DNA of 64,000 nt, taken from positions 558,001 through 622,000 of the forward strand of contig NZ_JAUZDX010000001.1 of the NCBI RefSeq assembly GCF_030704685.1, read 5' to 3'. Shown here one piece after another: positions 1-64,000 of this stretch. This stretch comes from Acidovorax sp. A1169. GTDB lineage: Bacteria; Pseudomonadota; Gammaproteobacteria; Burkholderiales; Burkholderiaceae_C. The notes beneath the pieces were generated by a model that worked only from the letters and a program-made list of their open reading frames with translations, made no database searches and was not told the DNA's origin. The position numbers and the translations under genes are program-made. Each line of letters starts with the position of its first letter. The stretch's first letter is position 1.

Positions 1-2623
1 GGATGCCGGGGCGGCTGGCCCACAGCTCTGCCATGCCCGGCAAGAATGCCGGCACGCCCAGCGCCGCCAGCACCAGCAGCACGCCCCAGGGCGCCTGCGG
101 CCAGGGCAGCGCGCAGCACAGCAGCAGGGTCAACAGGCCGGCCGGGGCCAGCAGCGAGCGGCGCAGGTTGTCCAGCATCTTCCAGCGGCCCAGGGCGGGC
201 AGGGCGGCGCCCTGGTGGCGCCGGCCCAGCACCCAGGGCAGCAGTTGCCAGTCGCCGCGCGTCCAGCGGTGCTGGCGCTGCACGGCCACGTCGTAGCGGG
301 CCGGAAAGTCCTCGACCACCTCCACGTCTGACGCCAGGCCGGCACGCGCCAGCACGCCCTCGAACAAATCGTGGCTGAGCAGCGCGTTCTCGGGCACGCG
401 CCCGGCCAGCGCGGCCTCGAAGGCGTCCACGTCGTAGATGCCCTTGCCGGTGTACGAGCCCTCGCCGAACAGGTCCTGGTACACGTCCGACACGGCGGCC
501 GCATACGGGTCCATGCCGCCAGGGCCCGAGGTCAGGCGCTGGTAGAGAGACCCCTCCAGCCCCATGGGCAGCGCCGGCGTCACGCGCGGCTGCAGGATGG
601 CATGGCCCCCCACCACGCGCTGTTCGGCCGCGCTGAAGGTGGGCTGGTTCAACGGGTGGGCCATCTTGCCGATCAGGCGCAGCGCGGCATCGCGCGGCAG
701 GCGCGTGTCGGCGTCAAGCGTGATGACGTAGCGCACATCGGGCGGGATGTCGGGCTGTGTCCCACCGTCCAGTGCCATGAAGCTGGTATCCGTGGCGCCG
801 CGCAGCAGGCGGTTGAGCTCGTGCAGCTTGCCGCGCTTGCGCTCCCAGCCCATGAAGCAGTTCTCGCCGGCATTGAAGCGGCGGTGCCGGTGCAGCAGGT
901 AAAAGCGCTGGCCGCCCGGCGCCGGGCCGTGCCGCAGGTTGAGCGCGGCAATCGCCTCCTGCGCCACGGCAATCAGGTGGGCGTCGCTGCCTGTGACCTC
1001 GGTGGCGGCGTCCAGCCCGTCGGACAGCAGCGCAAACGACAGGTCGCCTCCCGCGCCCGCCAGGTGGTGCACCTCCAGGCTCTCGATGTGGGCGCGCAGG
1101 TCGGCCTCGCTGGTCAGCAGCGTGGGCACTACGACCAGGGTGCGCAAATGGGTGGGAACCCCCTCAATCAGTGCCAGGCCCGGCAGCCCCACCGGGCCGA
1201 AGCGCCGGGTGACACGCCGGTTGACGAGCACGCTGGCCACCTCGGTGGCAGGCAGAAAGCCGGCCAGCGCCAGCGCCGCCAGCCAGCCCGGGTGCGTGCC
1301 GTGCAGGCCGGCCCACCACAGGGCCGCGCCCAGCAGCAACAGCGCCAGGCCCAGGATGGCGGCAATGTAGCCGCGCACGCCCAGGCCCACCTGCCAACGG
1401 TTGAACCGAAAGCCCCAGGGCGGCTTGAAGCCGATGGCCTGCTCCAGCGCGGGCCGGCCCTCGGCCACCAGGTGGTAGCCGGGGTCGGTGGCGCGCGCGG
1501 GGGTGGACCCGCTGACCTGGGCGGCCGCGGCTGCCTGCGCGCTGGCCATGGCCTGTTCGGCAATCGCCAGTTCGGACAGGGCCGAGCCGCGTGCCAGTTG
1601 TTCGATGGCGTTGCGGTAGAGGTTGCGCGTGGCAAAGTCCATCGCCGCAAAACCGCTGCCGCCCCGCAGGCGCGTGTCCACCAGGCTCATGCCCTCGACC
1701 AGGTCGGCCCAGTCGATGTCGGACATCAGCCGCATGCTGGTGATCACGTTGCGCACGCTCACGTTCGATGCGCCCTGGCGCTGCTGTGCATGCTCGATCA
1801 CCTGGCCCACGCTGGTGCCCTGCTGGGCCAGCCGCTCTTCCAGCCATTGCAGCGCGGGGGTGGTGCGCGGGTCCTGGTCGCGCAGGCGCTTGGCCAGCTG
1901 CGCTGCGAACAGCTCCGACAGCGGGCCGCTGGCGCGCGTGCCGATGTCGCCCACCAGGGCCGAATGCGCGCTGCCCGAGGCCAGCAGGCGGTTGGCCAGT
2001 GCCTGCGCATCGGCGCGGTCTGCCCGGCCGGCGCTGATCTGGTCGGCCAGCCGGCGCAGGTTTTCCACCAGCACGATGCGCAAGGTGATGGCCACCGCCC
2101 ACAGCTCGCTGATCATCAGCGGCTGCACTTCCTGGTAGGCCGCGATGAAGCGGCGCAGCGCCAGCGGGTCGAAGTGGCTGTCGGTATGGGCGACAAAGGC
2201 CCAGGCAATGCCGAAGACGCGCGGGTAGCCGGCAAACGGCCCTTGTGCCAGCTTGGGCAACTGCCGGTAGTAGCCCGGGGGCAGGTCGACCCGGATCTCG
2301 CGGATCTGCTCTTCCACCACGTGGTAGTTGTCCAGCAGCCAGTCGGCGGCGGGCACCACGCTGGATCCCGACTCCAGCTCGGCGGCGCTGGCCCGGTACG
2401 CGGCTAGCAGTTGGCTGGCATTGGAGCGCAGGCGCCGGTGCAGCGAAGGGACCGAGGGCGGACGCAGGCTCACCTGCTGGGCGGCGGCCAGGCTGCGCGC
2501 ATGCTGCTCCAGCCGCTCCATGCCGAAGAGTTCTTCGCGCACGGGGGCGGTGCCGTTCCACGGCGGCGCGTCAGCGCCCCTCAGAACATGGGAGAGGGAA
2601 GACAGGGTATCGACAACAAGCAC
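1..2623 (-). CDS. ndvB: Cyclic beta-1,2-glucan synthase (NdvB/ChvB type), N-terminal part, truncated by window edge
   Basis: The minus-strand frame stays open from a stop near 2841 to base 1, so about 874 residues of a protein usually near 2800 residues are visible. The start is opened by a region reading REELFGMERLEQHARSLA, typical of this family's N terminus. Two hydrophobic segments near residues 400-455 and a further pair near 800-850 bracket a family-84 glycosyltransferase domain. That domain carries the donor-binding motif ITLDADTRLP (about residue 634) and QHRWTRGDWQ, the QxxRW motif, near residue 785. Known homologues are inner-membrane enzymes that make cyclic beta-glucan from UDP-glucose; the phosphorylase-like C-terminal half lies outside the window. 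There is no ATG in frame before residue 34. GTG at 2623 is preferred because GAAAGG lies five bases upstream; GTG at 2641 is the alternative. Family call secure, start uncertain. Confidence 0.85.
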   Translation of the reverse strand, partial: MLVVDTLSSLSHVLRGADAPPWNGTAPVREELFGMERLEQHARSLAAAQQVSLRPPSVPSLHRRLRSNASQLLAAYRASAAELESGSSVVPAADWLLDNYHVVEEQIREIRVDLPPGYYRQLPKLAQGPFAGYPRVFGIAWAFVAHTDSHFDPLALRRFIAAYQEVQPLMISELWAVAITLRIVLVENLRRLADQISAGRADRADAQALANRLLASGSAHSALVGDIGTRASGPLSELFAAQLAKRLRDQDPRTTPALQWLEERLAQQGTSVGQVIEHAQQRQGASNVSVRNVITSMRLMSDIDWADLVEGMSLVDTRLRGGSGFAAMDFATRNLYRNAIEQLARGSALSELAIAEQAMASAQAAAAAQVSGSTPARATDPGYHLVAEGRPALEQAIGFKPPWGFRFNRWQVGLGVRGYIAAILGLALLLLGAALWWAGLHGTHPGWLAALALAGFLPATEVASVLVNRRVTRRFGPVGLPGLALIEGVPTHLRTLVVVPTLLTSEADLRAHIESLEVHHLAGAGGDLSFALLSDGLDAATEVTGSDAHLIAVAQEAIAALNLRHGPAPGGQRFYLLHRHRRFNAGENCFMGWERKRGKLHELNRLLRGATDTSFMALDGGTQPDIPPDVRYVITLDADTRLPRDAALRLIGKMAHPLNQPTFSAAEQRVVGGHAILQPRVTPALPMGLEGSLYQRLTSGPGGMDPYAAAVSDVYQDLFGEGSYTGKGIYDVDAFEAALAGRVPENALLSHDLFEGVLARAGLASDVEVVEDFPARYDVAVQRQHRWTRGDWQLLPWVLGRRHQGAALPALGRWKMLDNLRRSLLAPAGLLTLLLCCALPWPQAPWGVLLVLAALGVPAFLPGMAELWASRPGI

Positions 2624-2773
2624 GGGCGCCTTTCGGGGCACCCCGGGGCCGCGCTGTGCCCTGTGATATGCCCGCTGCAGGAAAAGGGGCGGACGGGCCA
2701 GGCCGTCCGCGTTGAAAGGTGCCTGCGTGTTGCCACGCTGGCGGGCCTGCGCGCTCGCGCGAGGCCAAGTACG

Positions 2774-2803
2774 CTGAGCGCTGCGCTCAGGCGAGGCGCC
2801 TGA
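2774..2803. repeat. Overlapping inverted repeats upstream of the glucan synthase
   Basis: Two perfect inverted repeats share bases: 2774-2790 (8 bp arms, 1 base loop) and 2787-2793 with 2797-2803 (7 bp arms, 3 base loop). They cannot both form at once. They lie just after the end of the 44-residue gene and before the glucan synthase start, with no T-run after either hairpin, so they are not classic intrinsic terminators. An alternative-fold leader or a chance product of GC-rich sequence are both possible. Confidence 0.4.
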
Positions 2804-2842
2804 AGCAGTGGTGCAGCCAGGGGCTGTGCCCTGTGGTGGAGA

Positions 2843-2977
2843 TCAGCCCTTTTTGCCTGCGCGCGGCGGCGGTGCGCCGCCGGCCTTCGCGGGGGCGACG
2901 GGTGCCACCACCGCTACGGGCTTCTGCTTGGGCTTCTTCGATTCCTTGTTGCCGCGTTTCTGTTCTTTTCCTGCCAT
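2843..2977 (-). CDS. Small lysine-rich hypothetical protein (44 aa)
   Basis: The protein begins MAGKEQKRGNKESKKPKQKP and then has an Ala/Pro/Val linker ending PRAGKKG. It is strongly basic and predicted disordered, with no signal peptide. Short proteins starting M(A)xKxQxRGNxExKKPK are, from memory, a common uncharacterised family in Comamonadaceae; their function is unknown. A strong ribosome binding site (AAGGAGC seven bases before ATG 2977) decides this start over longer upstream starts up to 3325. Nucleic-acid or ribosome binding is possible from charge alone but not shown. Confidence 0.7.
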   Translation of the reverse strand: MAGKEQKRGNKESKKPKQKPVAVVAPVAPAKAGGAPPPRAGKKG

Positions 2978-3297
2978 GAAAGGCTCCTTCGCTTGGAACA
3001 CGCCCCGTGGGTTGGCGGGCGCAATGGTCTCAGCCACCCGCAGCGTTGCCGGGGTGGGGCGTTCGGGCCTCCGCCAGCAACCCTCTGCAAAGGAAGGCGC
3101 AAGCAGGTACCCGGAGGAAGGGAAAAGGTCTGCAGAACGCAGGCGTCCAGCGGCGGGACGTGATTTGAGCGGCAGTTCTTCGACAGCAGCAGATGGTGGC
3201 GAATGTGGCGATTGCAAGGTGCCGGCGCGGGCCGGCCATGGCGGGGGCCACGATGCGGGAGCGACACGCTGCAGGGCCCGTATCGCCTCGGGCAGAA
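2978..3297. other. Intergenic stretch with no recognised gene
   Basis: About 320 bases between the 44-residue gene and the tRNA-Lys terminator. Long frames cross it on both strands, but the translations have no recognisable family, signal or ribosome binding site. It must hold the promoter of the small basic protein gene (minus strand), though no convincing -35/-10 pair was found. Confidence 0.4.
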
Positions 3298-3336
3298 ACA
3301 AAAAAGCCGGCGCCATGTTGTTCATGGCGTCGGCTT
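3298..3336 (-). terminator. Intrinsic terminator downstream of tRNA-Lys
   Basis: Arms 3304-3317 and 3323-3336 pair over 14 bases with one mismatch around a five-base loop. On the minus strand the hairpin is followed directly by a run of T. It lies 22 bases past the tRNA 3' end and would end its transcript. Confidence 0.8.
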
Positions 3337-3358
3337 CATGTGCCTTGCGGCTTAGATT

Positions 3359-3434
3359 TGGTGGGTCCTGAGTGACTCGAACACTCGACCTACGGATTAA
3401 GAGTCCGCTGCTCTACCAACTGAGCTAAGAACCC
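3359..3434 (-). tRNA. tRNA-Lys (anticodon CUU)
   Basis: The 76-base minus-strand gene folds as a cloverleaf. The acceptor stem is GGGTTCT with AGGACCC, the D-arm contains AGCTCAGTTGGTAGAGC, the anticodon stem GCGGA/TCCGT encloses the loop CTCTTAA, and the T-loop is TTCGAGT. The 3' CCA is encoded (3359-3361). Loop positions 34-36 are CTT, which reads AAG lysine codons. It has its own promoter and terminator and so is a single-gene unit. Confidence 0.95.
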
Positions 3435-3475
3435 AAATCTTTTAGTGATCTGCCTGCATTGCTGCAGAGCCTCGA

Positions 3476-3505
3476 ATTATGCACTAGTTTTTGGCCGGCT
3501 TGCAA
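3476..3505 (-). promoter_or_regulatory. Sigma-70 promoter of tRNA-Lys
   Basis: On the minus strand TTGCAA (3500-3505) and CATAAT (3476-3481) are 18 bases apart. The -10 box lies about 40 bases upstream of the mature tRNA 5' end, leaving a short leader to be removed by RNase P. The AT-rich stretch stands out from the GC-rich surroundings. Confidence 0.6.
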
Positions 3506-3519
3506 GTAGGGCCCAAAAA

Positions 3520-4410
3520 TTATTGCATCGCGTTGCGGCTGGCGAGTTCCACGAACAGCGCACTGTGGTCCAGTTCGCCCAGGCCGTGTTCCACGCCTTC
3601 GGCGTAAAGCGCCTCGAAAAGCGCGGTTACGGGCGCGTCGAAGCCGATCTCGCCAGCCGTGGCCAGGGCGTTGCGCATGTCCTTGAGTTGCACCGTCATG
3701 CGGCCCTGGGGCGCAAAGTTGCGTTCCACCATGCGCTGGCCATGCAGTTGTAGGATGCGGCTGTCGGCAAAGCCGCCGCTGATGGCCTCGCGCACCTTGG
3801 CCATGTCGGCCCCGCCCTTGGCGGCGAACAGCAGCGCTTCGGCCACGGCGCCGATGGTGATGCCCACGATCATCTGGTTGGCCAGCTTGGCGAGCTGGCC
3901 CGCGCCGTGCGGCCCCACATGCGTGGCGCGCCCGAAGGCCGCAAAGATCGGCAGGGCACGGGCATAGTCCTCGGGCCGGCCACCGGCCATGATGGCCAGG
4001 GTGCCGCTTTCGGCGCCCACGGTGCCGCCGGAGACCGGCGCATCCAGGTGGGCGATGCCCATCTCGCCCAGGCGGGCCGCGTGGTCGCGCGCTTCGCGCG
4101 GCTGGATGGAGGCCATGTCGATGAACAGCGCGTCACGGCGCAGGGCCTGCGCCGCGCCGCGCTCGAACAGCACCTGGCCCACCACGGGCCCGTTGGCGAG
4201 CAGGCTGATCACCACGTCCGCACCGGCCACGGCAGTGCGCACATCGGAGTGGACGGTGATGCCGAAGGCGGCGAGCGGGTCGGCCGCCTCGCGCGTGCGG
4301 TTCCAGGCATGGACCTCGTGGCCGGCGGCGCGCAGCCGGCGCGCCATGGGCGCGCCCATCATGCCGATGCCCAGGACGGCGGCGCGCAGGGGAGGGGTTT
4401 TGTTGTTCAT
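3520..4410 (-). CDS. NAD(P)-dependent beta-hydroxyacid dehydrogenase (3-hydroxyisobutyrate dehydrogenase / tartronate semialdehyde reductase family)
   Basis: The 296-residue cytosolic enzyme has the usual family length. A Rossmann loop GIGMMG is at residues 14-19, the substrate-binding signature DAPVSGG at 123-129, and the catalytic lysine in GQLAKLANQ (K175). These match the family that oxidises or reduces short beta-hydroxy acids. The exact substrate (3-hydroxyisobutyrate, tartronate semialdehyde, glyoxylate or succinic semialdehyde) cannot be read from sequence. ATG 4410 follows CAGGAGACA. The gene is divergent from the esterase at 4543 and has no obvious pathway partners. Confidence 0.88.
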   Translation of the reverse strand: MNNKTPPLRAAVLGIGMMGAPMARRLRAAGHEVHAWNRTREAADPLAAFGITVHSDVRTAVAGADVVISLLANGPVVGQVLFERGAAQALRRDALFIDMASIQPREARDHAARLGEMGIAHLDAPVSGGTVGAESGTLAIMAGGRPEDYARALPIFAAFGRATHVGPHGAGQLAKLANQMIVGITIGAVAEALLFAAKGGADMAKVREAISGGFADSRILQLHGQRMVERNFAPQGRMTVQLKDMRNALATAGEIGFDAPVTALFEALYAEGVEHGLGELDHSALFVELASRNAMQ

Positions 4411-4542
4411 GCTGTCTGTCTCCTGGTGTGCTTGTCTCTGGCGCCATCATCGGCGGTTTTTGCGCTGCCAGCCTGTCATCGGGCTTGCAGTCCGCGCCAC
4501 TTGCCGGGATGATGTAACGAGGACGACGAGGAGAACAACCCC

Positions 4543-5439
4543 ATGGCCCTGGATACCAAAACACCGCACGACCCCGCCTGGCTCGAGCTGATGTACAACA
4601 ACCGGGCCCTGGTGCCCGAGCACGTGAACTATTTCGCCCGCTGGGCGAAGGAGTCGGCCCAGGTGCGGGCCGACCACCCCTGCGTGGCCGACCTGGCCTA
4701 TGGCAAGGGCGCGCGCGAGACCCTGGATGTCTTTCCCACCACCCAGCTGCCGCCCGGATCGGGCAAGGGGGCGCCGGTGCTGGTCTTCATCCACGGCGGT
4801 TACTGGCGCGCACTCGACAAGTCGGACCACTCCTTCATCGCGCCGGCGTTCAACCGTGAAGGTGTCTGCGTGGTGGTGGTCAATTATTCGCTGTGCCCAG
4901 GCACCCCGGAGGCACCGGTCGGCATTCCCCAGATCATGCGGCAGATGGAAAAGGCCATCGCCTGGATCTGGCAGAACATTGGGCGCTATGGCGGCGACCC
5001 GCACCGCATCACGGTGGCCGGGCATTCGGCGGGGGGACAACTGGCAGCGATGCTGCTCACCAGCGTCTGGCCCCTGATCGGCAACCTGCCCGATGGCGCG
5101 GTGCGCAGCGCCCTGTCCATCTCGGGCCTGCACGACCTCGATCCGCTGATGCACACGCCCTTCCTGCAGGAGACACTCAAGCTCACCGAGCAGCAGGTGC
5201 TGCAGTACAGCCCGGCACGCCTGCAGGCACCCGGCCAGGGCATGCTGTACTGCGCCGTGGGCGGCGATGAGAGCCCGGAGTTCATCCGCCAGGCGCGGCT
5301 GGTGCAGGACGCCTGGGGCTCGCACGCCGTGCCGCGCTGCCAGGTGCAGGAAGGCCTGAACCACTTCAGCATCGTCGATGCGCTGGCCAGGCCCGGGCAC
5401 GATGTGCACCACATGGCCCTGATCCTGCTGAGGGCCTAG
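4543..5439 (+). CDS. Alpha/beta hydrolase, kynurenine-formamidase-like esterase
   Basis: This 298-residue soluble hydrolase has an oxyanion-hole motif HGG at 84-86, followed by YWRALDKSDHSF, the nucleophile elbow GHSAGG (Ser162), an Asp near 244 in GGDESPE and His274 in NHFSIV. The HGGYW block and overall layout fit the esterase/lipase branch that includes arylformamidases, which hydrolyse N-formylkynurenine. No other kynurenine pathway gene is nearby, so general carboxylesterase activity is equally possible. ATG 4543 is preceded by GAGGAGAACAA. Confidence 0.8.
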   Translation: MALDTKTPHDPAWLELMYNNRALVPEHVNYFARWAKESAQVRADHPCVADLAYGKGARETLDVFPTTQLPPGSGKGAPVLVFIHGGYWRALDKSDHSFIAPAFNREGVCVVVVNYSLCPGTPEAPVGIPQIMRQMEKAIAWIWQNIGRYGGDPHRITVAGHSAGGQLAAMLLTSVWPLIGNLPDGAVRSALSISGLHDLDPLMHTPFLQETLKLTEQQVLQYSPARLQAPGQGMLYCAVGGDESPEFIRQARLVQDAWGSHAVPRCQVQEGLNHFSIVDALARPGHDVHHMALILLRA

Positions 5440-5503
5440 ACGGCCGCAATACAGCCACGAACGCGACAACCGGCGCAATCAAGGCCAGTGCCGCCGTGCA
5501 AGG

Positions 5504-5566
5504 GCCGCCCCGCCGCAGGGGCGGCGTCCCCCTCCGGGGGAAGGCGCGAAGCGACTCAGGGGGGCT
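5504..5566. repeat. GC-rich palindromic repeat unit (REP-like) between convergent genes
   Basis: Two hairpins sit side by side in the convergent gap between the esterase and guaC. One has 8 bp arms (5504-5511, 5518-5525). The other has 5 bp arms (5528-5532, 5536-5540) followed by AAGGCGCGAAGCGACTCA and a G-run that can pair with the same C-run. Near-identical units are, from memory, scattered between genes in Acidovorax and Variovorax. It may also act as a bidirectional terminator. Only one copy was found here. Confidence 0.5.
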
Positions 5567-5573
5567 TCCGTGT

Positions 5574-6551
5574 TTACATCAGCAGGTGCTCGCCTGCGTT
5601 GTCGCCGCCCAGGATCACGTAGTTCACCTTGCGGATGTCCATGAGCTTCTTGCCTCCGGCGTAACTGATGGAGCTTTGCACGTCCTGCTCCATCTCGATC
5701 AGGGTACCCGCCAGCTTGCCCTTGATGGGCTCGAGGATGCGCTTGCCTTCGACATGCTTGTACTCGCCCTTGTTGAAGTCGCTGGCCGAGCCGTAGTACT
5801 CCTTGAACAGGGCACCATCGACCTCCACGGTGTTGCCGGGCGATTCTTCGTGCCCCGCGAACAGAGAGCCGATCATGACCATGCTGGCGCCAAAGCGGAT
5901 GCTCTTGGCGATGTCGCCATGGCTGCGGATGCCGCCGTCGGCAATGATGGGCTTGGTGGCGACGCGGGCGCACCACTTGAGCGCCGACAGTTGCCAGCCG
6001 CCCGTGCCGAAGCCGGTCTTGAGCTTGGTGATGCAGACCTTGCCCGGCCCTACGCCCACCTTGGTGGCGTCGGCACCCCAGTTCTCCAGGTCGATCACCG
6101 CCTCGGGCGTGGCCACGTTGCCAGCGATCACGAAGGCCGCAGGCAGTTTGGACTTGAGGTAGCCGATCATGTTCTTCACGCTGTCGGCATGGCCGTGCGC
6201 GATGTCGATGGTCACGTACTCGGGCGTGATGCCTGCGGCCGCCAACTGGTCCACCGTGTCGTAGTCGGGCTGCTTCACGCCCAGCGAGATCGAGGCATAG
6301 CAGCCCTTGGCATGCATATCCTTGACGAACTGCAGGTTGTCCAGATCGAAGCGGTGCATGACGTAGAAATAGCCGTTCTGCGCCATCCAGGTGCAGATGG
6401 TTTCGTCCACCACCGTCTTCATGTTGGCCGGTACGACCGGCAGGCGGAAGGTGCGCCCGCCCAGCTCCACGCCGGCATCGCATTCCGAGCGGCTTTCCAC
6501 CCGGCACTTGCGCGGCAGCAAGAGAACGTTGTCGTAGTCGAAGATTTCCAT
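5574..6551 (-). CDS. guaC: GMP reductase
   Basis: GMP reductase converts GMP to IMP and ammonia using NADPH, returning guanine nucleotides to the adenine branch. The 325-residue protein has the family length and begins [16 protein letters not shown]. The active-site loop [16 protein letters not shown] holds the catalytic Cys173, the phosphate-binding segment [15 protein letters not shown] follows, and a mobile flap lies near [12 protein letters not shown]. There is no CBS pair, which separates it from IMP dehydrogenase. ATG 6551 is chosen as it matches family N termini; frames extending upstream to 6692 add unrelated sequence. It stands alone on the minus strand behind a terminator. Confidence 0.95.
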
Positions 6552-6630
6552 GATTTCCAAGCTCCATAAGAGGACGCAGCAGAAGGATTTCCGCTGCGGT
6601 GGGCGCTTGGCTTGGAGACCGGTCATGCGA

Positions 6631-6651
6631 TTGCCACCGTGGTGGTGGCAA
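6631..6651 (-). other. Perfect hairpin in the guaC leader
   Basis: Arms 6631-6638 and 6644-6651 (TTGCCACC and its complement) form an 8 bp stem with a 5-base loop, 80 bases before the guaC start and just after the upstream terminator. It could be a repressor operator or an RNA leader element. It does not resemble the known purine riboswitch or the PurR box as remembered. Confidence 0.35.
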
Positions 6652-6674
6652 CGAACCCTGCTGTGCGCAGGCAC

Positions 6675-6708
6675 AAAAAAACCGGGCTGCAAGAAACTTG
6701 GGCCCGGT
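6675..6708 (-). terminator. Intrinsic terminator after the secreted protein gene
   Basis: On the minus strand ACCGGGC (6702-6708) and GCCCGGT (6681-6687) form a 7 bp stem around a 14-base loop, followed by seven T (6675-6681 on the complement). It lies 70 bases past the stop of the gene ending at 6778 and separates it from guaC. Confidence 0.75.
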
Positions 6709-6777
6709 GATTGATTCTACCCGCGCCAACCGGTGCGGGTATATCCCTACTGTTATCTCTCCAATAGAGAACGGGTT

Positions 6778-7494
6778 CTATGGCGTGCAGCGCGACTGCG
6801 CAGCGTCGATGATGCGGCCGTCCTGGTCCTGCACCCAGCCTACCAGGCGCAGGCGGTCGGTCTTGGCGCCTTCGGGGATGTAGATGGGGCGTGAGTCACG
6901 CCAGCCCGAGCGCTCGCCCTTGGACAGCGTCTGCGGGTTGTCCAGTGAGCGCTGGTACACGTTACGCACCAGGTGGCGGGCCACCGGCGATCCTTCGGCC
7001 CCCGCAGGGATGGACTCCACCAGCAGCAGGTAGAAACCGCCCGCATCGGGCCGTGCCGCAGGGGGCGCACCGCGCGTGGGCACCGGAGAGAAGGCGATGG
7101 AGGCACCCAGGTAGTCGTTGAAGGCTGGCCCGTGTGACACGCGCAGCCGGCTGCCCTTCACGCCCTGGACGGGCGCGGTGTTCACGTCCGTGGCCGTGGG
7201 CGCCGTGCGGCCCAGGGCGGCCAGCCGCGCCAGGGCATCGCGCGTGGCGGCGGCCGACAGCGGCGCGTCGTCACCCTGGGTGCCGGGCACGATCCAGTCC
7301 AGCACCAGGGTGCCGGGCGCTTTGGGAGCGGGCGTGGCCTTGTCGGCCCAGCAGCTGTCGCAGTCGGCGCTCACGAAGCGCTCGAACAGCGCGACCGGGC
7401 GGGGTACGCCGTCACTGCTGCAGCTCGACTGGGCTGCGAGGTGGGGGGCATGCAGGGCCAGCAGCATGGCTGCGGCAAGGGCAATGTTTTTCAT
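6778..7494 (-). CDS. Secreted hypothetical protein, possible divergent DUF1223 family
   Basis: The 238-residue protein begins with a clear signal peptide (MKNIALAAAMLLALHAPHLAAQ), so it is periplasmic or secreted. After cleavage come ALFERFVSADCDSC, with a CxxC pair at residues 45/48, and LVLDWIVPG. The order of hydrophobic strand, CxxC and LxxDWxVPG recalls the thioredoxin-fold DUF1223 proteins, but the match is weak. Two further Cys lie near the ends (C25, C236). It is divergent from the uvrD-like gene, with only 31 bases between the start codons. Function unknown. Confidence 0.7.
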   Translation of the reverse strand: MKNIALAAAMLLALHAPHLAAQSSCSSDGVPRPVALFERFVSADCDSCWADKATPAPKAPGTLVLDWIVPGTQGDDAPLSAAATRDALARLAALGRTAPTATDVNTAPVQGVKGSRLRVSHGPAFNDYLGASIAFSPVPTRGAPPAARPDAGGFYLLLVESIPAGAEGSPVARHLVRNVYQRSLDNPQTLSKGERSGWRDSRPIYIPEGAKTDRLRLVGWVQDQDGRIIDAAQSRCTP

Positions 7495-7513
7495 GGCGGG
7501 CGTTGGCGCTTTC

Positions 7514-7519
7514 TACAAT
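7514..7519 (+). promoter_or_regulatory. -10 box of the uvrD-like gene, leaderless arrangement
   Basis: TACAAT ends six bases before ATG 7526, so transcription should begin at or next to the A of the start codon. There is no ribosome binding site in the gap. A weak -35 candidate lies about 17 bases upstream, inside the 5' end of the divergent gene. Confidence 0.6.
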
Positions 7520-7525
7520 GCCCCC

Positions 7526-9979
7526 ATGTTCCCACAAGACCTGTTTCCGGGTGCACCGGATCCCCTGGTGCCCCCCACGCCCGCTGCACCATCGGCTGTA
7601 CCGCCCCTGCTGGCCAATCTCAACCCCGAGCAGCTCGCCGCCGTCACCCTGCCGGCGGGGCATGCGCTCATCCTGGCCGGTGCCGGCTCGGGCAAGACCC
7701 GGGTGCTCACCACGCGCATTGCCTGGCTGCTGCAGAACGGCTATGCCACGCCCAGCGGCATCCTGGCCGTGACCTTCACCAACAAGGCGGCCAAGGAAAT
7801 GGTGGCCCGCCTGTCGGCCATGCTGCCGGTGAACGTGCGCGGCATGTGGATAGGCACTTTCCACGGCCTGTGCAACCGGCTGCTGCGCGCGCACCACAAG
7901 CCCGCCGGCCTGCCGCAGTCCTTCCAGATCCTGGACACGCAGGACCAGCTCTCGGCCGTCAAGCGCCTGTGCAAGCAGCACAACGTGGACGACGAGCGCT
8001 TTCCGCCCAAGCAGCTCGCCTACTTCATCTCCGGCTGCAAGGAGGAGGGCCTGCGCCCGGGAGACGTGCAGGCCAACGACAGCGACACGCGCAAGAAGAT
8101 CGAGGTCTACCAGCTCTATGAAGAGCAGTGCCAGCGCGAGGGCGTGGTGGATTTTGGCGAGCTGATGCTGCGCAGCTACGAGCTGCTGCGCGACAACGAC
8201 CCGATCCGCGAGCACTACCAGCGCCGCTTCGCGCACATCCTGGTGGACGAGTTCCAGGACACCAACAAGCTGCAGTACGCCTGGCTCAAGCAACTGGCCG
8301 GCAACGACAGCGGTGGGCGCTTCGAGGCGCGCGGCAGCGTGATCGCCGTGGGCGACGACGACCAGAGCATCTACGCCTTTCGCGGGGCGCGCGTGGGCAA
8401 CATGGCCGACTTCGTGCGCGAGTTCGATGTGCAGCAACAGATCAAGCTCGAGCAGAACTACCGCAGCTACAGCAACATCCTCGACTCGGCCAACGCCCTG
8501 ATCAGCCACAACAGCCGCCGCCTGGGCAAGAACCTGCGCACCACGCAGGGCCCCGGCGAGCCGGTGCGCGTGTACGAGGCCACCACCGACCTGGCCGAAG
8601 CGCAGTGGATGGTGGACGAGATCCGGCAACTGGTGAAGAGCGACAGCTTCGAGCGCAAGGAGATCGCCGTGCTCTACCGCAGCAATGCGCAGAGCCGGGT
8701 GATCGAATCGGCGCTGTTCAATGCCAGCGTGCCCTACCGCGTGTACGGCGGCCTGCGCTTTTTCGAGCGCGCGGAAATCAAGCACGCGCTGGCCTACCTG
8801 CGCCTGTTGGAGAACCCGCACGACGACACGAGTTTTCTGCGCGTGGTCAACTTCCCGCCGCGCGGCATTGGCGCGCGCAGCATCGAGGTGCTGCAGGACG
8901 CGGCGCGCGCCGCCGGCTGCTCGCTGCACGACGGCGTGAGTGCCGTGCCTGGCAAGGCCGGGGCCAACCTGTCGGCCTTCGTCGCCATGATTGATGTACT
9001 GCGCGAGCAGACCGAGGGCATGAACCTGCGCAAGATCATCGAGCAGATGCTGCAGTCCTCGGGCCTGGTGGAGCATTTCCGCGCCGAGAAGGAAGGCGCC
9101 GACCGCATCGAGAACCTGGAGGAACTGGTCAACGCGGCCGAGAGCTTCGTCACGCAGGAGGGCTTTGGCCGCGACGCCGTGGCCCTGCCGGTGGATGAAT
9201 TGCGCAACGACCGCCTCGGCCAGAGCCCGGCCAGCCAGGGCCTGGATCCCGATGCGCCGGTGGTGGACGAGCCCCTGCCCGCCGTGGCCGGCATCGTGGA
9301 CATCGACACCGGCGAAACGCTGTCGCCCTTGGCCGCTTTCCTGACCCATGCGGCGCTCGAAGCCGGCGACAACCAGGCCCAGGCCGGGCAGGACGCAGTG
9401 CAGCTGATGACCGTGCATGCCAGCAAGGGCCTGGAGTTCGATGGCGTCTTCATCGGCGGCATGGAGGAGGGCCTGTTTCCGCACGAGAACTCGGCCAGCG
9501 AGCGCGAGGGCCTGGAGGAGGAGCGCCGCCTGATGTACGTGGCCATCACCCGCGCGCGTAAGCGCCTGTACCTGAGCCATTCGCAGACGCGCATGCTGCA
9601 CGGCCAGACGCGCTACAACATCAAGAGCCGCTTCTTCGACGAGCTGCCCGAGGCTGCGCTCAAATGGATCACGCCCAAGCAGCAGGGCTTTGGCACCTAT
9701 GCGCCCAACGCAGGCAGCAACCCATTCGGCCAGCGCGACCGGAGCAGCTTTGGCATGGGCCGCACGGAGCAGTTCGCCAGCCCCCCGGTGCCCGTGCAAA
9801 AGGCTGCGCCATCGCATGGTCTGCGCGTGGGCCTGGCGGTGTTCCACACCAAGTTCGGCGAGGGCAAGGTGCTGGCGCTGGAGGGCACGGGTGATGACGC
9901 GCGGGCCCAGGTGAGCTTTCCGCGCCACGGCACCAAGTGGCTGGCGTTGTCAGTGGCCAAGTTGACCATCGTCGATTGA
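7526..9979 (+). CDS. uvrD: UvrD/PcrA-type DNA helicase II
   Basis: This is a superfamily 1A 3'-5' DNA helicase acting in nucleotide excision and mismatch repair and in clearing RecA or stalled forks. The 817-residue protein carries Walker A AGAGSGKTR (residues 51-59), AVTFTNKAAKEM (Ia), GTFHGLCNRLLRAH, Walker B LVDEFQDTN, motif III GDDDQSIYAFRGA, LEQNYRS (IV), TVHASKGLEFDGVF (V) and YVAITRARKRLYLSH (VI). About 150 residues after motif VI are poorly conserved and end in a basic Tudor-like segment (GLAVFHTKFGEGKVLALEG), as in PcrA/UvrD. The length is somewhat above E. coli UvrD. ATG 7526 is chosen from the family N terminus and the -10 position; the longer frame from 7118 overlaps the divergent gene. 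Confidence 0.95.
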   Translation: MFPQDLFPGAPDPLVPPTPAAPSAVPPLLANLNPEQLAAVTLPAGHALILAGAGSGKTRVLTTRIAWLLQNGYATPSGILAVTFTNKAAKEMVARLSAMLPVNVRGMWIGTFHGLCNRLLRAHHKPAGLPQSFQILDTQDQLSAVKRLCKQHNVDDERFPPKQLAYFISGCKEEGLRPGDVQANDSDTRKKIEVYQLYEEQCQREGVVDFGELMLRSYELLRDNDPIREHYQRRFAHILVDEFQDTNKLQYAWLKQLAGNDSGGRFEARGSVIAVGDDDQSIYAFRGARVGNMADFVREFDVQQQIKLEQNYRSYSNILDSANALISHNSRRLGKNLRTTQGPGEPVRVYEATTDLAEAQWMVDEIRQLVKSDSFERKEIAVLYRSNAQSRVIESALFNASVPYRVYGGLRFFERAEIKHALAYLRLLENPHDDTSFLRVVNFPPRGIGARSIEVLQDAARAAGCSLHDGVSAVPGKAGANLSAFVAMIDVLREQTEGMNLRKIIEQMLQSSGLVEHFRAEKEGADRIENLEELVNAAESFVTQEGFGRDAVALPVDELRNDRLGQSPASQGLDPDAPVVDEPLPAVAGIVDIDTGETLSPLAAFLTHAALEAGDNQAQAGQDAVQLMTVHASKGLEFDGVFIGGMEEGLFPHENSASEREGLEEERRLMYVAITRARKRLYLSHSQTRMLHGQTRYNIKSRFFDELPEAALKWITPKQQGFGTYAPNAGSNPFGQRDRSSFGMGRTEQFASPPVPVQKAAPSHGLRVGLAVFHTKFGEGKVLALEGTGDDARAQVSFPRHGTKWLALSVAKLTIVD

Positions 9980-10124
9980 AGAGACTGGGGCCTTGCGGGC
10001 CCGCTGTTGGCGCCCTTCTCTTACAGACAGCGCGGGCGTTGGCCTGAACAATGGGTTTCCCAACTGCCTGCGCCCGCGCCGTCCGGCGCAGGCCCTGCGT
10101 TCCGACGGCCAGGAGGACCCGCCC

Positions 10125-10277
10125 ATGCTCCGCCATCCATCATCCCCCCTGTCCCGAGCCGCTCTGGCTGGCGCCTGTGTGCTGGCGCTGGCCCTGTCCG
10201 GCTGCGACCGGGTGCCCAAGCCCAAGGCCCAGGAGGCGCCAGTACCCGCCGCTCCCGTCCCCGCGCCATCCCAATAG
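10125..10277 (+). CDS. Small lipoprotein (50 aa)
   Basis: The signal peptide SRAALAGACVLALALSGC ends in a lipobox (LSGC), leaving a mature tail of about 24 residues rich in Pro, Ala and Lys. A perfect AGGAGG lies eight bases before ATG 10125. It follows the uvrD-like gene by 145 bases in the same direction and faces the Bug receptor gene. It resembles the tiny lipoproteins often found near repair or metabolic genes in Comamonadaceae; no function can be assigned. Confidence 0.7.
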   Translation: MLRHPSSPLSRAALAGACVLALALSGCDRVPKPKAQEAPVPAAPVPAPSQ

Positions 10278-10287
10278 CACCAGTGAA

Positions 10288-11262
10288 TCAGTCCACCTTG
10301 ATGTTGCGCGCCTTCACCACGCGGCTGTAGATCTCCGCGTCGCGGCGCACCATGGCGGCCATCTCGGTGCGTGTCACGCCCAGGGGCTCGCTGTGCAACT
10401 CCCTGATGCGGCGCGACAGGTCGGCGTCCTTGCTCGCCTCCACCAGCAGCGCGTTGAAGCGCGTCAAGATGGGCTGCGGCGTGGCCGCCGGTGCCCAGAT
10501 GCCGTGCCAGGACATCATGGAGAAGCCGGGCATCACCTCCGACAGCGTGGGCACGTCGGGCAGGGCGGGGTGGCGCGTGGGGCCCGAGTAGGCGAGTGCC
10601 TGCACCTTGCCGCTGCTGATGAGCTGGTAGCCGGTGGCAATGGGCTCCATCAGCGTGTCCACCTGGCCGCCCACCAGGTCGGCGATGGGGCTGGCGCGGT
10701 AGGGCACGTGCAGCATGTCGATGCCGACCTCGTCCTTGAGCGACTCCACGATCAGCTGCGAGGGGCTGCCCGCGCCGTACGAGGCGTGCGAGTAGGTACC
10801 CGGTTTGGCCTTGGCGGCGGCCACCAGGTCCTTGACGGTCTTGGCCGGGAACTTGTTGGTGGCGATCAGCACCAGGCCCTGGCGCATGGTGGTGGCCACG
10901 GGCACCAGGTCCTTGTCGGGGTCGAAGGGCAGCTTGCTGTAGATGAAGGGGTTGATCGTGAACGCCGTGGACAGGTTGTACACAAAGGTGTAGCCGTCCG
11001 CAGGCGACTTGGCCACTGCGTCCGAAGCCAGGTTGCCGGCCGTGCCAGGCCGGTTGTCGATCACCACCGGCACGCCGAGCTTCTTGCCCGCGTAGTCGCC
11101 GTACATGCGGGCGAAGATGTCGGGCGGCGTGCCGGGCGCAAAGCCCACCACGATCTTGATGGGCTTGTTCGGCCATTCGGCCCCCTGGGCCAGGGCCTTG
11201 CCGGCCAGCAGCGCACCGGCGGCCAGCACCAGCATCGTCTTCATCACCATTGTTCTGCGCAT
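10288..11262 (-). CDS. Tripartite tricarboxylate transporter receptor (Bug/TctC family), copy 1
   Basis: The 324-residue periplasmic binding protein has a signal peptide ending ALAQ, then WPNKPIKIVVGFAPGTPPD, the first ligand loop of the family, and VIDNRPGTAGNLASDAVAKSPADG. Bug proteins bind carboxylates or related small acids for TctAB permeases or as sensors. No tctA/tctB genes are in the window. It is the last gene of the leftward cluster, 211 bases after copy 2, so it may have an additional promoter. ATG 11262 follows CAGGAGACAAGA. Confidence 0.9.
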   Translation of the reverse strand: MRRTMVMKTMLVLAAGALLAGKALAQGAEWPNKPIKIVVGFAPGTPPDIFARMYGDYAGKKLGVPVVIDNRPGTAGNLASDAVAKSPADGYTFVYNLSTAFTINPFIYSKLPFDPDKDLVPVATTMRQGLVLIATNKFPAKTVKDLVAAAKAKPGTYSHASYGAGSPSQLIVESLKDEVGIDMLHVPYRASPIADLVGGQVDTLMEPIATGYQLISSGKVQALAYSGPTRHPALPDVPTLSEVMPGFSMMSWHGIWAPAATPQPILTRFNALLVEASKDADLSRRIRELHSEPLGVTRTEMAAMVRRDAEIYSRVVKARNIKVD

Positions 11263-11473
11263 TCTTGTCTCCTGTTACGGGTTCATGCCCGCTTGTGTGG
11301 TCTGTTCGCTTCGCTCGTTTGCCGCGCAACGCCGCCATGGCGTGCACCGCACCGTGTGGGTCTGTCCGTCAATCGATGGCATCACTCCTTTCGTGCCGGG
11401 CATGGCTGCGCCAGAGCCGCCGATTCCGGTGGGCGGGCTGTGGGAGGGGCCATGCGTGGCCTGTGGGTCGCTA

Positions 11474-12427
11474 TCAGTCCACCTGGGCACCGGAGCGCCG
11501 CACCGCTTCGCCCCACTTGGCGACCTCGGCCGTGCCGAAGGTGGCCATCTCCGCGGCATTCATCGCGGCAGACTCGATGCCCTGCGCGGCGAGCTTCTCG
11601 CGCACCTCGGGCTGGGCCAGCACGGTCTGCGTGGCATCGCGCAAGGCGTCGCGCTGCGCGGCCGGCATCGAGGCGGGCGCATACAGCATGAACCACGCGA
11701 CCAGGTCGAAATCGGGCACCCCCTGCTCGGCCAGTGTGGGCACGTCGGGCGCGGCCGTGCTGCGCCTGGCGCTCGACGCGCCCAGGGCGCGCAGCTTGCC
11801 CGCGCGGATGTGTGGCAGCACGGCGGCCGGGTGGTAGAACATGAACTGCACGTTGCCGCCCATCAGCTCGGTGAGCGCCTGCGCGCCATCGCGGTAGGGC
11901 ACGTGCACGAAGTCCTTCCCCAGGCGGATGTTCAGCGTCTCGCCCGCCAGGTGGCCCGAGGTGCCGTTGCCCGCCGAGGCAAAGCTCACCGATTTGCCGC
12001 TGGCCTGGCGCAGGTCGGCCACGCCCTTCCATGGCGCGCTGGCCGGCACCACGAGCAGGGTGGGTGTGGCGCCTGCAAAGCCCAGCGGCACGAAGTCGCG
12101 CAGCGGCTGGTAGGGCAGCTTCTTGTACAGCGTGGGGTTGATGGCATGCGTGCCCACGGTGCCCATGAGCAGGGTGTTGGCATCGGCGCCTGCACGGGCC
12201 ACCATCTCGCTGCCGATGGTGCCACCCGCACCGGGTTTGTTCTCCACGATCACCGTCTGCCCGAGCTGGCGGCCCAGGGCCTCGGCCAGCACCCGGCCCA
12301 CGATGTCGGTCGAGGTGCCGGCGGCAAAAGGCACCACCAGCTTGAGGGGGCGACCGCTGCCCTGGGCGCTGGCACCGGCTGCCAGCAGCGCCAGGGTGGT
12401 GGCGGCGAGGATCTGCCGGCGCTTCAT
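11474..12427 (-). CDS. Tripartite tricarboxylate transporter receptor (Bug/TctC family), copy 2
   Basis: The 317-residue protein starts MKRRQILAATTLALLAAGASAQ, a signal peptide, followed by PLKLVVPFAAGTSTDIVGR and VIVENKPGAGGTIGSEMVA, the two ligand loops of the family. The start overlaps the stop of the citryl-CoA-lyase-like gene by four bases (ATGA), so translation is probably coupled and its ligand is probably the substrate or an intermediate of this operon. It differs clearly in sequence from copy 1, so it is not a recent duplicate. Confidence 0.9.
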   Translation of the reverse strand: MKRRQILAATTLALLAAGASAQGSGRPLKLVVPFAAGTSTDIVGRVLAEALGRQLGQTVIVENKPGAGGTIGSEMVARAGADANTLLMGTVGTHAINPTLYKKLPYQPLRDFVPLGFAGATPTLLVVPASAPWKGVADLRQASGKSVSFASAGNGTSGHLAGETLNIRLGKDFVHVPYRDGAQALTELMGGNVQFMFYHPAAVLPHIRAGKLRALGASSARRSTAAPDVPTLAEQGVPDFDLVAWFMLYAPASMPAAQRDALRDATQTVLAQPEVREKLAAQGIESAAMNAAEMATFGTAEVAKWGEAVRRSGAQVD

Positions 12428-13230
12428 GGCGCCTCCCCAAAGCCATCGGGCAGGCTGCCCTCGTACTGCAGCTCGCGCGTGGCCTGGTAGGACAAGGCAA
12501 AGCCGCTCGGCGTCTCTGCCTCTTCGGCCAGGTGGGCGATGAGGCCCGCTGTGCGCGCCAGGATGGGCACGCCGCGCAGCGACGCCACCGGAAAGCCCAC
12601 ACCCATCAGCACCGCCGGGATGGCGGCCGAGACGTTCAGGCGCAGCTCCTTGCCGACGATGCCGGGGATCACCTTCTCCAGCGCCTGGGCGATCTGCACG
12701 TAGCGCAGGTCGGCGCCGGCCTCGGTCGCCACGGCGATGAGCCGGCCCACGCGCGGGTCGACCTCCTTGTGCAGCGGGTGGCCGTAGCCCGGAATGGAGC
12801 GGCGTGCGGCCTTGAGCTCGGTGACCACGGCCGTGGCCGCATCGTCGAGCGTGGCGCCGGCATCCATCCGCGCCGCCACGTCGGCGAACATGCGGCCCGC
12901 CGTTTCCGATGCGCCCAGGATCACCGAGCCGCAGCCCAGGATGCCGGCGGCCACCGCACCCTGCAAAGCATCCGGCGCTGCGGCGAAGGTCATGCGGCTG
13001 GCCTGCACGCTGGGCACCAGGCCGTGCTCGGCGATCGCCACCAGGGTGGCGTTGAGCACCGCGCTGCAGGCTGCATCGGGCCGGCGGCCGGTGAGCAGCA
13101 AAAAGAAGTAGTCGGCGAACGAGATGTGGCCGATCAGGTCCTGGCACAGGTCCTCGCCGCGCACGACGATGGTGTGCTCGTTGGAGGTGCAGATGGCGGT
13201 GCGCGGGACGGTGGATTTTCCGATTTTCAT
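12424..13230 (-). CDS. Citryl-CoA lyase-like protein (citrate synthase fold)
   Basis: The 268-residue protein is much shorter than citrate synthase (about 430) but keeps its active-site region, PGYGHPLHKEVDPR, with His151 and Asp158. Such short homologues are annotated as citryl-CoA lyases or citrate-synthase-like lyases that cleave or form C-C bonds between an acyl-CoA and a keto acid. The neighbouring CoA transferase could supply the CoA thioester. The true substrate is unknown. ATG 13230 is 10 bases after the dioxygenase stop; the weak ribosome binding site leaves the start slightly uncertain. Confidence 0.82.
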   Translation of the reverse strand: MKIGKSTVPRTAICTSNEHTIVVRGEDLCQDLIGHISFADYFFLLLTGRRPDAACSAVLNATLVAIAEHGLVPSVQASRMTFAAAPDALQGAVAAGILGCGSVILGASETAGRMFADVAARMDAGATLDDAATAVVTELKAARRSIPGYGHPLHKEVDPRVGRLIAVATEAGADLRYVQIAQALEKVIPGIVGKELRLNVSAAIPAVLMGVGFPVASLRGVPILARTAGLIAHLAEEAETPSGFALSYQATRELQYEGSLPDGFGEAP

Positions 13231-13240
13231 GGAGCGGCCT

Positions 13241-14134
13241 TCAGGCGTGTTGCGGTTCGAGACGGAAGTCGTAGTGCGCCGACCACCAGGGCGCGGCCTG
13301 CGCGCTGCCGTCGGGCGCCTGGCCGGCGGGGTGCTGCTCGAAATCGACGACCAGGCTGGGGCGCACGCCGAACACCGCGTCCGACTCGATGTAGGGGCTG
13401 CCCGCCACGAAGAGGTGGGTGGTGACCGGTGCATGCGCTGGCGCCGAGACCATCATGTGGATGTGGCCAGGCCGGTTGGGGTGGCGGCCCATGCCGTCGA
13501 GCATGCGGCCCACGGGCCCATCCACCGGCACGGGGTAGAAACTCGGGCGGATGGACCAGAACCAGTAGCGGCCCTGGTCGTCGGTGCGGACGCGGGCGCG
13601 CGCGGCCATGCCCGAGCCCTCCACCTGCATGTCGTACACGCCCTCGCCATCGCCCGACCAGATGTCGAGCAGTGCGCCCGCCAGGGGCTGCCCATGCGTG
13701 TCGGTCACGCGGCCACTGTAGAAGGTAGGTTCGCCCTTGACGCCCTCGGACAGGTTGGCGCCCAGCGGCAGCTCGGGTGCGCCCTCCCAGTAGTAGGGGC
13801 CCTGCACCGTGGCCTCGGTGGCTTCGGTCATGCGCTGGCTACCCTTGGCGTGGGCGGTGGCGCGCAACTGGTCGAGCATCACCACCATCATCGAGGCGCC
13901 CAGCGTGTCCGACAGCAGGATGAACTCCTGGCGCTGGCCGGTGCAGGCCTTGCCCACGGCGGTGAGGAACTCGATGCCCTGCATCCATTCCTCGGGCTTC
14001 AGGTCCACCTCGCGGATGAAGGCATGCAGGTGCGTGACCAGCGATTCCATGATCTGCGCGAAGCGCGGGTCGCTGGCACCCTCCAGGCGCTGCAGCACGG
14101 CCTGGGTCAGCTCGTTTTCATTCGATGGGGTCAT
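13241..14134 (-). CDS. Intradiol ring-cleavage dioxygenase, hydroxyquinol 1,2-dioxygenase-like
   Basis: These enzymes use non-haem Fe(III) to split catechol-type rings between the two hydroxyls. The 297-residue protein has an N-terminal helical dimerisation part and the catalytic beta core. All four expected iron ligands are visible: Tyr167 (GEGVYDMQ), Tyr200 (RPSFYPVP), His224 and His226 (RPGHIHMM). The block SDAVFGVRPSLVVDF and the sequence VPVDGPVGRML favour the hydroxyquinol branch, whose product is maleylacetate. No maleylacetate reductase is nearby, which is odd for a complete pathway. ATG 14134 follows AAGGAGACAAGA. Confidence 0.88.
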   Translation of the reverse strand: MTPSNENELTQAVLQRLEGASDPRFAQIMESLVTHLHAFIREVDLKPEEWMQGIEFLTAVGKACTGQRQEFILLSDTLGASMMVVMLDQLRATAHAKGSQRMTEATEATVQGPYYWEGAPELPLGANLSEGVKGEPTFYSGRVTDTHGQPLAGALLDIWSGDGEGVYDMQVEGSGMAARARVRTDDQGRYWFWSIRPSFYPVPVDGPVGRMLDGMGRHPNRPGHIHMMVSAPAHAPVTTHLFVAGSPYIESDAVFGVRPSLVVDFEQHPAGQAPDGSAQAAPWWSAHYDFRLEPQHA

Positions 14135-14176
14135 GGGTTCTTGTCTCCTTGTCTTTTCTTGGGGTCGGCTGGCGGG

Positions 14177-15328
14177 TCAGAGCGCCTGCCCGAGCCGCTG
14201 GCGTATCGGCCCGACGATGGCCGCGTTGTCGGCCCCCAGCGTGGGCGGCGCGGTGACTTCCAATGCGCGCTCGCCGTCGAAGCTCACCGGCGAGCGGATG
14301 GTGCGCCACTGGCCGCCCTCGGGGTGGGGGGCGCTCACTTCGAGTTGCAGGTGGCGGGCCTGGGGGTCTTCCATGGCCTCGCGGGTGTCGTACATGGGGG
14401 CATGGGGCACATCCTGGGTTTCGAGCCGGGCACACCAGGTGGCGCGCGTCTGTTCGCGGAACAGGCCGCCGAGCAGGTCAATCAAGTCCTCCTGGTGGGC
14501 AATGCGCGCCTCGCGCGTGGCAAAGCGCAGGTCGTCGAACAGGCGCGGGCGCTCGATGGCGTTGGCCAGCCCTTGCCAGAACTTCTCGGGCGAGGACATG
14601 TGCAGCGCGATCCACAGGCCGTCGGCGCATTCGAGCACGTAGGACTGCGAGACGCTGGGCCGGCTGTAGGGGCCCATGACTTCGTCCTCGGAAAAGTAGT
14701 GCGTGAACGCATCGAGGTTGAAGTGGCACATGGCCTCGAGCATGGACACCTCGACCTTGCGGCCCACGCCCGTGCGGCCGCGCTCGACGATGGCACCCAG
14801 CACGCCGTAGGCGGCATAGAAGCCGGTCATCGCATCGGCCAGCGCCGGGCCCACCACGCGCGGGTTGGCAGGGTTCACCAGCAGCTTGAGAAAGGCGCTG
14901 GCGGCCTGGGCCACGGTGTCGTAGGCCGGGCGGCCCGCGGCCGGGCCGGTCTGGCCGAAACCGCTGATCGCGCAGTACACCAGGCGCGGGTTCAGGCCGC
15001 GCAGCCGGGCCTCGCCCGCGCCCAGCCGGTCGGCTGCGCCGGGGCGAAAGTTCTGGATGTACACGTCCGCATCCTTGACCAGCTCATCGAACACGGCTGC
15101 GTCCTCGGGCAGCTTGGGGTTGAGCGTGATGCTGCGCTTGTTGCGGTTGTAGGTCTGGAAGTGCGGGCTGTACAGGCCGCCGCGGAACGCGCGGAACGGA
15201 TCGCCCGCACCGGGCTGCTCGATCTTGATGACCTCGGCCCCCAGGTCGGCCAGGAACATGCCTGCCGCCGGGCCCGTGATGAATGTGCCTTGTTCCAGCA
15301 CCTTGATACCGCTGAGGACTTTGTGCAC
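14177..15328 (-). CDS. CaiB/BaiF family (class III) CoA transferase
   Basis: The 383-residue cytosolic enzyme moves CoA between carboxylic acids through an aspartyl-anhydride intermediate. It begins with the family signature LSGIKVLEQGTFITGPAAG, has ADLGAEVIKIEQPGAGDPFR, and the catalytic Asp137 in GRPAYDTVAQ. A GTG start at 15328 is preferred because GGAGA lies eight bases upstream and it matches family N termini. It is the first gene of the leftward operon and is divergent from the LysR gene. The acid it activates is unknown. Confidence 0.9.
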   Translation of the reverse strand: MHKVLSGIKVLEQGTFITGPAAGMFLADLGAEVIKIEQPGAGDPFRAFRGGLYSPHFQTYNRNKRSITLNPKLPEDAAVFDELVKDADVYIQNFRPGAADRLGAGEARLRGLNPRLVYCAISGFGQTGPAAGRPAYDTVAQAASAFLKLLVNPANPRVVGPALADAMTGFYAAYGVLGAIVERGRTGVGRKVEVSMLEAMCHFNLDAFTHYFSEDEVMGPYSRPSVSQSYVLECADGLWIALHMSSPEKFWQGLANAIERPRLFDDLRFATREARIAHQEDLIDLLGGLFREQTRATWCARLETQDVPHAPMYDTREAMEDPQARHLQLEVSAPHPEGGQWRTIRSPVSFDGERALEVTAPPTLGADNAAIVGPIRQRLGQAL

Positions 15329-15424
15329 CTCGTTGTCTCCTGTTCTGGGTCTTGGGCCGCCCGCTCTTCAATGCCGGCCTTGTGGGTTGGAGGCGACTGT
15401 AGGCGGCGCACCGAATTCCTGGAA

Positions 15425-15439
15425 ATGATTGTTTTTCAT
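15425..15439. promoter_or_regulatory. Probable LysR-type operator (T-N11-A) in divergent promoter
   Basis: ATGATTGTTTTTCAT is an imperfect palindrome (ATGA/TCAT) containing the T-N11-A core of LysR-type sites. It is AT-rich amid GC-rich DNA and lies between the CoA transferase and LysR starts, 43 bases before the regulator's ATG. Confidence 0.5.
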
Positions 15440-15481
15440 CGTTACCATTGATGGCATCGATCAACTACCGGTGGCACCGCC

Positions 15482-16402
15482 ATGGAACTGAGGCACCTGC
15501 GCTACTTCATCGCCCTGGCCGGCTCGCTCAACTTCACGCGCGCGGCCGAGCGGCTGCATGTCACGCAATCGACGCTGTCGCACCAGATCAAGCAGCTCGA
15601 ACAGGAGATCGGTGCGGCGCTGTTCGACCGCGCGGGCAAGCGCGTGGCGCTGACCGGGGCGGGCGACGAGTTTCTGCACTACTGCACCAAGGCCCTGCAC
15701 GAGATCGACCTGGGCCTGGGCGCCCTGCGCCAGAACGGCTCGGAGGTGGCGGGCGAGCTGCACATCGGCTCCACGCACACCTTCAACCTGGGCTTCATCC
15801 CGGGCTGCATCGCCGCCTTCCACGAGCGCCACCCGCGCGTGAAGGTGGTGGTCGAAGAACTGTCGGCCGACCACATCGCCGCGCGCCTGCAGCAGGGCAC
15901 GCTGGACCTGGGCATCGCCTACCGGCCGGCAGTGCCGGGGCCGCTGCAGTTCGAGCCGCTGTACAACGAAGAGATGGTGCTGGTGGTGGCCAAGGGCCAT
16001 GCGCTCGCCCGGCGCAAGCGCGTGCGCATGGTCGAGCTGCACCGCATGCCCATGGTGCTGCTGCCCGTGAGCTTTGCGACGCGGCAGATGCTGGACGAGT
16101 GCTTTCGCTCCTGCGGCGCCGAGCCGCAGGTGGTGGCCGAGATCAACACGCTTGCGCCGATGATGGACCTGGTGGGCAAGACGCAGCTGGCGTCCATCGT
16201 TGCGGCCAATGTAGTGTCTCCGCATTCGGGGCTGGTGGTGGTGCGGCTCGAAAGCCCCACGCCCGTGCGCACCCCGGGCATGCTGTGGTCGCCCATGGCG
16301 CGTGAATCGGCACCCACGCGCGCGTTCTCGGCCATCGTGCGCAAGCTGGCGCTGCGCAGCAGCCTCAAGGACGTGGCCCAGCGCGCAGGCCGGGCGTCTT
16401 GA
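15482..16402 (+). CDS. LysR-family transcriptional regulator of the dioxygenase operon
   Basis: The 306-residue protein has an N-terminal winged helix-turn-helix (MELRHLRYFIALAGSLNFTR, then LHVTQSTLSHQIKQLEQEIG) and a periplasmic-binding-fold effector domain from about residue 90. The sequence resembles CynR/CysB-like members. Its position, divergent from the CoA transferase with a T-N11-A site between them, makes it the likely regulator of that operon and of itself. The effector is probably an aromatic or carboxylic intermediate, which is inference. Confidence 0.9.
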   Translation: MELRHLRYFIALAGSLNFTRAAERLHVTQSTLSHQIKQLEQEIGAALFDRAGKRVALTGAGDEFLHYCTKALHEIDLGLGALRQNGSEVAGELHIGSTHTFNLGFIPGCIAAFHERHPRVKVVVEELSADHIAARLQQGTLDLGIAYRPAVPGPLQFEPLYNEEMVLVVAKGHALARRKRVRMVELHRMPMVLLPVSFATRQMLDECFRSCGAEPQVVAEINTLAPMMDLVGKTQLASIVAANVVSPHSGLVVVRLESPTPVRTPGMLWSPMARESAPTRAFSAIVRKLALRSSLKDVAQRAGRAS

Positions 16403-16423
16403 AATGCCAACCCCTGGCGGGTG

Positions 16424-17536
16424 TCAGGCGAACCTTACCCAGTGGTTGTCCATGCGCGCGCCCGTGAGCTCCTTGGCGTGCGCATGCGTTAGCGGGGTCG
16501 GAGAGCGTGCGTCTTCCAGGGAATGCGAGACACCGGCGGCCCACAGCCGGCCGCTGCCCACCGCCAGTGCGCACACTTCCTCCAGGCCCACCAGGCCGCG
16601 CCACTGCCCATCGGGCGTGAAGGTGGCCACGCCCTGGCTGCGCGGGCAGCTCACGGCCCAGCCCTCGGCGGTGCTGGCGATGCTGCCGCCGTAGCCGGCC
16701 ATCGACTGGCCGGCGGGGCACAGGCGCAAGGCCTTGCCGTCGAACAGCGCGAGGATGGGTGCGGCCGCCTTGTCGGCCGCCTCGCCATGCTCGGCCTGCA
16801 GGGCGATGCCCAGCACCGTGCGCTCGGCATTCCAGGCCAGGTGGCGCAGGCTCAGGCGTGCATCGGGCAGGCGCCACTGGCCCTGCAGTTCGCCGCTGTC
16901 GCCATGCAGCCGCACGATGCTCGAATCCATGGTGTGCAGGTCGCGCTTGGTGCGGCCCGTCTCGGGGGCCGTGGGCACGCCGCCGTTGGCCACGATCAGC
17001 GCCGGTGGGCCGCCCTTGGCCGTGGGCGCCCAGATCAGCTCGTGCGCATCGATGCCCTGCGTGGCCCACTCGTCCACGGTTTCCAGGCTGCGCGCGTCGC
17101 GCCGGGCGACCAGGCTGGCGCCCGTGTCCACGTCGGTCTCGGTGGTGTAGAGATAACGGCCTTCGGCGCTACCGATCACATGGCCGTTGAAGGAGCGCAT
17201 CGCATCCACCCAGTGCCATTGCGCCTTGCCGGCGGGCTGGCCCGGATGCCAGCGCACCAGCCAGTCACCGGGGCGGCGCGCGCTGGCGACCATGCTGCCA
17301 TCGGGCAACTGGCTGAGGCCGTGGGCGCGTGTGGGTACCTCCAGCACGTGGCGTACGCGCAGCGGCGAAGGGCCCCCGGCCTGGGCCGCCAGCACGCCAA
17401 TGCGGTAGCTGCCATTGGCCTGCTGCCAGGCAGCCAGCAGTTGCATGGCTGCCGCAGCGGCGGGGGCTGCGTGGGTTGCCAGCGGCATCGCCGCCAGACC
17501 GCCCATCAGCCACAGGGCCTGGCGGCGGCTCAGCAT
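16424..17536 (-). CDS. DUF1513 family secreted beta-propeller-like protein of the iron operon
   Basis: The 370-residue protein starts MLSRRQALWLMGGLAAMPLATHA. The twin Arg in SRRQALW suggests Tat export. The body has repeated segments (LPDGSMVASARRPGDWLVRW, SAEGRYLYTTETD, FTPDGQWRG) fitting a beta-propeller, as expected for DUF1513. Family members are found with imelysin genes in iron-regulated operons but have no proven function. ATG 17536 is chosen because GAGGTG lies seven bases upstream; an in-frame ATG at 17557 would overlap the preceding gene. It is the last gene of a four-gene operon. Confidence 0.87.
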   Translation of the reverse strand: MLSRRQALWLMGGLAAMPLATHAAPAAAAAMQLLAAWQQANGSYRIGVLAAQAGGPSPLRVRHVLEVPTRAHGLSQLPDGSMVASARRPGDWLVRWHPGQPAGKAQWHWVDAMRSFNGHVIGSAEGRYLYTTETDVDTGASLVARRDARSLETVDEWATQGIDAHELIWAPTAKGGPPALIVANGGVPTAPETGRTKRDLHTMDSSIVRLHGDSGELQGQWRLPDARLSLRHLAWNAERTVLGIALQAEHGEAADKAAAPILALFDGKALRLCPAGQSMAGYGGSIASTAEGWAVSCPRSQGVATFTPDGQWRGLVGLEEVCALAVGSGRLWAAGVSHSLEDARSPTPLTHAHAKELTGARMDNHWVRFA

Positions 17537-17546
17537 GGCGTTCACC

Positions 17547-18644
17547 TCAATCCCCATCGGCGTCCGAAAAGCCGATGCTCACCTGCAGCGCGGGCGCGAT
17601 TTCGGCCTCTGCCAGGCGCTTGAGTGCCGCGAGTTCCCTGGACGCCTGCAGCACCCGCTCGCCGCCGGCCTTTCCGGTGGCGCCGGACTGGTCGAGGGCC
17701 TGCAGCGCCTTGTCCACGCGCTGCGTGGTGGCCAGCAACTGGTCGGCCAGCGGGTTCAGGCCGCGGCCGCGCAGGTAGGTTTCCAGCGGTACCAGGGCCT
17801 CGCCGGGCATGGGGGTCGGGGCACTTTCGGGCAGCACGGCCAGGGTGCGCAGGGCATTCCACTCGGCCATCCAGGCGGCAGAGGCCTGGCCGCTGGCGGC
17901 GCGGGGGTACTCGGGCGTGCGCGTGCCCTGCGCTGCACGCAGCGGCTTTTCCATGTGCGCCCAGCGCAGGCGCTCGATGCCGCCCACCCACTGGTTGATG
18001 AACTCGCCCATGGCTGCGGTGGAGCGCTCCTGCTCGTCCTCGGCCGCCCAGTCGGTGCCGGCAGCGGTGTCGAAAGCACTGGCCACGGCCACGGCCTCGC
18101 GCTCGATGTCCAGCGCCACCTCCACCGCATAGCTGCAGGCGGCCGACCCAGGGGCCACGGGCTGCGTCCACAGAAGCCATTCCAGCGCCGGCAGTCCCTT
18201 GGCGGGCGTGCCTATGCGCTCGAAGGCCTGGGCACCCTGGGGCTGGGTCTTGATGGCGCGCTCGATCAGTGCCGGGCGCGTGGGCGCAAAGTCCATCTGC
18301 CGCTGGGTGCGGCGCGCGATCACCGGGCCCACGGCCACGGCGCCCAGCGTCTCCCAGGCCATCGTGCTGCGCTGCCAGGCGCTGCGGGCACCGGTGAGGG
18401 CGCTGGCCGACTGGCCGGCCGGGGCCTCGCACAGCGCACGCACGGCCGGTGCCAGCGCCTGTGTGGCCGTGGCCAGCTCCTGCGCGCGCGGCTTGCCCCA
18501 GTGGCCGTACAGGCTTTGCAGCGCGTGCGTGGTGTCGTAGAAGGGCACGGCGTTGCGCTTCCAGCCGGTCTGGGCCTGGGCTGGCAGCAGCAGCGCGCCC
18601 AGGGCCAGGGCGGCGGCTGCCGCGCGAAGGGAGGGGTGTTTCAT
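17547..18644 (-). CDS. Imelysin family (peptidase M75-like) iron-uptake protein, degenerate motif
   Basis: The 365-residue exported protein has a signal peptide (LALGALLLPAQAQ). The position equivalent to the family's GxHxxE metal motif reads GLPALE (about residues 149-154), so Pro replaces His while the following WLLW is kept. Imelysins are periplasmic or outer-membrane iron-uptake proteins; the M75 peptidase role is doubtful in most. The start at 18644 overlaps the stop of the di-haem gene by four bases (ATGA), indicating translational coupling. Confidence 0.85.
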   Translation of the reverse strand: MKHPSLRAAAAALALGALLLPAQAQTGWKRNAVPFYDTTHALQSLYGHWGKPRAQELATATQALAPAVRALCEAPAGQSASALTGARSAWQRSTMAWETLGAVAVGPVIARRTQRQMDFAPTRPALIERAIKTQPQGAQAFERIGTPAKGLPALEWLLWTQPVAPGSAACSYAVEVALDIEREAVAVASAFDTAAGTDWAAEDEQERSTAAMGEFINQWVGGIERLRWAHMEKPLRAAQGTRTPEYPRAASGQASAAWMAEWNALRTLAVLPESAPTPMPGEALVPLETYLRGRGLNPLADQLLATTQRVDKALQALDQSGATGKAGGERVLQASRELAALKRLAEAEIAPALQVSIGFSDADGD

Positions 18645-20107
18645 AGCGACTCCACGAACTTGACCAGCGCATCGCGCTCGGCCTTGTTCATCTTCAGTAC
18701 CTGGTCCTTGGCGGCTTCGGCCTCGCCACCGTGCCACAGCACGGCCTCAAGCACGCCGCGGGCGCGGCCATCGTGCAGCAGCCGGGTATGGCCGTTCACG
18801 TCCTTGATCAGGCCCGTGCCCCACAGCGGCGGGGTCTTCCACTGCCGGCCATTGGCGGCGAAGTCGGGCCGGTTGTCGGCCAGGCGTTCGCCCATGTCGT
18901 GCAGCAGCATGTCGGTATAGGGCCAGATGCGCTGGCCCGACAGGGCCTTGCTCGTCAGGTGCGGGAAGGGGCCTTCCTTGGTGACGTAGCTCGGCCGGTG
19001 GCAGGTGGCGCACTGGGCATTGGCGAACAGCGCCTGGCCGCGCAGCACCTGCGCGTCCTTGGGGTTGCGGCGTGCGGGTGGCGCCAGCGTGGCCTGGTAG
19101 AACACCACGTCGTCGAAGGTCTTGTCGTCGATCTCCACGCCCGGCTGGCCCTGCGCCGCGGCGCTCTTGCCGCTCGGTGCGGCCAGGCAGTCCTTTTGCG
19201 TGGGGGTGCAGGTCTCGTTGGCAAAGTGCTTCGAGGTGATGCCCATGTCGCCCTGGAAGGCGCCGCCGGTCTGGTGCGCGACGGTCGCAACGTTGCCCTT
19301 CCAGCCGAAGCGGCCCAGCATCATCTGGCCCGAGGGCGCATCCCACACCCGGTTGGGCACGCCCTTGATCGGGCCGCCTGCTGCGGCCTGGTCGGCCGCG
19401 TTGGCCAGGATGTCGGCCTCGGCAATGGCTTCGAGCAGGCCCACGCCGATGATCTGGGGCGCAATGCGCGGGCTGGCCATGATCTCGGGGTGCATGGGGC
19501 CGTAGCCCAGGTCGGCAAAGCCGTAGCTCGGGTCGAGCAACTCATAGCGCGTGCCGTCGGCGAATTTACCCTTGATGGTCTTGTAGCGCAGGGTCACGCG
19601 GCCCTCGGGCTTGACGCCCTGGACGCCCGCGTTGTTGAACTGGTCGCCGTACACCGGGTCGTGCTTGGGCCCGCCATGCGCGTCCGCGCCGGGAATGGAC
19701 AGGCGGATCAGCAGCGCCACCGTGGGGTCCTTGGTGTCGCCCAGGCGGTTGAAGATGGCCGGCGGCTCGCCCCGGCCGTCCTGCACGTGGCAGCCGCCGC
19801 ACGAGCGCGCGATGAAGTGCGGCCCCAGGCCGTCGCGCGCCTTGGTGGAGGCCGGTGCCTCGACCCAGTTGCGGCGAAAGAACGAATTGCCGATCACGAA
19901 GCGCGTGCGCTCTGCGTCATCGAGGTTGGCGGCCGGGAAGGAAAAGGCATTGCGGCCCGTGGCGAACACCGTGGTGTTGCCGCCGACCTTCTCGCCGAGC
20001 GGGTCGGCGGGGGTGTCGGCCATGAGGCCGCCCAAGGCCGCAAGGCCGATGCTGGCAACCGCCAGGCGCGTGGCGCGCCGGCGGTAAGGGGCTTGCAAAA
20101 GGGACAT
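18641..20107 (-). CDS. DUF1111 di-haem oxidoreductase (MauG/CcpA-like)
   Basis: The 488-residue periplasmic cytochrome has an N-terminal hydrophobic export segment and two haem c motifs: SCGGCH (Cys103, Cys106, His107) and CATCH near residue 366. Other family blocks are NSFFRRNWVEAPAST and HDGRARGVLEAVLWHGGEA. DUF1111 proteins, often labelled thiol oxidoreductases, are distant relatives of di-haem peroxidases. In this operon a role in changing the redox state of iron or haem before uptake is plausible but unproven. It sits between the two imelysin genes. Confidence 0.9.
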   Translation of the reverse strand: MSLLQAPYRRRATRLAVASIGLAALGGLMADTPADPLGEKVGGNTTVFATGRNAFSFPAANLDDAERTRFVIGNSFFRRNWVEAPASTKARDGLGPHFIARSCGGCHVQDGRGEPPAIFNRLGDTKDPTVALLIRLSIPGADAHGGPKHDPVYGDQFNNAGVQGVKPEGRVTLRYKTIKGKFADGTRYELLDPSYGFADLGYGPMHPEIMASPRIAPQIIGVGLLEAIAEADILANAADQAAAGGPIKGVPNRVWDAPSGQMMLGRFGWKGNVATVAHQTGGAFQGDMGITSKHFANETCTPTQKDCLAAPSGKSAAAQGQPGVEIDDKTFDDVVFYQATLAPPARRNPKDAQVLRGQALFANAQCATCHRPSYVTKEGPFPHLTSKALSGQRIWPYTDMLLHDMGERLADNRPDFAANGRQWKTPPLWGTGLIKDVNGHTRLLHDGRARGVLEAVLWHGGEAEAAKDQVLKMNKAERDALVKFVESL

Positions 20108-20137
20108 GGAACGAAAGGAAAGCGCAGGCGGGGAGCC

Positions 20138-21340
20138 TCAGGGTTGGACCAGCGTGAGCTTGGTGATGCCGATGGCGTTGGCGGCTTCCACAAGATCCTT
20201 GCTTTGCTGGGTCAGGCTGTCGATGGTCTTCTGGATGCGCTGGCGGCCCGGTGCATCCTTGCCGCCGATGATCTCACGGTCGAAAGGTGCCTGGATGGCC
20301 TCGGCCGCCGCCACCGAGGCGGCGATCTGCTGGGTGGTCTTGTCGGCCAGGGCCGGGTTCTTGGCGGCGACCAGGTCGCGCAGCGATGCGCCCTTGACCG
20401 TGCTGGCATCGGCGCGCTTGTATTCGCCCAGCCAGACGTTCTGGATGCCCCTGGCATTCGTCACGGCGTCGCGGTGCGTGTTGTCCGAGAAGCACGAGTG
20501 CTCGTCCTCCTGGTCCTGGCTGTTCAGCGCCACTTCCAGGCGCTCGCCCGCCAGTTCGCCGCGCGACAGCGAGCCCAGGCCCACCAGCATCTTGCGCACC
20601 GACTCCATGTTGCCCTTGGCGAACTTTGCGCGGTAGTTGGCCTTGGCATCGGGTGCCCAGGACTTCACGAGGAAGCCCAGGTCGTCGACCAGCAGTTCGG
20701 TCACCACCGTGAGGTACTGGCGGCGGCGGTCGGCATTGGGCTTCTTGCCGTCCACGAAGTCCTCGAAATTGCGGTTGCCGGGGCCGGTTTCGGACAGGTC
20801 CTGGCCCCACAGCAGGAACTCTATGGCGTGCCAGCCGGTGGCGATGTTCTCCTCGCCGCCGCGCTCGTTCTGCGCCGCCAGCGCCTTCTTGGTGATGGCG
20901 ATCTTGCGGTTGTTTACGAGGCCGGCCTTGGGCTTGCCTTCGACGCTGTCCACGTACGATTCGTCCATGGGCCAGGCGTTGATCTGGCCTTCGGGGCCCT
21001 TGTCGTCGTCGATGGGGCCGCCGTAGAAGCGAAAGGCCTCCGTCTGGCCGTAGAACTCGCGCGCGGCCAGCCAGGTCTTGCGGGCCTCGGCCAGGCTCTC
21101 AGCCGACGGCTGGGCCGTGAAGGCCTTGATCGCCGCCTGCATGGCTTTGGCGCCAGCCAGCGTGTCTTCGTAGTTGGCATGCACCAGCGTGGCGTACTGC
21201 GCTGCCACCGAGGCGGCTGACACCGCCTGCTGGGCCTGGCCGGACGTGCCCTGTGCCTGTGCCACCCCCATGAAGCCCAGGGGGCTGGCGGCGATCAGGG
21301 CCGCAGCCAGGGTGGTGGTGTGCAGTAGCGTGGTTTTCAT
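20138..21340 (-). CDS. Imelysin family iron-uptake protein, canonical
   Basis: The 400-residue exported protein has a signal peptide ending GVAQAQ and the complete family motif GWHAIEFLLWGQD (GxHxxE near residues 167-172), which is the predicted metal site. Other conserved stretches are AWPMDESYVDSVEGKP and EDEHSCFSDNTHRDAVTNA, close to IrpA/ICMP-type members. It is the first gene of the operon, 30 bases before the di-haem gene. ATG 21340 follows CTGGAGAAAAAGC. A Fur-like site lies about 200 bases upstream. Confidence 0.92.
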   Translation of the reverse strand: MKTTLLHTTTLAAALIAASPLGFMGVAQAQGTSGQAQQAVSAASVAAQYATLVHANYEDTLAGAKAMQAAIKAFTAQPSAESLAEARKTWLAAREFYGQTEAFRFYGGPIDDDKGPEGQINAWPMDESYVDSVEGKPKAGLVNNRKIAITKKALAAQNERGGEENIATGWHAIEFLLWGQDLSETGPGNRNFEDFVDGKKPNADRRRQYLTVVTELLVDDLGFLVKSWAPDAKANYRAKFAKGNMESVRKMLVGLGSLSRGELAGERLEVALNSQDQEDEHSCFSDNTHRDAVTNARGIQNVWLGEYKRADASTVKGASLRDLVAAKNPALADKTTQQIAASVAAAEAIQAPFDREIIGGKDAPGRQRIQKTIDSLTQQSKDLVEAANAIGITKLTLVQP

Positions 21341-21536
21341 GCGCTTTTTCTCCAGAAACAAACGACGACGATGACGGGGCGGCTGGCCGCCGCAGGCAAT
21401 GGCCTGCAGCGCAGACAACGGGTGGGAATCTGGGCGCCCCGGATGGGGGCAGGGGCACGGCAAACAGACGGCCCTGGTTCGGCTACCAGTTCCTTGTCCA
21501 ACTGCCCCAGATGCTTGGCGGGAGGATTATATAAAT

Positions 21537-21555
21537 AAGATTGATTTGCATTACT
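21537..21555 (-). promoter_or_regulatory. Fur box upstream of the imelysin operon
   Basis: Read on the minus strand, AGTAATGCAAATCAATCTT matches the 19-base Fur consensus GATAATGATAATCATTATC at 12 positions. It lies in an AT-rich island and points towards the imelysin gene. Iron-repressed expression of this operon is the natural inference. Confidence 0.6.
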
Positions 21556-21639
21556 TTGAAGCCTGATGGGACAGAGGGAGATGCGCGTGGCCTTGGCGAT
21601 CTCGATGCGGTTTGCGCAGGTCATGAATATGCCTTCAGA

Positions 21640-21673
21640 CCGTCACGGTAGTGTCATTTGTGCTTCGTACGCT
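21640..21673 (+). promoter_or_regulatory. Pho box and -10 of phoX
   Basis: CCGTCAC-GGTA-GTGTCAT (21640-21657) has the 7-4-7 spacing of a PhoB site, with 5/7 and 6/7 matches to CTGTCAT/CTGTCAC. TACGCT (21668-21673) lies ten bases downstream, the position of the -10 box in Pho promoters where the Pho box replaces the -35. The start codon of phoX is 36 bases further on. Confidence 0.65.
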
Positions 21674-21708
21674 GCACGGGTTTCCCCACAGACAAACCAA
21701 GGACTGTC

Positions 21709-23907
21709 ATGACACAACGTGCAGACGCGCCACAGGCGGCCGTCGATTTCAACAACGAAGACTCCAATACTTCCGCCAACCCCACCTTTGAGGCAGTGCT
21801 CAGCGCACGCCTGAGCCGCCGCGGCATGCTGCGTGGCAGCGTGGGCACCGTGGGTGCCACGGTGCTGGGCAGCTTTGGTGTGACGGCTTGTGGTGGCAGT
21901 GATGATGAGCCCGCCAAGCTGGGCTTTGGCGCTGTGTCCAAGAGCCTGGCCGACGTGGTCAGCGTTCCCGCAGGCTACACCGCCAGCGTGCTGTATGCCC
22001 TGGGCGACCCTATCCTCGCCGGTGCCTCTGCATATAAGAACGATGGAACCGACACCGATTTCGACAAGCGCGGCGGCGATCACCACGACGGCATGGAATG
22101 GTTTGGCCTGAGCGCTGACGGCAAGCGCTCGGACAACTCCACCGATCGCGGCCTGCTGGCGATCAACCACGAAGCCACGACGGACGAGCGGCTGTCCTCG
22201 TACTTCATCCACGCCAATGGGGGCACGTCCACCCTGCCGCGCCCTGCGTCCGAAGTGGACAAGGAAGTGGCCCTGCACGGTATCGCCGTGATTGAAGTGG
22301 CGCGCATGGCCGGCAAGTGGGCATATTCGACCAATTCGGCACTCAACTTCCGCCTGACGCCATTGAGCGCGATGGAAATCTCCGGCCCTGCCCGTGGCAG
22401 CGCCGATCTGGTCACCAAGTACTCGCCGACCGGAACCTTGACCCGTGGCACGTTGAACAACTGCGGCACGGGAAAAACCCCTTGGGGCACCTTCCTGACC
22501 GGTGAGGAGAACTGGTTTGGCTACTTCACGCGCGGTGCTGCCGACGATGCCGCACGCAGTAGTGACAAGAGCGTTGCATCCCTCAACCGTTATGGCCGCA
22601 CGCAAGGCGCTGCGTCGCGCCATGGCTGGGAAACGGGTGGCTCGGCCGACCAGTACCAGCGCTGGAACAACAGCAAGACCGGCAGCTCCGCCAATGGCAG
22701 CGACGACTATCGCAATGAGATGAATGGCATGGGCTACATCGTCGAGATCGACGCCTATGACAAGTCCCGCATGGCCAAGAAGCGCACCGGCCTTGGCCGT
22801 TTCGCGCACGAGAGCGCTGCGTTCGGCCAGGTGACGGCAGGCCAGCCGCTGACGGTTTATATGGGTGACGACTCGCGTGGGGAGTACATCTACAAGTTCG
22901 TGTCCACCGCGCTGTGGAATGCGGCCGATGCCAACGCCGCTGACCGTCTGGCCGTGGGCGACAAGTACCTGGACAGCGGCAAGCTGTACGTGGCCAAGTT
23001 CAACAGCGATGGCACGGGCCAGTGGGTTGAACTGACGGTGGCCAACAGCGCCATTGCCAACTACTCCGCCTTCCGTTTCACCAACGCTGCAGAAATCGCC
23101 GTCCATACCCGCCTGGCCGCCGATGCCGTGGGTGCGACCAAGATGGACCGCCCCGAGTGGAATGCCGTGAACCCCGTCAACGGTGAAATCTACTTCACGC
23201 TGACCAACAACAGCAACCGCCGCCTCGAACCCTCGGGCAGCTCGCAGATGGGCCTGGACGCAGCCAACCCCCGCGCCTACACCGACATGAAGGGCACGAC
23301 GCGACAAGACGGCAACTCGCATGGCCACGTGGTGCGCATGAAGGACGGTACGTCTGGCTTCTCGTGGGACGTCTACCTGTTTGGCGCCGAAGCCGGTGCG
23401 GACAAAGCGACCGTCAACCTGTCGTCGCTCACTGACGACCAGGACTTCTCCAGCCCCGACGGCCTGGCTTTCAGCAAGTCCACCGGCATCTGCTGGATCC
23501 AGACCGACGACGGTGCCTACACGGACGTGACCAACTGCATGATGCTGGCGGCAGTGCCAGGCCAGGTGGGCGATGGCGGCAAGAAGACCCTGGCCTACAC
23601 CAAGGCCGACGGCAGCAAGGTGGATGTGTCCACCTATGTGGGCAAGACGCCCACCCCCGAGACGCTCAAGCGCTTCCTCGTGGGCCCCAAGGGCTGCGAG
23701 ATCACGGGCCTGGCTGAAACCCCGGATGGCAAGACCATCTTCGTGAACATCCAGCACCCCGGTGAGTCGACCGGCATGGCCAATGTCGCGGATCCGACCA
23801 AGTACCAGAGCCAGTGGCCTTCCAATGCCGGCTATGGCGCCGGTAAGCGCCCCCGCTCGGCCACCATCGTGATCACCAAGAACGACGGCGGCGTGATCGG
23901 CAGCTGA
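21709..23907 (+). CDS. phoX: PhoX family alkaline phosphatase (DUF839), Tat-exported
   Basis: PhoX enzymes are Ca/Fe-dependent periplasmic phosphomonoesterases that free phosphate from organic esters. The 732-residue protein has a long N region with a twin-arginine motif LSRRGMLRGSVG (residues 35-46), a hydrophobic stretch, and then TACGGSDD. Conserved metal-site blocks include HHDGMEWFGL, LLAINHE, TPWGTFLTGEENW, YMGDDSRGEYIYKFV, RPEWNAVNP and SSPDGLAFSKSTGICWIQTDDG. ATG 21709 follows AAGGACTGTC. The Pho box upstream indicates induction in phosphate starvation. Codon use is slightly less GC-biased than the neighbours, as in highly expressed genes. Confidence 0.93.
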   Translation: MTQRADAPQAAVDFNNEDSNTSANPTFEAVLSARLSRRGMLRGSVGTVGATVLGSFGVTACGGSDDEPAKLGFGAVSKSLADVVSVPAGYTASVLYALGDPILAGASAYKNDGTDTDFDKRGGDHHDGMEWFGLSADGKRSDNSTDRGLLAINHEATTDERLSSYFIHANGGTSTLPRPASEVDKEVALHGIAVIEVARMAGKWAYSTNSALNFRLTPLSAMEISGPARGSADLVTKYSPTGTLTRGTLNNCGTGKTPWGTFLTGEENWFGYFTRGAADDAARSSDKSVASLNRYGRTQGAASRHGWETGGSADQYQRWNNSKTGSSANGSDDYRNEMNGMGYIVEIDAYDKSRMAKKRTGLGRFAHESAAFGQVTAGQPLTVYMGDDSRGEYIYKFVSTALWNAADANAADRLAVGDKYLDSGKLYVAKFNSDGTGQWVELTVANSAIANYSAFRFTNAAEIAVHTRLAADAVGATKMDRPEWNAVNPVNGEIYFTLTNNSNRRLEPSGSSQMGLDAANPRAYTDMKGTTRQDGNSHGHVVRMKDGTSGFSWDVYLFGAEAGADKATVNLSSLTDDQDFSSPDGLAFSKSTGICWIQTDDGAYTDVTNCMMLAAVPGQVGDGGKKTLAYTKADGSKVDVSTYVGKTPTPETLKRFLVGPKGCEITGLAETPDGKTIFVNIQHPGESTGMANVADPTKYQSQWPSNAGYGAGKRPRSATIVITKNDGGVIGS

Positions 23908-23954
23908 AGCGCTTCAGCGCAAGACGGGAAGGGGTCGCGAAACCCCTTTCCTGC

Positions 23955-24000
23955 AGCCGCCTGGCTGTCTCCGTAAGGGGACACCAGGCGGCTTTCTTTC
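23955..24000 (+). terminator. Long intrinsic terminator after phoX
   Basis: AGCCGCCTGG (23955-23964) pairs perfectly with CCAGGCGGCT (23984-23993). After one bulged C the helix continues with TGTCTCC/GGGGACA, closing on a GTAA loop, for 17 pairs in total. TTCTTTC follows. It lies 47 bases after the phoX stop and may also insulate the convergent FecR gene. Confidence 0.8.
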
Positions 24001-24161
24001 TCCAGGAGCTTCTGGGCAGTGGCGTGTTCCTGGGCCCAGGATCGGGCAGGCAGCGCGCGTCATAGGCCGGGCGGCCAAGCCTTCGATGACTGTGCCACCA
24101 TGTCCGCCCAGAAGGACTCCGGTATTGGCGTGGGTCGCTGCAGCGCAGCGGCCACAAGGCA

Positions 24162-25007
24162 TCAGTAGTCGGAGCCGTAGGGTGAGGCAGGGCGCGCACG
24201 CGACATGGGCGGGCGTGCCGGGGCTGGCACGGGCACGGCTGGGGCGGGCGATGCGGGATTGCTGCCGGCAGGTGCTGCGGGGTAGGTGATCTGCCCGGTG
24301 CCATCCTTGCTGCCCTTGTGCCCGGCGATTTGCCAGGCCGTGCGCTGGTCCACGAGGCGGGCCAGGAACTCCAGTTCCTCGTCCGTGTGGTTGATGGCGC
24401 CGGCCGGCGTCAGCATGCGGCCGTTGCGCGGCGCCACCTCGGCCCAGAAGGCCTGGTGGTAGGACGCCTGGCTGACGACGGATTCGCCCCCGGCCGCAAT
24501 GTCCACCGTGCCGTAGCAGTTGCAGAAATAGCTGCGAAAGTCCTGTTCGGGGAACACCTCGGCATACACCCCCGTGCCGCGGATTCCGGCCGTGGCCGTG
24601 GGCATGACCACCTGGCGCTCGCTGCCGCGTCCCCAGACGCTGGCCACCGCGCCCGTCAGCAGGCGCAGTACCTTCACGGTCATAGGGGTATCGCCCTCGA
24701 GCGCAATGCGGGTGTTCTGGCGCACCATGAAGGCGTCCTTGCCGACGGTGAAGACCACGGTGGAGCCCGGCCCGGTCTCGATCCGGTCACCGGGGGCGAT
24801 GCCTTCGCCTGCCGCCAGTGCCTGGCCGTTGCGGCGTACATCGCCGCGCATTTCCACCACGTTGCGGCCCTGCTGTGCGTGCGCCACTGTGAACCCGCCA
24901 GCGGCCGTCCAGGCAGCGGCCGCCTGCAGCAGGCTGCGCCTTTGGTACCAGACGACTTCGTCCTCAGTGCGGCCCTGGAGTTGGTGTGGGTGCTGGCTGT
25001 TCGTCAT
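24162..25007 (-). CDS. FecR-domain periplasmic protein (orphan)
   Basis: The 281-residue protein has an N-terminal export signal with two arginines (YQRRSLLQAAAAWTAAGGFTVAHAQ). A FecR domain follows (about residues 50-160): GDVRRNGQALAAGEGIAPGD, IETGPGSTVVFTVGKDAFMVR and GAVASVWGRG. A conserved CNCYGTVDI comes after it, and the C-terminal tail is Pro/Ala-rich. Classical FecR passes signals to a FecI sigma factor through an N-terminal cytoplasmic segment; here no FecI or TonB receptor is nearby, so this is a structural or sensing variant. The start at 25007 overlaps the membrane protein gene by 44 bases and has a strong GGAGGAA site. Confidence 0.82.
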   Translation of the reverse strand: MTNSQHPHQLQGRTEDEVVWYQRRSLLQAAAAWTAAGGFTVAHAQQGRNVVEMRGDVRRNGQALAAGEGIAPGDRIETGPGSTVVFTVGKDAFMVRQNTRIALEGDTPMTVKVLRLLTGAVASVWGRGSERQVVMPTATAGIRGTGVYAEVFPEQDFRSYFCNCYGTVDIAAGGESVVSQASYHQAFWAEVAPRNGRMLTPAGAINHTDEELEFLARLVDQRTAWQIAGHKGSKDGTGQITYPAAPAGSNPASPAPAVPVPAPARPPMSRARPASPYGSDY

Positions 25008-25803
25008 GGGATTCCTCCGGCGAGGGTTTGGCGGGCGGTTCGAAGCAGTCGCGGAACGTGAACACGATGGAGGTGAAGAACATCGCCGCCAGCATCATGG
25101 CCGTGCCGACCATGATGCCACTGGCAGCTGTGCCCAGCCCGGCCAGGGCAATGAGGCCCGACGCAAGGGCCACCACCACGCCAGCCATGAGGAAGATGCC
25201 CATCCAGCCCAGACCGAAGACGAAGAAGGCGCCGAAGTTGCGCACACAGGCCACCAGGCTGAAGAACAGGGCCTTCACGGGCGGCACTCCATGCCAATGC
25301 ACCAGCCCGGGTGCATGCCAGAAGGTCAGCGACAATGGCAGGTACAGCAGCATCGACAGCCACATGGCGCCCTGGAACGATGCGCTTTCGGCCACCTCGC
25401 GCTTGAGCGGCGTGCCGCCCAGGTAGACGCTGGCGAACTGGCCGCCGTCGATCAGCGCCGACAAGCCCATGATGGACAGGAAGCCCACGGCGTAAAGGGC
25501 GCCCAGCACCAGCATGTCGCGCAGGCGCTGCTGGCCGGTGCGAAAGGCCACCAGCAGCACGGCGGGCGTCGGAAAGCGCCCCATGGTGGTTTCGGCCGCT
25601 GCCACCATCATGGCCAGCGTGGCCGAGGGCAGCAGGGCCAGCGCAATCGCCGGGCCCACCAGCGGGACCAGGCTGGCCAGCGACATGGCGGCCATGGTCA
25701 TGAAGAACAACGCCGCCAGTGCCATGGGTTGGCGCCAGAACGACCGGATGCCAAGCTTGACCCAGGCGATGCCGGTGCGGGCGGGGACGATGTTGAGTTT
25801 CAT
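24964..25803 (-). CDS. BPSS1780 family integral membrane protein
   Basis: The 279-residue protein has about six hydrophobic segments (LAALFFMTMAAMSLASLVPLV, LVLGALYAVGFLSIM, AMWLSMLLYLPLSLTFW, FGAFFVFGLGWMGIFLMAG, then paired helices near 210-250) and a Pro-rich cytoplasmic tail. N-terminal VPARTGIAWVKLGIRSFWRQP is the recognised family opening. Function is unknown; the family is widespread in Burkholderiales. Its last 44 bases overlap the FecR gene in another frame, so the two are co-transcribed. Confidence 0.85.
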   Translation of the reverse strand: MKLNIVPARTGIAWVKLGIRSFWRQPMALAALFFMTMAAMSLASLVPLVGPAIALALLPSATLAMMVAAAETTMGRFPTPAVLLVAFRTGQQRLRDMLVLGALYAVGFLSIMGLSALIDGGQFASVYLGGTPLKREVAESASFQGAMWLSMLLYLPLSLTFWHAPGLVHWHGVPPVKALFFSLVACVRNFGAFFVFGLGWMGIFLMAGVVVALASGLIALAGLGTAASGIMVGTAMMLAAMFFTSIVFTFRDCFEPPAKPSPEESHDEQPAPTPTPGPH

Positions 25804-25983
25804 GGGAACGGAGGGCGGCTCAGGAAAGCGGCCCGTGCGGTCGGGCCTGGCGAATGGGCGGGGAGACAGTGCCTAATTTACCCCAGCGCACCATGGCAGG
25901 GGCCGCATGGGGGCATGCGAAAGTGCTCCAGGGCGTGACATTCCTCGCGGAATACCGGTTCAGGTGCAGTTTTCCGGGGTGGC

Positions 25984-26937
25984 TCAGCCAGCGTGCACGG
26001 GCTGCGCGATGCGCCCGCGCAGCACGCGCTCGAAGTGGGTCGGGTCGTGCGGGGTCAGCATGGAGGCCTCGCGCGGCAGGTAAAAATCCCACAGCCGCGA
26101 GATCCAGAAGCGCAGGGCGCCGGCACGCAGCAGAGCCGGCAGCAGCTCACGCTCGGCCGCCGTGAGGGGGCGCACGGCCTGGTAGGCGTCGAGCATGCGC
26201 CGGGCGCGCTCGGGGTCGTGCTGGCCCGTGGGCAGGTCAATGCACCAGTCGTTCAGGCACACGGCCAGGTCGAACAGCCAGGTGTCGACGCCGGCAAAGT
26301 AGAAGTCGAAAAACCCCGTGAGCTCCTCGCCGTCGAACATCACGTTGTCGCGGAACAGGTCGGCATGCACCGGCCCGGTGGGCAGGGCGGTGTAGGCCGA
26401 GGAGGCTGCCACGTGGTTCTGGTAGGCCAGCTCCGAGCGCAGCAGGGCCGCCTGGCTGGCATCGAGGTGCGGCAGCACCACCGGCACGGTCTCGTTCCAC
26501 CACGGCAGGCCGCGCAGGTTGGGCTGGTGGCGGTCGTAGCCACGGCCCGCCAGGTGCATGCGCGCCAGCATGGCGCCCACGGCGGCGCAGTGCACCGGGC
26601 CGGGGGCCAGCTGGCTCTTGCCGCGCAGCTTGCTGACCACGGCGGCCGGCTTGCCGCACACGCTGTGCAGGATGTCGCCATTAGCGTCACCGCGCGGGTC
26701 GGGCACGGGCACGCCGCCATGCGCCAGGTGCTTCATCAGGTGCAGGTAGAACGGCAGCTGCTCGGCCGTCAGGCGCTCGAACAGCGTCAGTACGAACTCG
26801 CCCTGGTCGCTGGTGAGAAAGTAGTTGGTGTTCTCGATGCCGCCTTCGATGCCGCGCAGCGCGACCAGCTCACCCAGGTGCAAACGGCGCAGCAACTCGC
26901 GCGCCTCATCATTGGAGACTTCGGTAAAAACGGCCAT
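25984..26937 (-). CDS. thrB: Homoserine kinase, ThrB2 (APH-fold) type
   Basis: This enzyme phosphorylates L-homoserine with ATP in threonine biosynthesis. The 317-residue protein belongs to the aminoglycoside-phosphotransferase fold form found in beta- and gamma-proteobacteria, not the GHMP form of E. coli. Visible are the N-terminal [19 protein letters not shown], the ligand loop [10 protein letters not shown], the catalytic loop [15 protein letters not shown] (Asp193, Asn198) and metal-binding GFFDFYFAG (Asp211). The thrB, small secreted protein, polA order is also known in Pseudomonas, supporting the call. Confidence 0.95.
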
Positions 26938-27010
26938 CGCTCAGCAGGGGGAATGCGGAAAATCCGGAGGAAAAAGCGGGAGCAGGGGGCGCAGCACCCC
27001 CAGCCAGGCA

Positions 27011-27370
27011 TCAGAACTTCAGGACGTTCCAGACCCGGGGGCCGGTGTTGGTCTCGGCGCCGTTGAGGGCGCCGGTGCGGCCGCGCGCGCCGTCGGGCGA
27101 CTGCACTTCGTAGCTGGGCATGTTGCCGGTCTTGGGCTGCACGTTGATGCTCTGCGTCTGGCCGCCCACACGCACTTCGTCGACGCGGCTGCCCGCGTCC
27201 TCGATCTGGATGCGTTCGGTGCGCTGGTTGTTGCGCCCGGACAGGGACTCGGGCGTGGTAAGCGCCTCGCCTTGCCTGGGGGCGCCCGCAGGGGCATTCT
27301 GGCCGCCGGTCTGGGCCAGTACGGGGCCGCAGGCAAGGGCCAGCAGCAGGGAGAGGTTAACAGCGCGCAT
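27011..27370 (-). CDS. Small secreted hypothetical protein upstream of thrB (DUF2782-like position)
   Basis: The 119-residue protein has a signal peptide (MRAVNLSLLLALACGPVLAQ) and a hydrophilic body: RNNQRTERIQIEDAGSRVDEVRVGGQTQSINVQPKTG and SYEVQSPDGARG, ending PRVWNVLKF. DUF2782 proteins occupy the same place between thrB and polA in pseudomonads and share an IxxxD.G..V.EVRVGG-like core, so a family link is likely but not certain. The start at 27370 is fixed by the -10 box six bases upstream. It probably shares an operon with thrB, 73 bases downstream. Confidence 0.75.
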   Translation of the reverse strand: MRAVNLSLLLALACGPVLAQTGGQNAPAGAPRQGEALTTPESLSGRNNQRTERIQIEDAGSRVDEVRVGGQTQSINVQPKTGNMPSYEVQSPDGARGRTGALNGAETNTGPRVWNVLKF

Positions 27371-27376
27371 GCACCC

Positions 27377-27382
27377 ATTGTA
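27377..27382 (-). promoter_or_regulatory. -10 box, leaderless promoter of the small secreted protein gene
   Basis: TACAAT on the minus strand ends six bases before ATG 27370, with no ribosome binding site between. It is the same geometry as at the uvrD-like gene. Confidence 0.55.
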
Positions 27383-27422
27383 GAGCGCGCCGGGCGGCGG
27401 TGGTGCGCGGCCTTTGGCCGTG

Positions 27423-27428
27423 CACAAT
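27423..27428 (+). promoter_or_regulatory. -10 box of polA, leaderless or near-leaderless
   Basis: CACAAT lies seven bases before ATG 27436, and only TGCCCCC separates them. No ribosome binding site is present. It is divergent from the promoter at 27377-27382, 40 bases away. Confidence 0.5.
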
Positions 27429-27435
27429 TGCCCCC

Positions 27436-30258
27436 ATGAGCAATAAAAAGACCCTGGTGCTGGTGGACGGCTCCAGCTACCTGTACCGTGCCTACCATGC
27501 CATGCCCGACCTGCGTGCCGTGCCGGGCGACTCCACGAGCGCGGCCACGGGCGCCATCCGCGGCATGATCAACATGATGCAGGCCCTGCGCAAGGAGGTG
27601 CATGCAGACTATGCCGCCTGCATCTTCGACGCCAGCGGTCCCACCTTTCGCGACGAGATCTACCCCGAGTACAAGGCGCAGCGCGCGCCCATGCCCGACG
27701 ACCTGCGCTCGCAGATCGACCCCATCCACGAGGTGGTGCGCATGCTGGGCTGGACGGTGCTGGCGATTCCGGGCGTGGAGGCCGACGACGTGATCGGCAC
27801 CCTGGCCGTGACCGCTGCCAGCCAGGGCATCGACGTGGTGGTCTCCAGCGGCGACAAGGACCTGTCGCAGCTGGTTGACGAGCACATCACCATCATCGAC
27901 ACCATGAACGGCAAGCGCCGCGACGTGGCCGGCGTGACCGCCGAGTTCGGCGTGCCCCCCCACCTGATGGTGGACTTCCAGACCCTGGTGGGCGATACCG
28001 TGGACAACGTGCCCGGCGTGCCCAAGGTGGGCCCCAAGACCGCTGCCAAGTGGCTCATGGAATACGGTTCGCTGGCCGAACTGGTGGCGCGCGCCCACGA
28101 GATCAAGGGCGTGGCCGGCGAGAACCTGCGCAACACGCTCGACTGGCTGCCCACCGGGCGCAAGCTGGTGACCATCCGGACCGATTGCGATTTGGTCGAG
28201 CACATCGTGGGCCTGCCCGCGCTCGACGCCATCGTGATCGGCGAGCAGCAGGTCGATGGGCTGCGCGAGTTCTACGAAAAATACGGCTTCAAGGGCCTGG
28301 CGCGGGCCCTGGGTTCACCGGCCGAGCCGCCTGCTGAACAAACCGCTCCCGCCGCGCGCAAGAAGGCCGGCGATACCGACACCGCCGACCTGTTCGCCGA
28401 GCCTGCAGAGGGTGGTGTAGATGGTGCACAGGTTGCTGCCGAAAAGCCGCCCCGCAATGAGCGCTACGAGACCATCCTGACCTGGGACCAGTTCGACCGT
28501 TGGCTGGCCACCCTGCACGTGGCGCCCCTGACGGCGCTGGACACCGAGACCACCTCGCTCGACGAGATGCGCGCCGAGATCGTGGGCATCAGCTTCAGCG
28601 TGGAGCCGGGCGCGGCGGCCTACATCCCGCTGCGCCACGAGGGGCCCGATGCGCCGGCGCAACTGCCCTTCGACGAGGTGCTGGCACGCCTCAGGCCCTG
28701 GCTGCAGGACCCGCGCCACCTGAAGCTGGGCCAGCACATCAAATACGACCGCCATGTGTTCGCCAACCACGGCATCGAGGTGCAGGGCTACGCGCACGAC
28801 ACCATGCTGCAAAGCTATGTGCTCGAAGTGCACAAGCCCCATGGCCTGGCCAGCCTGGCCGACCGGCACCTGGGGCGCAGCGGCATCAGCTATGAAGACC
28901 TGTGCGGCAAGGGCGTGCACCAGATCCCCTTCGCCCAGGTGGACGTGGCCAAGGCCGCCGAATACTCGTGCGAAGACTCCGACCAGACCCTGGACGTGCA
29001 CAAGGCCCTGTGGCCGCTGCTCGAAGCCAATGACAAGCTGCGCTTCATCTACGAACTAGAGATGGCCAGCAGCGAGGCCCTGTACCGCATCGAGCGCAAC
29101 GGCGTGCTGATCGACGCGCCCACGCTGGCCAACCAGAGCCACGAGCTGGGACAGCGCATCGTGCAGCTGGAGACCGAAGCCTACGAGATCGCGGGCCAGC
29201 CCTTCAACCTGAGCAGCCCCAAGCAGCTGGGCGAGATCTTTTTCGACAAGCTGGGCATGCCCGTCGTCAAGAAGACCGCCACCGGCGCGCGCAGCACCGA
29301 CGAAGAGGTGCTCGAAAAGCTGGCCGAGGACTACCCCCTGCCCGCCAAGCTGCTGGAGCACCGCGGCCTGGTCAAGCTCAAGGGCACCTACACCGACAAG
29401 CTGGCCCAGCTGGCGTTGCCGCGCACGGGGCGGGTGCACACGCACTATGCGCAGGCCGTGGCCGTCACCGGGCGGCTGTCGAGCAACGACCCCAACCTGC
29501 AGAATATTCCCATCCGCACGCCCGAAGGCCGGCGCGTGCGCGAGGCCTTCGTGGCGCCCGCAGGCAGCGTGATCGCCAGCGCCGACTATTCGCAGATCGA
29601 GCTGCGCATCATGGCCCACATCAGCGGCGACCACTCGCTGTTGCATGCCTTCCACGCGGGCCTGGACGTGCACCGCGCCACTGCTGCCGAGGTGTTCGGC
29701 GTGGAGGTGGACCAGGTCACCAGCGAGCAGCGCCGCTACGCCAAGGTCATCAACTTCGGGCTCATCTACGGGATGAGCAGCTTCGGCCTGGCCAAGAACC
29801 TGGGTATCGAGACCAAGGCTGCAGCCGCCTACATCGACAAGTACTTCCAGCGCTACCCCGGCGTCAAGCAGTACATGGACGAGACCAAGGCCGCCGCCAA
29901 GTCCATGGGCTATGTGGAGACGGTGTTCGGCCGGCGCCTGTACCTGCCCGAGATCAACTCGCCCAACGGCCCACGCCGCAGCGGTGCCGAGCGCGCCGCC
30001 ATCAACGCCCCCATGCAGGGCACGGCGGCCGACCTGATCAAGCTGGCCATGGTGGCCGTGCAGAAGGAACTCGACGCGCACAAGCCCGGCATCAAGATGA
30101 TCATGCAGGTGCACGATGAACTGGTGTTCGAGCTGCCCGAGGGCGAGGTGGACTGGGTGCGCAGCCACATCCCGCGCCTGATGGCCGAGGTCGCCGCGCT
30201 CAAGGTGCCGCTGCTGGCCGAGGTGGGCGTGGGCCCCAACTGGGACAAGGCGCATTGA
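27436..30258 (+). CDS. polA: DNA polymerase I
   Basis: The 940-residue protein fills gaps and removes RNA primers. It has three domains. The 5'-3' exonuclease (1-300) has LVDGSSYLYRAYHA, GVEADDVIGTLA and SSGDKDLSQLV. The 3'-5' proofreading domain (about 350-530) has exo I LDTETTSLD, exo II GQHIKYDRH and exo III YSCEDSDQTLD. The polymerase domain has motif A ASADYSQIELRI, motif B RRYAKVINFGLIYGMS and motif C MQVHDELVFE. Proofreading acidic residues are intact, although the exo II Asn of E. coli (Asn420) is His here. ATG 27436 matches the family start. Confidence 0.97.
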   Translation: MSNKKTLVLVDGSSYLYRAYHAMPDLRAVPGDSTSAATGAIRGMINMMQALRKEVHADYAACIFDASGPTFRDEIYPEYKAQRAPMPDDLRSQIDPIHEVVRMLGWTVLAIPGVEADDVIGTLAVTAASQGIDVVVSSGDKDLSQLVDEHITIIDTMNGKRRDVAGVTAEFGVPPHLMVDFQTLVGDTVDNVPGVPKVGPKTAAKWLMEYGSLAELVARAHEIKGVAGENLRNTLDWLPTGRKLVTIRTDCDLVEHIVGLPALDAIVIGEQQVDGLREFYEKYGFKGLARALGSPAEPPAEQTAPAARKKAGDTDTADLFAEPAEGGVDGAQVAAEKPPRNERYETILTWDQFDRWLATLHVAPLTALDTETTSLDEMRAEIVGISFSVEPGAAAYIPLRHEGPDAPAQLPFDEVLARLRPWLQDPRHLKLGQHIKYDRHVFANHGIEVQGYAHDTMLQSYVLEVHKPHGLASLADRHLGRSGISYEDLCGKGVHQIPFAQVDVAKAAEYSCEDSDQTLDVHKALWPLLEANDKLRFIYELEMASSEALYRIERNGVLIDAPTLANQSHELGQRIVQLETEAYEIAGQPFNLSSPKQLGEIFFDKLGMPVVKKTATGARSTDEEVLEKLAEDYPLPAKLLEHRGLVKLKGTYTDKLAQLALPRTGRVHTHYAQAVAVTGRLSSNDPNLQNIPIRTPEGRRVREAFVAPAGSVIASADYSQIELRIMAHISGDHSLLHAFHAGLDVHRATAAEVFGVEVDQVTSEQRRYAKVINFGLIYGMSSFGLAKNLGIETKAAAAYIDKYFQRYPGVKQYMDETKAAAKSMGYVETVFGRRLYLPEINSPNGPRRSGAERAAINAPMQGTAADLIKLAMVAVQKELDAHKPGIKMIMQVHDELVFELPEGEVDWVRSHIPRLMAEVAALKVPLLAEVGVGPNWDKAH

Positions 30259-30299
30259 AAAGCCGCAGCGCTGGCGCGTTCATTGCAAGGTAAAAAGGC

Positions 30300-31226
30300 A
30301 TGCGCCTTCGCCACATTGAAGTCTTCAACGCCGTGATGCTCACCGGCAGCGTGAGCGCTGCCGCACGGCTCATCAACGTCACCCAGCCGGCGGTGAGCCG
30401 CATCCTCGCGCATGCAGAGCTGCAGCTCGGGTTCGCGCTGTTCCACCGGCTCAAGGGCCGCCTGGTGCCCACCACCGAGGCGCAGACCCTGTACCCGCAC
30501 ATCGAGCGCCTGTTCACCCAGCTCGACGACGTGCAGCGCCTGGCCGCCAGCCTCAAGGGCGACGGGCGCGAGGGCGAGCTGCACATCCTGAGCGTGCTGG
30601 CACTGAGCTACGAGGTGCTGCCGCGCGCGCTGCGCAGCTTTCGCGCGCTGCACCCGGACGTGGGCATCACCATCGAGGCGCTGCACTCGCCGCAGATCGT
30701 CTCGGCCCTGGTGCTGCAGGAGGCGGACGTGGGCTTCGTCTTCAGCTCCATCGCCCACCCCTCGCTGAGCCAGGAGCACATTGCCGACGGCTACATGGTC
30801 TGCGTGGCGCCCAAGGGCATGCTGGACCCCGCGCTGGTGCACTCGGGCACCGTGCACCTCACCGACCTGGCCGACACGCCGGTGGTGCGCCTGGACGTGC
30901 GCGACCCCATCGGCACCGTGGTCAGCCATGCCTGCCGCGAAGCCGGCGTGGGCCTGCGCACGGCCATCACGGTGCAGACCTACCACGCCGCGCTGGCCCT
31001 GGCGCGCCATGGCCATGCGGTGGCGCTGGTGGATGCCTGCACTGCCGCCTCGGCCGACTGCAGCCAGGTGGACGTGCTGGCGCTGGCGCCGCACATCCCC
31101 GTGCCCATCCAGTCGCTGCGCACCGTCAACCGCCCGGCCTCGCTGCTGGCCAGCGCCATGACCGCCTGCATGCGCCAGGCCGTGGCCGAGACCATGGCGT
31201 CTGCCCCGCAGAGCCCCGCGCCCTGA
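30300..31226 (+). CDS. LysR-family transcriptional regulator
   Basis: The 308-residue protein has the winged helix-turn-helix MRLRHIEVFNAVMLTGSVSA...INVTQPAVSRILAHAE and an effector domain. The N terminus is close to the ArgP/NocR/OccR-like subgroup that often controls amino-acid catabolism. It is convergent with the D-amino acid dehydrogenase gene (stops six bases apart), in a locus with amino-acid receptors and a racemase, so control of that locus is likely. ATG 30300 follows AAAAAGG. Confidence 0.88.
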   Translation: MRLRHIEVFNAVMLTGSVSAAARLINVTQPAVSRILAHAELQLGFALFHRLKGRLVPTTEAQTLYPHIERLFTQLDDVQRLAASLKGDGREGELHILSVLALSYEVLPRALRSFRALHPDVGITIEALHSPQIVSALVLQEADVGFVFSSIAHPSLSQEHIADGYMVCVAPKGMLDPALVHSGTVHLTDLADTPVVRLDVRDPIGTVVSHACREAGVGLRTAITVQTYHAALALARHGHAVALVDACTAASADCSQVDVLALAPHIPVPIQSLRTVNRPASLLASAMTACMRQAVAETMASAPQSPAP

Positions 31227-31232
31227 GGGGGG

Positions 31233-32444
31233 TCAGCCCGCGAGCAGTTCAGCCACCCGTGCCGCCGTGCCGAAGGCCAGGGTGAAGCCCAGCGCCCCGT
31301 GCCCGGTGTTGAGCACCAGGTTGGCCGGTGCGCCTGCGTGGCGCCCCACCACCGGCAGGCCGGTGGGCGTGGCGGGGCGCATGCCGGTCCAGGGCCGGGT
31401 CGCTTCAAAATCGCTGCAGTGCGGGAACAGCGCGCGTGCGGCTGCGCACAGGCTCGCTATGCGCTCGGGGGGTATGCGTGTGTCGTGCCCTACCAGCTCG
31501 GCCATGCCCGCCACGCGCAGGCGCTGGCCGATGCGCGCAAACACCACTTTGCGCGCCGCGTCGGTCACGCTCACGTGCGGTGCCGCCCCCGGGGCATCGC
31601 TGGCATCGAGCGTGATGCTGTAGCCCTTGAGCGGGTACACCGGCAGGTGCACGCCCAGCGTGCGCGCCATGCCATGGCTGGCGCTGCCCAGGGCCAGAAC
31701 GAAGTGGTCGGCCTCCACATTCCCCAGGCGGGTGCGCACCGCCTGGATGCGGCCCTGCCCGGTGGCAAAGCCCTGGATATCGGTTCCCAGCAAAAAGCGC
31801 ACGCCGCGCGCGGCCAGCAGGGTGTGCAGGCCCTGGCATACCTGCAGGCAATCGGCCGCGCATTCGCTCTGGGTGTAAATGGCGCCCGCGATCCGGCCCT
31901 GGTAGTGGGCCAGCGCCGGCTCCAGTGCCACGCAGCGCTCGGCATCCACGGCTTCCTGCAGGCTGCCGAAGGCGCGCTGCAGTTCCATCTGCCGCCGCGC
32001 TGCGCCAAACGCATCGGCTGTGCCGTAGAGCACCAGCTTGCCGGTGGCCGAGAAATCGCATGCCAGCCGCTCGGCCTGCAGCATGGCGTCGAAGCGCTCG
32101 CGGCTCAGCGCAGCCAGGTCCAGCAGCTCGGCCGTGCTGCGCGCCGAGGTGGTGCGGTTGCAGGCCGCGAGGAACTGCAGGCCCCAGCGCCACTGGTGCA
32201 GATCCCACTGCGGGCGCACGGAAAGGGGGGAGTCGGCTGAGAACAGCAGGCTGGGCAATTGCCGCCAGATGCCGGCGTCGGCCAGGGGTTGCACATAGCT
32301 GTAGCTCAGCTGCGCGCCATTGCCGCCACTGGCCCCTTCGCCGGGTGCGCCTCGGTCGATCACGGTGACCTCCATGCCGCGCTGGCGCAGCGCATACGCG
32401 GTGGCCAGCCCCACGATGCCCGCGCCCAATACACATACCTGCAT
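31233..32444 (-). CDS. dadA: FAD-dependent D-amino acid dehydrogenase (DadA family)
   Basis: The enzyme oxidatively deaminates D-amino acids at the inner face of the membrane and passes electrons to quinone. The 403-residue protein begins with the FAD Rossmann motif VLGAGIVGLATAYALRQRG and VTVIDRG, followed by ASGGNGAQLSYSYVQPLAD in place of the ASxANxGQ segment of E. coli DadA. The C terminus has RPWTGMRPATPTGLPVVGR and LNTGHGALGFTLAFG, the second FAD contact. It is slightly shorter than E. coli DadA (432). Substrate preference is unknown; the Asp/Glu racemase and acidic amino-acid receptors nearby suggest acidic D-amino acids. Confidence 0.82.
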   Translation of the reverse strand: MQVCVLGAGIVGLATAYALRQRGMEVTVIDRGAPGEGASGGNGAQLSYSYVQPLADAGIWRQLPSLLFSADSPLSVRPQWDLHQWRWGLQFLAACNRTTSARSTAELLDLAALSRERFDAMLQAERLACDFSATGKLVLYGTADAFGAARRQMELQRAFGSLQEAVDAERCVALEPALAHYQGRIAGAIYTQSECAADCLQVCQGLHTLLAARGVRFLLGTDIQGFATGQGRIQAVRTRLGNVEADHFVLALGSASHGMARTLGVHLPVYPLKGYSITLDASDAPGAAPHVSVTDAARKVVFARIGQRLRVAGMAELVGHDTRIPPERIASLCAAARALFPHCSDFEATRPWTGMRPATPTGLPVVGRHAGAPANLVLNTGHGALGFTLAFGTAARVAELLAG

Positions 32445-32537
32445 GCTCTTTGCTTTGGTTGGTTGCTCTGGCGGCCACTGTAGAAGCCGGCGCCGGGTTT
32501 GAACAATGCCGTTGTGCACGGGGGCCATGACGGCAGG

Positions 32538-32565
32538 TTATGGGGTGGGTATGCCCCAGGCATAA
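32538..32565. promoter_or_regulatory. Inverted repeat TTATG-N18-CATAA in divergent promoter region
   Basis: TTATG (32538-32542) and CATAA (32561-32565) flank a smaller GGGG/CCCC inverted repeat. It lies between the divergent dehydrogenase and binding-protein genes, where a regulator such as the nearby LysR protein would bind. Its spacing is not that of a simple T-N11-A site, so the assignment is weak. Confidence 0.3.
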
Positions 32566-32683
32566 CTTTCCGGCATGGCCTCCCCGGTGAAATGAATTGT
32601 TCAAAGCGCGGGCAAGTTCCTACAGTGCGTTCACGCCTTGCCTTTTTCTTTCTCCTCATCCACCACCTCACGAAGGGAATTCC

Positions 32684-33574
32684 ATGCGACTGTCCGCCGT
32701 CACCCGTGCCGCCCTGCTGGCCACCGGCCTCCTGGCCTGTTCCATCGCCAGTGCCGACACGCTCAAGAAGATCGCCGACACCGGCAAGATCACGCTGGCC
32801 TACCGCGAGTCGTCCGTGCCCTTCAGCTACCTGGCAGGCCCTGGCCAGCCCGTGGGCTTTGCGGTGGACATCTCCAATGCCGTGGCCGACGCCGTGAAGA
32901 AGCGCCTGAACAATCCGGCCATCAAGGTCGAGCTGCAGCCCGTCACCTCGCTCAACCGCATCCCCTTGGTGCAGAACGGCACGGTGGATCTGGAGTGCGG
33001 CTCCACCACCAACAACAGCGTGCGCGGCAAGGACGTGCAGTTCGCCACCAACTATTTCTACACTGGCACGCGCCTGCTGACCAAGAAGAGCTCGGGCATC
33101 AAGGGCTTCGGCGACCTGGCCAAGCGCAAGATCTCCACCACCTCGGGCACCACCAATGCCCAGGTGGTGCGTAAGTACGACCGCGACAACAAGCTCGACA
33201 TGGAAGTGCTGATGGGCAAGGACCACGAGGATTCGCTGCTGCTGGTGGACACCGGCCGCTCCGAAGCCTTTGCCATGGACGACATCCTGCTCTACGGCCT
33301 GATGGCCAATGCGCGCAACCCGGCCGAGTGGGACGTGGTGGGCGACGCGCTGCAGGTCGAGCCCTATGCCTGCATGCTGCGCAAGGACGACCCGCAGTTC
33401 CAGACCCTGGTCAACGGCGTCATCGGCGGCCTGATGAAGTCCGGCGAGTTCGAGAAGCTCTACACCAAGTGGTTCATGTCGCCGATCGCGCCGCGCGGCC
33501 AGAACCTCAAGCTGCCCATGGGCAAGGAGCTGCGCGACAACCTCACGACCCAGAGCGACAAGCCGGCCATCTGA
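32684..33574 (+). CDS. Amino-acid ABC transporter substrate-binding protein (GltI-like), copy A
   Basis: The 296-residue periplasmic protein has a signal peptide (LLATGLLACSIASA) then TLKKIADTGKITLAYRESSVPFSY, the start of the family-3 solute-binding fold. The ligand core [16 protein letters not shown] is typical of glutamate/aspartate receptors, and SEAFAMDDILLYGL is also conserved. No permease or ATPase gene is adjacent, so it must share a transporter encoded elsewhere or act in sensing. The gene is followed 14 bases later by the racemase gene. ATG 32684 follows GAAGGGA. Confidence 0.9.
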   Translation: MRLSAVTRAALLATGLLACSIASADTLKKIADTGKITLAYRESSVPFSYLAGPGQPVGFAVDISNAVADAVKKRLNNPAIKVELQPVTSLNRIPLVQNGTVDLECGSTTNNSVRGKDVQFATNYFYTGTRLLTKKSSGIKGFGDLAKRKISTTSGTTNAQVVRKYDRDNKLDMEVLMGKDHEDSLLLVDTGRSEAFAMDDILLYGLMANARNPAEWDVVGDALQVEPYACMLRKDDPQFQTLVNGVIGGLMKSGEFEKLYTKWFMSPIAPRGQNLKLPMGKELRDNLTTQSDKPAI

Positions 33575-33588
33575 AGGAGCCCCCGAGC

Positions 33589-34362
33589 ATGTTGGCAAGC
33601 CATCGCCCCGCCACGCAGACGGTGGGCATCCTGGGCGGCATGGGGCCGGCAGCGGGCGCTGATTTCGCGCGCCTGTTCGTGCAGGCCTGCGGGGAGCGCA
33701 TGGCGCAGCTGGGCATTCCCGTGCACGACCAGGCCTACCCCGAGCACTGGCTGGCGCAGGTGCCCATCCCCGACCGCACGAATGCCCTGGGGGATACGCG
33801 CCAGGGCGCGCACCAGCCCGCCGAGCCCATGCTGCAGGCCACCGGCCGGCTGGCTGCGCTGGGCGCGCGCGCGGTGGCCATTGCCTGCAACACCGCTCAT
33901 GCCTGGCATGGTTTGCTGCAGCAGCGCTTTCCGCAGCTGGTGGTGCTGCATGGCGTGCAGGAGGTGGTGGCCGGCCTGGCGGCGCGCCAGGTGCGCGGCG
34001 TGGGCCTGCTGGCCACGCGCGGCGCCTATGACGCCGGGCTGTACCAGGGCGAGCTGGAGCGGGCGGGCATCGCCTGCTGCCTGCCCACCCTGGCCGAACG
34101 CGAAGAGCTCATGCAGGGCATCTACGACGGGGTGAAGGCGGGCGACTATGCCCTGGCGCGTGAGCGCTTCGGGTCGGTGGCCCTGGCGCTGCAGCAGCGC
34201 CATGGCATCGGCACCCTCGTCATGGGTTGCACGGAGATACCGCTGGCACTGGAGGAAAGCCCGGCGCTGCCAGGCTTGTCGCTGGTCAATCCCTCGGCCG
34301 TGCTGGCGGCTGCGCTGGCGCGCCAGGCCTACCTGGTGGACACGGTGCCGACCGCCGCCTGA
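33589..34362 (+). CDS. Aspartate/glutamate racemase family protein
   Basis: The 257-residue cytosolic enzyme inverts L and D forms of acidic amino acids by a two-base, PLP-free mechanism. Both catalytic cysteines are present: Cys100 in AIACNTAHAW and Cys214 in VMGCTEIPL. The N-terminal VGILGGMGPAAG is the family signature. It lies 14 bases after binding-protein copy A with AAGGAGCCCC before the ATG, so the two are co-transcribed. With the D-amino acid dehydrogenase it could link D- and L-aspartate or glutamate pools. Confidence 0.9.
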   Translation: MLASHRPATQTVGILGGMGPAAGADFARLFVQACGERMAQLGIPVHDQAYPEHWLAQVPIPDRTNALGDTRQGAHQPAEPMLQATGRLAALGARAVAIACNTAHAWHGLLQQRFPQLVVLHGVQEVVAGLAARQVRGVGLLATRGAYDAGLYQGELERAGIACCLPTLAEREELMQGIYDGVKAGDYALARERFGSVALALQQRHGIGTLVMGCTEIPLALEESPALPGLSLVNPSAVLAAALARQAYLVDTVPTAA

Positions 34363-34455
34363 TACCGAGCCTTCCCTCCCTCGGCAGTGCGGCTGCCGTT
34401 GCACTCGCAAGCCCGCGCTTCGCAGGCCGGCTGTATTTTTCAAGGTGATCGCGAC

Positions 34456-35409
34456 ATGACTTCTGCATCCCAGTCCTTGTGGAGCCGCCGGCGTGTCCGC
34501 CTGCCTGCGGCATCGGCCCTGTACCTGCTGGCCGCATCGGCAGGAAGCGTGCTGGCGCAGATCCCGCTCCCTGCCACCGCCAAGCCGCCCGCTGGCGCCC
34601 TGCAACGCATCCAGGCGCGCGGCAGCGTGGTCATCGGGCACCGCGAATCGTCCGTGCCCCTGTCCTATGTGGCAGACGGCGTGCCCATGGGCTACAGCGT
34701 CGATGTCTGCCGCAGCATTGCGCAGGCACTGGGCCGGCATCTCCACTTGCGCGAGACCCGGGTGGATTACCGCCAGGTCACGTCCAGCACCCGCTTCGAC
34801 GCCATCGAAAGGGGCGAGGTCGATCTCGAATGCGGCTCCACCACCAACACTGCGGCACGCCGCCAGCGCGTGGCCTTCACCATCCCGCACTTTGTCGCGT
34901 CCTCGCGCATGGTGGTGCTCAGCAGCCAACCCTATGAGCGCATCGAGGACCTGGATGGCAAGGTCGTGGCGTCGACCACCGGCACCACCAACATCGACTC
35001 GCTGGCGAAGGAGGCGTTGGCCAAGTCCGTGCGCATCCGCATCGAGCCGGCAGCGGACCACGCGCAGGGCTTTGCCTGGGTGGTGCAAGGCAAGGTGCAA
35101 GCCTTTGCCATGGACGACGTGCTGCTGTTCGGCCTGCGCGCCAGCCACGGCCGGCCCGAGGACCTCAAGGTGATCGGCAAGCCCATGACCATCGAGCCCT
35201 ATGCCATTGCCTTCGAGAAGAACAACCCCGAGCTCAAGGCGGTGGTGGATGCGGAACTGCGACGCCTCATCCAGACGCGGGAGCTGCACCGCCTCTACGG
35301 CAAATGGTTCACCGCGCCCATCCCGCCGCGCGGCATCAACCTGGGCATGCGCATGCCGCACCTGCTCGTGGATTCGCTCAAGTACCCGACCGACTACGTC
35401 CCCCAGTAG
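34456..35409 (+). CDS. Amino-acid ABC transporter substrate-binding protein (GltI-like), copy B
   Basis: The 317-residue protein has an N-terminal signal ([21 protein letters not shown]) and is a diverged paralogue of copy A. The shared blocks are [56 protein letters not shown] and [16 protein letters not shown]. The ligand-contact core is kept while the surface differs, suggesting a different ligand range. Again no permease genes are adjacent. It follows the racemase by 93 bases. Confidence 0.88.
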
Positions 35410-35488
35410 GCCTGGGCGGTGGCAGCCGCCGCGCAAACCGCCTAGACTGCGCGCTCGCCTTGTCCCATTTACCCATTGGAGATCAACG

Positions 35489-36385
35489 ATGCTGAGCGAC
35501 GACCACCGACAGGATACCGAGGCCCTGCTGCCCGGCCGTACCACCGAAGCCGGCGCCACGCGCCGCCTGGCCCTGCAGACGGCCATCGGCCTGGGCTATG
35601 CCGCCGCCGCCGCGCCGCTGATGGCGCAGACAGCCATCGCCACCCCTGCCGACGGCCTGACGGCGGGTGAGGTCAGCTTCACCGTGGGCGGCTTCAAGGT
35701 GCCCGCCTACCGCGCGGCGCCTGCGGGCAAGACCGGCCTGCCCGTGGTGCTGGTGATCCAGGAGATCTTCGGCGTGCACGAGTACATCGCCGACACCTGC
35801 CGCCGCTTCGCCAAGGCCGGCTACCTGGCCATCGCTCCACAGCTCTATGCGCGCCAGGGCGATGCCTCCAAGTACACCGAGGCTGCCAAGCTCATGGCCG
35901 AGATTGTCTCCAAGGTGCCCGATGCGCAGGTGATGGCCGACCTTGACGGTGCCGTTGCCTGGGCCACCGCCAACGGCGGCGACGCTGCACGCATCGGCAT
36001 CACCGGCTTTTGCTGGGGTGGCCGCATCACCTGGCTGTATGCAGCGCATGGCCCGGTCAAGGCCGGGGTGGCATGGTACGGACGCCTGGTGGGCCAGGCC
36101 AGCGACCTCACGCCCAAGCACCCCGTGGAGATCGCGCCCATCCTCAAGGCGCCGGTGCTCGGCCTGTACGGTGAAAAAGACACCGGCATCCCCCTTGACA
36201 CGATTGATAAGATGAAAGCCGCCTTGGCAGGTGGCACTGCCGCCGCCAAGGCTTCGGAATTCGTGGTGTACCCTGACGCGCCGCATGCCTTCCACGCCGA
36301 CTACCGCCCCAGCTACCGCAAGGAAGCGGCCGATGATGGCTGGAAGCGTGCGCTGGCCTGGTTCAAGGCGAACGGCGTCGTCTGA
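35489..36385 (+). CDS. Dienelactone hydrolase family protein, probably exported
   Basis: The 298-residue protein has a 50-residue N-terminal extension with twin arginines and a hydrophobic core ([24 protein letters not shown]), which looks like a Tat signal. The hydrolase domain follows: [22 protein letters not shown], the nucleophile Cys175 in GFCWGG, an Asp in YGEKDTGIP and His in PHAFHAD. The Cys-Asp-His triad is that of dienelactone hydrolases, which open 4-carboxymethylenebutenolide. An exported location is unusual for a catabolic enzyme of this type and suggests another ester substrate. Confidence 0.88.
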
Positions 36386-36406
36386 CCGGCCGCTCTCCTA
36401 CAATCA

Positions 36407-36438
36407 GCCGCCCCTGCATTCAAGGGGCGGCTTTTTTT
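36407..36438 (+). terminator. Intrinsic terminator after the dienelactone hydrolase gene
   Basis: GCCGCCCCT (36407-36415) pairs with AGGGGCGGC (36423-36431) around a 7-base loop and is followed by seven T. It lies 21 bases after the stop codon. Confidence 0.92.
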
Positions 36439-36507
36439 GAGCCCGTGGTGCCACCCGATTGACACAAAAATCAATCCCTCTCGCTCAATGGACGGGCACG
36501 TAAAGCC

Positions 36508-37326
36508 ATGACTCTGATAGCAATCATTTTGGCCACCCTGGCTGCCGGCATCGGCAGCGTGTGGCTGGCCGCGCTGCTCATGCGCATGGGCCTTGGCGGC
36601 CGCACGGACAGCGTGGGGCCCCAGCACCTCTTGAGCCTGGCGGCCGGCGCGCTGCTGGCCACCGCCTTCATGCACCTCTTGCCCGAGGCCTTCGAGAGCC
36701 AGGCCGGAGCGCATGACCTGTTCGCCACGCTGCTGATCGGCGTGGTCTTCTTCTTCCTGCTGGACAAGGCGGAGCTCTGGCACCACGGGCATGAGCACAG
36801 CCACGCGGCGCCGGACCCGACCCTGCACGCAGAACACGACCATGCCCATGGGCATGATCACCACCACGCCCCGCGCACGGGCGGCTGGGCCGTGCTCACG
36901 GGCGACAGCGTGCACTGTTTTGGTGACGGCATCCTGATCGCATCGGCCTTCATGGCCGACATCCGGCTGGGCATGATCGCCGCCGTCTCGGTGCTCGCGC
37001 ACGAGGTGCCGCACCACATGGGCGACCTCGTGGTGCTGCGCCAGACCAGCCCCAACCGGCGCATGGCGCTGGTCAAGGTGTCGCTGGCGGGCGCCGTCAC
37101 AGCGCTGGGCGGCATCGTCGGCTACTACCTCGTGGGGCAGTTGCAGGACCTGCTGCCCTACTTCCTGGCCGTGGCATCGAGCAGTTTCATCTACGTCGCC
37201 CTGGCCGACCTGATTCCCCAGTTGCAAAAGCGCCTGTCCGCGCGCGAAACCGTGGCGCAGATCGCCTGGCTGATTGCCGGCATGGTCATCGTTACCCTCG
37301 TCAGCGGCGCGGCCCATGCGCATTAG
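36508..37326 (+). CDS. ZIP family divalent metal transporter
   Basis: The 272-residue inner-membrane protein has eight predicted helices. Between helices III and IV is a His-rich loop (HHGHEHSHAAPD and HDHAHGHDHHH), typical of zinc transporters. The metal-path motifs are HLLPEAFE (helix II), VHCFGDGILIA (IV) and AHEVPHHMGD (V). ZIP proteins bring Zn or related ions into the cytosol. No Zur site was recognised upstream. It is preceded by a terminator and so is probably monocistronic. Confidence 0.92.
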   Translation: MTLIAIILATLAAGIGSVWLAALLMRMGLGGRTDSVGPQHLLSLAAGALLATAFMHLLPEAFESQAGAHDLFATLLIGVVFFFLLDKAELWHHGHEHSHAAPDPTLHAEHDHAHGHDHHHAPRTGGWAVLTGDSVHCFGDGILIASAFMADIRLGMIAAVSVLAHEVPHHMGDLVVLRQTSPNRRMALVKVSLAGAVTALGGIVGYYLVGQLQDLLPYFLAVASSSFIYVALADLIPQLQKRLSARETVAQIAWLIAGMVIVTLVSGAAHAH

Positions 37327-37341
37327 AGAAGCCTGAGCGGG

Positions 37342-38091
37342 CTACCGCGCCAATTCCTCGCGCACGGCCGCCACCTGCCGGCGCGAGACGGTGAGCACCT
37401 CCGTCATGCCCTGCAGGCGCACGGCCCAGCCGTCGCCTTCCTCGGGGTCGTAGTGCTTTTCGAGGGCGCGCACGGCGCGCCGGGCCACCAGCGCATTGCG
37501 GTGGATGCGCAGGAAGCGCGTGGGGTAGCGCGCCTCCAGCTCGCTCAGCGCGCCGTCCATGATGTAGCTGCGCGTGGCGGTGCGCACCGTCACGTACTTC
37601 TGCTCGGCCTTGAAATACAGCACCTCGGCCAGCGGCAGGCGTTCGGTGCGGCCCCGGTCCTGAATCACCAGCGCCTCGCCATCGGCGGCCGAAGGGGCCA
37701 CCGGGCTGTGCGTGGGGCGGGTGGTGCGCTGCACCTTGGCCAGGGCCTGCTGCAGGCGCTCGCGCCGCACCGGCTTGGTCAGGTAGTCCACCGCATCGAG
37801 CTCGAAGGCATTCACCGCATGGTCGGCATGCGCGGTCACAAACACCACGGCCGGTGGGCGCGCCAGCGCCTGCAGGGCGTGCGCCAGGCCCAGGCCGTCC
37901 TGTCCTGGCATGTGGATGTCCAGCAGCACCAGGTCGAAGGCGCTGCCCCCGGTGGGCCCCAGCAACGCCATGGCTTCGCCGGCATTACCGGCTTCGGACA
38001 CGGTGGTGTGCAGTGTCTCGGCGCAGTCGCCCAGCAGGGTGCGCAGGCGGCTGCGGGCCAAGGCTTCGTCGTCAACGATGAGAATGTTCAT
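37342..38091 (-). CDS. LytTR-type response regulator (AlgR family)
   Basis: The 249-residue protein has a receiver domain with acidic residues at 7-8, the phosphoacceptor Asp58 (LVLLDIHMPGQDG), Thr in FVTAHAD and Lys in YLTKPV. A LytTR DNA-binding domain follows (about 140-249: VLYFKAEQKYVTVRT, RFLRIHRNALV). Its start overlaps the end of the kinase gene by four bases (ATGA). AlgR in Pseudomonas controls alginate and twitching motility; the targets here are unknown. Confidence 0.92.
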   Translation of the reverse strand: MNILIVDDEALARSRLRTLLGDCAETLHTTVSEAGNAGEAMALLGPTGGSAFDLVLLDIHMPGQDGLGLAHALQALARPPAVVFVTAHADHAVNAFELDAVDYLTKPVRRERLQQALAKVQRTTRPTHSPVAPSAADGEALVIQDRGRTERLPLAEVLYFKAEQKYVTVRTATRSYIMDGALSELEARYPTRFLRIHRNALVARRAVRALEKHYDPEEGDGWAVRLQGMTEVLTVSRRQVAAVREELAR

Positions 38092-39272
38092 GGCGCGGCA
38101 TTGCGGGTAGGAGCGGAAGGAGGCGGGGTAGAGGAGGGGGACGTCGCGGGCCGGCCATGCCGCCTCGGGCGCCGGGATACGCGGGCCGGTGCACCCTGCA
38201 CGGGCAGGGAGATGCGCACCTGGTAGAGGCCATCGAGCACCCCGGCGCTGAATTCACCCTGCACATCATGCAGCAGGGCCAGGCGCGCGCGCACATTGGC
38301 CAGGGCGATGCCGTGGCCGCGCGGCACGTCGTGGTAGCGGATGTCGCTGGCGGGCAGGGTGTTGGTGATGCGTACCACCACGCGGTTGCCGCGCAGCTCG
38401 GTCATCACCTTGAGCTTGCCGCCGCGCGGGCTGGGTTCCACGCCGTGCTTGACGGCATTCTCCACCAGCGGCTGCAGCAGCAGGGGCGGCAGGCGGGCGC
38501 TGTCGGTGCGCGGGTCCAGGCTCCACTGCACCTGCAGGCGCTTGCCAAAGCGCACCTCCTCGATGCCCAGGTAGCGGCGCGCCAGGGTGATCTCCTCGGC
38601 CAGCGTGGTCGATTCGCCCTGCTCGACGAGCGCCACGCGGAACAGGTCGCTCAGGTCTTCCAGCAGCGATTCGGCCTTGGCGGGCTCCTTGCGCACCAGC
38701 GCGATCGCGCTGTTGAGCGTGTTGAACAGAAAGTGCGGGCGAATGCGCGACTGCAGCTCGGTCAGGCGTGCCGTGGTGGCCGCCGGGGTGCGCCCGCGCG
38801 CACGCAGGACCAGGGCCGCAACCAGCAGGGCCGCGAGCAGGGCCCCCGTGGCGGCACTGGCCACCCAGGGCGAGCGCTCGGCCACGCCGGCCAGCGTGAG
38901 CATGGCGCAGGCGTACAGGCCGGCCAGTGCCCCCAGGGCCACGCCGGCCGCATACTGCGGGCCGGTGCGCAGGTTCTGCAGCACCGTCTTCAAGCTGCAG
39001 GCCGTGATCAGCCAGGCCAGCGTGGCCGGCAGGGCGCCGCCCGTAACCAGGGCCATGCTGGCCAGCCACTGTGCCGGGTTCTGGGCGCCGAACAGGGTGC
39101 CCACGCCCACCACGACCTCGACGAACAGCACGGCCCGCAGCACCACGCCAACCTGGCAGGCGTCGAACACCAGCGCCCTTCCGGCAGGGGGCTGGCCACT
39201 GCGCGAAGGGCCTCTGGACGGGTCCGATTCGGCGTCGGGAGGCGGGGTCGATAAAATTTGGGTGTTTTGCAT
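38088..39272 (-). CDS. Sensor histidine kinase, AlgZ/LytS-like (His_kinase family)
   Basis: The 394-residue membrane protein has four hydrophobic segments between residues 40 and 157 and no large periplasmic domain. The phosphoacceptor box [14 protein letters not shown] (His180) and the ATP-binding N box [13 protein letters not shown] with [13 protein letters not shown] identify the LytS/AlgZ type of kinase. The C-terminal tail is Arg/Pro/Ser-rich. It pairs with the overlapping downstream AlgR-like regulator. It is divergent from argH, with 51 bases between start codons. Confidence 0.9.
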
Positions 39273-39323
39273 TGCGGCATCCGGGTGTTCCGGGTGTCAG
39301 AACTACCGGATTATTGCCCTCCC

Positions 39324-40793
<1,470 letters not shown>

Positions 40794-40828
40794 CTCCTGG
40801 CTGGGTGTATTTCTTGCATGGTGAGGTA

Positions 40829-40844
40829 ACCGCCTACCGGCGGT
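40829..40844 (+). other. Small hairpin after argH
   Basis: ACCGCC and GGCGGT pair around a TACC loop 36 bases past the argH stop. There is no T-run, so it is at best a weak or factor-assisted terminator. Confidence 0.3.
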
Positions 40845-40847
40845 GCA

Positions 40848-40875
40848 TGACAGCGCAGCAGCGTGGGGCTACGAT
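40848..40875 (+). promoter_or_regulatory. Sigma-70 promoter for the third Bug receptor gene, upstream of the MITE
   Basis: TGACAG (40848-40853) and TACGAT (40870-40875) are 16 bases apart. The predicted transcription start near 40882 is about a dozen bases before the left end of the mobile element, so the element would be transcribed as part of the 5' leader. No better promoter was found between the element and ATG 41189. Confidence 0.5.
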
Positions 40876-40894
40876 CCTCGCCTGTTGCATCTAA

Positions 40895-41161
40895 GAACGT
40901 GTTTACGATCTTTATGGGGCCGCGTTGGGGCGCAATCGGGATGAGTGGATGCTTCGGGTGCGCCGCATGGGCTCATGCCCATGCAAGCAGCCGGAGCGTC
41001 CAATCGCCCGATTTCGCCCCAACCCTTCGGGCAAGTGCCTTGCCGGGCGGTCTGCTGCCTTGCGGCGCTTGTTGATAGCCGAGCTATCAACTGCGCACCG
41101 CGCCTTGCACCCCATCCCGGCAAGGCTCATGCGCGGCCCCATAAAGATCGTAAACACGTTC
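40895..41161. mobile_element. MITE (267 bp) with 30 bp perfect terminal inverted repeats and nested hairpins
   Basis: The terminal repeats 40895-40924 and 41132-41161 are perfect 30-base inverted copies, beginning GAACGTGTTTACGATC. The element is flanked by TAA on both sides (40892-40894 and 41162-41164), which fits a 3-base target duplication as made by some IS5-family (IS1031-type) transposases; CTAA would also fit. No transposase frame exists. Inside are two lobes: 40925-40940 with 41007-41022 (16 bases, one mismatch) around an 8 bp hairpin at 40965-40984, and 41038-41047 with 41116-41125 (10 bases, perfect) around a 9 bp hairpin at 41071-41091. Short frames inside it are artefacts. Confidence 0.85.
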
Positions 41162-41188
41162 TAATTACCTATCCGCTGGAGCCCTCGC

Positions 41189-42175
41189 ATGACCTCGCCT
41201 CGCCGCCGCCTTCTCGTCAATACCCTGCGCACCGGTGCGCTGCTCCTGGGCCTTGCGGCTGCAGGCCTGGCATCGGCCCAGCCCAAGCCGATCCGGTTGC
41301 TGGTGGGTTTCCCTGCTGGCGGTGGTACCGATGCCATCGCGCGCACCCTGGCCGAAAAGCTCAAGGACGAGCTCGGCACCTCGGTGGTGGTCGAGAACAA
41401 GCCCGGCGCAGGCGGGCAGATCGCCGCCCAGACCCTCAAGGCCGGCCCGGCGGATGGCACGGTGTTGTTTCTTACCCACGACCACACCATCTCCATCCTG
41501 CCCCAGGTGGTGAAGAACGCCGGCTTCGATCCCGCGCGTGATTTCATCCCAGTGGTCGGCATCGCCACCTTCGTCAATGCCTTCGCCGTCTCGGGTGGCA
41601 CGCCCGCCAAGTCGTTTGCCGAGTACGTCAGCTGGGTCAAGAGCGCCGGTGGCGGCAAGGGCGCCGTGGGTATCCCTGCCCCGGCATCTACCCCGGAATT
41701 CCTGGTGAAGCTGGTGGGCGGCAAGTTCGGCATCGACCTGGTGTCGGCACCCTACCGCGGCAGTGCGCCCATGATGGCCGACATGCTGGGCAACCAGATC
41801 GGTGCCGGCGTGGCCTCCATCCCCGATTTCATCGAGAACCACAAGGCTGGCAAGGTGCGCGTGGTGGCCGTGCTGGGCAAGGCCCGCCAGGCCGCCATGC
41901 CCGATGTGCCCACCTTCGACGAACTGGGCCTCAAGGGCTTCGAGGACCTGCCCTACTACGGCATCTATGCCCCCACCGGCACGCCGCAGAAGTTCGTCAC
42001 GGATTTCTCCAACGCCGTGGCCAAGGTGATCGCCATGCCCGAGGTGCGCGACCACCTCACGGCCATGGGCCTGACCGTGGGCCATATGTCGCCCACGCAG
42101 TTCGCCACGCGCGAAAAGGCCTATACCGCCGCCTGGACCAAGATCATCAAGGACACCGGCTTTGTGGCCCAGTAA
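41189..42175 (+). CDS. Tripartite tricarboxylate transporter receptor (Bug/TctC family), copy 3
   Basis: The 328-residue exported binding protein has an RRR-containing signal peptide (TGALLLGLAAAGLASAQ), then PIRLLVGFPAGGGTDAIART and VVVENKPGAGGQIAAQTLKA, the family ligand loops. It differs from copies 1 and 2 at 10288-12427 and is not linked to tctAB genes. ATG 41189 is 27 bases from the right end of the MITE and has GGAG nine bases upstream. Its expression probably passes through the MITE hairpins. Confidence 0.9.
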   Translation: MTSPRRRLLVNTLRTGALLLGLAAAGLASAQPKPIRLLVGFPAGGGTDAIARTLAEKLKDELGTSVVVENKPGAGGQIAAQTLKAGPADGTVLFLTHDHTISILPQVVKNAGFDPARDFIPVVGIATFVNAFAVSGGTPAKSFAEYVSWVKSAGGGKGAVGIPAPASTPEFLVKLVGGKFGIDLVSAPYRGSAPMMADMLGNQIGAGVASIPDFIENHKAGKVRVVAVLGKARQAAMPDVPTFDELGLKGFEDLPYYGIYAPTGTPQKFVTDFSNAVAKVIAMPEVRDHLTAMGLTVGHMSPTQFATREKAYTAAWTKIIKDTGFVAQ

Positions 42176-42216
42176 TCCGTCCTGCCTGAGCAGGTAGGCA
42201 CCGCCTCCACCCCTCC

Positions 42217-43680
42217 ATGCCTGCCGCCCGCCTGCCCGCCCACTGGCTCCGGTCCCGCTACCTGCCCTTGATCGTTGGCCTGGGCAGCTGTGCATTGGCC
42301 ATGCTGCTGGCCTGGGTGGTGATCGACATCTCGCACACCAAGGCGCGCACCGAGATCGTGGCCCGCGGGCAGACCCATCTGCTCGAGATCCGCGACCGGC
42401 TGGACCGCCAGTTGCAGAGCACGCTGTCGGTACCCGAGACCGTGGCCGCCTTCGTGGCCGCCCAGGGCCATATGTCGCCCGAGATCTTCGCCTCGGTGGT
42501 GGGGCGGCTGCTGGAGAGCCAGCGCAACATCCGCAACCTGGCGCTGGCGCCGGACAACGTCATCAGCGACATCTACCCGCGCCTGGGCAACGAGAAGGCC
42601 CTGGGCCTGCGCTACCTGGAGAACCCGCAGCAGCGCGGCGCGGTGGAGCGCGCCATCCAGACCCGCCGCACGGTGGTGGCCGGGCCGATCCCGCTGGTGC
42701 AGGGCGGGCTGGGCATCGTGAGCCGCACGCCGGTGTACCTGTCCAGCGTGCCCGGCACCGCCTCTGTGGCCGAGCCGCGTTTCTGGGGCATTGTGTCGCT
42801 GGCCGTTAATGCCGACACCCTGTTCACCGACGTGGGGCTCAACACCGAACAGATGGGCTTTCAGGTCGCTGCGCGCGGTCTTGACGCCATGGGCGCCCAG
42901 GGGGCAGTGTTCGTGGGCCGCGCCGGTCTGTTTGACGAAAACCCGGTCACGCTCGACGTGCCCCTGCCCGGAGGGGGCAACTGGATCCTGGGTGCCGTGC
43001 CGGTGGGTGGCTGGAAGTCCGCCGGCAGCGCGCCCGCCCTTGTGGTGACGCTGTCGTATGTCTTCGCGCTGCTTCTGGGCCTGCTCAGTGCCTGGCTGGT
43101 GCGGGCCCACCAGCTCGTGCTGGCGCTGGCCAGCCACGATCGCCTTACGGGGCTGCCCAACCGGCGCCTGTTCGATGACCGCCTGTCCCAGGCCGTGCTG
43201 GCCGCCTACCGCGATCGCCGCGCCGGCGCGCTGCTGCTGGTGGACCTCGACGGCTTCAAGGCCATCAACGACAGCATGGGCCACGGCAGCGGCGACCAGG
43301 TGCTGGTGCGGGTAGGCCAGCGCCTGGCGGGCTTGGCCCGTGGCAATGACACGGCTGCACGGCTGGGGGGCGACGAGTTCGCACTGGTGTTGAATGCGGT
43401 GACTTCGCCGCAGGCCGCGATGGAAATCGCCCAGCGGGTCATCCTGGACATGTTGGCACCCATCGGCCTGGACAACGGCGAGCATGTGCGCATCGGTGTC
43501 AGCATCGGTGTGGCTGTGTTCCAGGGCGACGCGGCCGAGGCTCTCCCGGCGCTGATCGACCGGGCCGACCAGGCGCTGTATGCCAGCAAGCGCACCGGCA
43601 AGGGCAAGGCCACGCTGGCCGCTCCGGCCGAGCTGCACACCTATGCGACGCAGCCGCAGAACAGCTCCACCATGCCGTGA
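42217..43680 (+). CDS. Diguanylate cyclase with CHASE-like sensor domain and GGDEF
   Basis: The 487-residue membrane protein makes cyclic di-GMP from GTP. One helix near residues 14-38 is followed by a periplasmic domain (about 40-270) with QSTLSVPETVAAFVAAQG and LALAPDNVISDIYP, which resembles CHASE sensors. A second helix near 275-297 leads to a GGDEF domain with SHDRLTGLPNRRLFDDRL and the active site GGDEF near residue 385. The inhibitory RxxD site is present (RGND, five residues before GGDEF), so product feedback is expected. Its ligand is unknown. It follows the Bug receptor gene by 41 bases. Confidence 0.9.
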   Translation: MPAARLPAHWLRSRYLPLIVGLGSCALAMLLAWVVIDISHTKARTEIVARGQTHLLEIRDRLDRQLQSTLSVPETVAAFVAAQGHMSPEIFASVVGRLLESQRNIRNLALAPDNVISDIYPRLGNEKALGLRYLENPQQRGAVERAIQTRRTVVAGPIPLVQGGLGIVSRTPVYLSSVPGTASVAEPRFWGIVSLAVNADTLFTDVGLNTEQMGFQVAARGLDAMGAQGAVFVGRAGLFDENPVTLDVPLPGGGNWILGAVPVGGWKSAGSAPALVVTLSYVFALLLGLLSAWLVRAHQLVLALASHDRLTGLPNRRLFDDRLSQAVLAAYRDRRAGALLLVDLDGFKAINDSMGHGSGDQVLVRVGQRLAGLARGNDTAARLGGDEFALVLNAVTSPQAAMEIAQRVILDMLAPIGLDNGEHVRIGVSIGVAVFQGDAAEALPALIDRADQALYASKRTGKGKATLAAPAELHTYATQPQNSSTMP

Positions 43681-43826
43681 ACCATCCATCCGGATGGCTG
43701 TGGCAGTGCCCATGGCTGGATTGGCATGACGGGCCAGCCGAAGTTGTAAAACATGGGGTGGCTGCGGTGAAATTGCCGAAAATGGCCCCATCTGATAACG
43801 ATGTCCCACTTCCTGGAATCCATGCC

Positions 43827-44681
43827 ATGAAGCGATTTCCCCGCCTTTCCAAACTCGCCCGGCGCCTTGCGCTGTCGGGGGTGCTGCTGTCGAGCACTGC
43901 TGCGGTGCACCCTGCGCCCGTGGGAGCCGCGGGTTCGGCGCCCGGGTCCAAGACGACGCAGTCGTCGTCCGCCTCCCACTATGCGCGGTGGCAAGCCAGC
44001 ATGGATGCGTTTGCCTCGGCCGACAAGGCCCAGGCCCCTGCCGAGGATGGCGTGCTCTTCGTGGGCAGTTCCACCATCCGATTCTGGACGCAGCTGCCGC
44101 AGGATTTTCGCGACGTGCCGGTGGTCATCAACCGCGGCTTCGGCGGTTCCACCATGGCCGACTGCCAGTATTTCGTGAAGCAGCTGGTGCTGCAGTACCG
44201 CCCGCGCCAGGTGTTCGTCTACGCAGGGGACAACGACCTGGCCGAAGGCCGCTCGCCCCAGCAGGTGCTCGAGAGCTTCGAGGGCTTCGTGGCCGCCGTG
44301 CGCGCCGAACTGCCCGAGACGCGCATTGCCTATATTTCCATCAAACCGAGCCCCTTGCGCGCCGAGCTGATGCCCAAGGCCCGCGAGGCCAATGCCCTGC
44401 TTGCAGGCTATGTGCGCAGCTTGCCCAACAGCGATTACATCGATATCTTCACGCCCATGCTCGACCCGCAGGGCGCGCCCCGTGCCGAGCTCTTCGGACC
44501 GGACCGCCTTCACATGAGCGATGCCGGCTACCGGCTGTGGCGCTCGGTGATCGCGGACTATGTGGGCAGTGGCCAGCCCGCGCTGCAGGCTGCACGTGGC
44601 AAGGCGGGCCAAGAAACCGCTGCGGCTGCGGTGGTCGCCGTACCAGCCGCGGCGGCCACCCAGGTCAGCACCGGCCGCTGA
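43827..44681 (+). CDS. SGNH/GDSL family hydrolase, exported
   Basis: The 284-residue protein has an N-terminal export signal (LARRLALSGVLLSSTAAVHPAPVG) and an SGNH hydrolase core. Block I reads FVGSSTIRFW with the nucleophile Ser, Gly is in NRGFGGSTM, Asn in YAGDNDLAEG, and the Asp-x-x-His pair in DRLHMSDAGYRLW. The C terminus is an Ala/Val-rich low-complexity tail. It is likely a periplasmic esterase. It is convergent with the OpgC-type acyltransferase, 16 bases apart, so action on acylated surface glycans is an appealing but untested idea. Confidence 0.87.
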   Translation: MKRFPRLSKLARRLALSGVLLSSTAAVHPAPVGAAGSAPGSKTTQSSSASHYARWQASMDAFASADKAQAPAEDGVLFVGSSTIRFWTQLPQDFRDVPVVINRGFGGSTMADCQYFVKQLVLQYRPRQVFVYAGDNDLAEGRSPQQVLESFEGFVAAVRAELPETRIAYISIKPSPLRAELMPKAREANALLAGYVRSLPNSDYIDIFTPMLDPQGAPRAELFGPDRLHMSDAGYRLWRSVIADYVGSGQPALQAARGKAGQETAAAAVVAVPAAAATQVSTGR

Positions 44682-44697
44682 GCTCCCCGCAGCTGTC

Positions 44698-45957
44698 TTA
44701 ACCGGGCGCGACCTTGGCCTTCGGCGGGTCGCGCGGCTTGGGCTGCGCCCTCTGGCGGGCGGACGCAGGGGGGTACATGGGTGGGCGTTTCTGTCCGGGT
44801 GCCAGGACCGCCGGCGGGGTGGTGTCCTCCCCGGGTTTCTTTTCCAGCCACAAGGTGGCGCGTGCCACCGCATAGAGCACGGCGAAGGCTGCGGCCAGCA
44901 GGGCCAGGTCCATTCCCCAGGGACGGTCGTACTTCGCCCCCAGCCCCGCCAGCACCACGAGCACCAGTACCAGGTGCGCGCAGAACACCGGCAGCGAGGC
45001 CGATCCCAGCGTCTCCAGCCAACGCTGGCGTGGCATGCGGGCGGCCAGCCGAGGGCCGTAGTGGATGGCAAGAACCACCAGCGCAAACAGGTTGATCATG
45101 CGCATGGGCCCCAGCGCCCATTTGTCGAACCAGGGGTTGAACCCGGCGTACGGACCCTCGGGATGGAACGGTACTTGCCCGACCAGATGGCGCCAGCCCA
45201 TCAGGAAAATGGCCAGTGCCAGGGCCAGCAGCACTGACCAGCGCGGAAACGTGAACGCCGGCGCATTCGGGTCATTGCGCGTGGCGCCCATCCACAGCCC
45301 CAGCATCCACAGGAACTGCCAGCTCCACATCACGAACGCCCCCATCTCGTTGAAGGGCACGGGCAGCGGCACGATGGCGTTGATACCGTCGTACACCCAG
45401 TGCGACAGCCCGAACTGAGCCGCCAGCCAGACCAGCCCGCTCACCACCATCACTGGGCGCCAGCCCCAGACAAAGGCCAGCACCATCACCCAGGGGCTGG
45501 CCAGCATGAACAGCACGTACAGGGGCAGGATATCCAGGAGCGGCGGCTCATAAAGCAGCAGCAGCCCACCCACCAGTGCGGTGAACGGCTGCTTGATGTA
45601 GAAGTTCAGCAGGTCCACCACGGCAGGCTGCTCGATGCGGATGCCGATGAAGGCAATGACGGTGAACAGGAACAGCAGCAGCGCCGCATGGCAGGCGTAG
45701 ATCTTGAGGGCCCGGCGCCAGAAGGCGTGGTGCATCTCGGCCACGCTCTTGCGCCAGGCCACCCGGCCGTAAACCATGCCGGCCATGTAGGCCGACAGCA
45801 GCACGAAGCCCTCCGCCGCCGAAACGAAGCCGAAGGGCTGGCCCAGCGGCGAGGTAAACCGCGTGGGCAAGTGCGTCACCGTCATCAGCAGCAGCATCAG
45901 CCCCCGGGCTGCATCGATTTCCCAACTGCGTGGGGACGGGGCGGGCGCGGGGGGCAT
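44698..45957 (-). CDS. OpgC-domain membrane acyltransferase
   Basis: The 419-residue inner-membrane protein has about ten helices, starting WEIDAARGLMLLLMTVTHLPTRF, with the conserved early His of this acyltransferase fold. FGFVSAAEGFVLLSAYMAGMVYGR and the C-terminal FCAHLVLVLVVLAGLG are typical of OpgC proteins, which add succinyl groups to osmoregulated periplasmic glucans. A basic Pro-rich tail follows. The glucan synthase gene at the left end of the window could make its acceptor. It starts 12 bases after the katE stop, so the two may be co-transcribed. Confidence 0.85.
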   Translation of the reverse strand: MPPAPAPSPRSWEIDAARGLMLLLMTVTHLPTRFTSPLGQPFGFVSAAEGFVLLSAYMAGMVYGRVAWRKSVAEMHHAFWRRALKIYACHAALLLFLFTVIAFIGIRIEQPAVVDLLNFYIKQPFTALVGGLLLLYEPPLLDILPLYVLFMLASPWVMVLAFVWGWRPVMVVSGLVWLAAQFGLSHWVYDGINAIVPLPVPFNEMGAFVMWSWQFLWMLGLWMGATRNDPNAPAFTFPRWSVLLALALAIFLMGWRHLVGQVPFHPEGPYAGFNPWFDKWALGPMRMINLFALVVLAIHYGPRLAARMPRQRWLETLGSASLPVFCAHLVLVLVVLAGLGAKYDRPWGMDLALLAAAFAVLYAVARATLWLEKKPGEDTTPPAVLAPGQKRPPMYPPASARQRAQPKPRDPPKAKVAPG

Positions 45958-45969
45958 GGCGGTTGTTGC

Positions 45970-48093
45970 TCAGGCGAGGGTGCGTACTTTCGGCTCTCTG
46001 TCCCACTGCCGTGTCTGCGCGGCGGCGATGAAGGCCTTGCTGTCCTTGGGGTCCACCACGCCGGCATCGGGCTCTATGCCGGCGGCCTGCACGATGGCCT
46101 GCGATCCTGGGCAGGCGCCGATGGCCTTGAGGTGGCCGAAGGCATCGCGAAACCAGTCCACGGCTGCAGCCTCGCGAGAAAGCTTGTTGCCCATCTCGGT
46201 CGAGAGGATGGAGGCCACTGCATCGAACACGGTGGACGGCGTGCCGGCCAGTTGTCCATCGGCGGGCAGGCGGCTGCCATCGTCCATCTTGGCACCGCCC
46301 ACCTTGGGTGCGACGATCTTCACCGTGGCACCGGCCTTCTCCACGGCCTTCTTGAAGGCGGCCACCGATTTGGCGTTGGATCCATCGTCCACCAGCAGGC
46401 CCACGCAGCGGCCTTCCAGCGTAGGCTTCATGCGGTCGATGATGCGCAGCGCGGGCGACAGCGGCAGGTCCTGTGGCTGCACCGCAGTGGCGGGAGCCGG
46501 CGGCAGGGCGTCCATGCCCAGGCCGTCGGCCACGCGCTGGGCGAGGGCTGCGTCCACATGCTGCAGGTGGCCCACCACCGCTTCGCGCACATGCACCGTG
46601 GCCACCTTGGAGAGCTCGAACACGATGGCCGAGGCCATGTGCGCCTGCTCCACCTCGCTCTGGCTGCGAAAGAACATGCGCGCCTGGCTGTAGTGGTCGG
46701 CAAAGCTCTCGGCACGCACCCGGCCCTTGGCACCGTCGTCGGCGGGGCGTTCAGCAAAGTGTTTGAAGCCCTGGGCCAGCGAGGCGCGCGGCGTATCGCC
46801 CTGCAGGCTGCTGGGCTCGTAGTTCACGCGGCCCTTGGGCACCTGCATCTGCATGTGGCCATCGCGCTGCATGTTGTGGAACGGGCACTTGGGCGCGTTG
46901 ACCGGGATCTGCGCGAAATTCGGGCCGCCCAGGCGCGACAGCTGCGTGTCCAGGTACGAGAACAGCCGGCCCTGCAGCAGCGGGTCGTTGGAGAAATCCA
47001 CGCCCGGTGGCACGTTGGCGGGGCAGTAGGCCACCTGCTCGGTCTCGGCAAAGAAGTTGTCGGGCCAGCGGTTGAGCACCATGCGGCCGATGGTCTTGAG
47101 GGGCACCAGTTCTTCGGGGATCAGCTTGGTCGCGTCCAGGTGGTCGAACGGGAACTTCGCCGCGTCTTCCTCGGTGAACAGCTGCACGGCAAAGTCCCAC
47201 TCGGGGTAGTTGCCGGCTTCGATGGCTTCGAACAGGTCGCGGCGGTGGTAATCGTTGTCTGCCGCTTGCAGCTTCACAGCCTCGTCCCACACGGTGGACT
47301 GGATGCCGAGCTTGGGTCGCCAGTGGAACTTCACGAAGGTGCTTTTGCCCTCGGCGTTGACCAGGCGGAAGGAATGCACGCCAAAGCCCTCGATCATGCG
47401 CAGGCTGCGCGGGATGGTGCGGTCGCTCATGGCCCACATCACCATGTGCAATGTTTCGGGCATCAGCGAGACGAAGTCCCAGAAGGTGTCGTGCGCGCTG
47501 CCCGCCTGCGGGTAGCCGCGGTCAGGCTCCATCTTCACGGCGTGCACCAGGTCGGGGAACTTCATCGCGTCCTGGATGAAGAACACCGGGATGTTGTTGC
47601 CCACGATGTCCCAGTTGCCCTCCTGCGTGTACAGCTTGACGGCAAAGCCGCGCACGTCGCGCGGCGTGTCCACCGATCCGGCGCCGCCGGCCACGGTGGA
47701 AAAGCGCGTGAACACGGGCGTCTGCACGCCCACTTCGGTCAGCACGCGGGCCGTGGTGAACTCGGCCAGCGACTCGGTCAGCTCGAAGTAGCCATGCGCC
47801 GCCGTGCCGCGCGCATGCACGATGCGCTCGGGAATGCGCTCGTGGTCGAAGTGCGTGATCTTCTCGCGCAGGATGAAGTCTTCGAGCAGCGTGGGGCCGC
47901 GTGGCGTGTCGCGCAGCGAGTTCTGGTTGTCGGCGATCGGAATGCCCTGCTGGGTTGTCATCACCGGGTGATCGCCGCCGGCTTGCTGTTGCAATTCGTC
48001 ACCATTGCCGCGCTGGGTGTCGGGGGCATGGGTGGTGGTAGGGGTCGAACGTGGCTTATCCGCAGTGTTGCGGATGGCTGGGGACTTGGCCAT
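45970..48093 (-). CDS. katE: Large-subunit catalase HPII
   Basis: The enzyme breaks hydrogen peroxide into water and oxygen. The 707-residue protein has the core catalase fold with catalytic His93 in [17 protein letters not shown], an Asn in [13 protein letters not shown], and the haem Tyr in [19 protein letters not shown]-terminal DJ-1/flavodoxin-like domain (about 550-707: [23 protein letters not shown]) marks it as the large HPII class. The N-terminal 50 residues are hydrophilic and disordered, as in E. coli KatE. ATG 48093 follows CTGGAGC; longer upstream frames are not supported. Confidence 0.95.
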
Positions 48094-48304
48094 GGATGCT
48101 CCAGAAATGGGGGTTGGGATCAAAAGGCATCTTTCCCGAGGGGCCCGCAGGTGGAGGTAGGACCACGAGCCGTCCTCCTGTCGGCAGTGCAAAAAGTGGC
48201 GGTTGCGTGAAGTGGCGCACGCTCTGGATACGTAAGTGCTTGCAACGCAGGGCTGCATGCCATGCGGTTTTGTTACGCTTGCCAGTTCCTTTGGAGGGGA
48301 TCGC

Positions 48305-51300
48305 GTGAAAGCCAAGAACTGGATGTTTGCCGCCGGCCTGCTGCTGGCTACCGTGGCTGCAATGGGGTCGGCCCATGCCCTGCAGATCACGAGCCTGTCC
48401 CCCCAGGGTGAAGTCGCCCGTGTGCGCCAGATGGTGGCCAAGTTCGACGCGGCCGCCGTGAATTTCGGCGACCCCAAGGCCCCGGCCCCGCTGACCCTCA
48501 GCTGCAGCGACGCCGCCGCCACCAAGGGCAACGGCCGCTGGACAGGTGAGAAGGAGTGGGTTTTCGACTTCGAGAACGACCTGCCCCCCGGCGTGCGCTG
48601 CACCGCTGCGGTCAAGGCGGGCTTCAAGTCGGCTTCCGGCACGGCGCTGACCGGGCCCACCAGCTTCCAGTTCAACACCGGTGGGCCGTTCGTGCAGAAC
48701 ATGCGCCCCGGCACCTACCAGGAGCTCGATGAAGAGCAGGCCTTCGTGTTGCAGCTCAATGGCCCGGCCACCCTCGAAAGCATCAGGGCCAACACCTGGT
48801 GCTCGCTCGAAGGGGTGGGCGAGAAGGTGCCCGTGCGCCTCATCGAAGGCAGCCAGCGCGACGAGATTCTCAAGTCCCTGGGCCTGGACAAGCGTGCCGC
48901 GCAGCAGCCGCTGCAGTATGTGAGCCTGGCCTGCAACCGTCGCCTCACCTCGGGCTCTCGCGTGCAGTTCGTCTTTGGCAAGGGCGTGGCCACGCCGAGC
49001 GGCGTTGCCAATGCGGTGGAAAAGCGCTTCGACTACAAGGTGCGCGAGCCCTTCTCGGCCGAATTCAACTGCGAGCGCGAGAACGCGCAGGCCGCGTGCC
49101 TGCCGATCCGCCCGTTGTCCCTGACGTTCAACGCCCCGCTGCCACGCAAGCTGGCGGCCGCGATCCGCCTGAAATCGGCCAAGGAGACCATCAAGCCCCA
49201 ACTGGAAGGCGGCGCCGACGAGGACAAGAACCCCGATGCCCTGGTCAACAGCGTGCAGTTCGCCGCCCCGCTGGCCGAGAACACCGGCTTCACCATCGAG
49301 TTGCCCAAGGACCTCAAGGATGCCTCGGGCCGCACGCTGCGCAATGCCGACAGCTTCCCGCTCAAGGTGGCCACGGGCGGCATGCCGCCGCTGGCCAAGT
49401 TCGCGGCCGCGCCCTTCGGCATCGTCGAGCGCTTTGCCGAAGGCCCCGAGGGCCCGGCATTGCTGCCAGTCACCTTGCGCAATGTCGAAGCAGCCCTCAA
49501 GGTGCAGGGCCTGCAGGCGGGCAGCGGCACGCCTGCGGCCCCTGCCGGCAAGGTCAGCACCCTGCGGCCCACCAGCGACTCGGACATCATTGCCTGGTTC
49601 CGCAAGGTCAAGCGCTACGACAACTACCATGTCGACCGCAAGGAAGCGCGCCGCGACACCAAGGGCCCGTTGCCCAAGGTGATCGACAACGAGCGCGACT
49701 ACGTGCAGTCGCGCATGGTCTCGCTGCTCGGCGGCCAGGGCGGTGTGAAGACGCTGGACCTGCCCAAGCCCGCGAGCAACGACCCGCGCCCCTTCGAAGT
49801 GGTGGGCATTCCGCTCACGCCCGGCTTCCATGTGGTGGAGATCGCCTCGCAAAAGCTCGGCACCTCGCTGCTGGACGAGCGCCATGGCGACGCCCGCACG
49901 ATGTACGTGCGCACCTCGGCACTGGTGACCAACCTGGGCGTGCACTTCAAGCTCGGCCGCGAGAACGCGCTGGCCTGGGTGACCAGCCTGGACAAGGGCC
50001 AGCCCGTGGCGGGCGCCACGGTGCGCGTGTCCGACTGCACCGGCCGTGAGCTGGCCACCGGCACCACCAACGCCCAGGGCGTGGCCAGCATCGAAGGCCT
50101 GTCCTCAGAGCCGGAAATGTGCGGCGAGGAGGGCGAGCGCGCCTATTTCGTCAGCGCGCGCAGCAAGGGCGCCGACAACGTCGAGGACATGGCCTTCACC
50201 TGGACCGACTGGCAGCGCGGCATCGAGCCCTGGCGCTTCAACGTGCCCACCAGCAGCGAAGCCAACCCCAACGAGCGCGCCCATACCATCTTCGACCGCA
50301 CGCTGTTGCGCGCCGGCGAGACGGTGTCGATGAAGCACCTGCTGCGCAGCGAAACGCGCAAGGGCTTTGCCGTGTCCGATAGCCGGCCCGAGACGCTGGT
50401 GATCACCCATGTGGGCAGCGGCCAGCAGTACACGCAAGCACTGGTCTGGCGCAGCACGGCCACGGGCGGCCTGAGCGCGCAGAACACCTTTGCTGTGCCA
50501 CCGGCCGCCAAGCTCGGCGTGTACTCGGTGGAGTTGCGCTCCGACGCCGGCAATGAACGCAGCCTTTCCACCGGCCAGTTCCGGGTGGAGGAATTCCGCC
50601 TGCCGGTGCTGGAAGGCCGCATTGCCCCCGCCGACAAGAAGGCCCTGGTGCGCGTGCGCTCCGTGCCCACCGAGGTGCAGATCAACTACGTGGCCGGCGG
50701 CGGTGCAGCCAACCTGCCGGTGCGAGTGTCGGCCATGGTGCGCGGCAAGTCCCTGCAGTACAACGACTACGACGCCTTCAGCTTCAACCCGCCGCGCAAA
50801 CGCGGCCAGTCGAGCAACGGCAACAGCGACGATGAAGAGGCCGCTGCCAGCCAGGACAGCCGCGTGATCGCCGACAAGCTGCCCGTGACGCTGGACCGCA
50901 ACGGCGCCGGCAAGGTCACCATCGACAACGTGCCCCAGGGGCGCCAGCCGCAGGACCTGGTGATGGAGGCCACCTACGCCGACCCCAATGGCGAGGTGCA
51001 GACGCTGCGCAGCACGCAGACCGTGTGGCCTGCAGGCGTGGTGGCCGGCATCAAGACCGAAGGCTGGGTCTCTGCCCAGCAGAAGATCCGCTTCCAGGCA
51101 CTGGCGCTGCAGCACAACGGGTCGGCCGCGGCCGACGTGCCCCTGCAGGTCAAGGCCATGGCGCGCATCACCACCACCACGCGCAAGCGCATGGTGGGCG
51201 GCTTCTACAGCTATGACAACCAGACCGAGACCAAGGACCTGGGCACGGTCTGCAGCGGCAAGAGCGACAGCCGCGGCCTGCTGCTGTGCGAATCCAAGCT

Positions 51301-54292
51301 CGACGAGGCTGGCGAGGTGGAGCTGGTGGCAATTGCCAGCGACCGCGACGGCAATACCAGCGAGGCCGCGTCCTCGGTCTGGGTCACGCGCCAGGGCGAA
51401 CTGTGGTTCGGCGGTGAAGACCACGACCGCATCGACCTGCTGCCCGAGAAGAAAAGCTACCAGCCGGGTGACACCGCCAAGTTCCAGGTGCGCATGCCGT
51501 TTCGCTTTGCCACGGCCCTGGTGGCCGTGGAGCGCGAAGGCATCATCGACACCCGCGTGGTGCAGCTCAACGGGCAGGACCCGACCATCGAATTGAAGAT
51601 CGAAGAGGGCTGGGGCCCGAATGTCTACGTGAGCGTGCTGGCACTGCGCGGGCGCCTGCGCGACGTGCCCTGGTACAGCTTCTTCACCTGGGGCTTCAAG
51701 TCGCCACGCGAGTGGTGGAACTCGTTCTGGTACGAGGGCAAGGAATACCAGGCCCCCACGGCCATGGTCGACCTGTCCAAGCCCGCCTTCCGCCTGGGCC
51801 TGGCCGAGATCCGCGTGGGCACCAAGGCCCACCAGATCGACGTGAAGGTCGTGGCCGACAAGGAGAGCTACCCTGTGCGCGGCAAGGCGCAGGTCACCAT
51901 CACCGCCACCTTGCCCAATGGCAAGCCTGCGGCCAACGCCGAGGTGGCCCTGGCCGCCGTGGACCAGGCGCTGCTGGAGCTGATGCCCAACAGCAGCTGG
52001 AACGTGCTCGAAGCCATGCTGCAGCGGCGCAGCTGGGGTGTGCAGACCTCCACCGCGCAGATGGAGATCATCGGCCGGCGCCACTACGGCAAGAAGGCCG
52101 TGCCCGCCGGCGGCGGCGGCGGCCGTGCGCAGACGCGCGAGCTGCTCGAGACCCTGCTGCTGTGGGAGCCCGCGCTCAAGCTCGACGCCAATGGCCAGGC
52201 CAAGGTGACGGTGCCCCTGAACGACGCGCTCACCACCTTCAAGATCGTCGCCGTGGCCGACGCCTCGGTGGGCCTGTTCGGCACCGGCAGCACCAGCATC
52301 CGCGCCACGCAGGACCTGCAGATCATCAGCGGCCTGCCGCCGCTGGTGCGCGAGGACGACCAGTTCCGCGCCCAGCTCACGCTGCGCAACACCACCAAGG
52401 CGGCGATGAAGGTCGAGGTCTCGCCCCGGGCCACGCTGCTGGACCTGAAGCCCCAGACCATCGACATCCCCGCTGGCGAGTCGCGCGAGGTGGCCTGGAA
52501 CGTGACGGCGCCGGCGCAGCTGGCGCAGACACGCTTCGAGGCCATCCTCTGGGAGATCGATGCCAAGGACACGGTGAGTGGCGCGCGCGATGCGCTCAAG
52601 GCGCGCCAGCGCATCATCCCGGCCATACCGCTCACGGTGCAGCAGGCCACGCTGGTGCAGGTGGACGGCAGCTTCAGCCTCGACGTGAACCCGCCGGCCG
52701 ACGCGCTGCCCGGCCGCGGCGGCCTGAAGATGTCGCTGCAGCCCAAGCTGGCCGAAGGCCTGCCCGGCGTGCGCGACTGGTGGGCCAACTACCCCTTCAT
52801 CTGCCTGGAGCAAAAGACCAGCAAGGCCGTGGGCATGCGCGACGGCAAGCTTTGGCAGACCGTGGTGGCCCAGCTGCCGACCTACCTGGACAGCGATGGC
52901 CTGGCCAACTACTTCCCGCCGCGCGACGGCGACACCAACCGCGGCAGCGACACCCTCACGGCCTACCTGCTGGCGGCCACGCACGAGGCCAGCAGCATCG
53001 ACCCGGCCTTCGCGCTGCCCGACGAGGCGCGCGCGCCCATGGAGCGCGGCCTGATCGCCTTCATCGAAGGCCGCATCCAGCGCGAGTTCTGGAGCCCGCG
53101 CAAGGACCTGGACATGCGCAAGCTGGCCGCCATCGAGGCCCTGTCGCGCTATGGCAAGGCCCAGGGCCGCATGGTCAGCAGCATCACCGTGGCGCCCAAC
53201 CAGTGGCCCACGCACTCGGTGATCGACTGGGTCAACGTTCTGCGCCGCGTGGCCGACGTGCCCGAGCGCGACAAGCGCCTGGCCGAGGCCATGCAGGTGC
53301 TGCGCAGCCGGCTGTCCTTCCAGGGCACCAAGCTGATCTTCAGCACCGAGCAGGACGACTACTGGTGGTGGCTGATGCAGAACGGCGACGTGAATACCGC
53401 CCGCCTGATGCTGGCCGTGATGGACGACCCGGCCTGGAAGGACGACATGGGCCGCCTGGCCAACGGCTTCATCAGCCGCCAGCAGGGCGGTGCCTGGCAC
53501 ACCACCACGGCCAACCTCTGGGGCGGCCTTGCGCTGGAGAAGTTCTCGGCCAAATTCGAGGCTACGCCGGTCGCGGGCAGCACCAAGGCCAGCCTGGGTG
53601 CCAACAGCGCCAGTGTGGATTGGAGCAAGGTCGAGCGCATCAAGACCGCTGACGCCAGCGGCGCGGCGCATCAGACCACCTGGTTCGGTGCACCGGCGGC
53701 ACCCGGCAACCTGCGCAACAACGGCATGTTCCTGCCCTGGGCGGCCGCGGGCGGCAAGGAGAATCTCTCCGTGGCCCACCAGGGCACGGGCAAGCCCTGG
53801 CTCACGCTGCAATCGGTGGCGGCCATTCAATTGAAGGCCCCATTTGCCGCCGGCTACGCCATCAAGAAGACCATCACCCCGGTGGAGCAGGCCAACAAGT
53901 CGCTGCCCGCCGGCCAGTACACGCGCGGCGACGTGCTGCGCGTGACGCTGGAGGTCAACGCCAGCGCCGACATGACCTGGGTCGCCATCACCGACCCGGT
54001 GCCCGGCGGCGCCACCATCCTGGGCAGCGGCCTGGGCCGCGACTCCGAGATCGCCACGCAGGGCGAAAAGCGCAGCGGCAGCGGCTGGCCGGCGTTCGAG
54101 GAGCGCAGCTTCGAGTCCTTCCGCAGCTACTACCAGTACCTGCCCAAGGGCACGGTGAAGATGGAGTACACGGTGCGCCTGAACAATGTGGGCGACTTCG
54201 CGCTGCCCCCGAGCCGCGTGGAGGCCATGTACGCGCCCGAGATGTTCGGCGAGTTCCCCAACGCCCGCGTGAAGGTGGAGGCAGCCAAGTGA
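48305..54292 (+). CDS. Bacterial alpha-2-macroglobulin (YfhM-type protease trap)
   Basis: These periplasmic proteins trap proteases covalently to protect the envelope. The 1995-residue protein has a signal peptide ending SAHA, repeated macroglobulin beta domains, the bait/ANA region, the family block [20 protein letters not shown], and the thioester motif CLEQ with Cys at residue 1500. A thioester helical domain with [14 protein letters not shown] and a receptor-binding-like domain ending in [19 protein letters not shown] follow. No lipobox Cys follows the signal peptide, unlike E. coli YfhM. GTG 48305 is chosen from GGAGGGGATCGC upstream. The nearby PBP1C gene is the classical partner. Confidence 0.94.
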
Positions 54293-54329
54293 CACTTCGT
54301 ACCGCAGCGCTACCACGCAGGCCCGGGCC

Positions 54330-54698
54330 ATGAACGCCAGCGTCTTCGTGGAGCTGCGGTTCTGGGTGCTGGTGGCCTTCTCGCTGGTTCTGCCTGCGGG
54401 CATCTATGCAGCGCTGCTGCGCACCCGCGCCATCTCGCGCCTGGCGGTGCTGGGCTTTGGCATTGCACTGGTGCTGATCGCCGGGGTCGACGTCTACCTG
54501 CTGCAAAGCCTTGCGGCTTTGGCGCGGCATACGCCTTCACTGGCCGACGATGCGGTGTTTCTCTCCGAACTCTCGATTGCCCTGTATGTGCTCCCCGTGG
54601 TGTTTGGGGGGATCGGCGTGAACCTCATCTCGCACGTGCTGCTGCACCACCTGACCGAGGCGGAAAAGCGTTTTGAGCGGGAGCATCCCGGTGCGTGA
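54330..54698 (+). CDS. Small integral membrane protein between macroglobulin and PBP1C genes
   Basis: The 122-residue protein has three hydrophobic segments (FWVLVAFSLVLPAGIYAALL, LAVLGFGIALVLIAGVDVYLL and IALYVLPVVFGGIGVNLISHVLL) and ends in a charged tail TEAEKRFEREHPGA. No known family was recognised. It is 37 bases after the macroglobulin stop and its stop overlaps the PBP1C start by eight bases, so the three genes form one unit. A helper in coupling peptidoglycan repair to the protease trap is conceivable, by position only. Confidence 0.8.
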   Translation: MNASVFVELRFWVLVAFSLVLPAGIYAALLRTRAISRLAVLGFGIALVLIAGVDVYLLQSLAALARHTPSLADDAVFLSELSIALYVLPVVFGGIGVNLISHVLLHHLTEAEKRFEREHPGA

Positions 54699-56979
54699 AG
54701 CATGCCTGTGGTGGCGCCGTCTGGCGCTGGCCTTGGCGGCCGCAGTGGCGCTGCCTGCCCACGCCATCCCCACCTTCACCGAGGTGCGCCAGGACTTCAA
54801 ACCCTCCGACACCCTCGTCCTCTCGCAGGAAGGCGAGATCGTGCAGCGCCTGCGCACCGATGCCACGGTGCGCCGCGGCCAGTGGGTGCCGCTGGCCGAT
54901 GTATCGCCTGCGTTGCGCGCGGCCCTGGTGCTCAGCGAGGACAAGCGTTTTTACGAACACAGCGGGGTGGACTGGCGCGCGGCATCGGCGGCGGCCTGGG
55001 GCAACCTGTGGAACCAGCGCACGCGCGGTGCCAGCACCATCACCATGCAGCTGGCCGGCCTGCTCGACGGCGACTGGCGCCAGGGGCCGGGCGGGCGCAG
55101 CGTGGTGCAAAAGCTCGGCCAGACTGTGGCTGCCCAGGTACTGGACCGCCGCTGGCGCAAGGACCAGGTGCTGGAGGCCTACCTCAACCTGGTGCCGTTT
55201 CGCAGCGAGCTGGTGGGCATCGATGCGCTGAGCCGCACCCTGTTCGGCAAGGCCCCCCACGGGCTCGATGACCGCGAGGCGGCCTTGGCGGCGGCGCTGG
55301 TGCGGGCCCCCAATGCCCGGCCTGCACTGGTGTCGCAGCGTGCCTGCGGCGTGCTGCGCGACCTGCAGCAGCGCCCCGGCCAGGCGGCGGTGCGCGTGGA
55401 TTGCGATGCGCTGGACCTGTTCGTCACCGCCGCCCTGCAGCGCCGGGCCTTCGACGCCAGCGAGGGCATTGCGCCCCATTTCGCCCGCTACCTGCTGCGC
55501 CAGCAGCAGGCCGCTGGCGACAAACCAGCCGCCGTGCCCGAGCGGGTCGCCAGCACGCTGCGCGCGCCGCTGCAGCGCTTTGCGGTGCAGACACTGGCGC
55601 AGCACCTGCGCGAGCTGCAGGGCCGCAACGTCGAAGACGGCGCGGTGCTGGTGCTCGACAACGCCACGGGCGCGGTGCTTGCGTGGGTGGGCTCATCGGG
55701 CCAGCTCAGCCAAGCCGGCGAGGTCGATGGCGTGCAGGCCCTGCGCCAGCCTGGCTCCACGCTCAAGCCCTTCCTGTACGCCCAGGCCATTGCCGAGCGG
55801 CGGCTAACGGCTGCGTCGTTAGTGGACGATTCGCCGGCCCACATCGCCACGGCCGGTGGCCTCTACATCCCCCAGAACTACGACCGCCAGTTCAAGGGCT
55901 GGGTCTCGGCGCGCACAGCGCTGGCGGCCTCGCTCAACGTGCCGGCCGTGCGCACCCTGGTCATGGTCACGCCCGATGCCTTCCACCGCCAGCTCGGCGC
56001 CCTGGGCCTGCCGCTGCGCGAAAGCGGCGACTACTTCGGCTACAGCCTGGCCCTGGGCAGTCCCGAGGTGCCGCTCTTGCACCTGACCAATGCGTTTCGC
56101 ACCCTGGCCAATGGCGGCAGCCGGGGCTCCGTGCGCGCCTGGCCCGCTCAGCCCGGCGCGGCGCCGGTGCGGGCCATCGATGCGGGCGCAGCCTTCATCG
56201 TGGGCGACATCCTGTCCGATGGCAATGCGCGCTCGCGCACCTTCGGCACCGACAGCGTGCTTGCCACCCGCTTCTGGTCGGCCGTGAAGACCGGCACCAG
56301 CAAGGACATGCGCGACAACTGGGCCGTGGGCTGGTCCGAGCGCTACACCGTGGGCGTTTGGGTCGGCAACGCCAGCGGCGCAGCCATGCACGACGTGAGC
56401 GGCACCAGCGGCGCGGCACCCATCTGGGCTGCGGTGATGGGTTTTCTGCATGCGCGCGAGCCCAGCCGCGCGCCCACTGCGCCCAAGGGCCTGGTGCACC
56501 AGCCGGTGCGCTTTGGCGCTCTGCCGCAGACAGCTGGCGTACCCACGCCCCTGGAGGCGGCGCGCGAGGAATGGTTCGTGCCGGGCACGCAGCAGGCGCT
56601 TTTCGCCATCGATTCTGCGGCCGGCGACGACGCGGTGGCCAGCCGGCCCGGCGCGAAGCCGCGCAAGGCAGGCCCCGTGCCCATGCAGGATGCCGCTTCG
56701 GACACCCCCCTAGCGCGCATCACGGCACCTGCCCCGGGCACCATCATCGCGCTCGACCCCGACATCCCGCCTGAACGCCAGCGCCTGCGCTTTGTGGCCA
56801 GCGGAGGGCGGGATCTGCGCTGGCGCATCGACGGGCGCGAAAGGGCGCGCGGTGCCGTCTGGGCATGGCTGCCCTGGCCTGGTCGCCACCAGCTTGAACT
56901 GGTGGACGCCCAGGGCAAGGTGCATGACACACTGCAGTTCGAAGTGCGCGGGGCGGGGGTGCGTGCGGCACAGCGGTAG
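54691..56979 (+). CDS. pbpC: Penicillin-binding protein 1C
   Basis: The 762-residue bifunctional peptidoglycan synthase has a short signal/anchor (ALALAAAVALPAHA). A family-51 glycosyltransferase follows, with catalytic Glu83 in LSEDKRFYEHSGVDW and RGASTITMQLAGLL. The transpeptidase domain has Ser356 in PGSTLKPF, SLN in LAASLNVPA and KTGTS at 533-537. A C-terminal BiPBP_C domain (from about 670) ends the protein. PBP1C and the macroglobulin are a known gene pair thought to repair the wall after protease or lysozyme attack. GTG 54691 is chosen because GGGAG lies seven bases upstream; TTG 54673 is the alternative. Confidence 0.93.
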   Translation: MREACLWWRRLALALAAAVALPAHAIPTFTEVRQDFKPSDTLVLSQEGEIVQRLRTDATVRRGQWVPLADVSPALRAALVLSEDKRFYEHSGVDWRAASAAAWGNLWNQRTRGASTITMQLAGLLDGDWRQGPGGRSVVQKLGQTVAAQVLDRRWRKDQVLEAYLNLVPFRSELVGIDALSRTLFGKAPHGLDDREAALAAALVRAPNARPALVSQRACGVLRDLQQRPGQAAVRVDCDALDLFVTAALQRRAFDASEGIAPHFARYLLRQQQAAGDKPAAVPERVASTLRAPLQRFAVQTLAQHLRELQGRNVEDGAVLVLDNATGAVLAWVGSSGQLSQAGEVDGVQALRQPGSTLKPFLYAQAIAERRLTAASLVDDSPAHIATAGGLYIPQNYDRQFKGWVSARTALAASLNVPAVRTLVMVTPDAFHRQLGALGLPLRESGDYFGYSLALGSPEVPLLHLTNAFRTLANGGSRGSVRAWPAQPGAAPVRAIDAGAAFIVGDILSDGNARSRTFGTDSVLATRFWSAVKTGTSKDMRDNWAVGWSERYTVGVWVGNASGAAMHDVSGTSGAAPIWAAVMGFLHAREPSRAPTAPKGLVHQPVRFGALPQTAGVPTPLEAAREEWFVPGTQQALFAIDSAAGDDAVASRPGAKPRKAGPVPMQDAASDTPLARITAPAPGTIIALDPDIPPERQRLRFVASGGRDLRWRIDGRERARGAVWAWLPWPGRHQLELVDAQGKVHDTLQFEVRGAGVRAAQR

Positions 56980-57103
56980 GAACCTGCAGATAAGTGCCTA
57001 CAAAGCCGCCTCTTTCATGCCATTGCCAAAGGGGGGGCGACGTTACACTGTGTTGCAAATAACCGGGTCTGCATGATGCTCGCCCCGCAACGCACGCTTG
57101 TCC

Positions 57104-59383
57104 ATGCATTTTTCCCGCCAGTTTTTCTCCCATAGGCTGATCTGGCTGGCGCTGCTGGTGTCCCTGGGCATCGGCCTGCTGTTTGCCCGCACGATCTCGA
57201 CCATGCGGGAAGACGGCTGGGACTATGCAAGTCGCACCAATGCCAACCTGGCCAGCACGCTGGAGCGCAGCATTGGCGGCACTCTCAGATCGCTCGACGA
57301 GTCGCTCAAGGGCGTGGTGGCAGGGCTGGAGCGCTCGGAGGTGATGTCCCTGCCGCCGGAGATACGCAACGGTGTGCTGTTCGACAACTCTCTGCAGGTG
57401 CCGGGCTCGGGATCGGTACTGGTGGTCGATGACCGGGGCGACGTGGTGCTTGACTCTTCCACCCTGAGGCCACGCCAGGCCAATTTTGCCGACCGGGACT
57501 ATTTCCTCGCATTCTCCAAAGGCAGCCATCAGGGGTTGCACGTGGGCCGCCCCGTGCCCTCGCGCATCACCGGCTTGTACATTCTTCCGTTGACAAGGGC
57601 CTACCACCGCCCAGACGGTTCCTTCGCAGGGGTGGTGGTCGGAGCCATCCGCCTGAGCTACTTCGACGGGTTGTTCGGCTCGCTTGACCTGGGGGCCGGC
57701 AGCCGGGTGGACCTGTACCGAACCGATGGGCTGCTGATCTCGCGTTTTCCGCCGGACCAGGCCGACGTGAATACCTCCATTGCTGGCACGGCCGCCCTGG
57801 CACGGCTGCAGGCTGCGGCGGTGGGCATCGACGCGGTCGATGCGGCGGGCGCCGACGGAACGCGCCAGCTGCACGCCTGGAAGCATGCAGGGGCCTACCC
57901 GCTGATCGTGAACGTGGCGCAGTCGAGCGACACCGTCCTGGCCAAATGGCACCGCAGCGCCTGGGTGATCGGGGTGTTCACGGCACTGCTGATGGCCGGC
58001 TGCGTGGGGCTGGCCATGCTCTTCGTGCGCGAACTGCTGCGCCGCCAGGCCGTGAGCGCCGAGCTGCGCCTGGCCGAACGCGACCGCCAGACCATCCTCG
58101 ATAATCTGCCCTCGCTGGTGAGCTATTGGGATGCAGACCTGAACAACCGCTTTGCCAACAGCGCCTATGACACCTGGTTCGGCATGCCCGCCGAACAGTT
58201 GCGCGGCAGGCACTGCCGCGAGGTGCTGGGTCCTTCTCTGTACGCCATGTGCGAACCCTTCCTGCGCAGCGCGCTGCGCGGCGAGCGCCAGCTTTTCGAG
58301 TGCACCATGGTCGACAAGGCCGCGGTGCTGCGCCATGCCATCGTCTCCTACGTGCCCGACATGGACGGCGGCGTCGTGCGCGGCGTTTTCTCGCAGACCA
58401 CCGACATCACCGACCGCAAGCGCATGGAGGAGCAGCTGTTCGAGGAGAAGGAACGCATCCGCCTGACGCTGCAGTCCATTGGCGACGCAGTGATCTGCAC
58501 CGACGCGCAGGGCTCTATCACCTACCTGAACCCCGTGGCCGAGCGGCTCACCGGCTGGCAGGCCTTTGACGCCGCCGGCAGCCAGGTCGACGCCGTGGTC
58601 TGCCTGCACGATCCCGCCACCGGCATGCCCATGCCCAGTCCGCTGCGCCAGGCCATCCAGGGCGTGGCTCAGGAGGTGTCGGTGCGCGGCGTGGTGCACC
58701 ACCGCACTTCGAGCCAGCGTTTCGACGTGCAGGAAACCGCCAGTCCCATCACCGACCGCCACGGCGCGGTGACCGGTGCGGTGGCCGTGCTGCGGGACGT
58801 GACCGAGGCGGTGGCCATGCAGGCGCGCATGGCCCACCTGGCGCAGTACGATGCACTGACCGACCTGCCCAACCGCCTGCTGTTGCAGGACCGGGCCCAG
58901 TTGGCGATTGCGCACGCGCGGCGCGACGGCCGCAGCCTGGCCGTGATGTACATCGACCTCGACGGCTTCAAGGGCGTCAACGACCGCCTGGGGCATGACA
59001 TGGGCGACCGGCTGCTGGTCCAGTTCGCCCAGCGCCTCAAAGGCGCGGTGCGCGAGTCGGACACGGTATGCCGCCAAGGCGGCGATGAGTTTGTGGTACT
59101 GCTGCCGGGCCTGGAGGATCTGGAGGGCGCCTGCAGCGTAGCGCGCAAGATCCTGGCGACGGCGGCCACCCCATTCGACCTCGCAGGCGAGCCTCTGTCC
59201 ATCGGACTGAGTGGCGGCATCGCCGTGTTTCCAGCGCATGGCAACACTTTCGAAGAGCTCACGCAGCACGCCGACGCCGCCATGTACGCCGCCAAGCGCA
59301 GCGGGCGCCTGCAGTTCATGCTGTACGCGGGCCCCGGGGCCGCACCGCGGGTGATCAAGCCACTGGTGTCCGAGCCGGGTTGA
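57104..59383 (+). CDS. Diguanylate cyclase with dCache-like and two PAS domains
   Basis: The 759-residue membrane protein has helix 1 near residues 11-30, a periplasmic dCache-like domain (about 35-275, with ADRDYFLAFSKGSHQGLHVG and LTRAYHRPDGSFAGVVVG), and helix 2 near 285-310. Two PAS domains follow (about 330-440 and 450-575). The GGDEF domain has AQYDALTDLPNRLLLQDR and GGDEF near residue 659. RESD five residues earlier is the feedback inhibition site. No EAL domain follows, so it is a cyclase only. ATG 57104 is used; TTG two codons upstream is possible. Signal unknown. Confidence 0.92.
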   Translation: MHFSRQFFSHRLIWLALLVSLGIGLLFARTISTMREDGWDYASRTNANLASTLERSIGGTLRSLDESLKGVVAGLERSEVMSLPPEIRNGVLFDNSLQVPGSGSVLVVDDRGDVVLDSSTLRPRQANFADRDYFLAFSKGSHQGLHVGRPVPSRITGLYILPLTRAYHRPDGSFAGVVVGAIRLSYFDGLFGSLDLGAGSRVDLYRTDGLLISRFPPDQADVNTSIAGTAALARLQAAAVGIDAVDAAGADGTRQLHAWKHAGAYPLIVNVAQSSDTVLAKWHRSAWVIGVFTALLMAGCVGLAMLFVRELLRRQAVSAELRLAERDRQTILDNLPSLVSYWDADLNNRFANSAYDTWFGMPAEQLRGRHCREVLGPSLYAMCEPFLRSALRGERQLFECTMVDKAAVLRHAIVSYVPDMDGGVVRGVFSQTTDITDRKRMEEQLFEEKERIRLTLQSIGDAVICTDAQGSITYLNPVAERLTGWQAFDAAGSQVDAVVCLHDPATGMPMPSPLRQAIQGVAQEVSVRGVVHHRTSSQRFDVQETASPITDRHGAVTGAVAVLRDVTEAVAMQARMAHLAQYDALTDLPNRLLLQDRAQLAIAHARRDGRSLAVMYIDLDGFKGVNDRLGHDMGDRLLVQFAQRLKGAVRESDTVCRQGGDEFVVLLPGLEDLEGACSVARKILATAATPFDLAGEPLSIGLSGGIAVFPAHGNTFEELTQHADAAMYAAKRSGRLQFMLYAGPGAAPRVIKPLVSEPG

Positions 59384-59471
59384 CGCGCTCGCGCGTTGCC
59401 GGGGCCTGCGCAGCGCAGCGGGCGCCCTGCGTCTATGCTCGGCGGTTCTGTCCGCTTTTTCCTCGCCTCCC

Positions 59472-60332
59472 ATGCATGCGCTCGCCCCGGTGTTGTTCGT
59501 CCTGATCTGGTCCACGGGCTTTCTTGCAGGGCGCGGCGTGGCAAGCCATGCAGACCCTTTCTGGTTCCTGGCATTGCGCTTTGCCTGTGTGGCCGTTGCC
59601 TTCATCGGTGCGGCACTCTGGGTGCGAGCCGCCTGGCCCAAGGGGGCGCGGCGTATCGCCATGCACCTGCTGGCCGGCGCGCTCATGAGCGGGCTGTATC
59701 TGGGGCCCAGTTGGTGGGCCATGTCGCAAGGCATGGCGGCCGGCATCATGTCGCTCATCGGTGCGCTGCAGCCGCTGTTCACTGCGCTGCTGGCCGTGGC
59801 GGTGCTCGGCAAGCGCCTGTCGCTCACCACCTGGGCCGGGTTGGCGCTGGGTTTTGGCGGTGTGGGTATGGTGCTGCTGCCGCGCCTGCAGGCGGCCGAC
59901 TCCAGCGCCTTGTCGCTGCCCGTGGCGCTGGTCGCGGCGGGCAGCATCTTCTCGCTCACCGTGGGCTCCATGGTACAGAAATCACCCCTGGCTGCGGGCG
60001 ACGACCTGCGCAGTGCCAGTGCCGTGCAGAACATCGGTGCCGTGGCGGTGCTGCTGGCCATGGCCTTCAGCGTGGGCCAGCCGCACTGGGACAATTCGAC
60101 CGCGCTTTGGGGCTACCTGGCGTTCTCGGTGCTGGTGCTGTCCATCGGCGGGGCCACGCTGCTCATCTGGCTCATGCGCCGGGGCGAGGCCACGCGCACC
60201 ACCGCGCTGCTGCTGGCCGTGCCGCCGCTGTCGGCGCTGCAGGCCTGGCTCATCTTCGGCGAGACGCTCTCGGCCATCCAGCTCGTGGGCTTTGTGGTGG
60301 CCATTGCTGGCGTGGCACTCGCGCGGCGGTGA
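59472..60332 (+). CDS. EamA/DMT family transporter
   Basis: The 286-residue inner-membrane protein has ten predicted helices in two EamA repeats. The first repeat carries LFVLIWSTGFLAGRGVASHADPFWF and GIMSLIGALQPLFTALLAV; the second ends GETLSAIQLVGFVVAIAGVALAR. Members export metabolites such as amino acids or purines; the substrate is unknown. It reads in the same direction as the next gene with a 97-base gap. Confidence 0.9.
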   Translation: MHALAPVLFVLIWSTGFLAGRGVASHADPFWFLALRFACVAVAFIGAALWVRAAWPKGARRIAMHLLAGALMSGLYLGPSWWAMSQGMAAGIMSLIGALQPLFTALLAVAVLGKRLSLTTWAGLALGFGGVGMVLLPRLQAADSSALSLPVALVAAGSIFSLTVGSMVQKSPLAAGDDLRSASAVQNIGAVAVLLAMAFSVGQPHWDNSTALWGYLAFSVLVLSIGGATLLIWLMRRGEATRTTALLLAVPPLSALQAWLIFGETLSAIQLVGFVVAIAGVALARR

Positions 60333-60429
60333 GCCGCCATGCAAAAATTTCAATGCACGCGCAAAAGCCTTCATGCCGCCCCGGCCGCGGCGGGGCTACG
60401 ATGCGCTGCATCCATAACAAGGGGACCCC

Positions 60430-61593
60430 GTGCCTGACCTGTCCAAAATCACCTGCATCGAAGACCTGCGCGTGGTCGCCCAGCGCCGCGTGCCGCGCAT
60501 GTTCTATGACTATGCCGATTCAGGTTCGTACACCGAAGGCACCTACCGCGCCAACACGGCCGACTTCCAGGGCATCAAGCTGCGCCAGCGCGTGGCCGTC
60601 AACATGGAAGGGCGCAGCACCCGCACCACCCTGCTCGGCCAGGACGTGGCCATGCCCGTGGCCATCGCGCCCACGGGCCTCACGGGCATGCAGCATGCCG
60701 ATGGCGAGATCCTGGGTGCGCGCGCGGCCAAGGCCTTCGGCATCCCGTTCACGCTGTCCACCATGAGCATCTGCTCGCTCGAAGACATTGCCGAGAACAC
60801 CGGCCGCCACCCCTTCTGGTTCCAGGTCTACGTGATGCGCGACCGCGACTTCATCGAGCGCCTGATCGATCGTGCCAAGGCCGCCAACTGCTCGGCGCTG
60901 CAGCTCACGCTCGACCTGCAGATCCTGGGCCAGCGCCACAAGGACATCAAGAACGGACTGTCCACCCCGCCCAAGCCAACCCTGCGCAACCTCATCAACC
61001 TGGCCACCAAGCCGCAGTGGTGCATGGGCATGCTGGGCACCAAGCGGCGCACCTTCGGCAACATCGTCGGCCATGCCAAGGGCGTGGGCGACCTGTCCTC
61101 GCTGTCCTCGTGGACGGCCGAGCAGTTTGATCCCCAACTCAACTGGGGCGACGTGGAGTGGATCAAGAAGCGCTGGGGTGGCAAACTGGTGCTCAAGGGC
61201 ATCATGGACGCCGAGGACGCGCGCTTGGCCGTGGACAGCGGGGCCGATGCGCTCATCGTCAGCAACCACGGCGGGCGCCAGCTCGACGGTGCGCCTTCAT
61301 CCATCGCCGCGCTGCCGGCCATCGCCCAGGCGGTCGGCAAGGACATCGAGGTCTGGATGGACGGCGGCATCCGCAGCGGGCAGGACGTGCTCAAGGCCCG
61401 CGCCCTGGGCGCGCAAGGCACGCTGATCGGCCGCAGCTTCCTCTACGGCCTGGGTGCCTTCGGCGAGGCCGGCGTGACCCGCGCGCTGCTGATCATCCAG
61501 AAGGAGCTCGATATCACCATGGCCTTCTGCGGCCATACCAACATCAACACCGTGGACCGGTCCATCCTGCTGCCGGGTACCTACCCCGTGTAG
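60430..61593 (+). CDS. lldD: FMN-dependent L-lactate dehydrogenase / alpha-hydroxyacid oxidase
   Basis: The 387-residue flavoenzyme oxidises L-lactate or related L-2-hydroxy acids and passes electrons to quinone or oxygen. It starts LSKITCIEDLRVVAQRRVPRMFYDYADSG. Conserved blocks are PVAIAPTGLTGM, FWFQVYVMRDRDF, LTLDLQILGQRHKD and the active-site SNHGGRQLDG with the catalytic His, then DGGIRSGQDVLKA and GRSFLYGLGAFGEAGV for FMN phosphate binding. GTG 60430 is the start, with AAGGGGA six bases upstream. The exact 2-hydroxyacid is not determined by sequence. Confidence 0.9.
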   Translation: MPDLSKITCIEDLRVVAQRRVPRMFYDYADSGSYTEGTYRANTADFQGIKLRQRVAVNMEGRSTRTTLLGQDVAMPVAIAPTGLTGMQHADGEILGARAAKAFGIPFTLSTMSICSLEDIAENTGRHPFWFQVYVMRDRDFIERLIDRAKAANCSALQLTLDLQILGQRHKDIKNGLSTPPKPTLRNLINLATKPQWCMGMLGTKRRTFGNIVGHAKGVGDLSSLSSWTAEQFDPQLNWGDVEWIKKRWGGKLVLKGIMDAEDARLAVDSGADALIVSNHGGRQLDGAPSSIAALPAIAQAVGKDIEVWMDGGIRSGQDVLKARALGAQGTLIGRSFLYGLGAFGEAGVTRALLIIQKELDITMAFCGHTNINTVDRSILLPGTYPV

Positions 61594-61688
61594 GTGCTGG
61601 GCAGGCAGTCCGGGCCTTCTCCTGCCTGGATGGCCGCCTTGCCGGTTGAAGTGGGCGGGACACCACGCCAGGGCGCTATAACCCATCG

Positions 61689-62618
61689 ATGACTCTTTCA
61701 TGGATGGCCTGGGCCTGGATTCCCCTCACCCTCTGGGCTGCGCTCGCGCAGACGGCGCGCAACGCGGCCCAGCGCTCGGTCACTGCCGAGCTGGGCACGC
61801 TGGCCGCCACGCTGGTGCGCTTTCTCTATGGGCTGCCGCTGGCCACGGCCTGGGTGGCGGGGCTTACCTTGGTAGGCGAAGGCTACCCGGTTCCCCATTT
61901 TTCACTGCCCTATGCAGCCTGGCTGGCCATGGGCGCGCTCACGCAGGTGGGGGCCACGGCCTTCCTGCTGCTGGCGATGAAGGAGCGCAATTTCGTGCTC
62001 GCCGTAGCCTATTCCAAGACCGAGGTGCTGCAGGTCGCGCTGTTCTCGGCCGTGCTGTTGCAGGAGTTGCCGGGCCCGCTGGCCTTTGGCGCCATGGCCG
62101 TCGCCACGCTGGGCGTGGTGCTGCTCTCGCTGCCTGCGGGCGGCTGGCGCACGCTGCGCGCCGGTGAGGGCGGCAGCAGCAAGCTGGTCGTCTACGGCCT
62201 GGCCTCGGGCGCATGCTTTGCGCTCGCCAGCGTGGGCTTTCGCGGGGCGTCACTGGCGCTGGGCGAGGGCGTGGCACCCTGGGTGGCTGGGGCCTGGGGC
62301 GTGTTCTGGGCGCAGCTGCTGCAAAGCGTGGTGCTGGGCGGCTGGCTGCTGGTGCGCCAGCCCGGCGTGGCCGGGGCGATTGCGCGCGCCTGGCGGTTGT
62401 CGGTGGTGGCGGGCTCCATGGGGGCGTTGGCCTCCATTGCCTGGTTCACGGCCTACGCCATGCGCCTGGCGTCGGACGTGCGCACGCTGGGCCTCGTCGA
62501 GGTGCTGTTCAGCTACCTGGTGTCGCGCCGCATGTTCCGCGAAAGCCTGTCGCGCAGCGAAGGCATCGGCCTGGCCCTGGTGCTGGCGGGGTTGGTGGGC
62601 ATCTGCGCCCAGTGGTAG
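61689..62618 (+). CDS. EamA family transporter, second copy
   Basis: The 309-residue membrane protein has ten predicted helices. It differs from the transporter at 59472: AQTARNAAQRSVTAELGTLAATLVRFLYGLP at the N terminus and LGLVEVLFSYLVSRRMFRESLSRSEGIG before the last helix are features of the EamA/YedA-like branch whose substrates are unknown. ATG 61689 has no strong ribosome binding site. It is convergent with the cytochrome gene, 12 bases apart. Confidence 0.87.
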   Translation: MTLSWMAWAWIPLTLWAALAQTARNAAQRSVTAELGTLAATLVRFLYGLPLATAWVAGLTLVGEGYPVPHFSLPYAAWLAMGALTQVGATAFLLLAMKERNFVLAVAYSKTEVLQVALFSAVLLQELPGPLAFGAMAVATLGVVLLSLPAGGWRTLRAGEGGSSKLVVYGLASGACFALASVGFRGASLALGEGVAPWVAGAWGVFWAQLLQSVVLGGWLLVRQPGVAGAIARAWRLSVVAGSMGALASIAWFTAYAMRLASDVRTLGLVEVLFSYLVSRRMFRESLSRSEGIGLALVLAGLVGICAQW

Positions 62619-62630
62619 CAGGGCGCCGTA

Positions 62631-63029
62631 TCAGGGGGCAGGCGCGGCCGTCAGCCGCCTGAGCGTGGCGAGGTAGGCCACCACATCTTCGCGCTCCTGC
62701 GCGTCGTCCAGGCTGTAGTCCATGGCCTGGCCCGGGATCAGGGCCTCGGGGTCGGTGAGCCAGGCCTTGAGTGTGGCCCGCGTCCACAGCAGCTTGCTGC
62801 TCTGCAGGGCGGGTGAATACTCGTAGTCCTTGAGGGCACCGGCCCGGCGTCCCACCACGCCCCGGTGGGCCGGGCCCTCGCGGTGCGCGTCCACGCTGTG
62901 GCAGCCCGCGCAGTGCTCCCTGTAGACTGCCCGCCCGCGCTCCACCGATTGGGCGGATGCGCTGGCGCTGGCCATCCACAGCACGCTGGCGGCCAAAGCC
63001 GCGATCACCCCTTTCGCATCACGCCGCAT
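62631..63029 (-). CDS. Class I cytochrome c
   Basis: The 132-residue periplasmic electron carrier has a signal peptide ending ASASAQ. The haem attachment site CAGCH is at residues 40-44 and the probable sixth haem ligand is Met103 in IPGQAMDYSL, with GPAHRGVVGRRAG between them, as in small soluble cytochromes c. It may accept electrons from the lactate dehydrogenase region, but a separate strand and promoter make that only a guess. Confidence 0.9.
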   Translation of the reverse strand: MRRDAKGVIAALAASVLWMASASASAQSVERGRAVYREHCAGCHSVDAHREGPAHRGVVGRRAGALKDYEYSPALQSSKLLWTRATLKAWLTDPEALIPGQAMDYSLDDAQEREDVVAYLATLRRLTAAPAP

Positions 63030-63345
63030 GGCTGCGTCCCTGCCAGATGCCGGGGTATGGCGTGATGGGGGCGTGGGAGTTCGGTGGGATGCTGTTGTTC
63101 ATGAGGCCAAGCGGATCGAATGGAGAGAAGGGGGCGGCGGCTGCAAGGCTCCGCCCTTTGCCTTGCCCGCTCTATACGCAACAGGCCTCCCTTTGGATGC
63201 AGCCAGAGTGCGCTGTTCGCATGGTGGCGCTTTTGCGGGGGCGCAAAGGCCCGCCAGTGCATCCAGACGCCGGTTTGTGGCGTATCCACAGCAGACCACC
63301 TGGAACTTCCTCCGTGACTTCGGGCCTTTCCCACACAATCGGCGC
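63030..63345. other. Divergent intergenic region between cytochrome c and sigma factor genes
   Basis: A 316-base gap with no recognisable gene; a plus-strand frame enters it in phase with the sigma factor but its translation is unlike the family. It should carry the promoters of both flanking genes. GGAACTT (63302-63308) resembles an ECF-type -35 element and CACAAT (63334-63339) a sigma-70 -10 box. Confidence 0.4.
63334..63339 (+). promoter_or_regulatory. -10 box of the sigma factor gene, leaderless geometry
   Basis: CACAAT ends six bases before ATG 63346, as at the uvrD-like gene. No ribosome binding site lies in the gap. Confidence 0.45.
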
Positions 63346-63921
63346 ATGAGCACCCTCACCCCAGACAGTGAACTGATGTACCTCCTTGACCGCATCGCCG
63401 CGCAGGACGACTCCGCGCTGAAAGCCTTGTACGAGAGCACCTCGTCCAAGCTGTTCGGCCTGGCGTTGCGCATCGTGCGCCACCGCGACGTGGCGGAAGA
63501 TGTGCTGCAGGAAGCATTTTTGAGCATCTGGCGCGGGGCGGGCAACTACCGCGCATCGCTGAGCCCGCCCATGGCCTGGATGGGGCTGATCGTGCGCAGC
63601 CGGGCCCTGGACGCCCTGCGCAAGCGCAGCTCCGAGCGCAGCGACCTCACCAATGAGTTCGACGACGAGATGGAGCAGACCCTGGAAGGCGATTCGCCCA
63701 ACCCCATGGACGTGACTCAGGCCAGCGAGCAAGCCTTTGCACTGCACCAGTGCCTGGGCAAGCTCGAACACAAGCAGCGCGAGGTGGTGAGCCTGGCCTA
63801 TCTGCGCGACCAGAGCCACAGCGAACTGGCCGAGCAGCTGCAACTGCCCCTGGGCACTGTGAAGAGCTGGATCCGGCGTGGCCTGGAGCAGTTGCGCCAG
63901 TGCATGTCCCGTTACATCTGA
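63346..63921 (+). CDS. ECF RNA polymerase sigma factor
   Basis: The 191-residue protein has sigma region 2 (ALKALYESTSSKLFGLALRI, HRDVAEDVLQEAFLSIWRG, MAWMGLIVRSRALDALRKRS) and region 4 (LEHKQREVVSLAYLRDQSHSELAEQLQLPLGTVKSWIRRGLEQLR), with an acidic linker between. It is closest in style to the SigK/RpoE-like group paired with RskA-type anti-sigma factors. The next gene, nine bases downstream, looks like such an anti-sigma factor, so activity is probably held in check by that protein. ATG 63346 is chosen over upstream frames because of domain start and the -10 position. Confidence 0.92.
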   Translation: MSTLTPDSELMYLLDRIAAQDDSALKALYESTSSKLFGLALRIVRHRDVAEDVLQEAFLSIWRGAGNYRASLSPPMAWMGLIVRSRALDALRKRSSERSDLTNEFDDEMEQTLEGDSPNPMDVTQASEQAFALHQCLGKLEHKQREVVSLAYLRDQSHSELAEQLQLPLGTVKSWIRRGLEQLRQCMSRYI

Positions 63922-63930
63922 GGGGGCACC

Positions 63931-64000
63931 ATGAACATTACCCAACACCCCGAACTGCTCGACCGCCTGGCGGCCAGCTACGCTCTCGGCACCCTGCGCG
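63931..64000 (+). CDS. Anti-sigma factor, N-terminal fragment at window edge
   Basis: Only 23 codons are visible: MNITQHPELLDRLAASYALG then TLR. LDxLAxxYALGTLRG is the usual opening of RskA-type anti-sigma factors. GAGGGGG lies before ATG 63931, nine bases after the sigma factor stop, so the two are one operon. The membrane segment and C-terminal domain lie outside the window. Confidence 0.7.
   Translation, partial: MNITQHPELLDRLAASYALGTLR

Follow-up and report, generated by a model that had tools for sequence, protein, structure and literature searches.

A 267-bp element that separates a promoter-like site from the start codon of a Bug-type receptor gene in Acidovorax sp. A1169 is best explained, with a probability of roughly 80%, as a MITE of the genus that was mobilised in trans and recently inserted into the leader of the gene, whose core is an inverted dimer, whose arms are kept alike by copying and whose fold is probably maintained at the DNA level. 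All coordinates refer to the window, i.e. the whole 64,000-nucleotide stretch of DNA that was analysed.

An element in the leader of a Bug receptor gene

The element occupies positions 40895-41161. Its outer arms (40895-40924 and 41132-41161) are perfect inverted repeats of 30 bp, or 31 bp when the flanking A/T at 40894/41162 is counted. Such a 267-bp element with perfect 30-bp ends, a TAA duplication and two lobes had been described in the original prediction, and it is borne out by the sequence and the fold (z of -18.5). The features of the locus are as follows, R1 being a covariance model of lobe 2.

39258-40793, + strand: argH, argininosuccinate lyase, the upstream neighbour (TIGR00838, 597 bits); open reading frame as listed, the true start of which may be internal
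40847-40875, + strand: promoter-like site ATGACA-17-TACGAT (9/12 matches; 1 found against 0.1 expected; boxes kept in two element-free relatives)
40892-40894: left target-site duplication TAA (from the sequence; a single TGA at the same spot in L194, by eye)
40895-41161, + strand: MITE with IS5-type ends (ends, TAA pair, copies, fold, empty sites)
40895-40924, + strand: left outer arm, a perfect 30-bp terminal inverted repeat, its outer part resembling IS ends (L177/L189 and one end of L190)
40924-41030, - strand: lobe 1, the core unit in inverted sense (minus-strand match of R1: 51.8 bits, E 3.7e-9)
40965-40984, + strand: apical hairpin of lobe 1, GCATGGGC-TCAT-GCCCATGC (fold; nearly invariant across 51 copies)
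41023-41031, + strand: small inter-lobe hairpin CCCTTCGGG (fold; both counted pairs conserved)
41024-41132, + strand: lobe 2, the core unit and source of R1 (115.9 bits by construction; covariation 0.310 against 0.101 shuffled)
41056-41063, + strand: conserved motif, wider consensus GGCGTTGC, here TGCCTTGC (GTTGC part 96-100% per column in 52 units)
41071-41091, + strand: apical hairpin of lobe 2, GTTGATAGC-CGA-GCTATCAAC (stem covaries)
41100-41109, + strand: conserved motif GCGCCTTGCA (73-100% per column in 52 units; GCGCCT 94-100%)
41132-41161, - strand: right outer arm, terminal inverted repeat (arm comparison)
41162-41164: right target-site duplication TAA (from the sequence)
41178-41181, + strand: GGAG, the likely Shine-Dalgarno sequence of the Bug gene, outside the element (from the sequence; unpaired with the element in the leader fold)
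41189-42175, + strand: Bug/TctC-type solute receptor gene, 328 aa, ATG at 41189 (PF03401, E 3.2e-47)

The fold of 40894-41162 was predicted and compared with those of 200 dinucleotide shuffles. An energy of -193 kcal/mol was obtained, against -107.9 (sd 4.6) for the shuffles, none of which was as good (z -18.45). The three-armed transcript that had been expected agrees with this predicted structure. The opposite strand folded nearly as strongly (z -15.9). A terminator-like match lies in the element at 41053-41067, with the tail CTTGTTGATA (two in the region, 0.4 expected). An open reading frame of at least 90 aa (40945-41541, + strand) begins in the element and enters the Bug gene out of frame.

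The promoter had been given as TGACAG-16-TACGAT. A candidate site is present there, with its first box shifted by one, and its boxes are conserved in relatives. The coordinates and the PF03401 match support the claim that the insertion lies between a plausible promoter and the ATG of a Bug receptor; no NCBIfam family matched the receptor protein.

The receptor gene was present in 36 of the 40 genomes of the genus, the own genome included (35 others). Thirty receptor loci, the own and those of 29 relatives, were compared. argH lay upstream in all 30, and the element preceded the receptor gene at the own locus only, in none of the 29 relatives examined. Comparison with strains lacking the insert had been proposed as a check. 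L194 and L195, the two closest relatives (91% identity of the receptor gene), have the site without the element and keep both promoter boxes. The genes flanking the site are 121 and 124 bp apart in these two, compared with 395 bp in the window. The joint in L194 reads GCATC-TGA-TTACC, at the place where the window has TAA, the element and TAA (by eye). Judged from these sequences, the insertion at the Bug locus is recent and local; the element would have entered a TNA target in a short 5' leader, between the promoter and the Bug start codon.

In a fold model of the leader, the element forms a self-contained structure. For the window as for L194, the model has GGAG mostly paired, its partners being downstream coding sequence in the former and upstream leader sequence in the latter. 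It never pairs with the element, so the model predicts that the ribosome-binding site is neither hidden nor freed by it. Reckoned from the position of the candidate promoter, the leader would be lengthened from about 37 to about 307 nt. Since the fold is self-closed and the ribosome-binding site lies outside, the element most probably has no effect or a mildly negative one: the Bug mRNA would carry extra RNA and may be cut by RNase III. Attenuation and RNase III cutting by the element are plausible by analogy with Correia elements. The insertion itself was probably an ordinary recent MITE event of small effect, and probably of little consequence for the Bug gene of the window.

Copies, neighbours and an IS5-family partner

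A search of the own genome for other copies of 40895-41161 had been proposed as a check: six more, full or partial, were found there at 84-87% identity. When 60 genomes were searched by blastn, with up to 12 candidates scored per genome, 32 matched, namely the own genome and 31 of 35 others of Acidovorax; none of the 24 genomes from other families of the order did. Across the family, copies were present in at least 38 of 399 genomes and at least 22 of 141 genera, lower bounds because two candidates were scored per genome. Acidovorax, Paracidovorax, Curvibacter, Simplicispira and Variovorax were among the matches listed. A Comamonas plasmid carried a 70.7% copy, and the phage records searched gave no match to the element.

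The genus set comprised 147 matches (7 cut at contig ends), 128 of them unique. The arm and strand analyses in the genus used 94 copies with both ends and the usual length, and the rare-base analysis used 89, one of each orthologous pair being left out. For the neighbours 122 copies were taken, from which 14 at locus edges were set aside, leaving 108. Family-wide fold and conservation were analysed in 51 copies, L230 and L248 being left out.

Two further stretches may be described here. A 51-bp palindrome (L377; G000:C45, about 216551-216601) consists of the two arms only, AGAGCCTG..CAGGCTCT; this ultra-short relative adjoins a probable tRNA gene (by eye). A 247-bp stretch (L378; G000:C6, 66987-67233) has the same kind of ends, and its interior was unmatched by R1 at E 1. 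It is possibly another passenger between like ends, or else a decayed copy.

Among 116 unique full copies, 72 had TNA at both flanks and the other 44 lacked it on one side or both; the triplets were identical in 55 of the 116. Neighbouring genes, as called by a simple codon-usage caller, were in tandem for 64 of the 108 copies, convergent for 22 and divergent for 22. Orientation was split 51:57, 5' and 3' neighbours were equal in number, and no 5' preference was seen among the 108. At 22 of the 108 3' junctions the target triplet was the stop codon of the neighbour (13 TAA, 8 TGA and 1 TAG; e.g. L126, L140, L111, L089). Because the target is TNA and its duplication restores the stop, insertions at stop codons would be harmless. 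For 7 of the 108, the open reading frame of the 3' neighbour ended more than 3 nt inside the element. No insertion within a gene appeared among the neighbours called; as the element contains stops and splits any reading frame that it enters, such a listing of neighbours cannot show the absence of in-gene insertions.

These counts bear on the suggestion that the Bug gene has come to use the element as a regulator in its leader, be it an attenuator, an RNase III switch or a source of small RNA. Its place directly behind a conserved promoter-like site would suit such a role, but the insertion is missing at the locus in 29 of 29 relatives examined, and the 108 copies have no preference of orientation or position. 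The predicted transcript is extremely stable and includes a terminator-like match; however, the tail of this inner match (CTTGTTGATA) has no clean T run, and GGAG is unpaired with the element in the fold model. Correia and ERIC elements influence mRNAs, according to PMC2229807 and PMC10969869, which speaks for a regulator; the columns of the element have no G-U bias, though its cells lean to G-U (see below), which speaks against one. Adoption as a Bug regulator, as proposed in the original prediction, now appears very improbable.

A recent insertion of a MITE is the reading that we prefer, and a partner IS was looked for. PF13340 transposase genes were found in 22 of the 40 genus genomes, 20 of them above the family cut-off. 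One congener (G022) carries an 876-bp element with the ends GAACCTGTTCAAAATCTTTT and GAACCTGTTCAAGATCTTTT and a TTA duplication (L177/L189). Its ends, GAACCTGTTCAA.., match those of the MITE. The element belongs to the IS5 family (NF033580, 152 bits, cut-off 110; also PF13340 and PF01609), and its two reading frames meet near a run of A, the run being seen by eye. At L190 one end, GAACGTGTTTACGATCTT, is of the window's own type. We take a TNA duplication to be that of the IS1031-type group of the IS5 family, with which the TTA at L177/L189 agrees. It may be added that at L177 (1124-2271, in G022) a MITE copy (1124-1392) is followed by the IS5-family element (1396-2271), with TTA between them.

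Hence a full IS5-family element with the same ends, for which a search had been proposed, exists in a congener, but none was found in the own genome, where the ends were absent from all six PF13340/PF01609 loci. As no IS with matching ends was found there, the mobilising enzyme would be missing, lost or unassembled in that genome. Among 15 genomes of the order or family, 13 of them having other ends, 8 gave PF01609 matches, and 0 of 30 loci carried the ends tested.

The likeness of the outer arm to the ends of the partner IS suggests that the window MITE is IS5-connected. We infer that it is a non-autonomous Acidovorax element whose ends are recognised by an IS5-family transposase, by which it was moved in trans. 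Its identity as a MITE, claimed at the outset, is supported by the perfect ends, the TAA duplications, the empty sites, the dispersed copies and the lack of a transposase of its own within 267 bp. Like other IS5-family-derived MITEs, it is short and non-coding, with IS5-like terminal inverted repeats, TNA duplication and many intergenic copies. Unlike them, it has an interior that is more widely conserved than its ends and forms a folded inverted dimer. No description of this element was found among the openly licensed papers searched, a scope outside which most subscription papers fall; a count of terms in the 2024 review PMC10969869 gave no 'Acidovorax', 'Comamon' or 'Burkholder'. Absence from the literature searched is weak evidence for novelty.

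A folded core with unlike ends

Within the family, different genera have kept the sequence of the lobes, and 50 of 104 pairs exhibited at least two Watson-Crick types. For R1, the alignment of which used 35 of the 51 listed units, covariation was 0.310 compared with 0.101 for shuffled alignments, and 96.3% of cells were paired. On the opposite strand, R1 also matched the window at lobe 1 (51.8 bits, E 3.7e-9), which indicates that the element is an inverted dimer of a unit of about 107 nt. Since the core unit is a hairpin, R1 gives 34.2 bits even to lobe 2 read as its own reverse complement.

R1 was searched in the order and the class, with up to 9 or 10 candidates scored per genome; the E-values, roughly calibrated, apply to single genomes. 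With E 1e-5 as the cut-off, matches were obtained in 99 of 399 genomes of the order (55/159 genera) and in 61 of 369 genomes of the class (49/272 genera). Three of the 24 other-family genomes that were negative by blastn were positive with R1 (G042, G049, G057). In a control on 30 RNase P loci a single weak match appeared, at 24.5 bits; the class loci examined scored at least 56 bits. The weak match (L259, 1821-1928) lies just downstream of the RNase P gene of the own genome and carries CGTCGTTG and CCGCCTAG; it is either a decayed copy or due to chance.

At 38 of 53 loci R1 detected an adjacent inverted second unit, with a score of at least 40 bits at 31 of these, the weaker matches being near the level of a bare hairpin; the count covers 53 of 55 loci, L288 and L292 being left out. 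The 52 units compared (51 order and class loci, and the window) were selected by a model that rewards the conserved blocks, and in them GCGTTGC and GCGCCTTG were conserved at 88% or more in all columns, bar one of GCGTTGC (75%). The interior is thus an inverted dimer of a folded unit of about 107 nt, which recurs in the order and class at a near-constant element size with unlike ends.

Flanking inverted repeats were found at 52 of the 55 order and class loci, all with scores of at least 13, a value reached by none of 300 null pairs (a flank against the shuffled flank of another locus). Ends and lengths were analysed for these 52 loci, L288, L292 and L363 being without ends. The element measured 258-274 bp in 43 of the 52, with a median of 268. 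Single linkage sorted the ends into 18 clusters, the representatives of which were 43.6% identical at the best offset, as against 41.4% with their letters shuffled. Between end clusters the core was 58% identical, and its blocks GTTGC and GCGCCT were 94-100% conserved.

Two explanations were weighed for this. Each element may have co-diverged with its own IS partner, with no exchange of ends, until the ends could no longer be aligned. The near-constant length and layout are consistent with this, as is the match of two end classes to IS5-family (PF13340) elements: besides that of the window, the class AGGGCGTGTTAACACT has counterparts among the PF13340 elements of the genus, at L174, L175 and L188 and, less closely, at L164 and L185. 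The ends of PF13340 elements are also distantly alike by eye (GAACCTGTT, GGGCGTGTT). For the remaining end classes, no partner IS was found among the loci examined. However, three kinds of ends occur on units within the own genome, where two single-unit elements of 162 bp have further types of ends (the L376 pair is identical at 14/16 only), and the end clusters are barely more alike than shuffled letters when the core is 58% identical between them. Co-divergence is thus a serious contender, to which we give somewhat less than even odds; exchange of the ends, rather than divergence beyond recognition, is slightly favoured.

Other folded repeats were compared with the element. The Correia elements of Neisseria (CREE/NEMIS) are likewise highly folded MITEs, and copies in L313/L315 carry GCGTTGC..CGCCTTG and CTGCGGC..CGCCTTG, which resemble the core unit. 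They are about 107 or 155 bp long. They have TATAGTGGATTA ends, which those of the window element do not resemble, and by eye their motifs stand in direct, not inverted, order, without the apical hairpin. The 26-bp Correia repeat ends are absent from the window element, and R1 had no match in the Correia copies at E 10. The resemblance in shared heptamers may be regarded as a lead, not as membership. ERIC/IRU sequences of enterobacteria are also folded intergenic repeats; they are 127 bp long with 7-bp ends according to PMC2229807, and the likeness is one of description only.

Mirrored arms and the strand of the fold

The two arms of a copy resembled each other more than they resembled those of other copies. 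Over 19 nt, 18.37 positions were identical within a copy compared with 14.87 between copies, and 51 of 94 copies were perfect. With 30-nt arms, none of 2000 permutations was as high as the observed value. The 19-nt version was used for these means because a bulge of one base near position 27 and a G-G mismatch at position 20 disturb the ungapped 30-nt comparison. Rare arm bases (89 copies) were mirrored in 12 cases and one-armed in 16, with 0.08 mirrored cases expected if the arms were independent. Seven of the 12 were private to one copy, and 3 of the 12 occurred in the single copy L016.

Six insertion sites were common to two genomes, and at four of them the two copies had diverged by 12-20 substitutions. 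Among these four pairs there were 9 two-sided changes, 8 of them Watson-Crick, and 18 one-sided changes at paired positions. Two of the two-sided changes fall at arm positions 21 and 22. One arm would serve as the pattern from which the other is copied, and the symmetry would thereby be preserved; template switching at the hairpin as the DNA is replicated is the simplest route. Hairpin template switching, or quasipalindrome correction, predicts such two-sided, mirrored multi-base compensatory changes in stems, according to PMC8794818. It is described there for RNA genes, whereas the arms of the MITE lie more than 200 nt apart and are joined by two lobes.

Matched arms would also be expected if transposases select for matched ends. 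The outermost 12 bp are indeed the best kept and match IS ends, and the mirrored rare bases all lie at positions 8-19, inside the IS-like part. However, 7 of the 12 are absent from every other copy, and two-sided changes have arisen in the four shared-site pairs although an inserted copy need not transpose. Selection of this kind is rather unlikely as the explanation in place of arm-to-arm copying; part of the mirroring may be due to it or to conversion by other copies.

The apical stem of lobe 2 (41071-41091 and its copies) exists in at least four versions, TGG/CCA, TTG/CAA, CCG/CGG and CCA/TGG, beside ATAGC. L076 and L145, which have a common insertion site, show a simultaneous difference of three neighbouring pairs in this stem. 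Short-hairpin cases could be due to conversion by another copy.

To distinguish an RNA fold from a DNA fold, mispairs were counted on the premise that a stem kept for RNA tolerates G-U on one strand but not A-C. A first count was strongly RNA-like (lobes: 335 and 189 G-U, compared with 58 and 48 A-C) and was rejected: its pairs came from the + strand fold only, which admits G-U but never A-C and so biases the count. The counts given here are for pairs found in the folds of both strands, in a structure derived from the copies themselves.

In the 51 family copies, columns with more G-U and columns with more A-C stood at 30:33. As a control, RNase P was treated in the same manner in 30 genomes of that family and gave 10:1 at a pairing cut-off of 50% and 18:3 at 30%, and the difference between element and RNase P columns was significant in both cases (Fisher p 0.009 and 0.002, respectively). 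By cells, G-U and A-C were 124:88 overall, 47:20 in lobe 1 and 45:31 in lobe 2. For 67 genus representatives, the columns were 8:12 in the arms and 12:9 and 11:11 in the lobes, and the cells 33:42 in the arms and 55:40 and 72:24 in the lobes, the last being lobe 2. Since few columns make lobe 2 lean, the column result was taken as the better guide. By this test with its control, the cells being less clear, the fold is probably kept at the DNA level and not as RNA of one strand.

The opposite case, that the core is conserved as a structured RNA, e.g. an RNase III substrate or a mobile non-coding RNA, draws on its strong covariation and on the conserved motifs GTTGC and GCGCCTTG. Of the two strands, the + strand also gave the more stable fold in most copies, namely 80 of 94 in the genus and 38 of 51 across the family (RNase P 28/30), and G-U exceeds A-C by cells. 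Set against these are the lack of a G-U excess by columns where RNase P has one, and a rough alignment of the 52 wider units, in which 75 G-U and 79 A-C cells were accompanied by 288 other mispairs. No Rfam family matched at gathering level, the one match having 25 bits against a cut-off of 80. Moreover, the lobes are one unit in opposite senses, so that a transcript would contain one sense and one antisense unit. Conservation as an RNA is rather improbable, some RNA role being conceivable, and maintenance of the fold in DNA is the reading that we retain.

The element family is of more interest than the insertion, its arms mirroring themselves and its folded core extending across the class with unlike ends. 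It is by the ends that MITEs of bacteria are generally identified, the interior being regarded as filler. In the present family, interior and total length recur in the class and the ends do not, so MITE families treated as separate may be one. We infer a MITE superfamily that would be defined by its core and not by its ends, with exchange of the latter and a role for the former. It is conceivable, though we put it at a little below an even chance, that the core is a lasting selfish unit that spreads in the class through local IS ends and transposases, hairpin copying changing both ends together, and that Correia elements are perhaps a reduced branch of it. The arms of the MITE, with private mirrored changes more than 200 nt apart, offer naturally occurring data on the maintenance of perfect long palindromes in bacteria.
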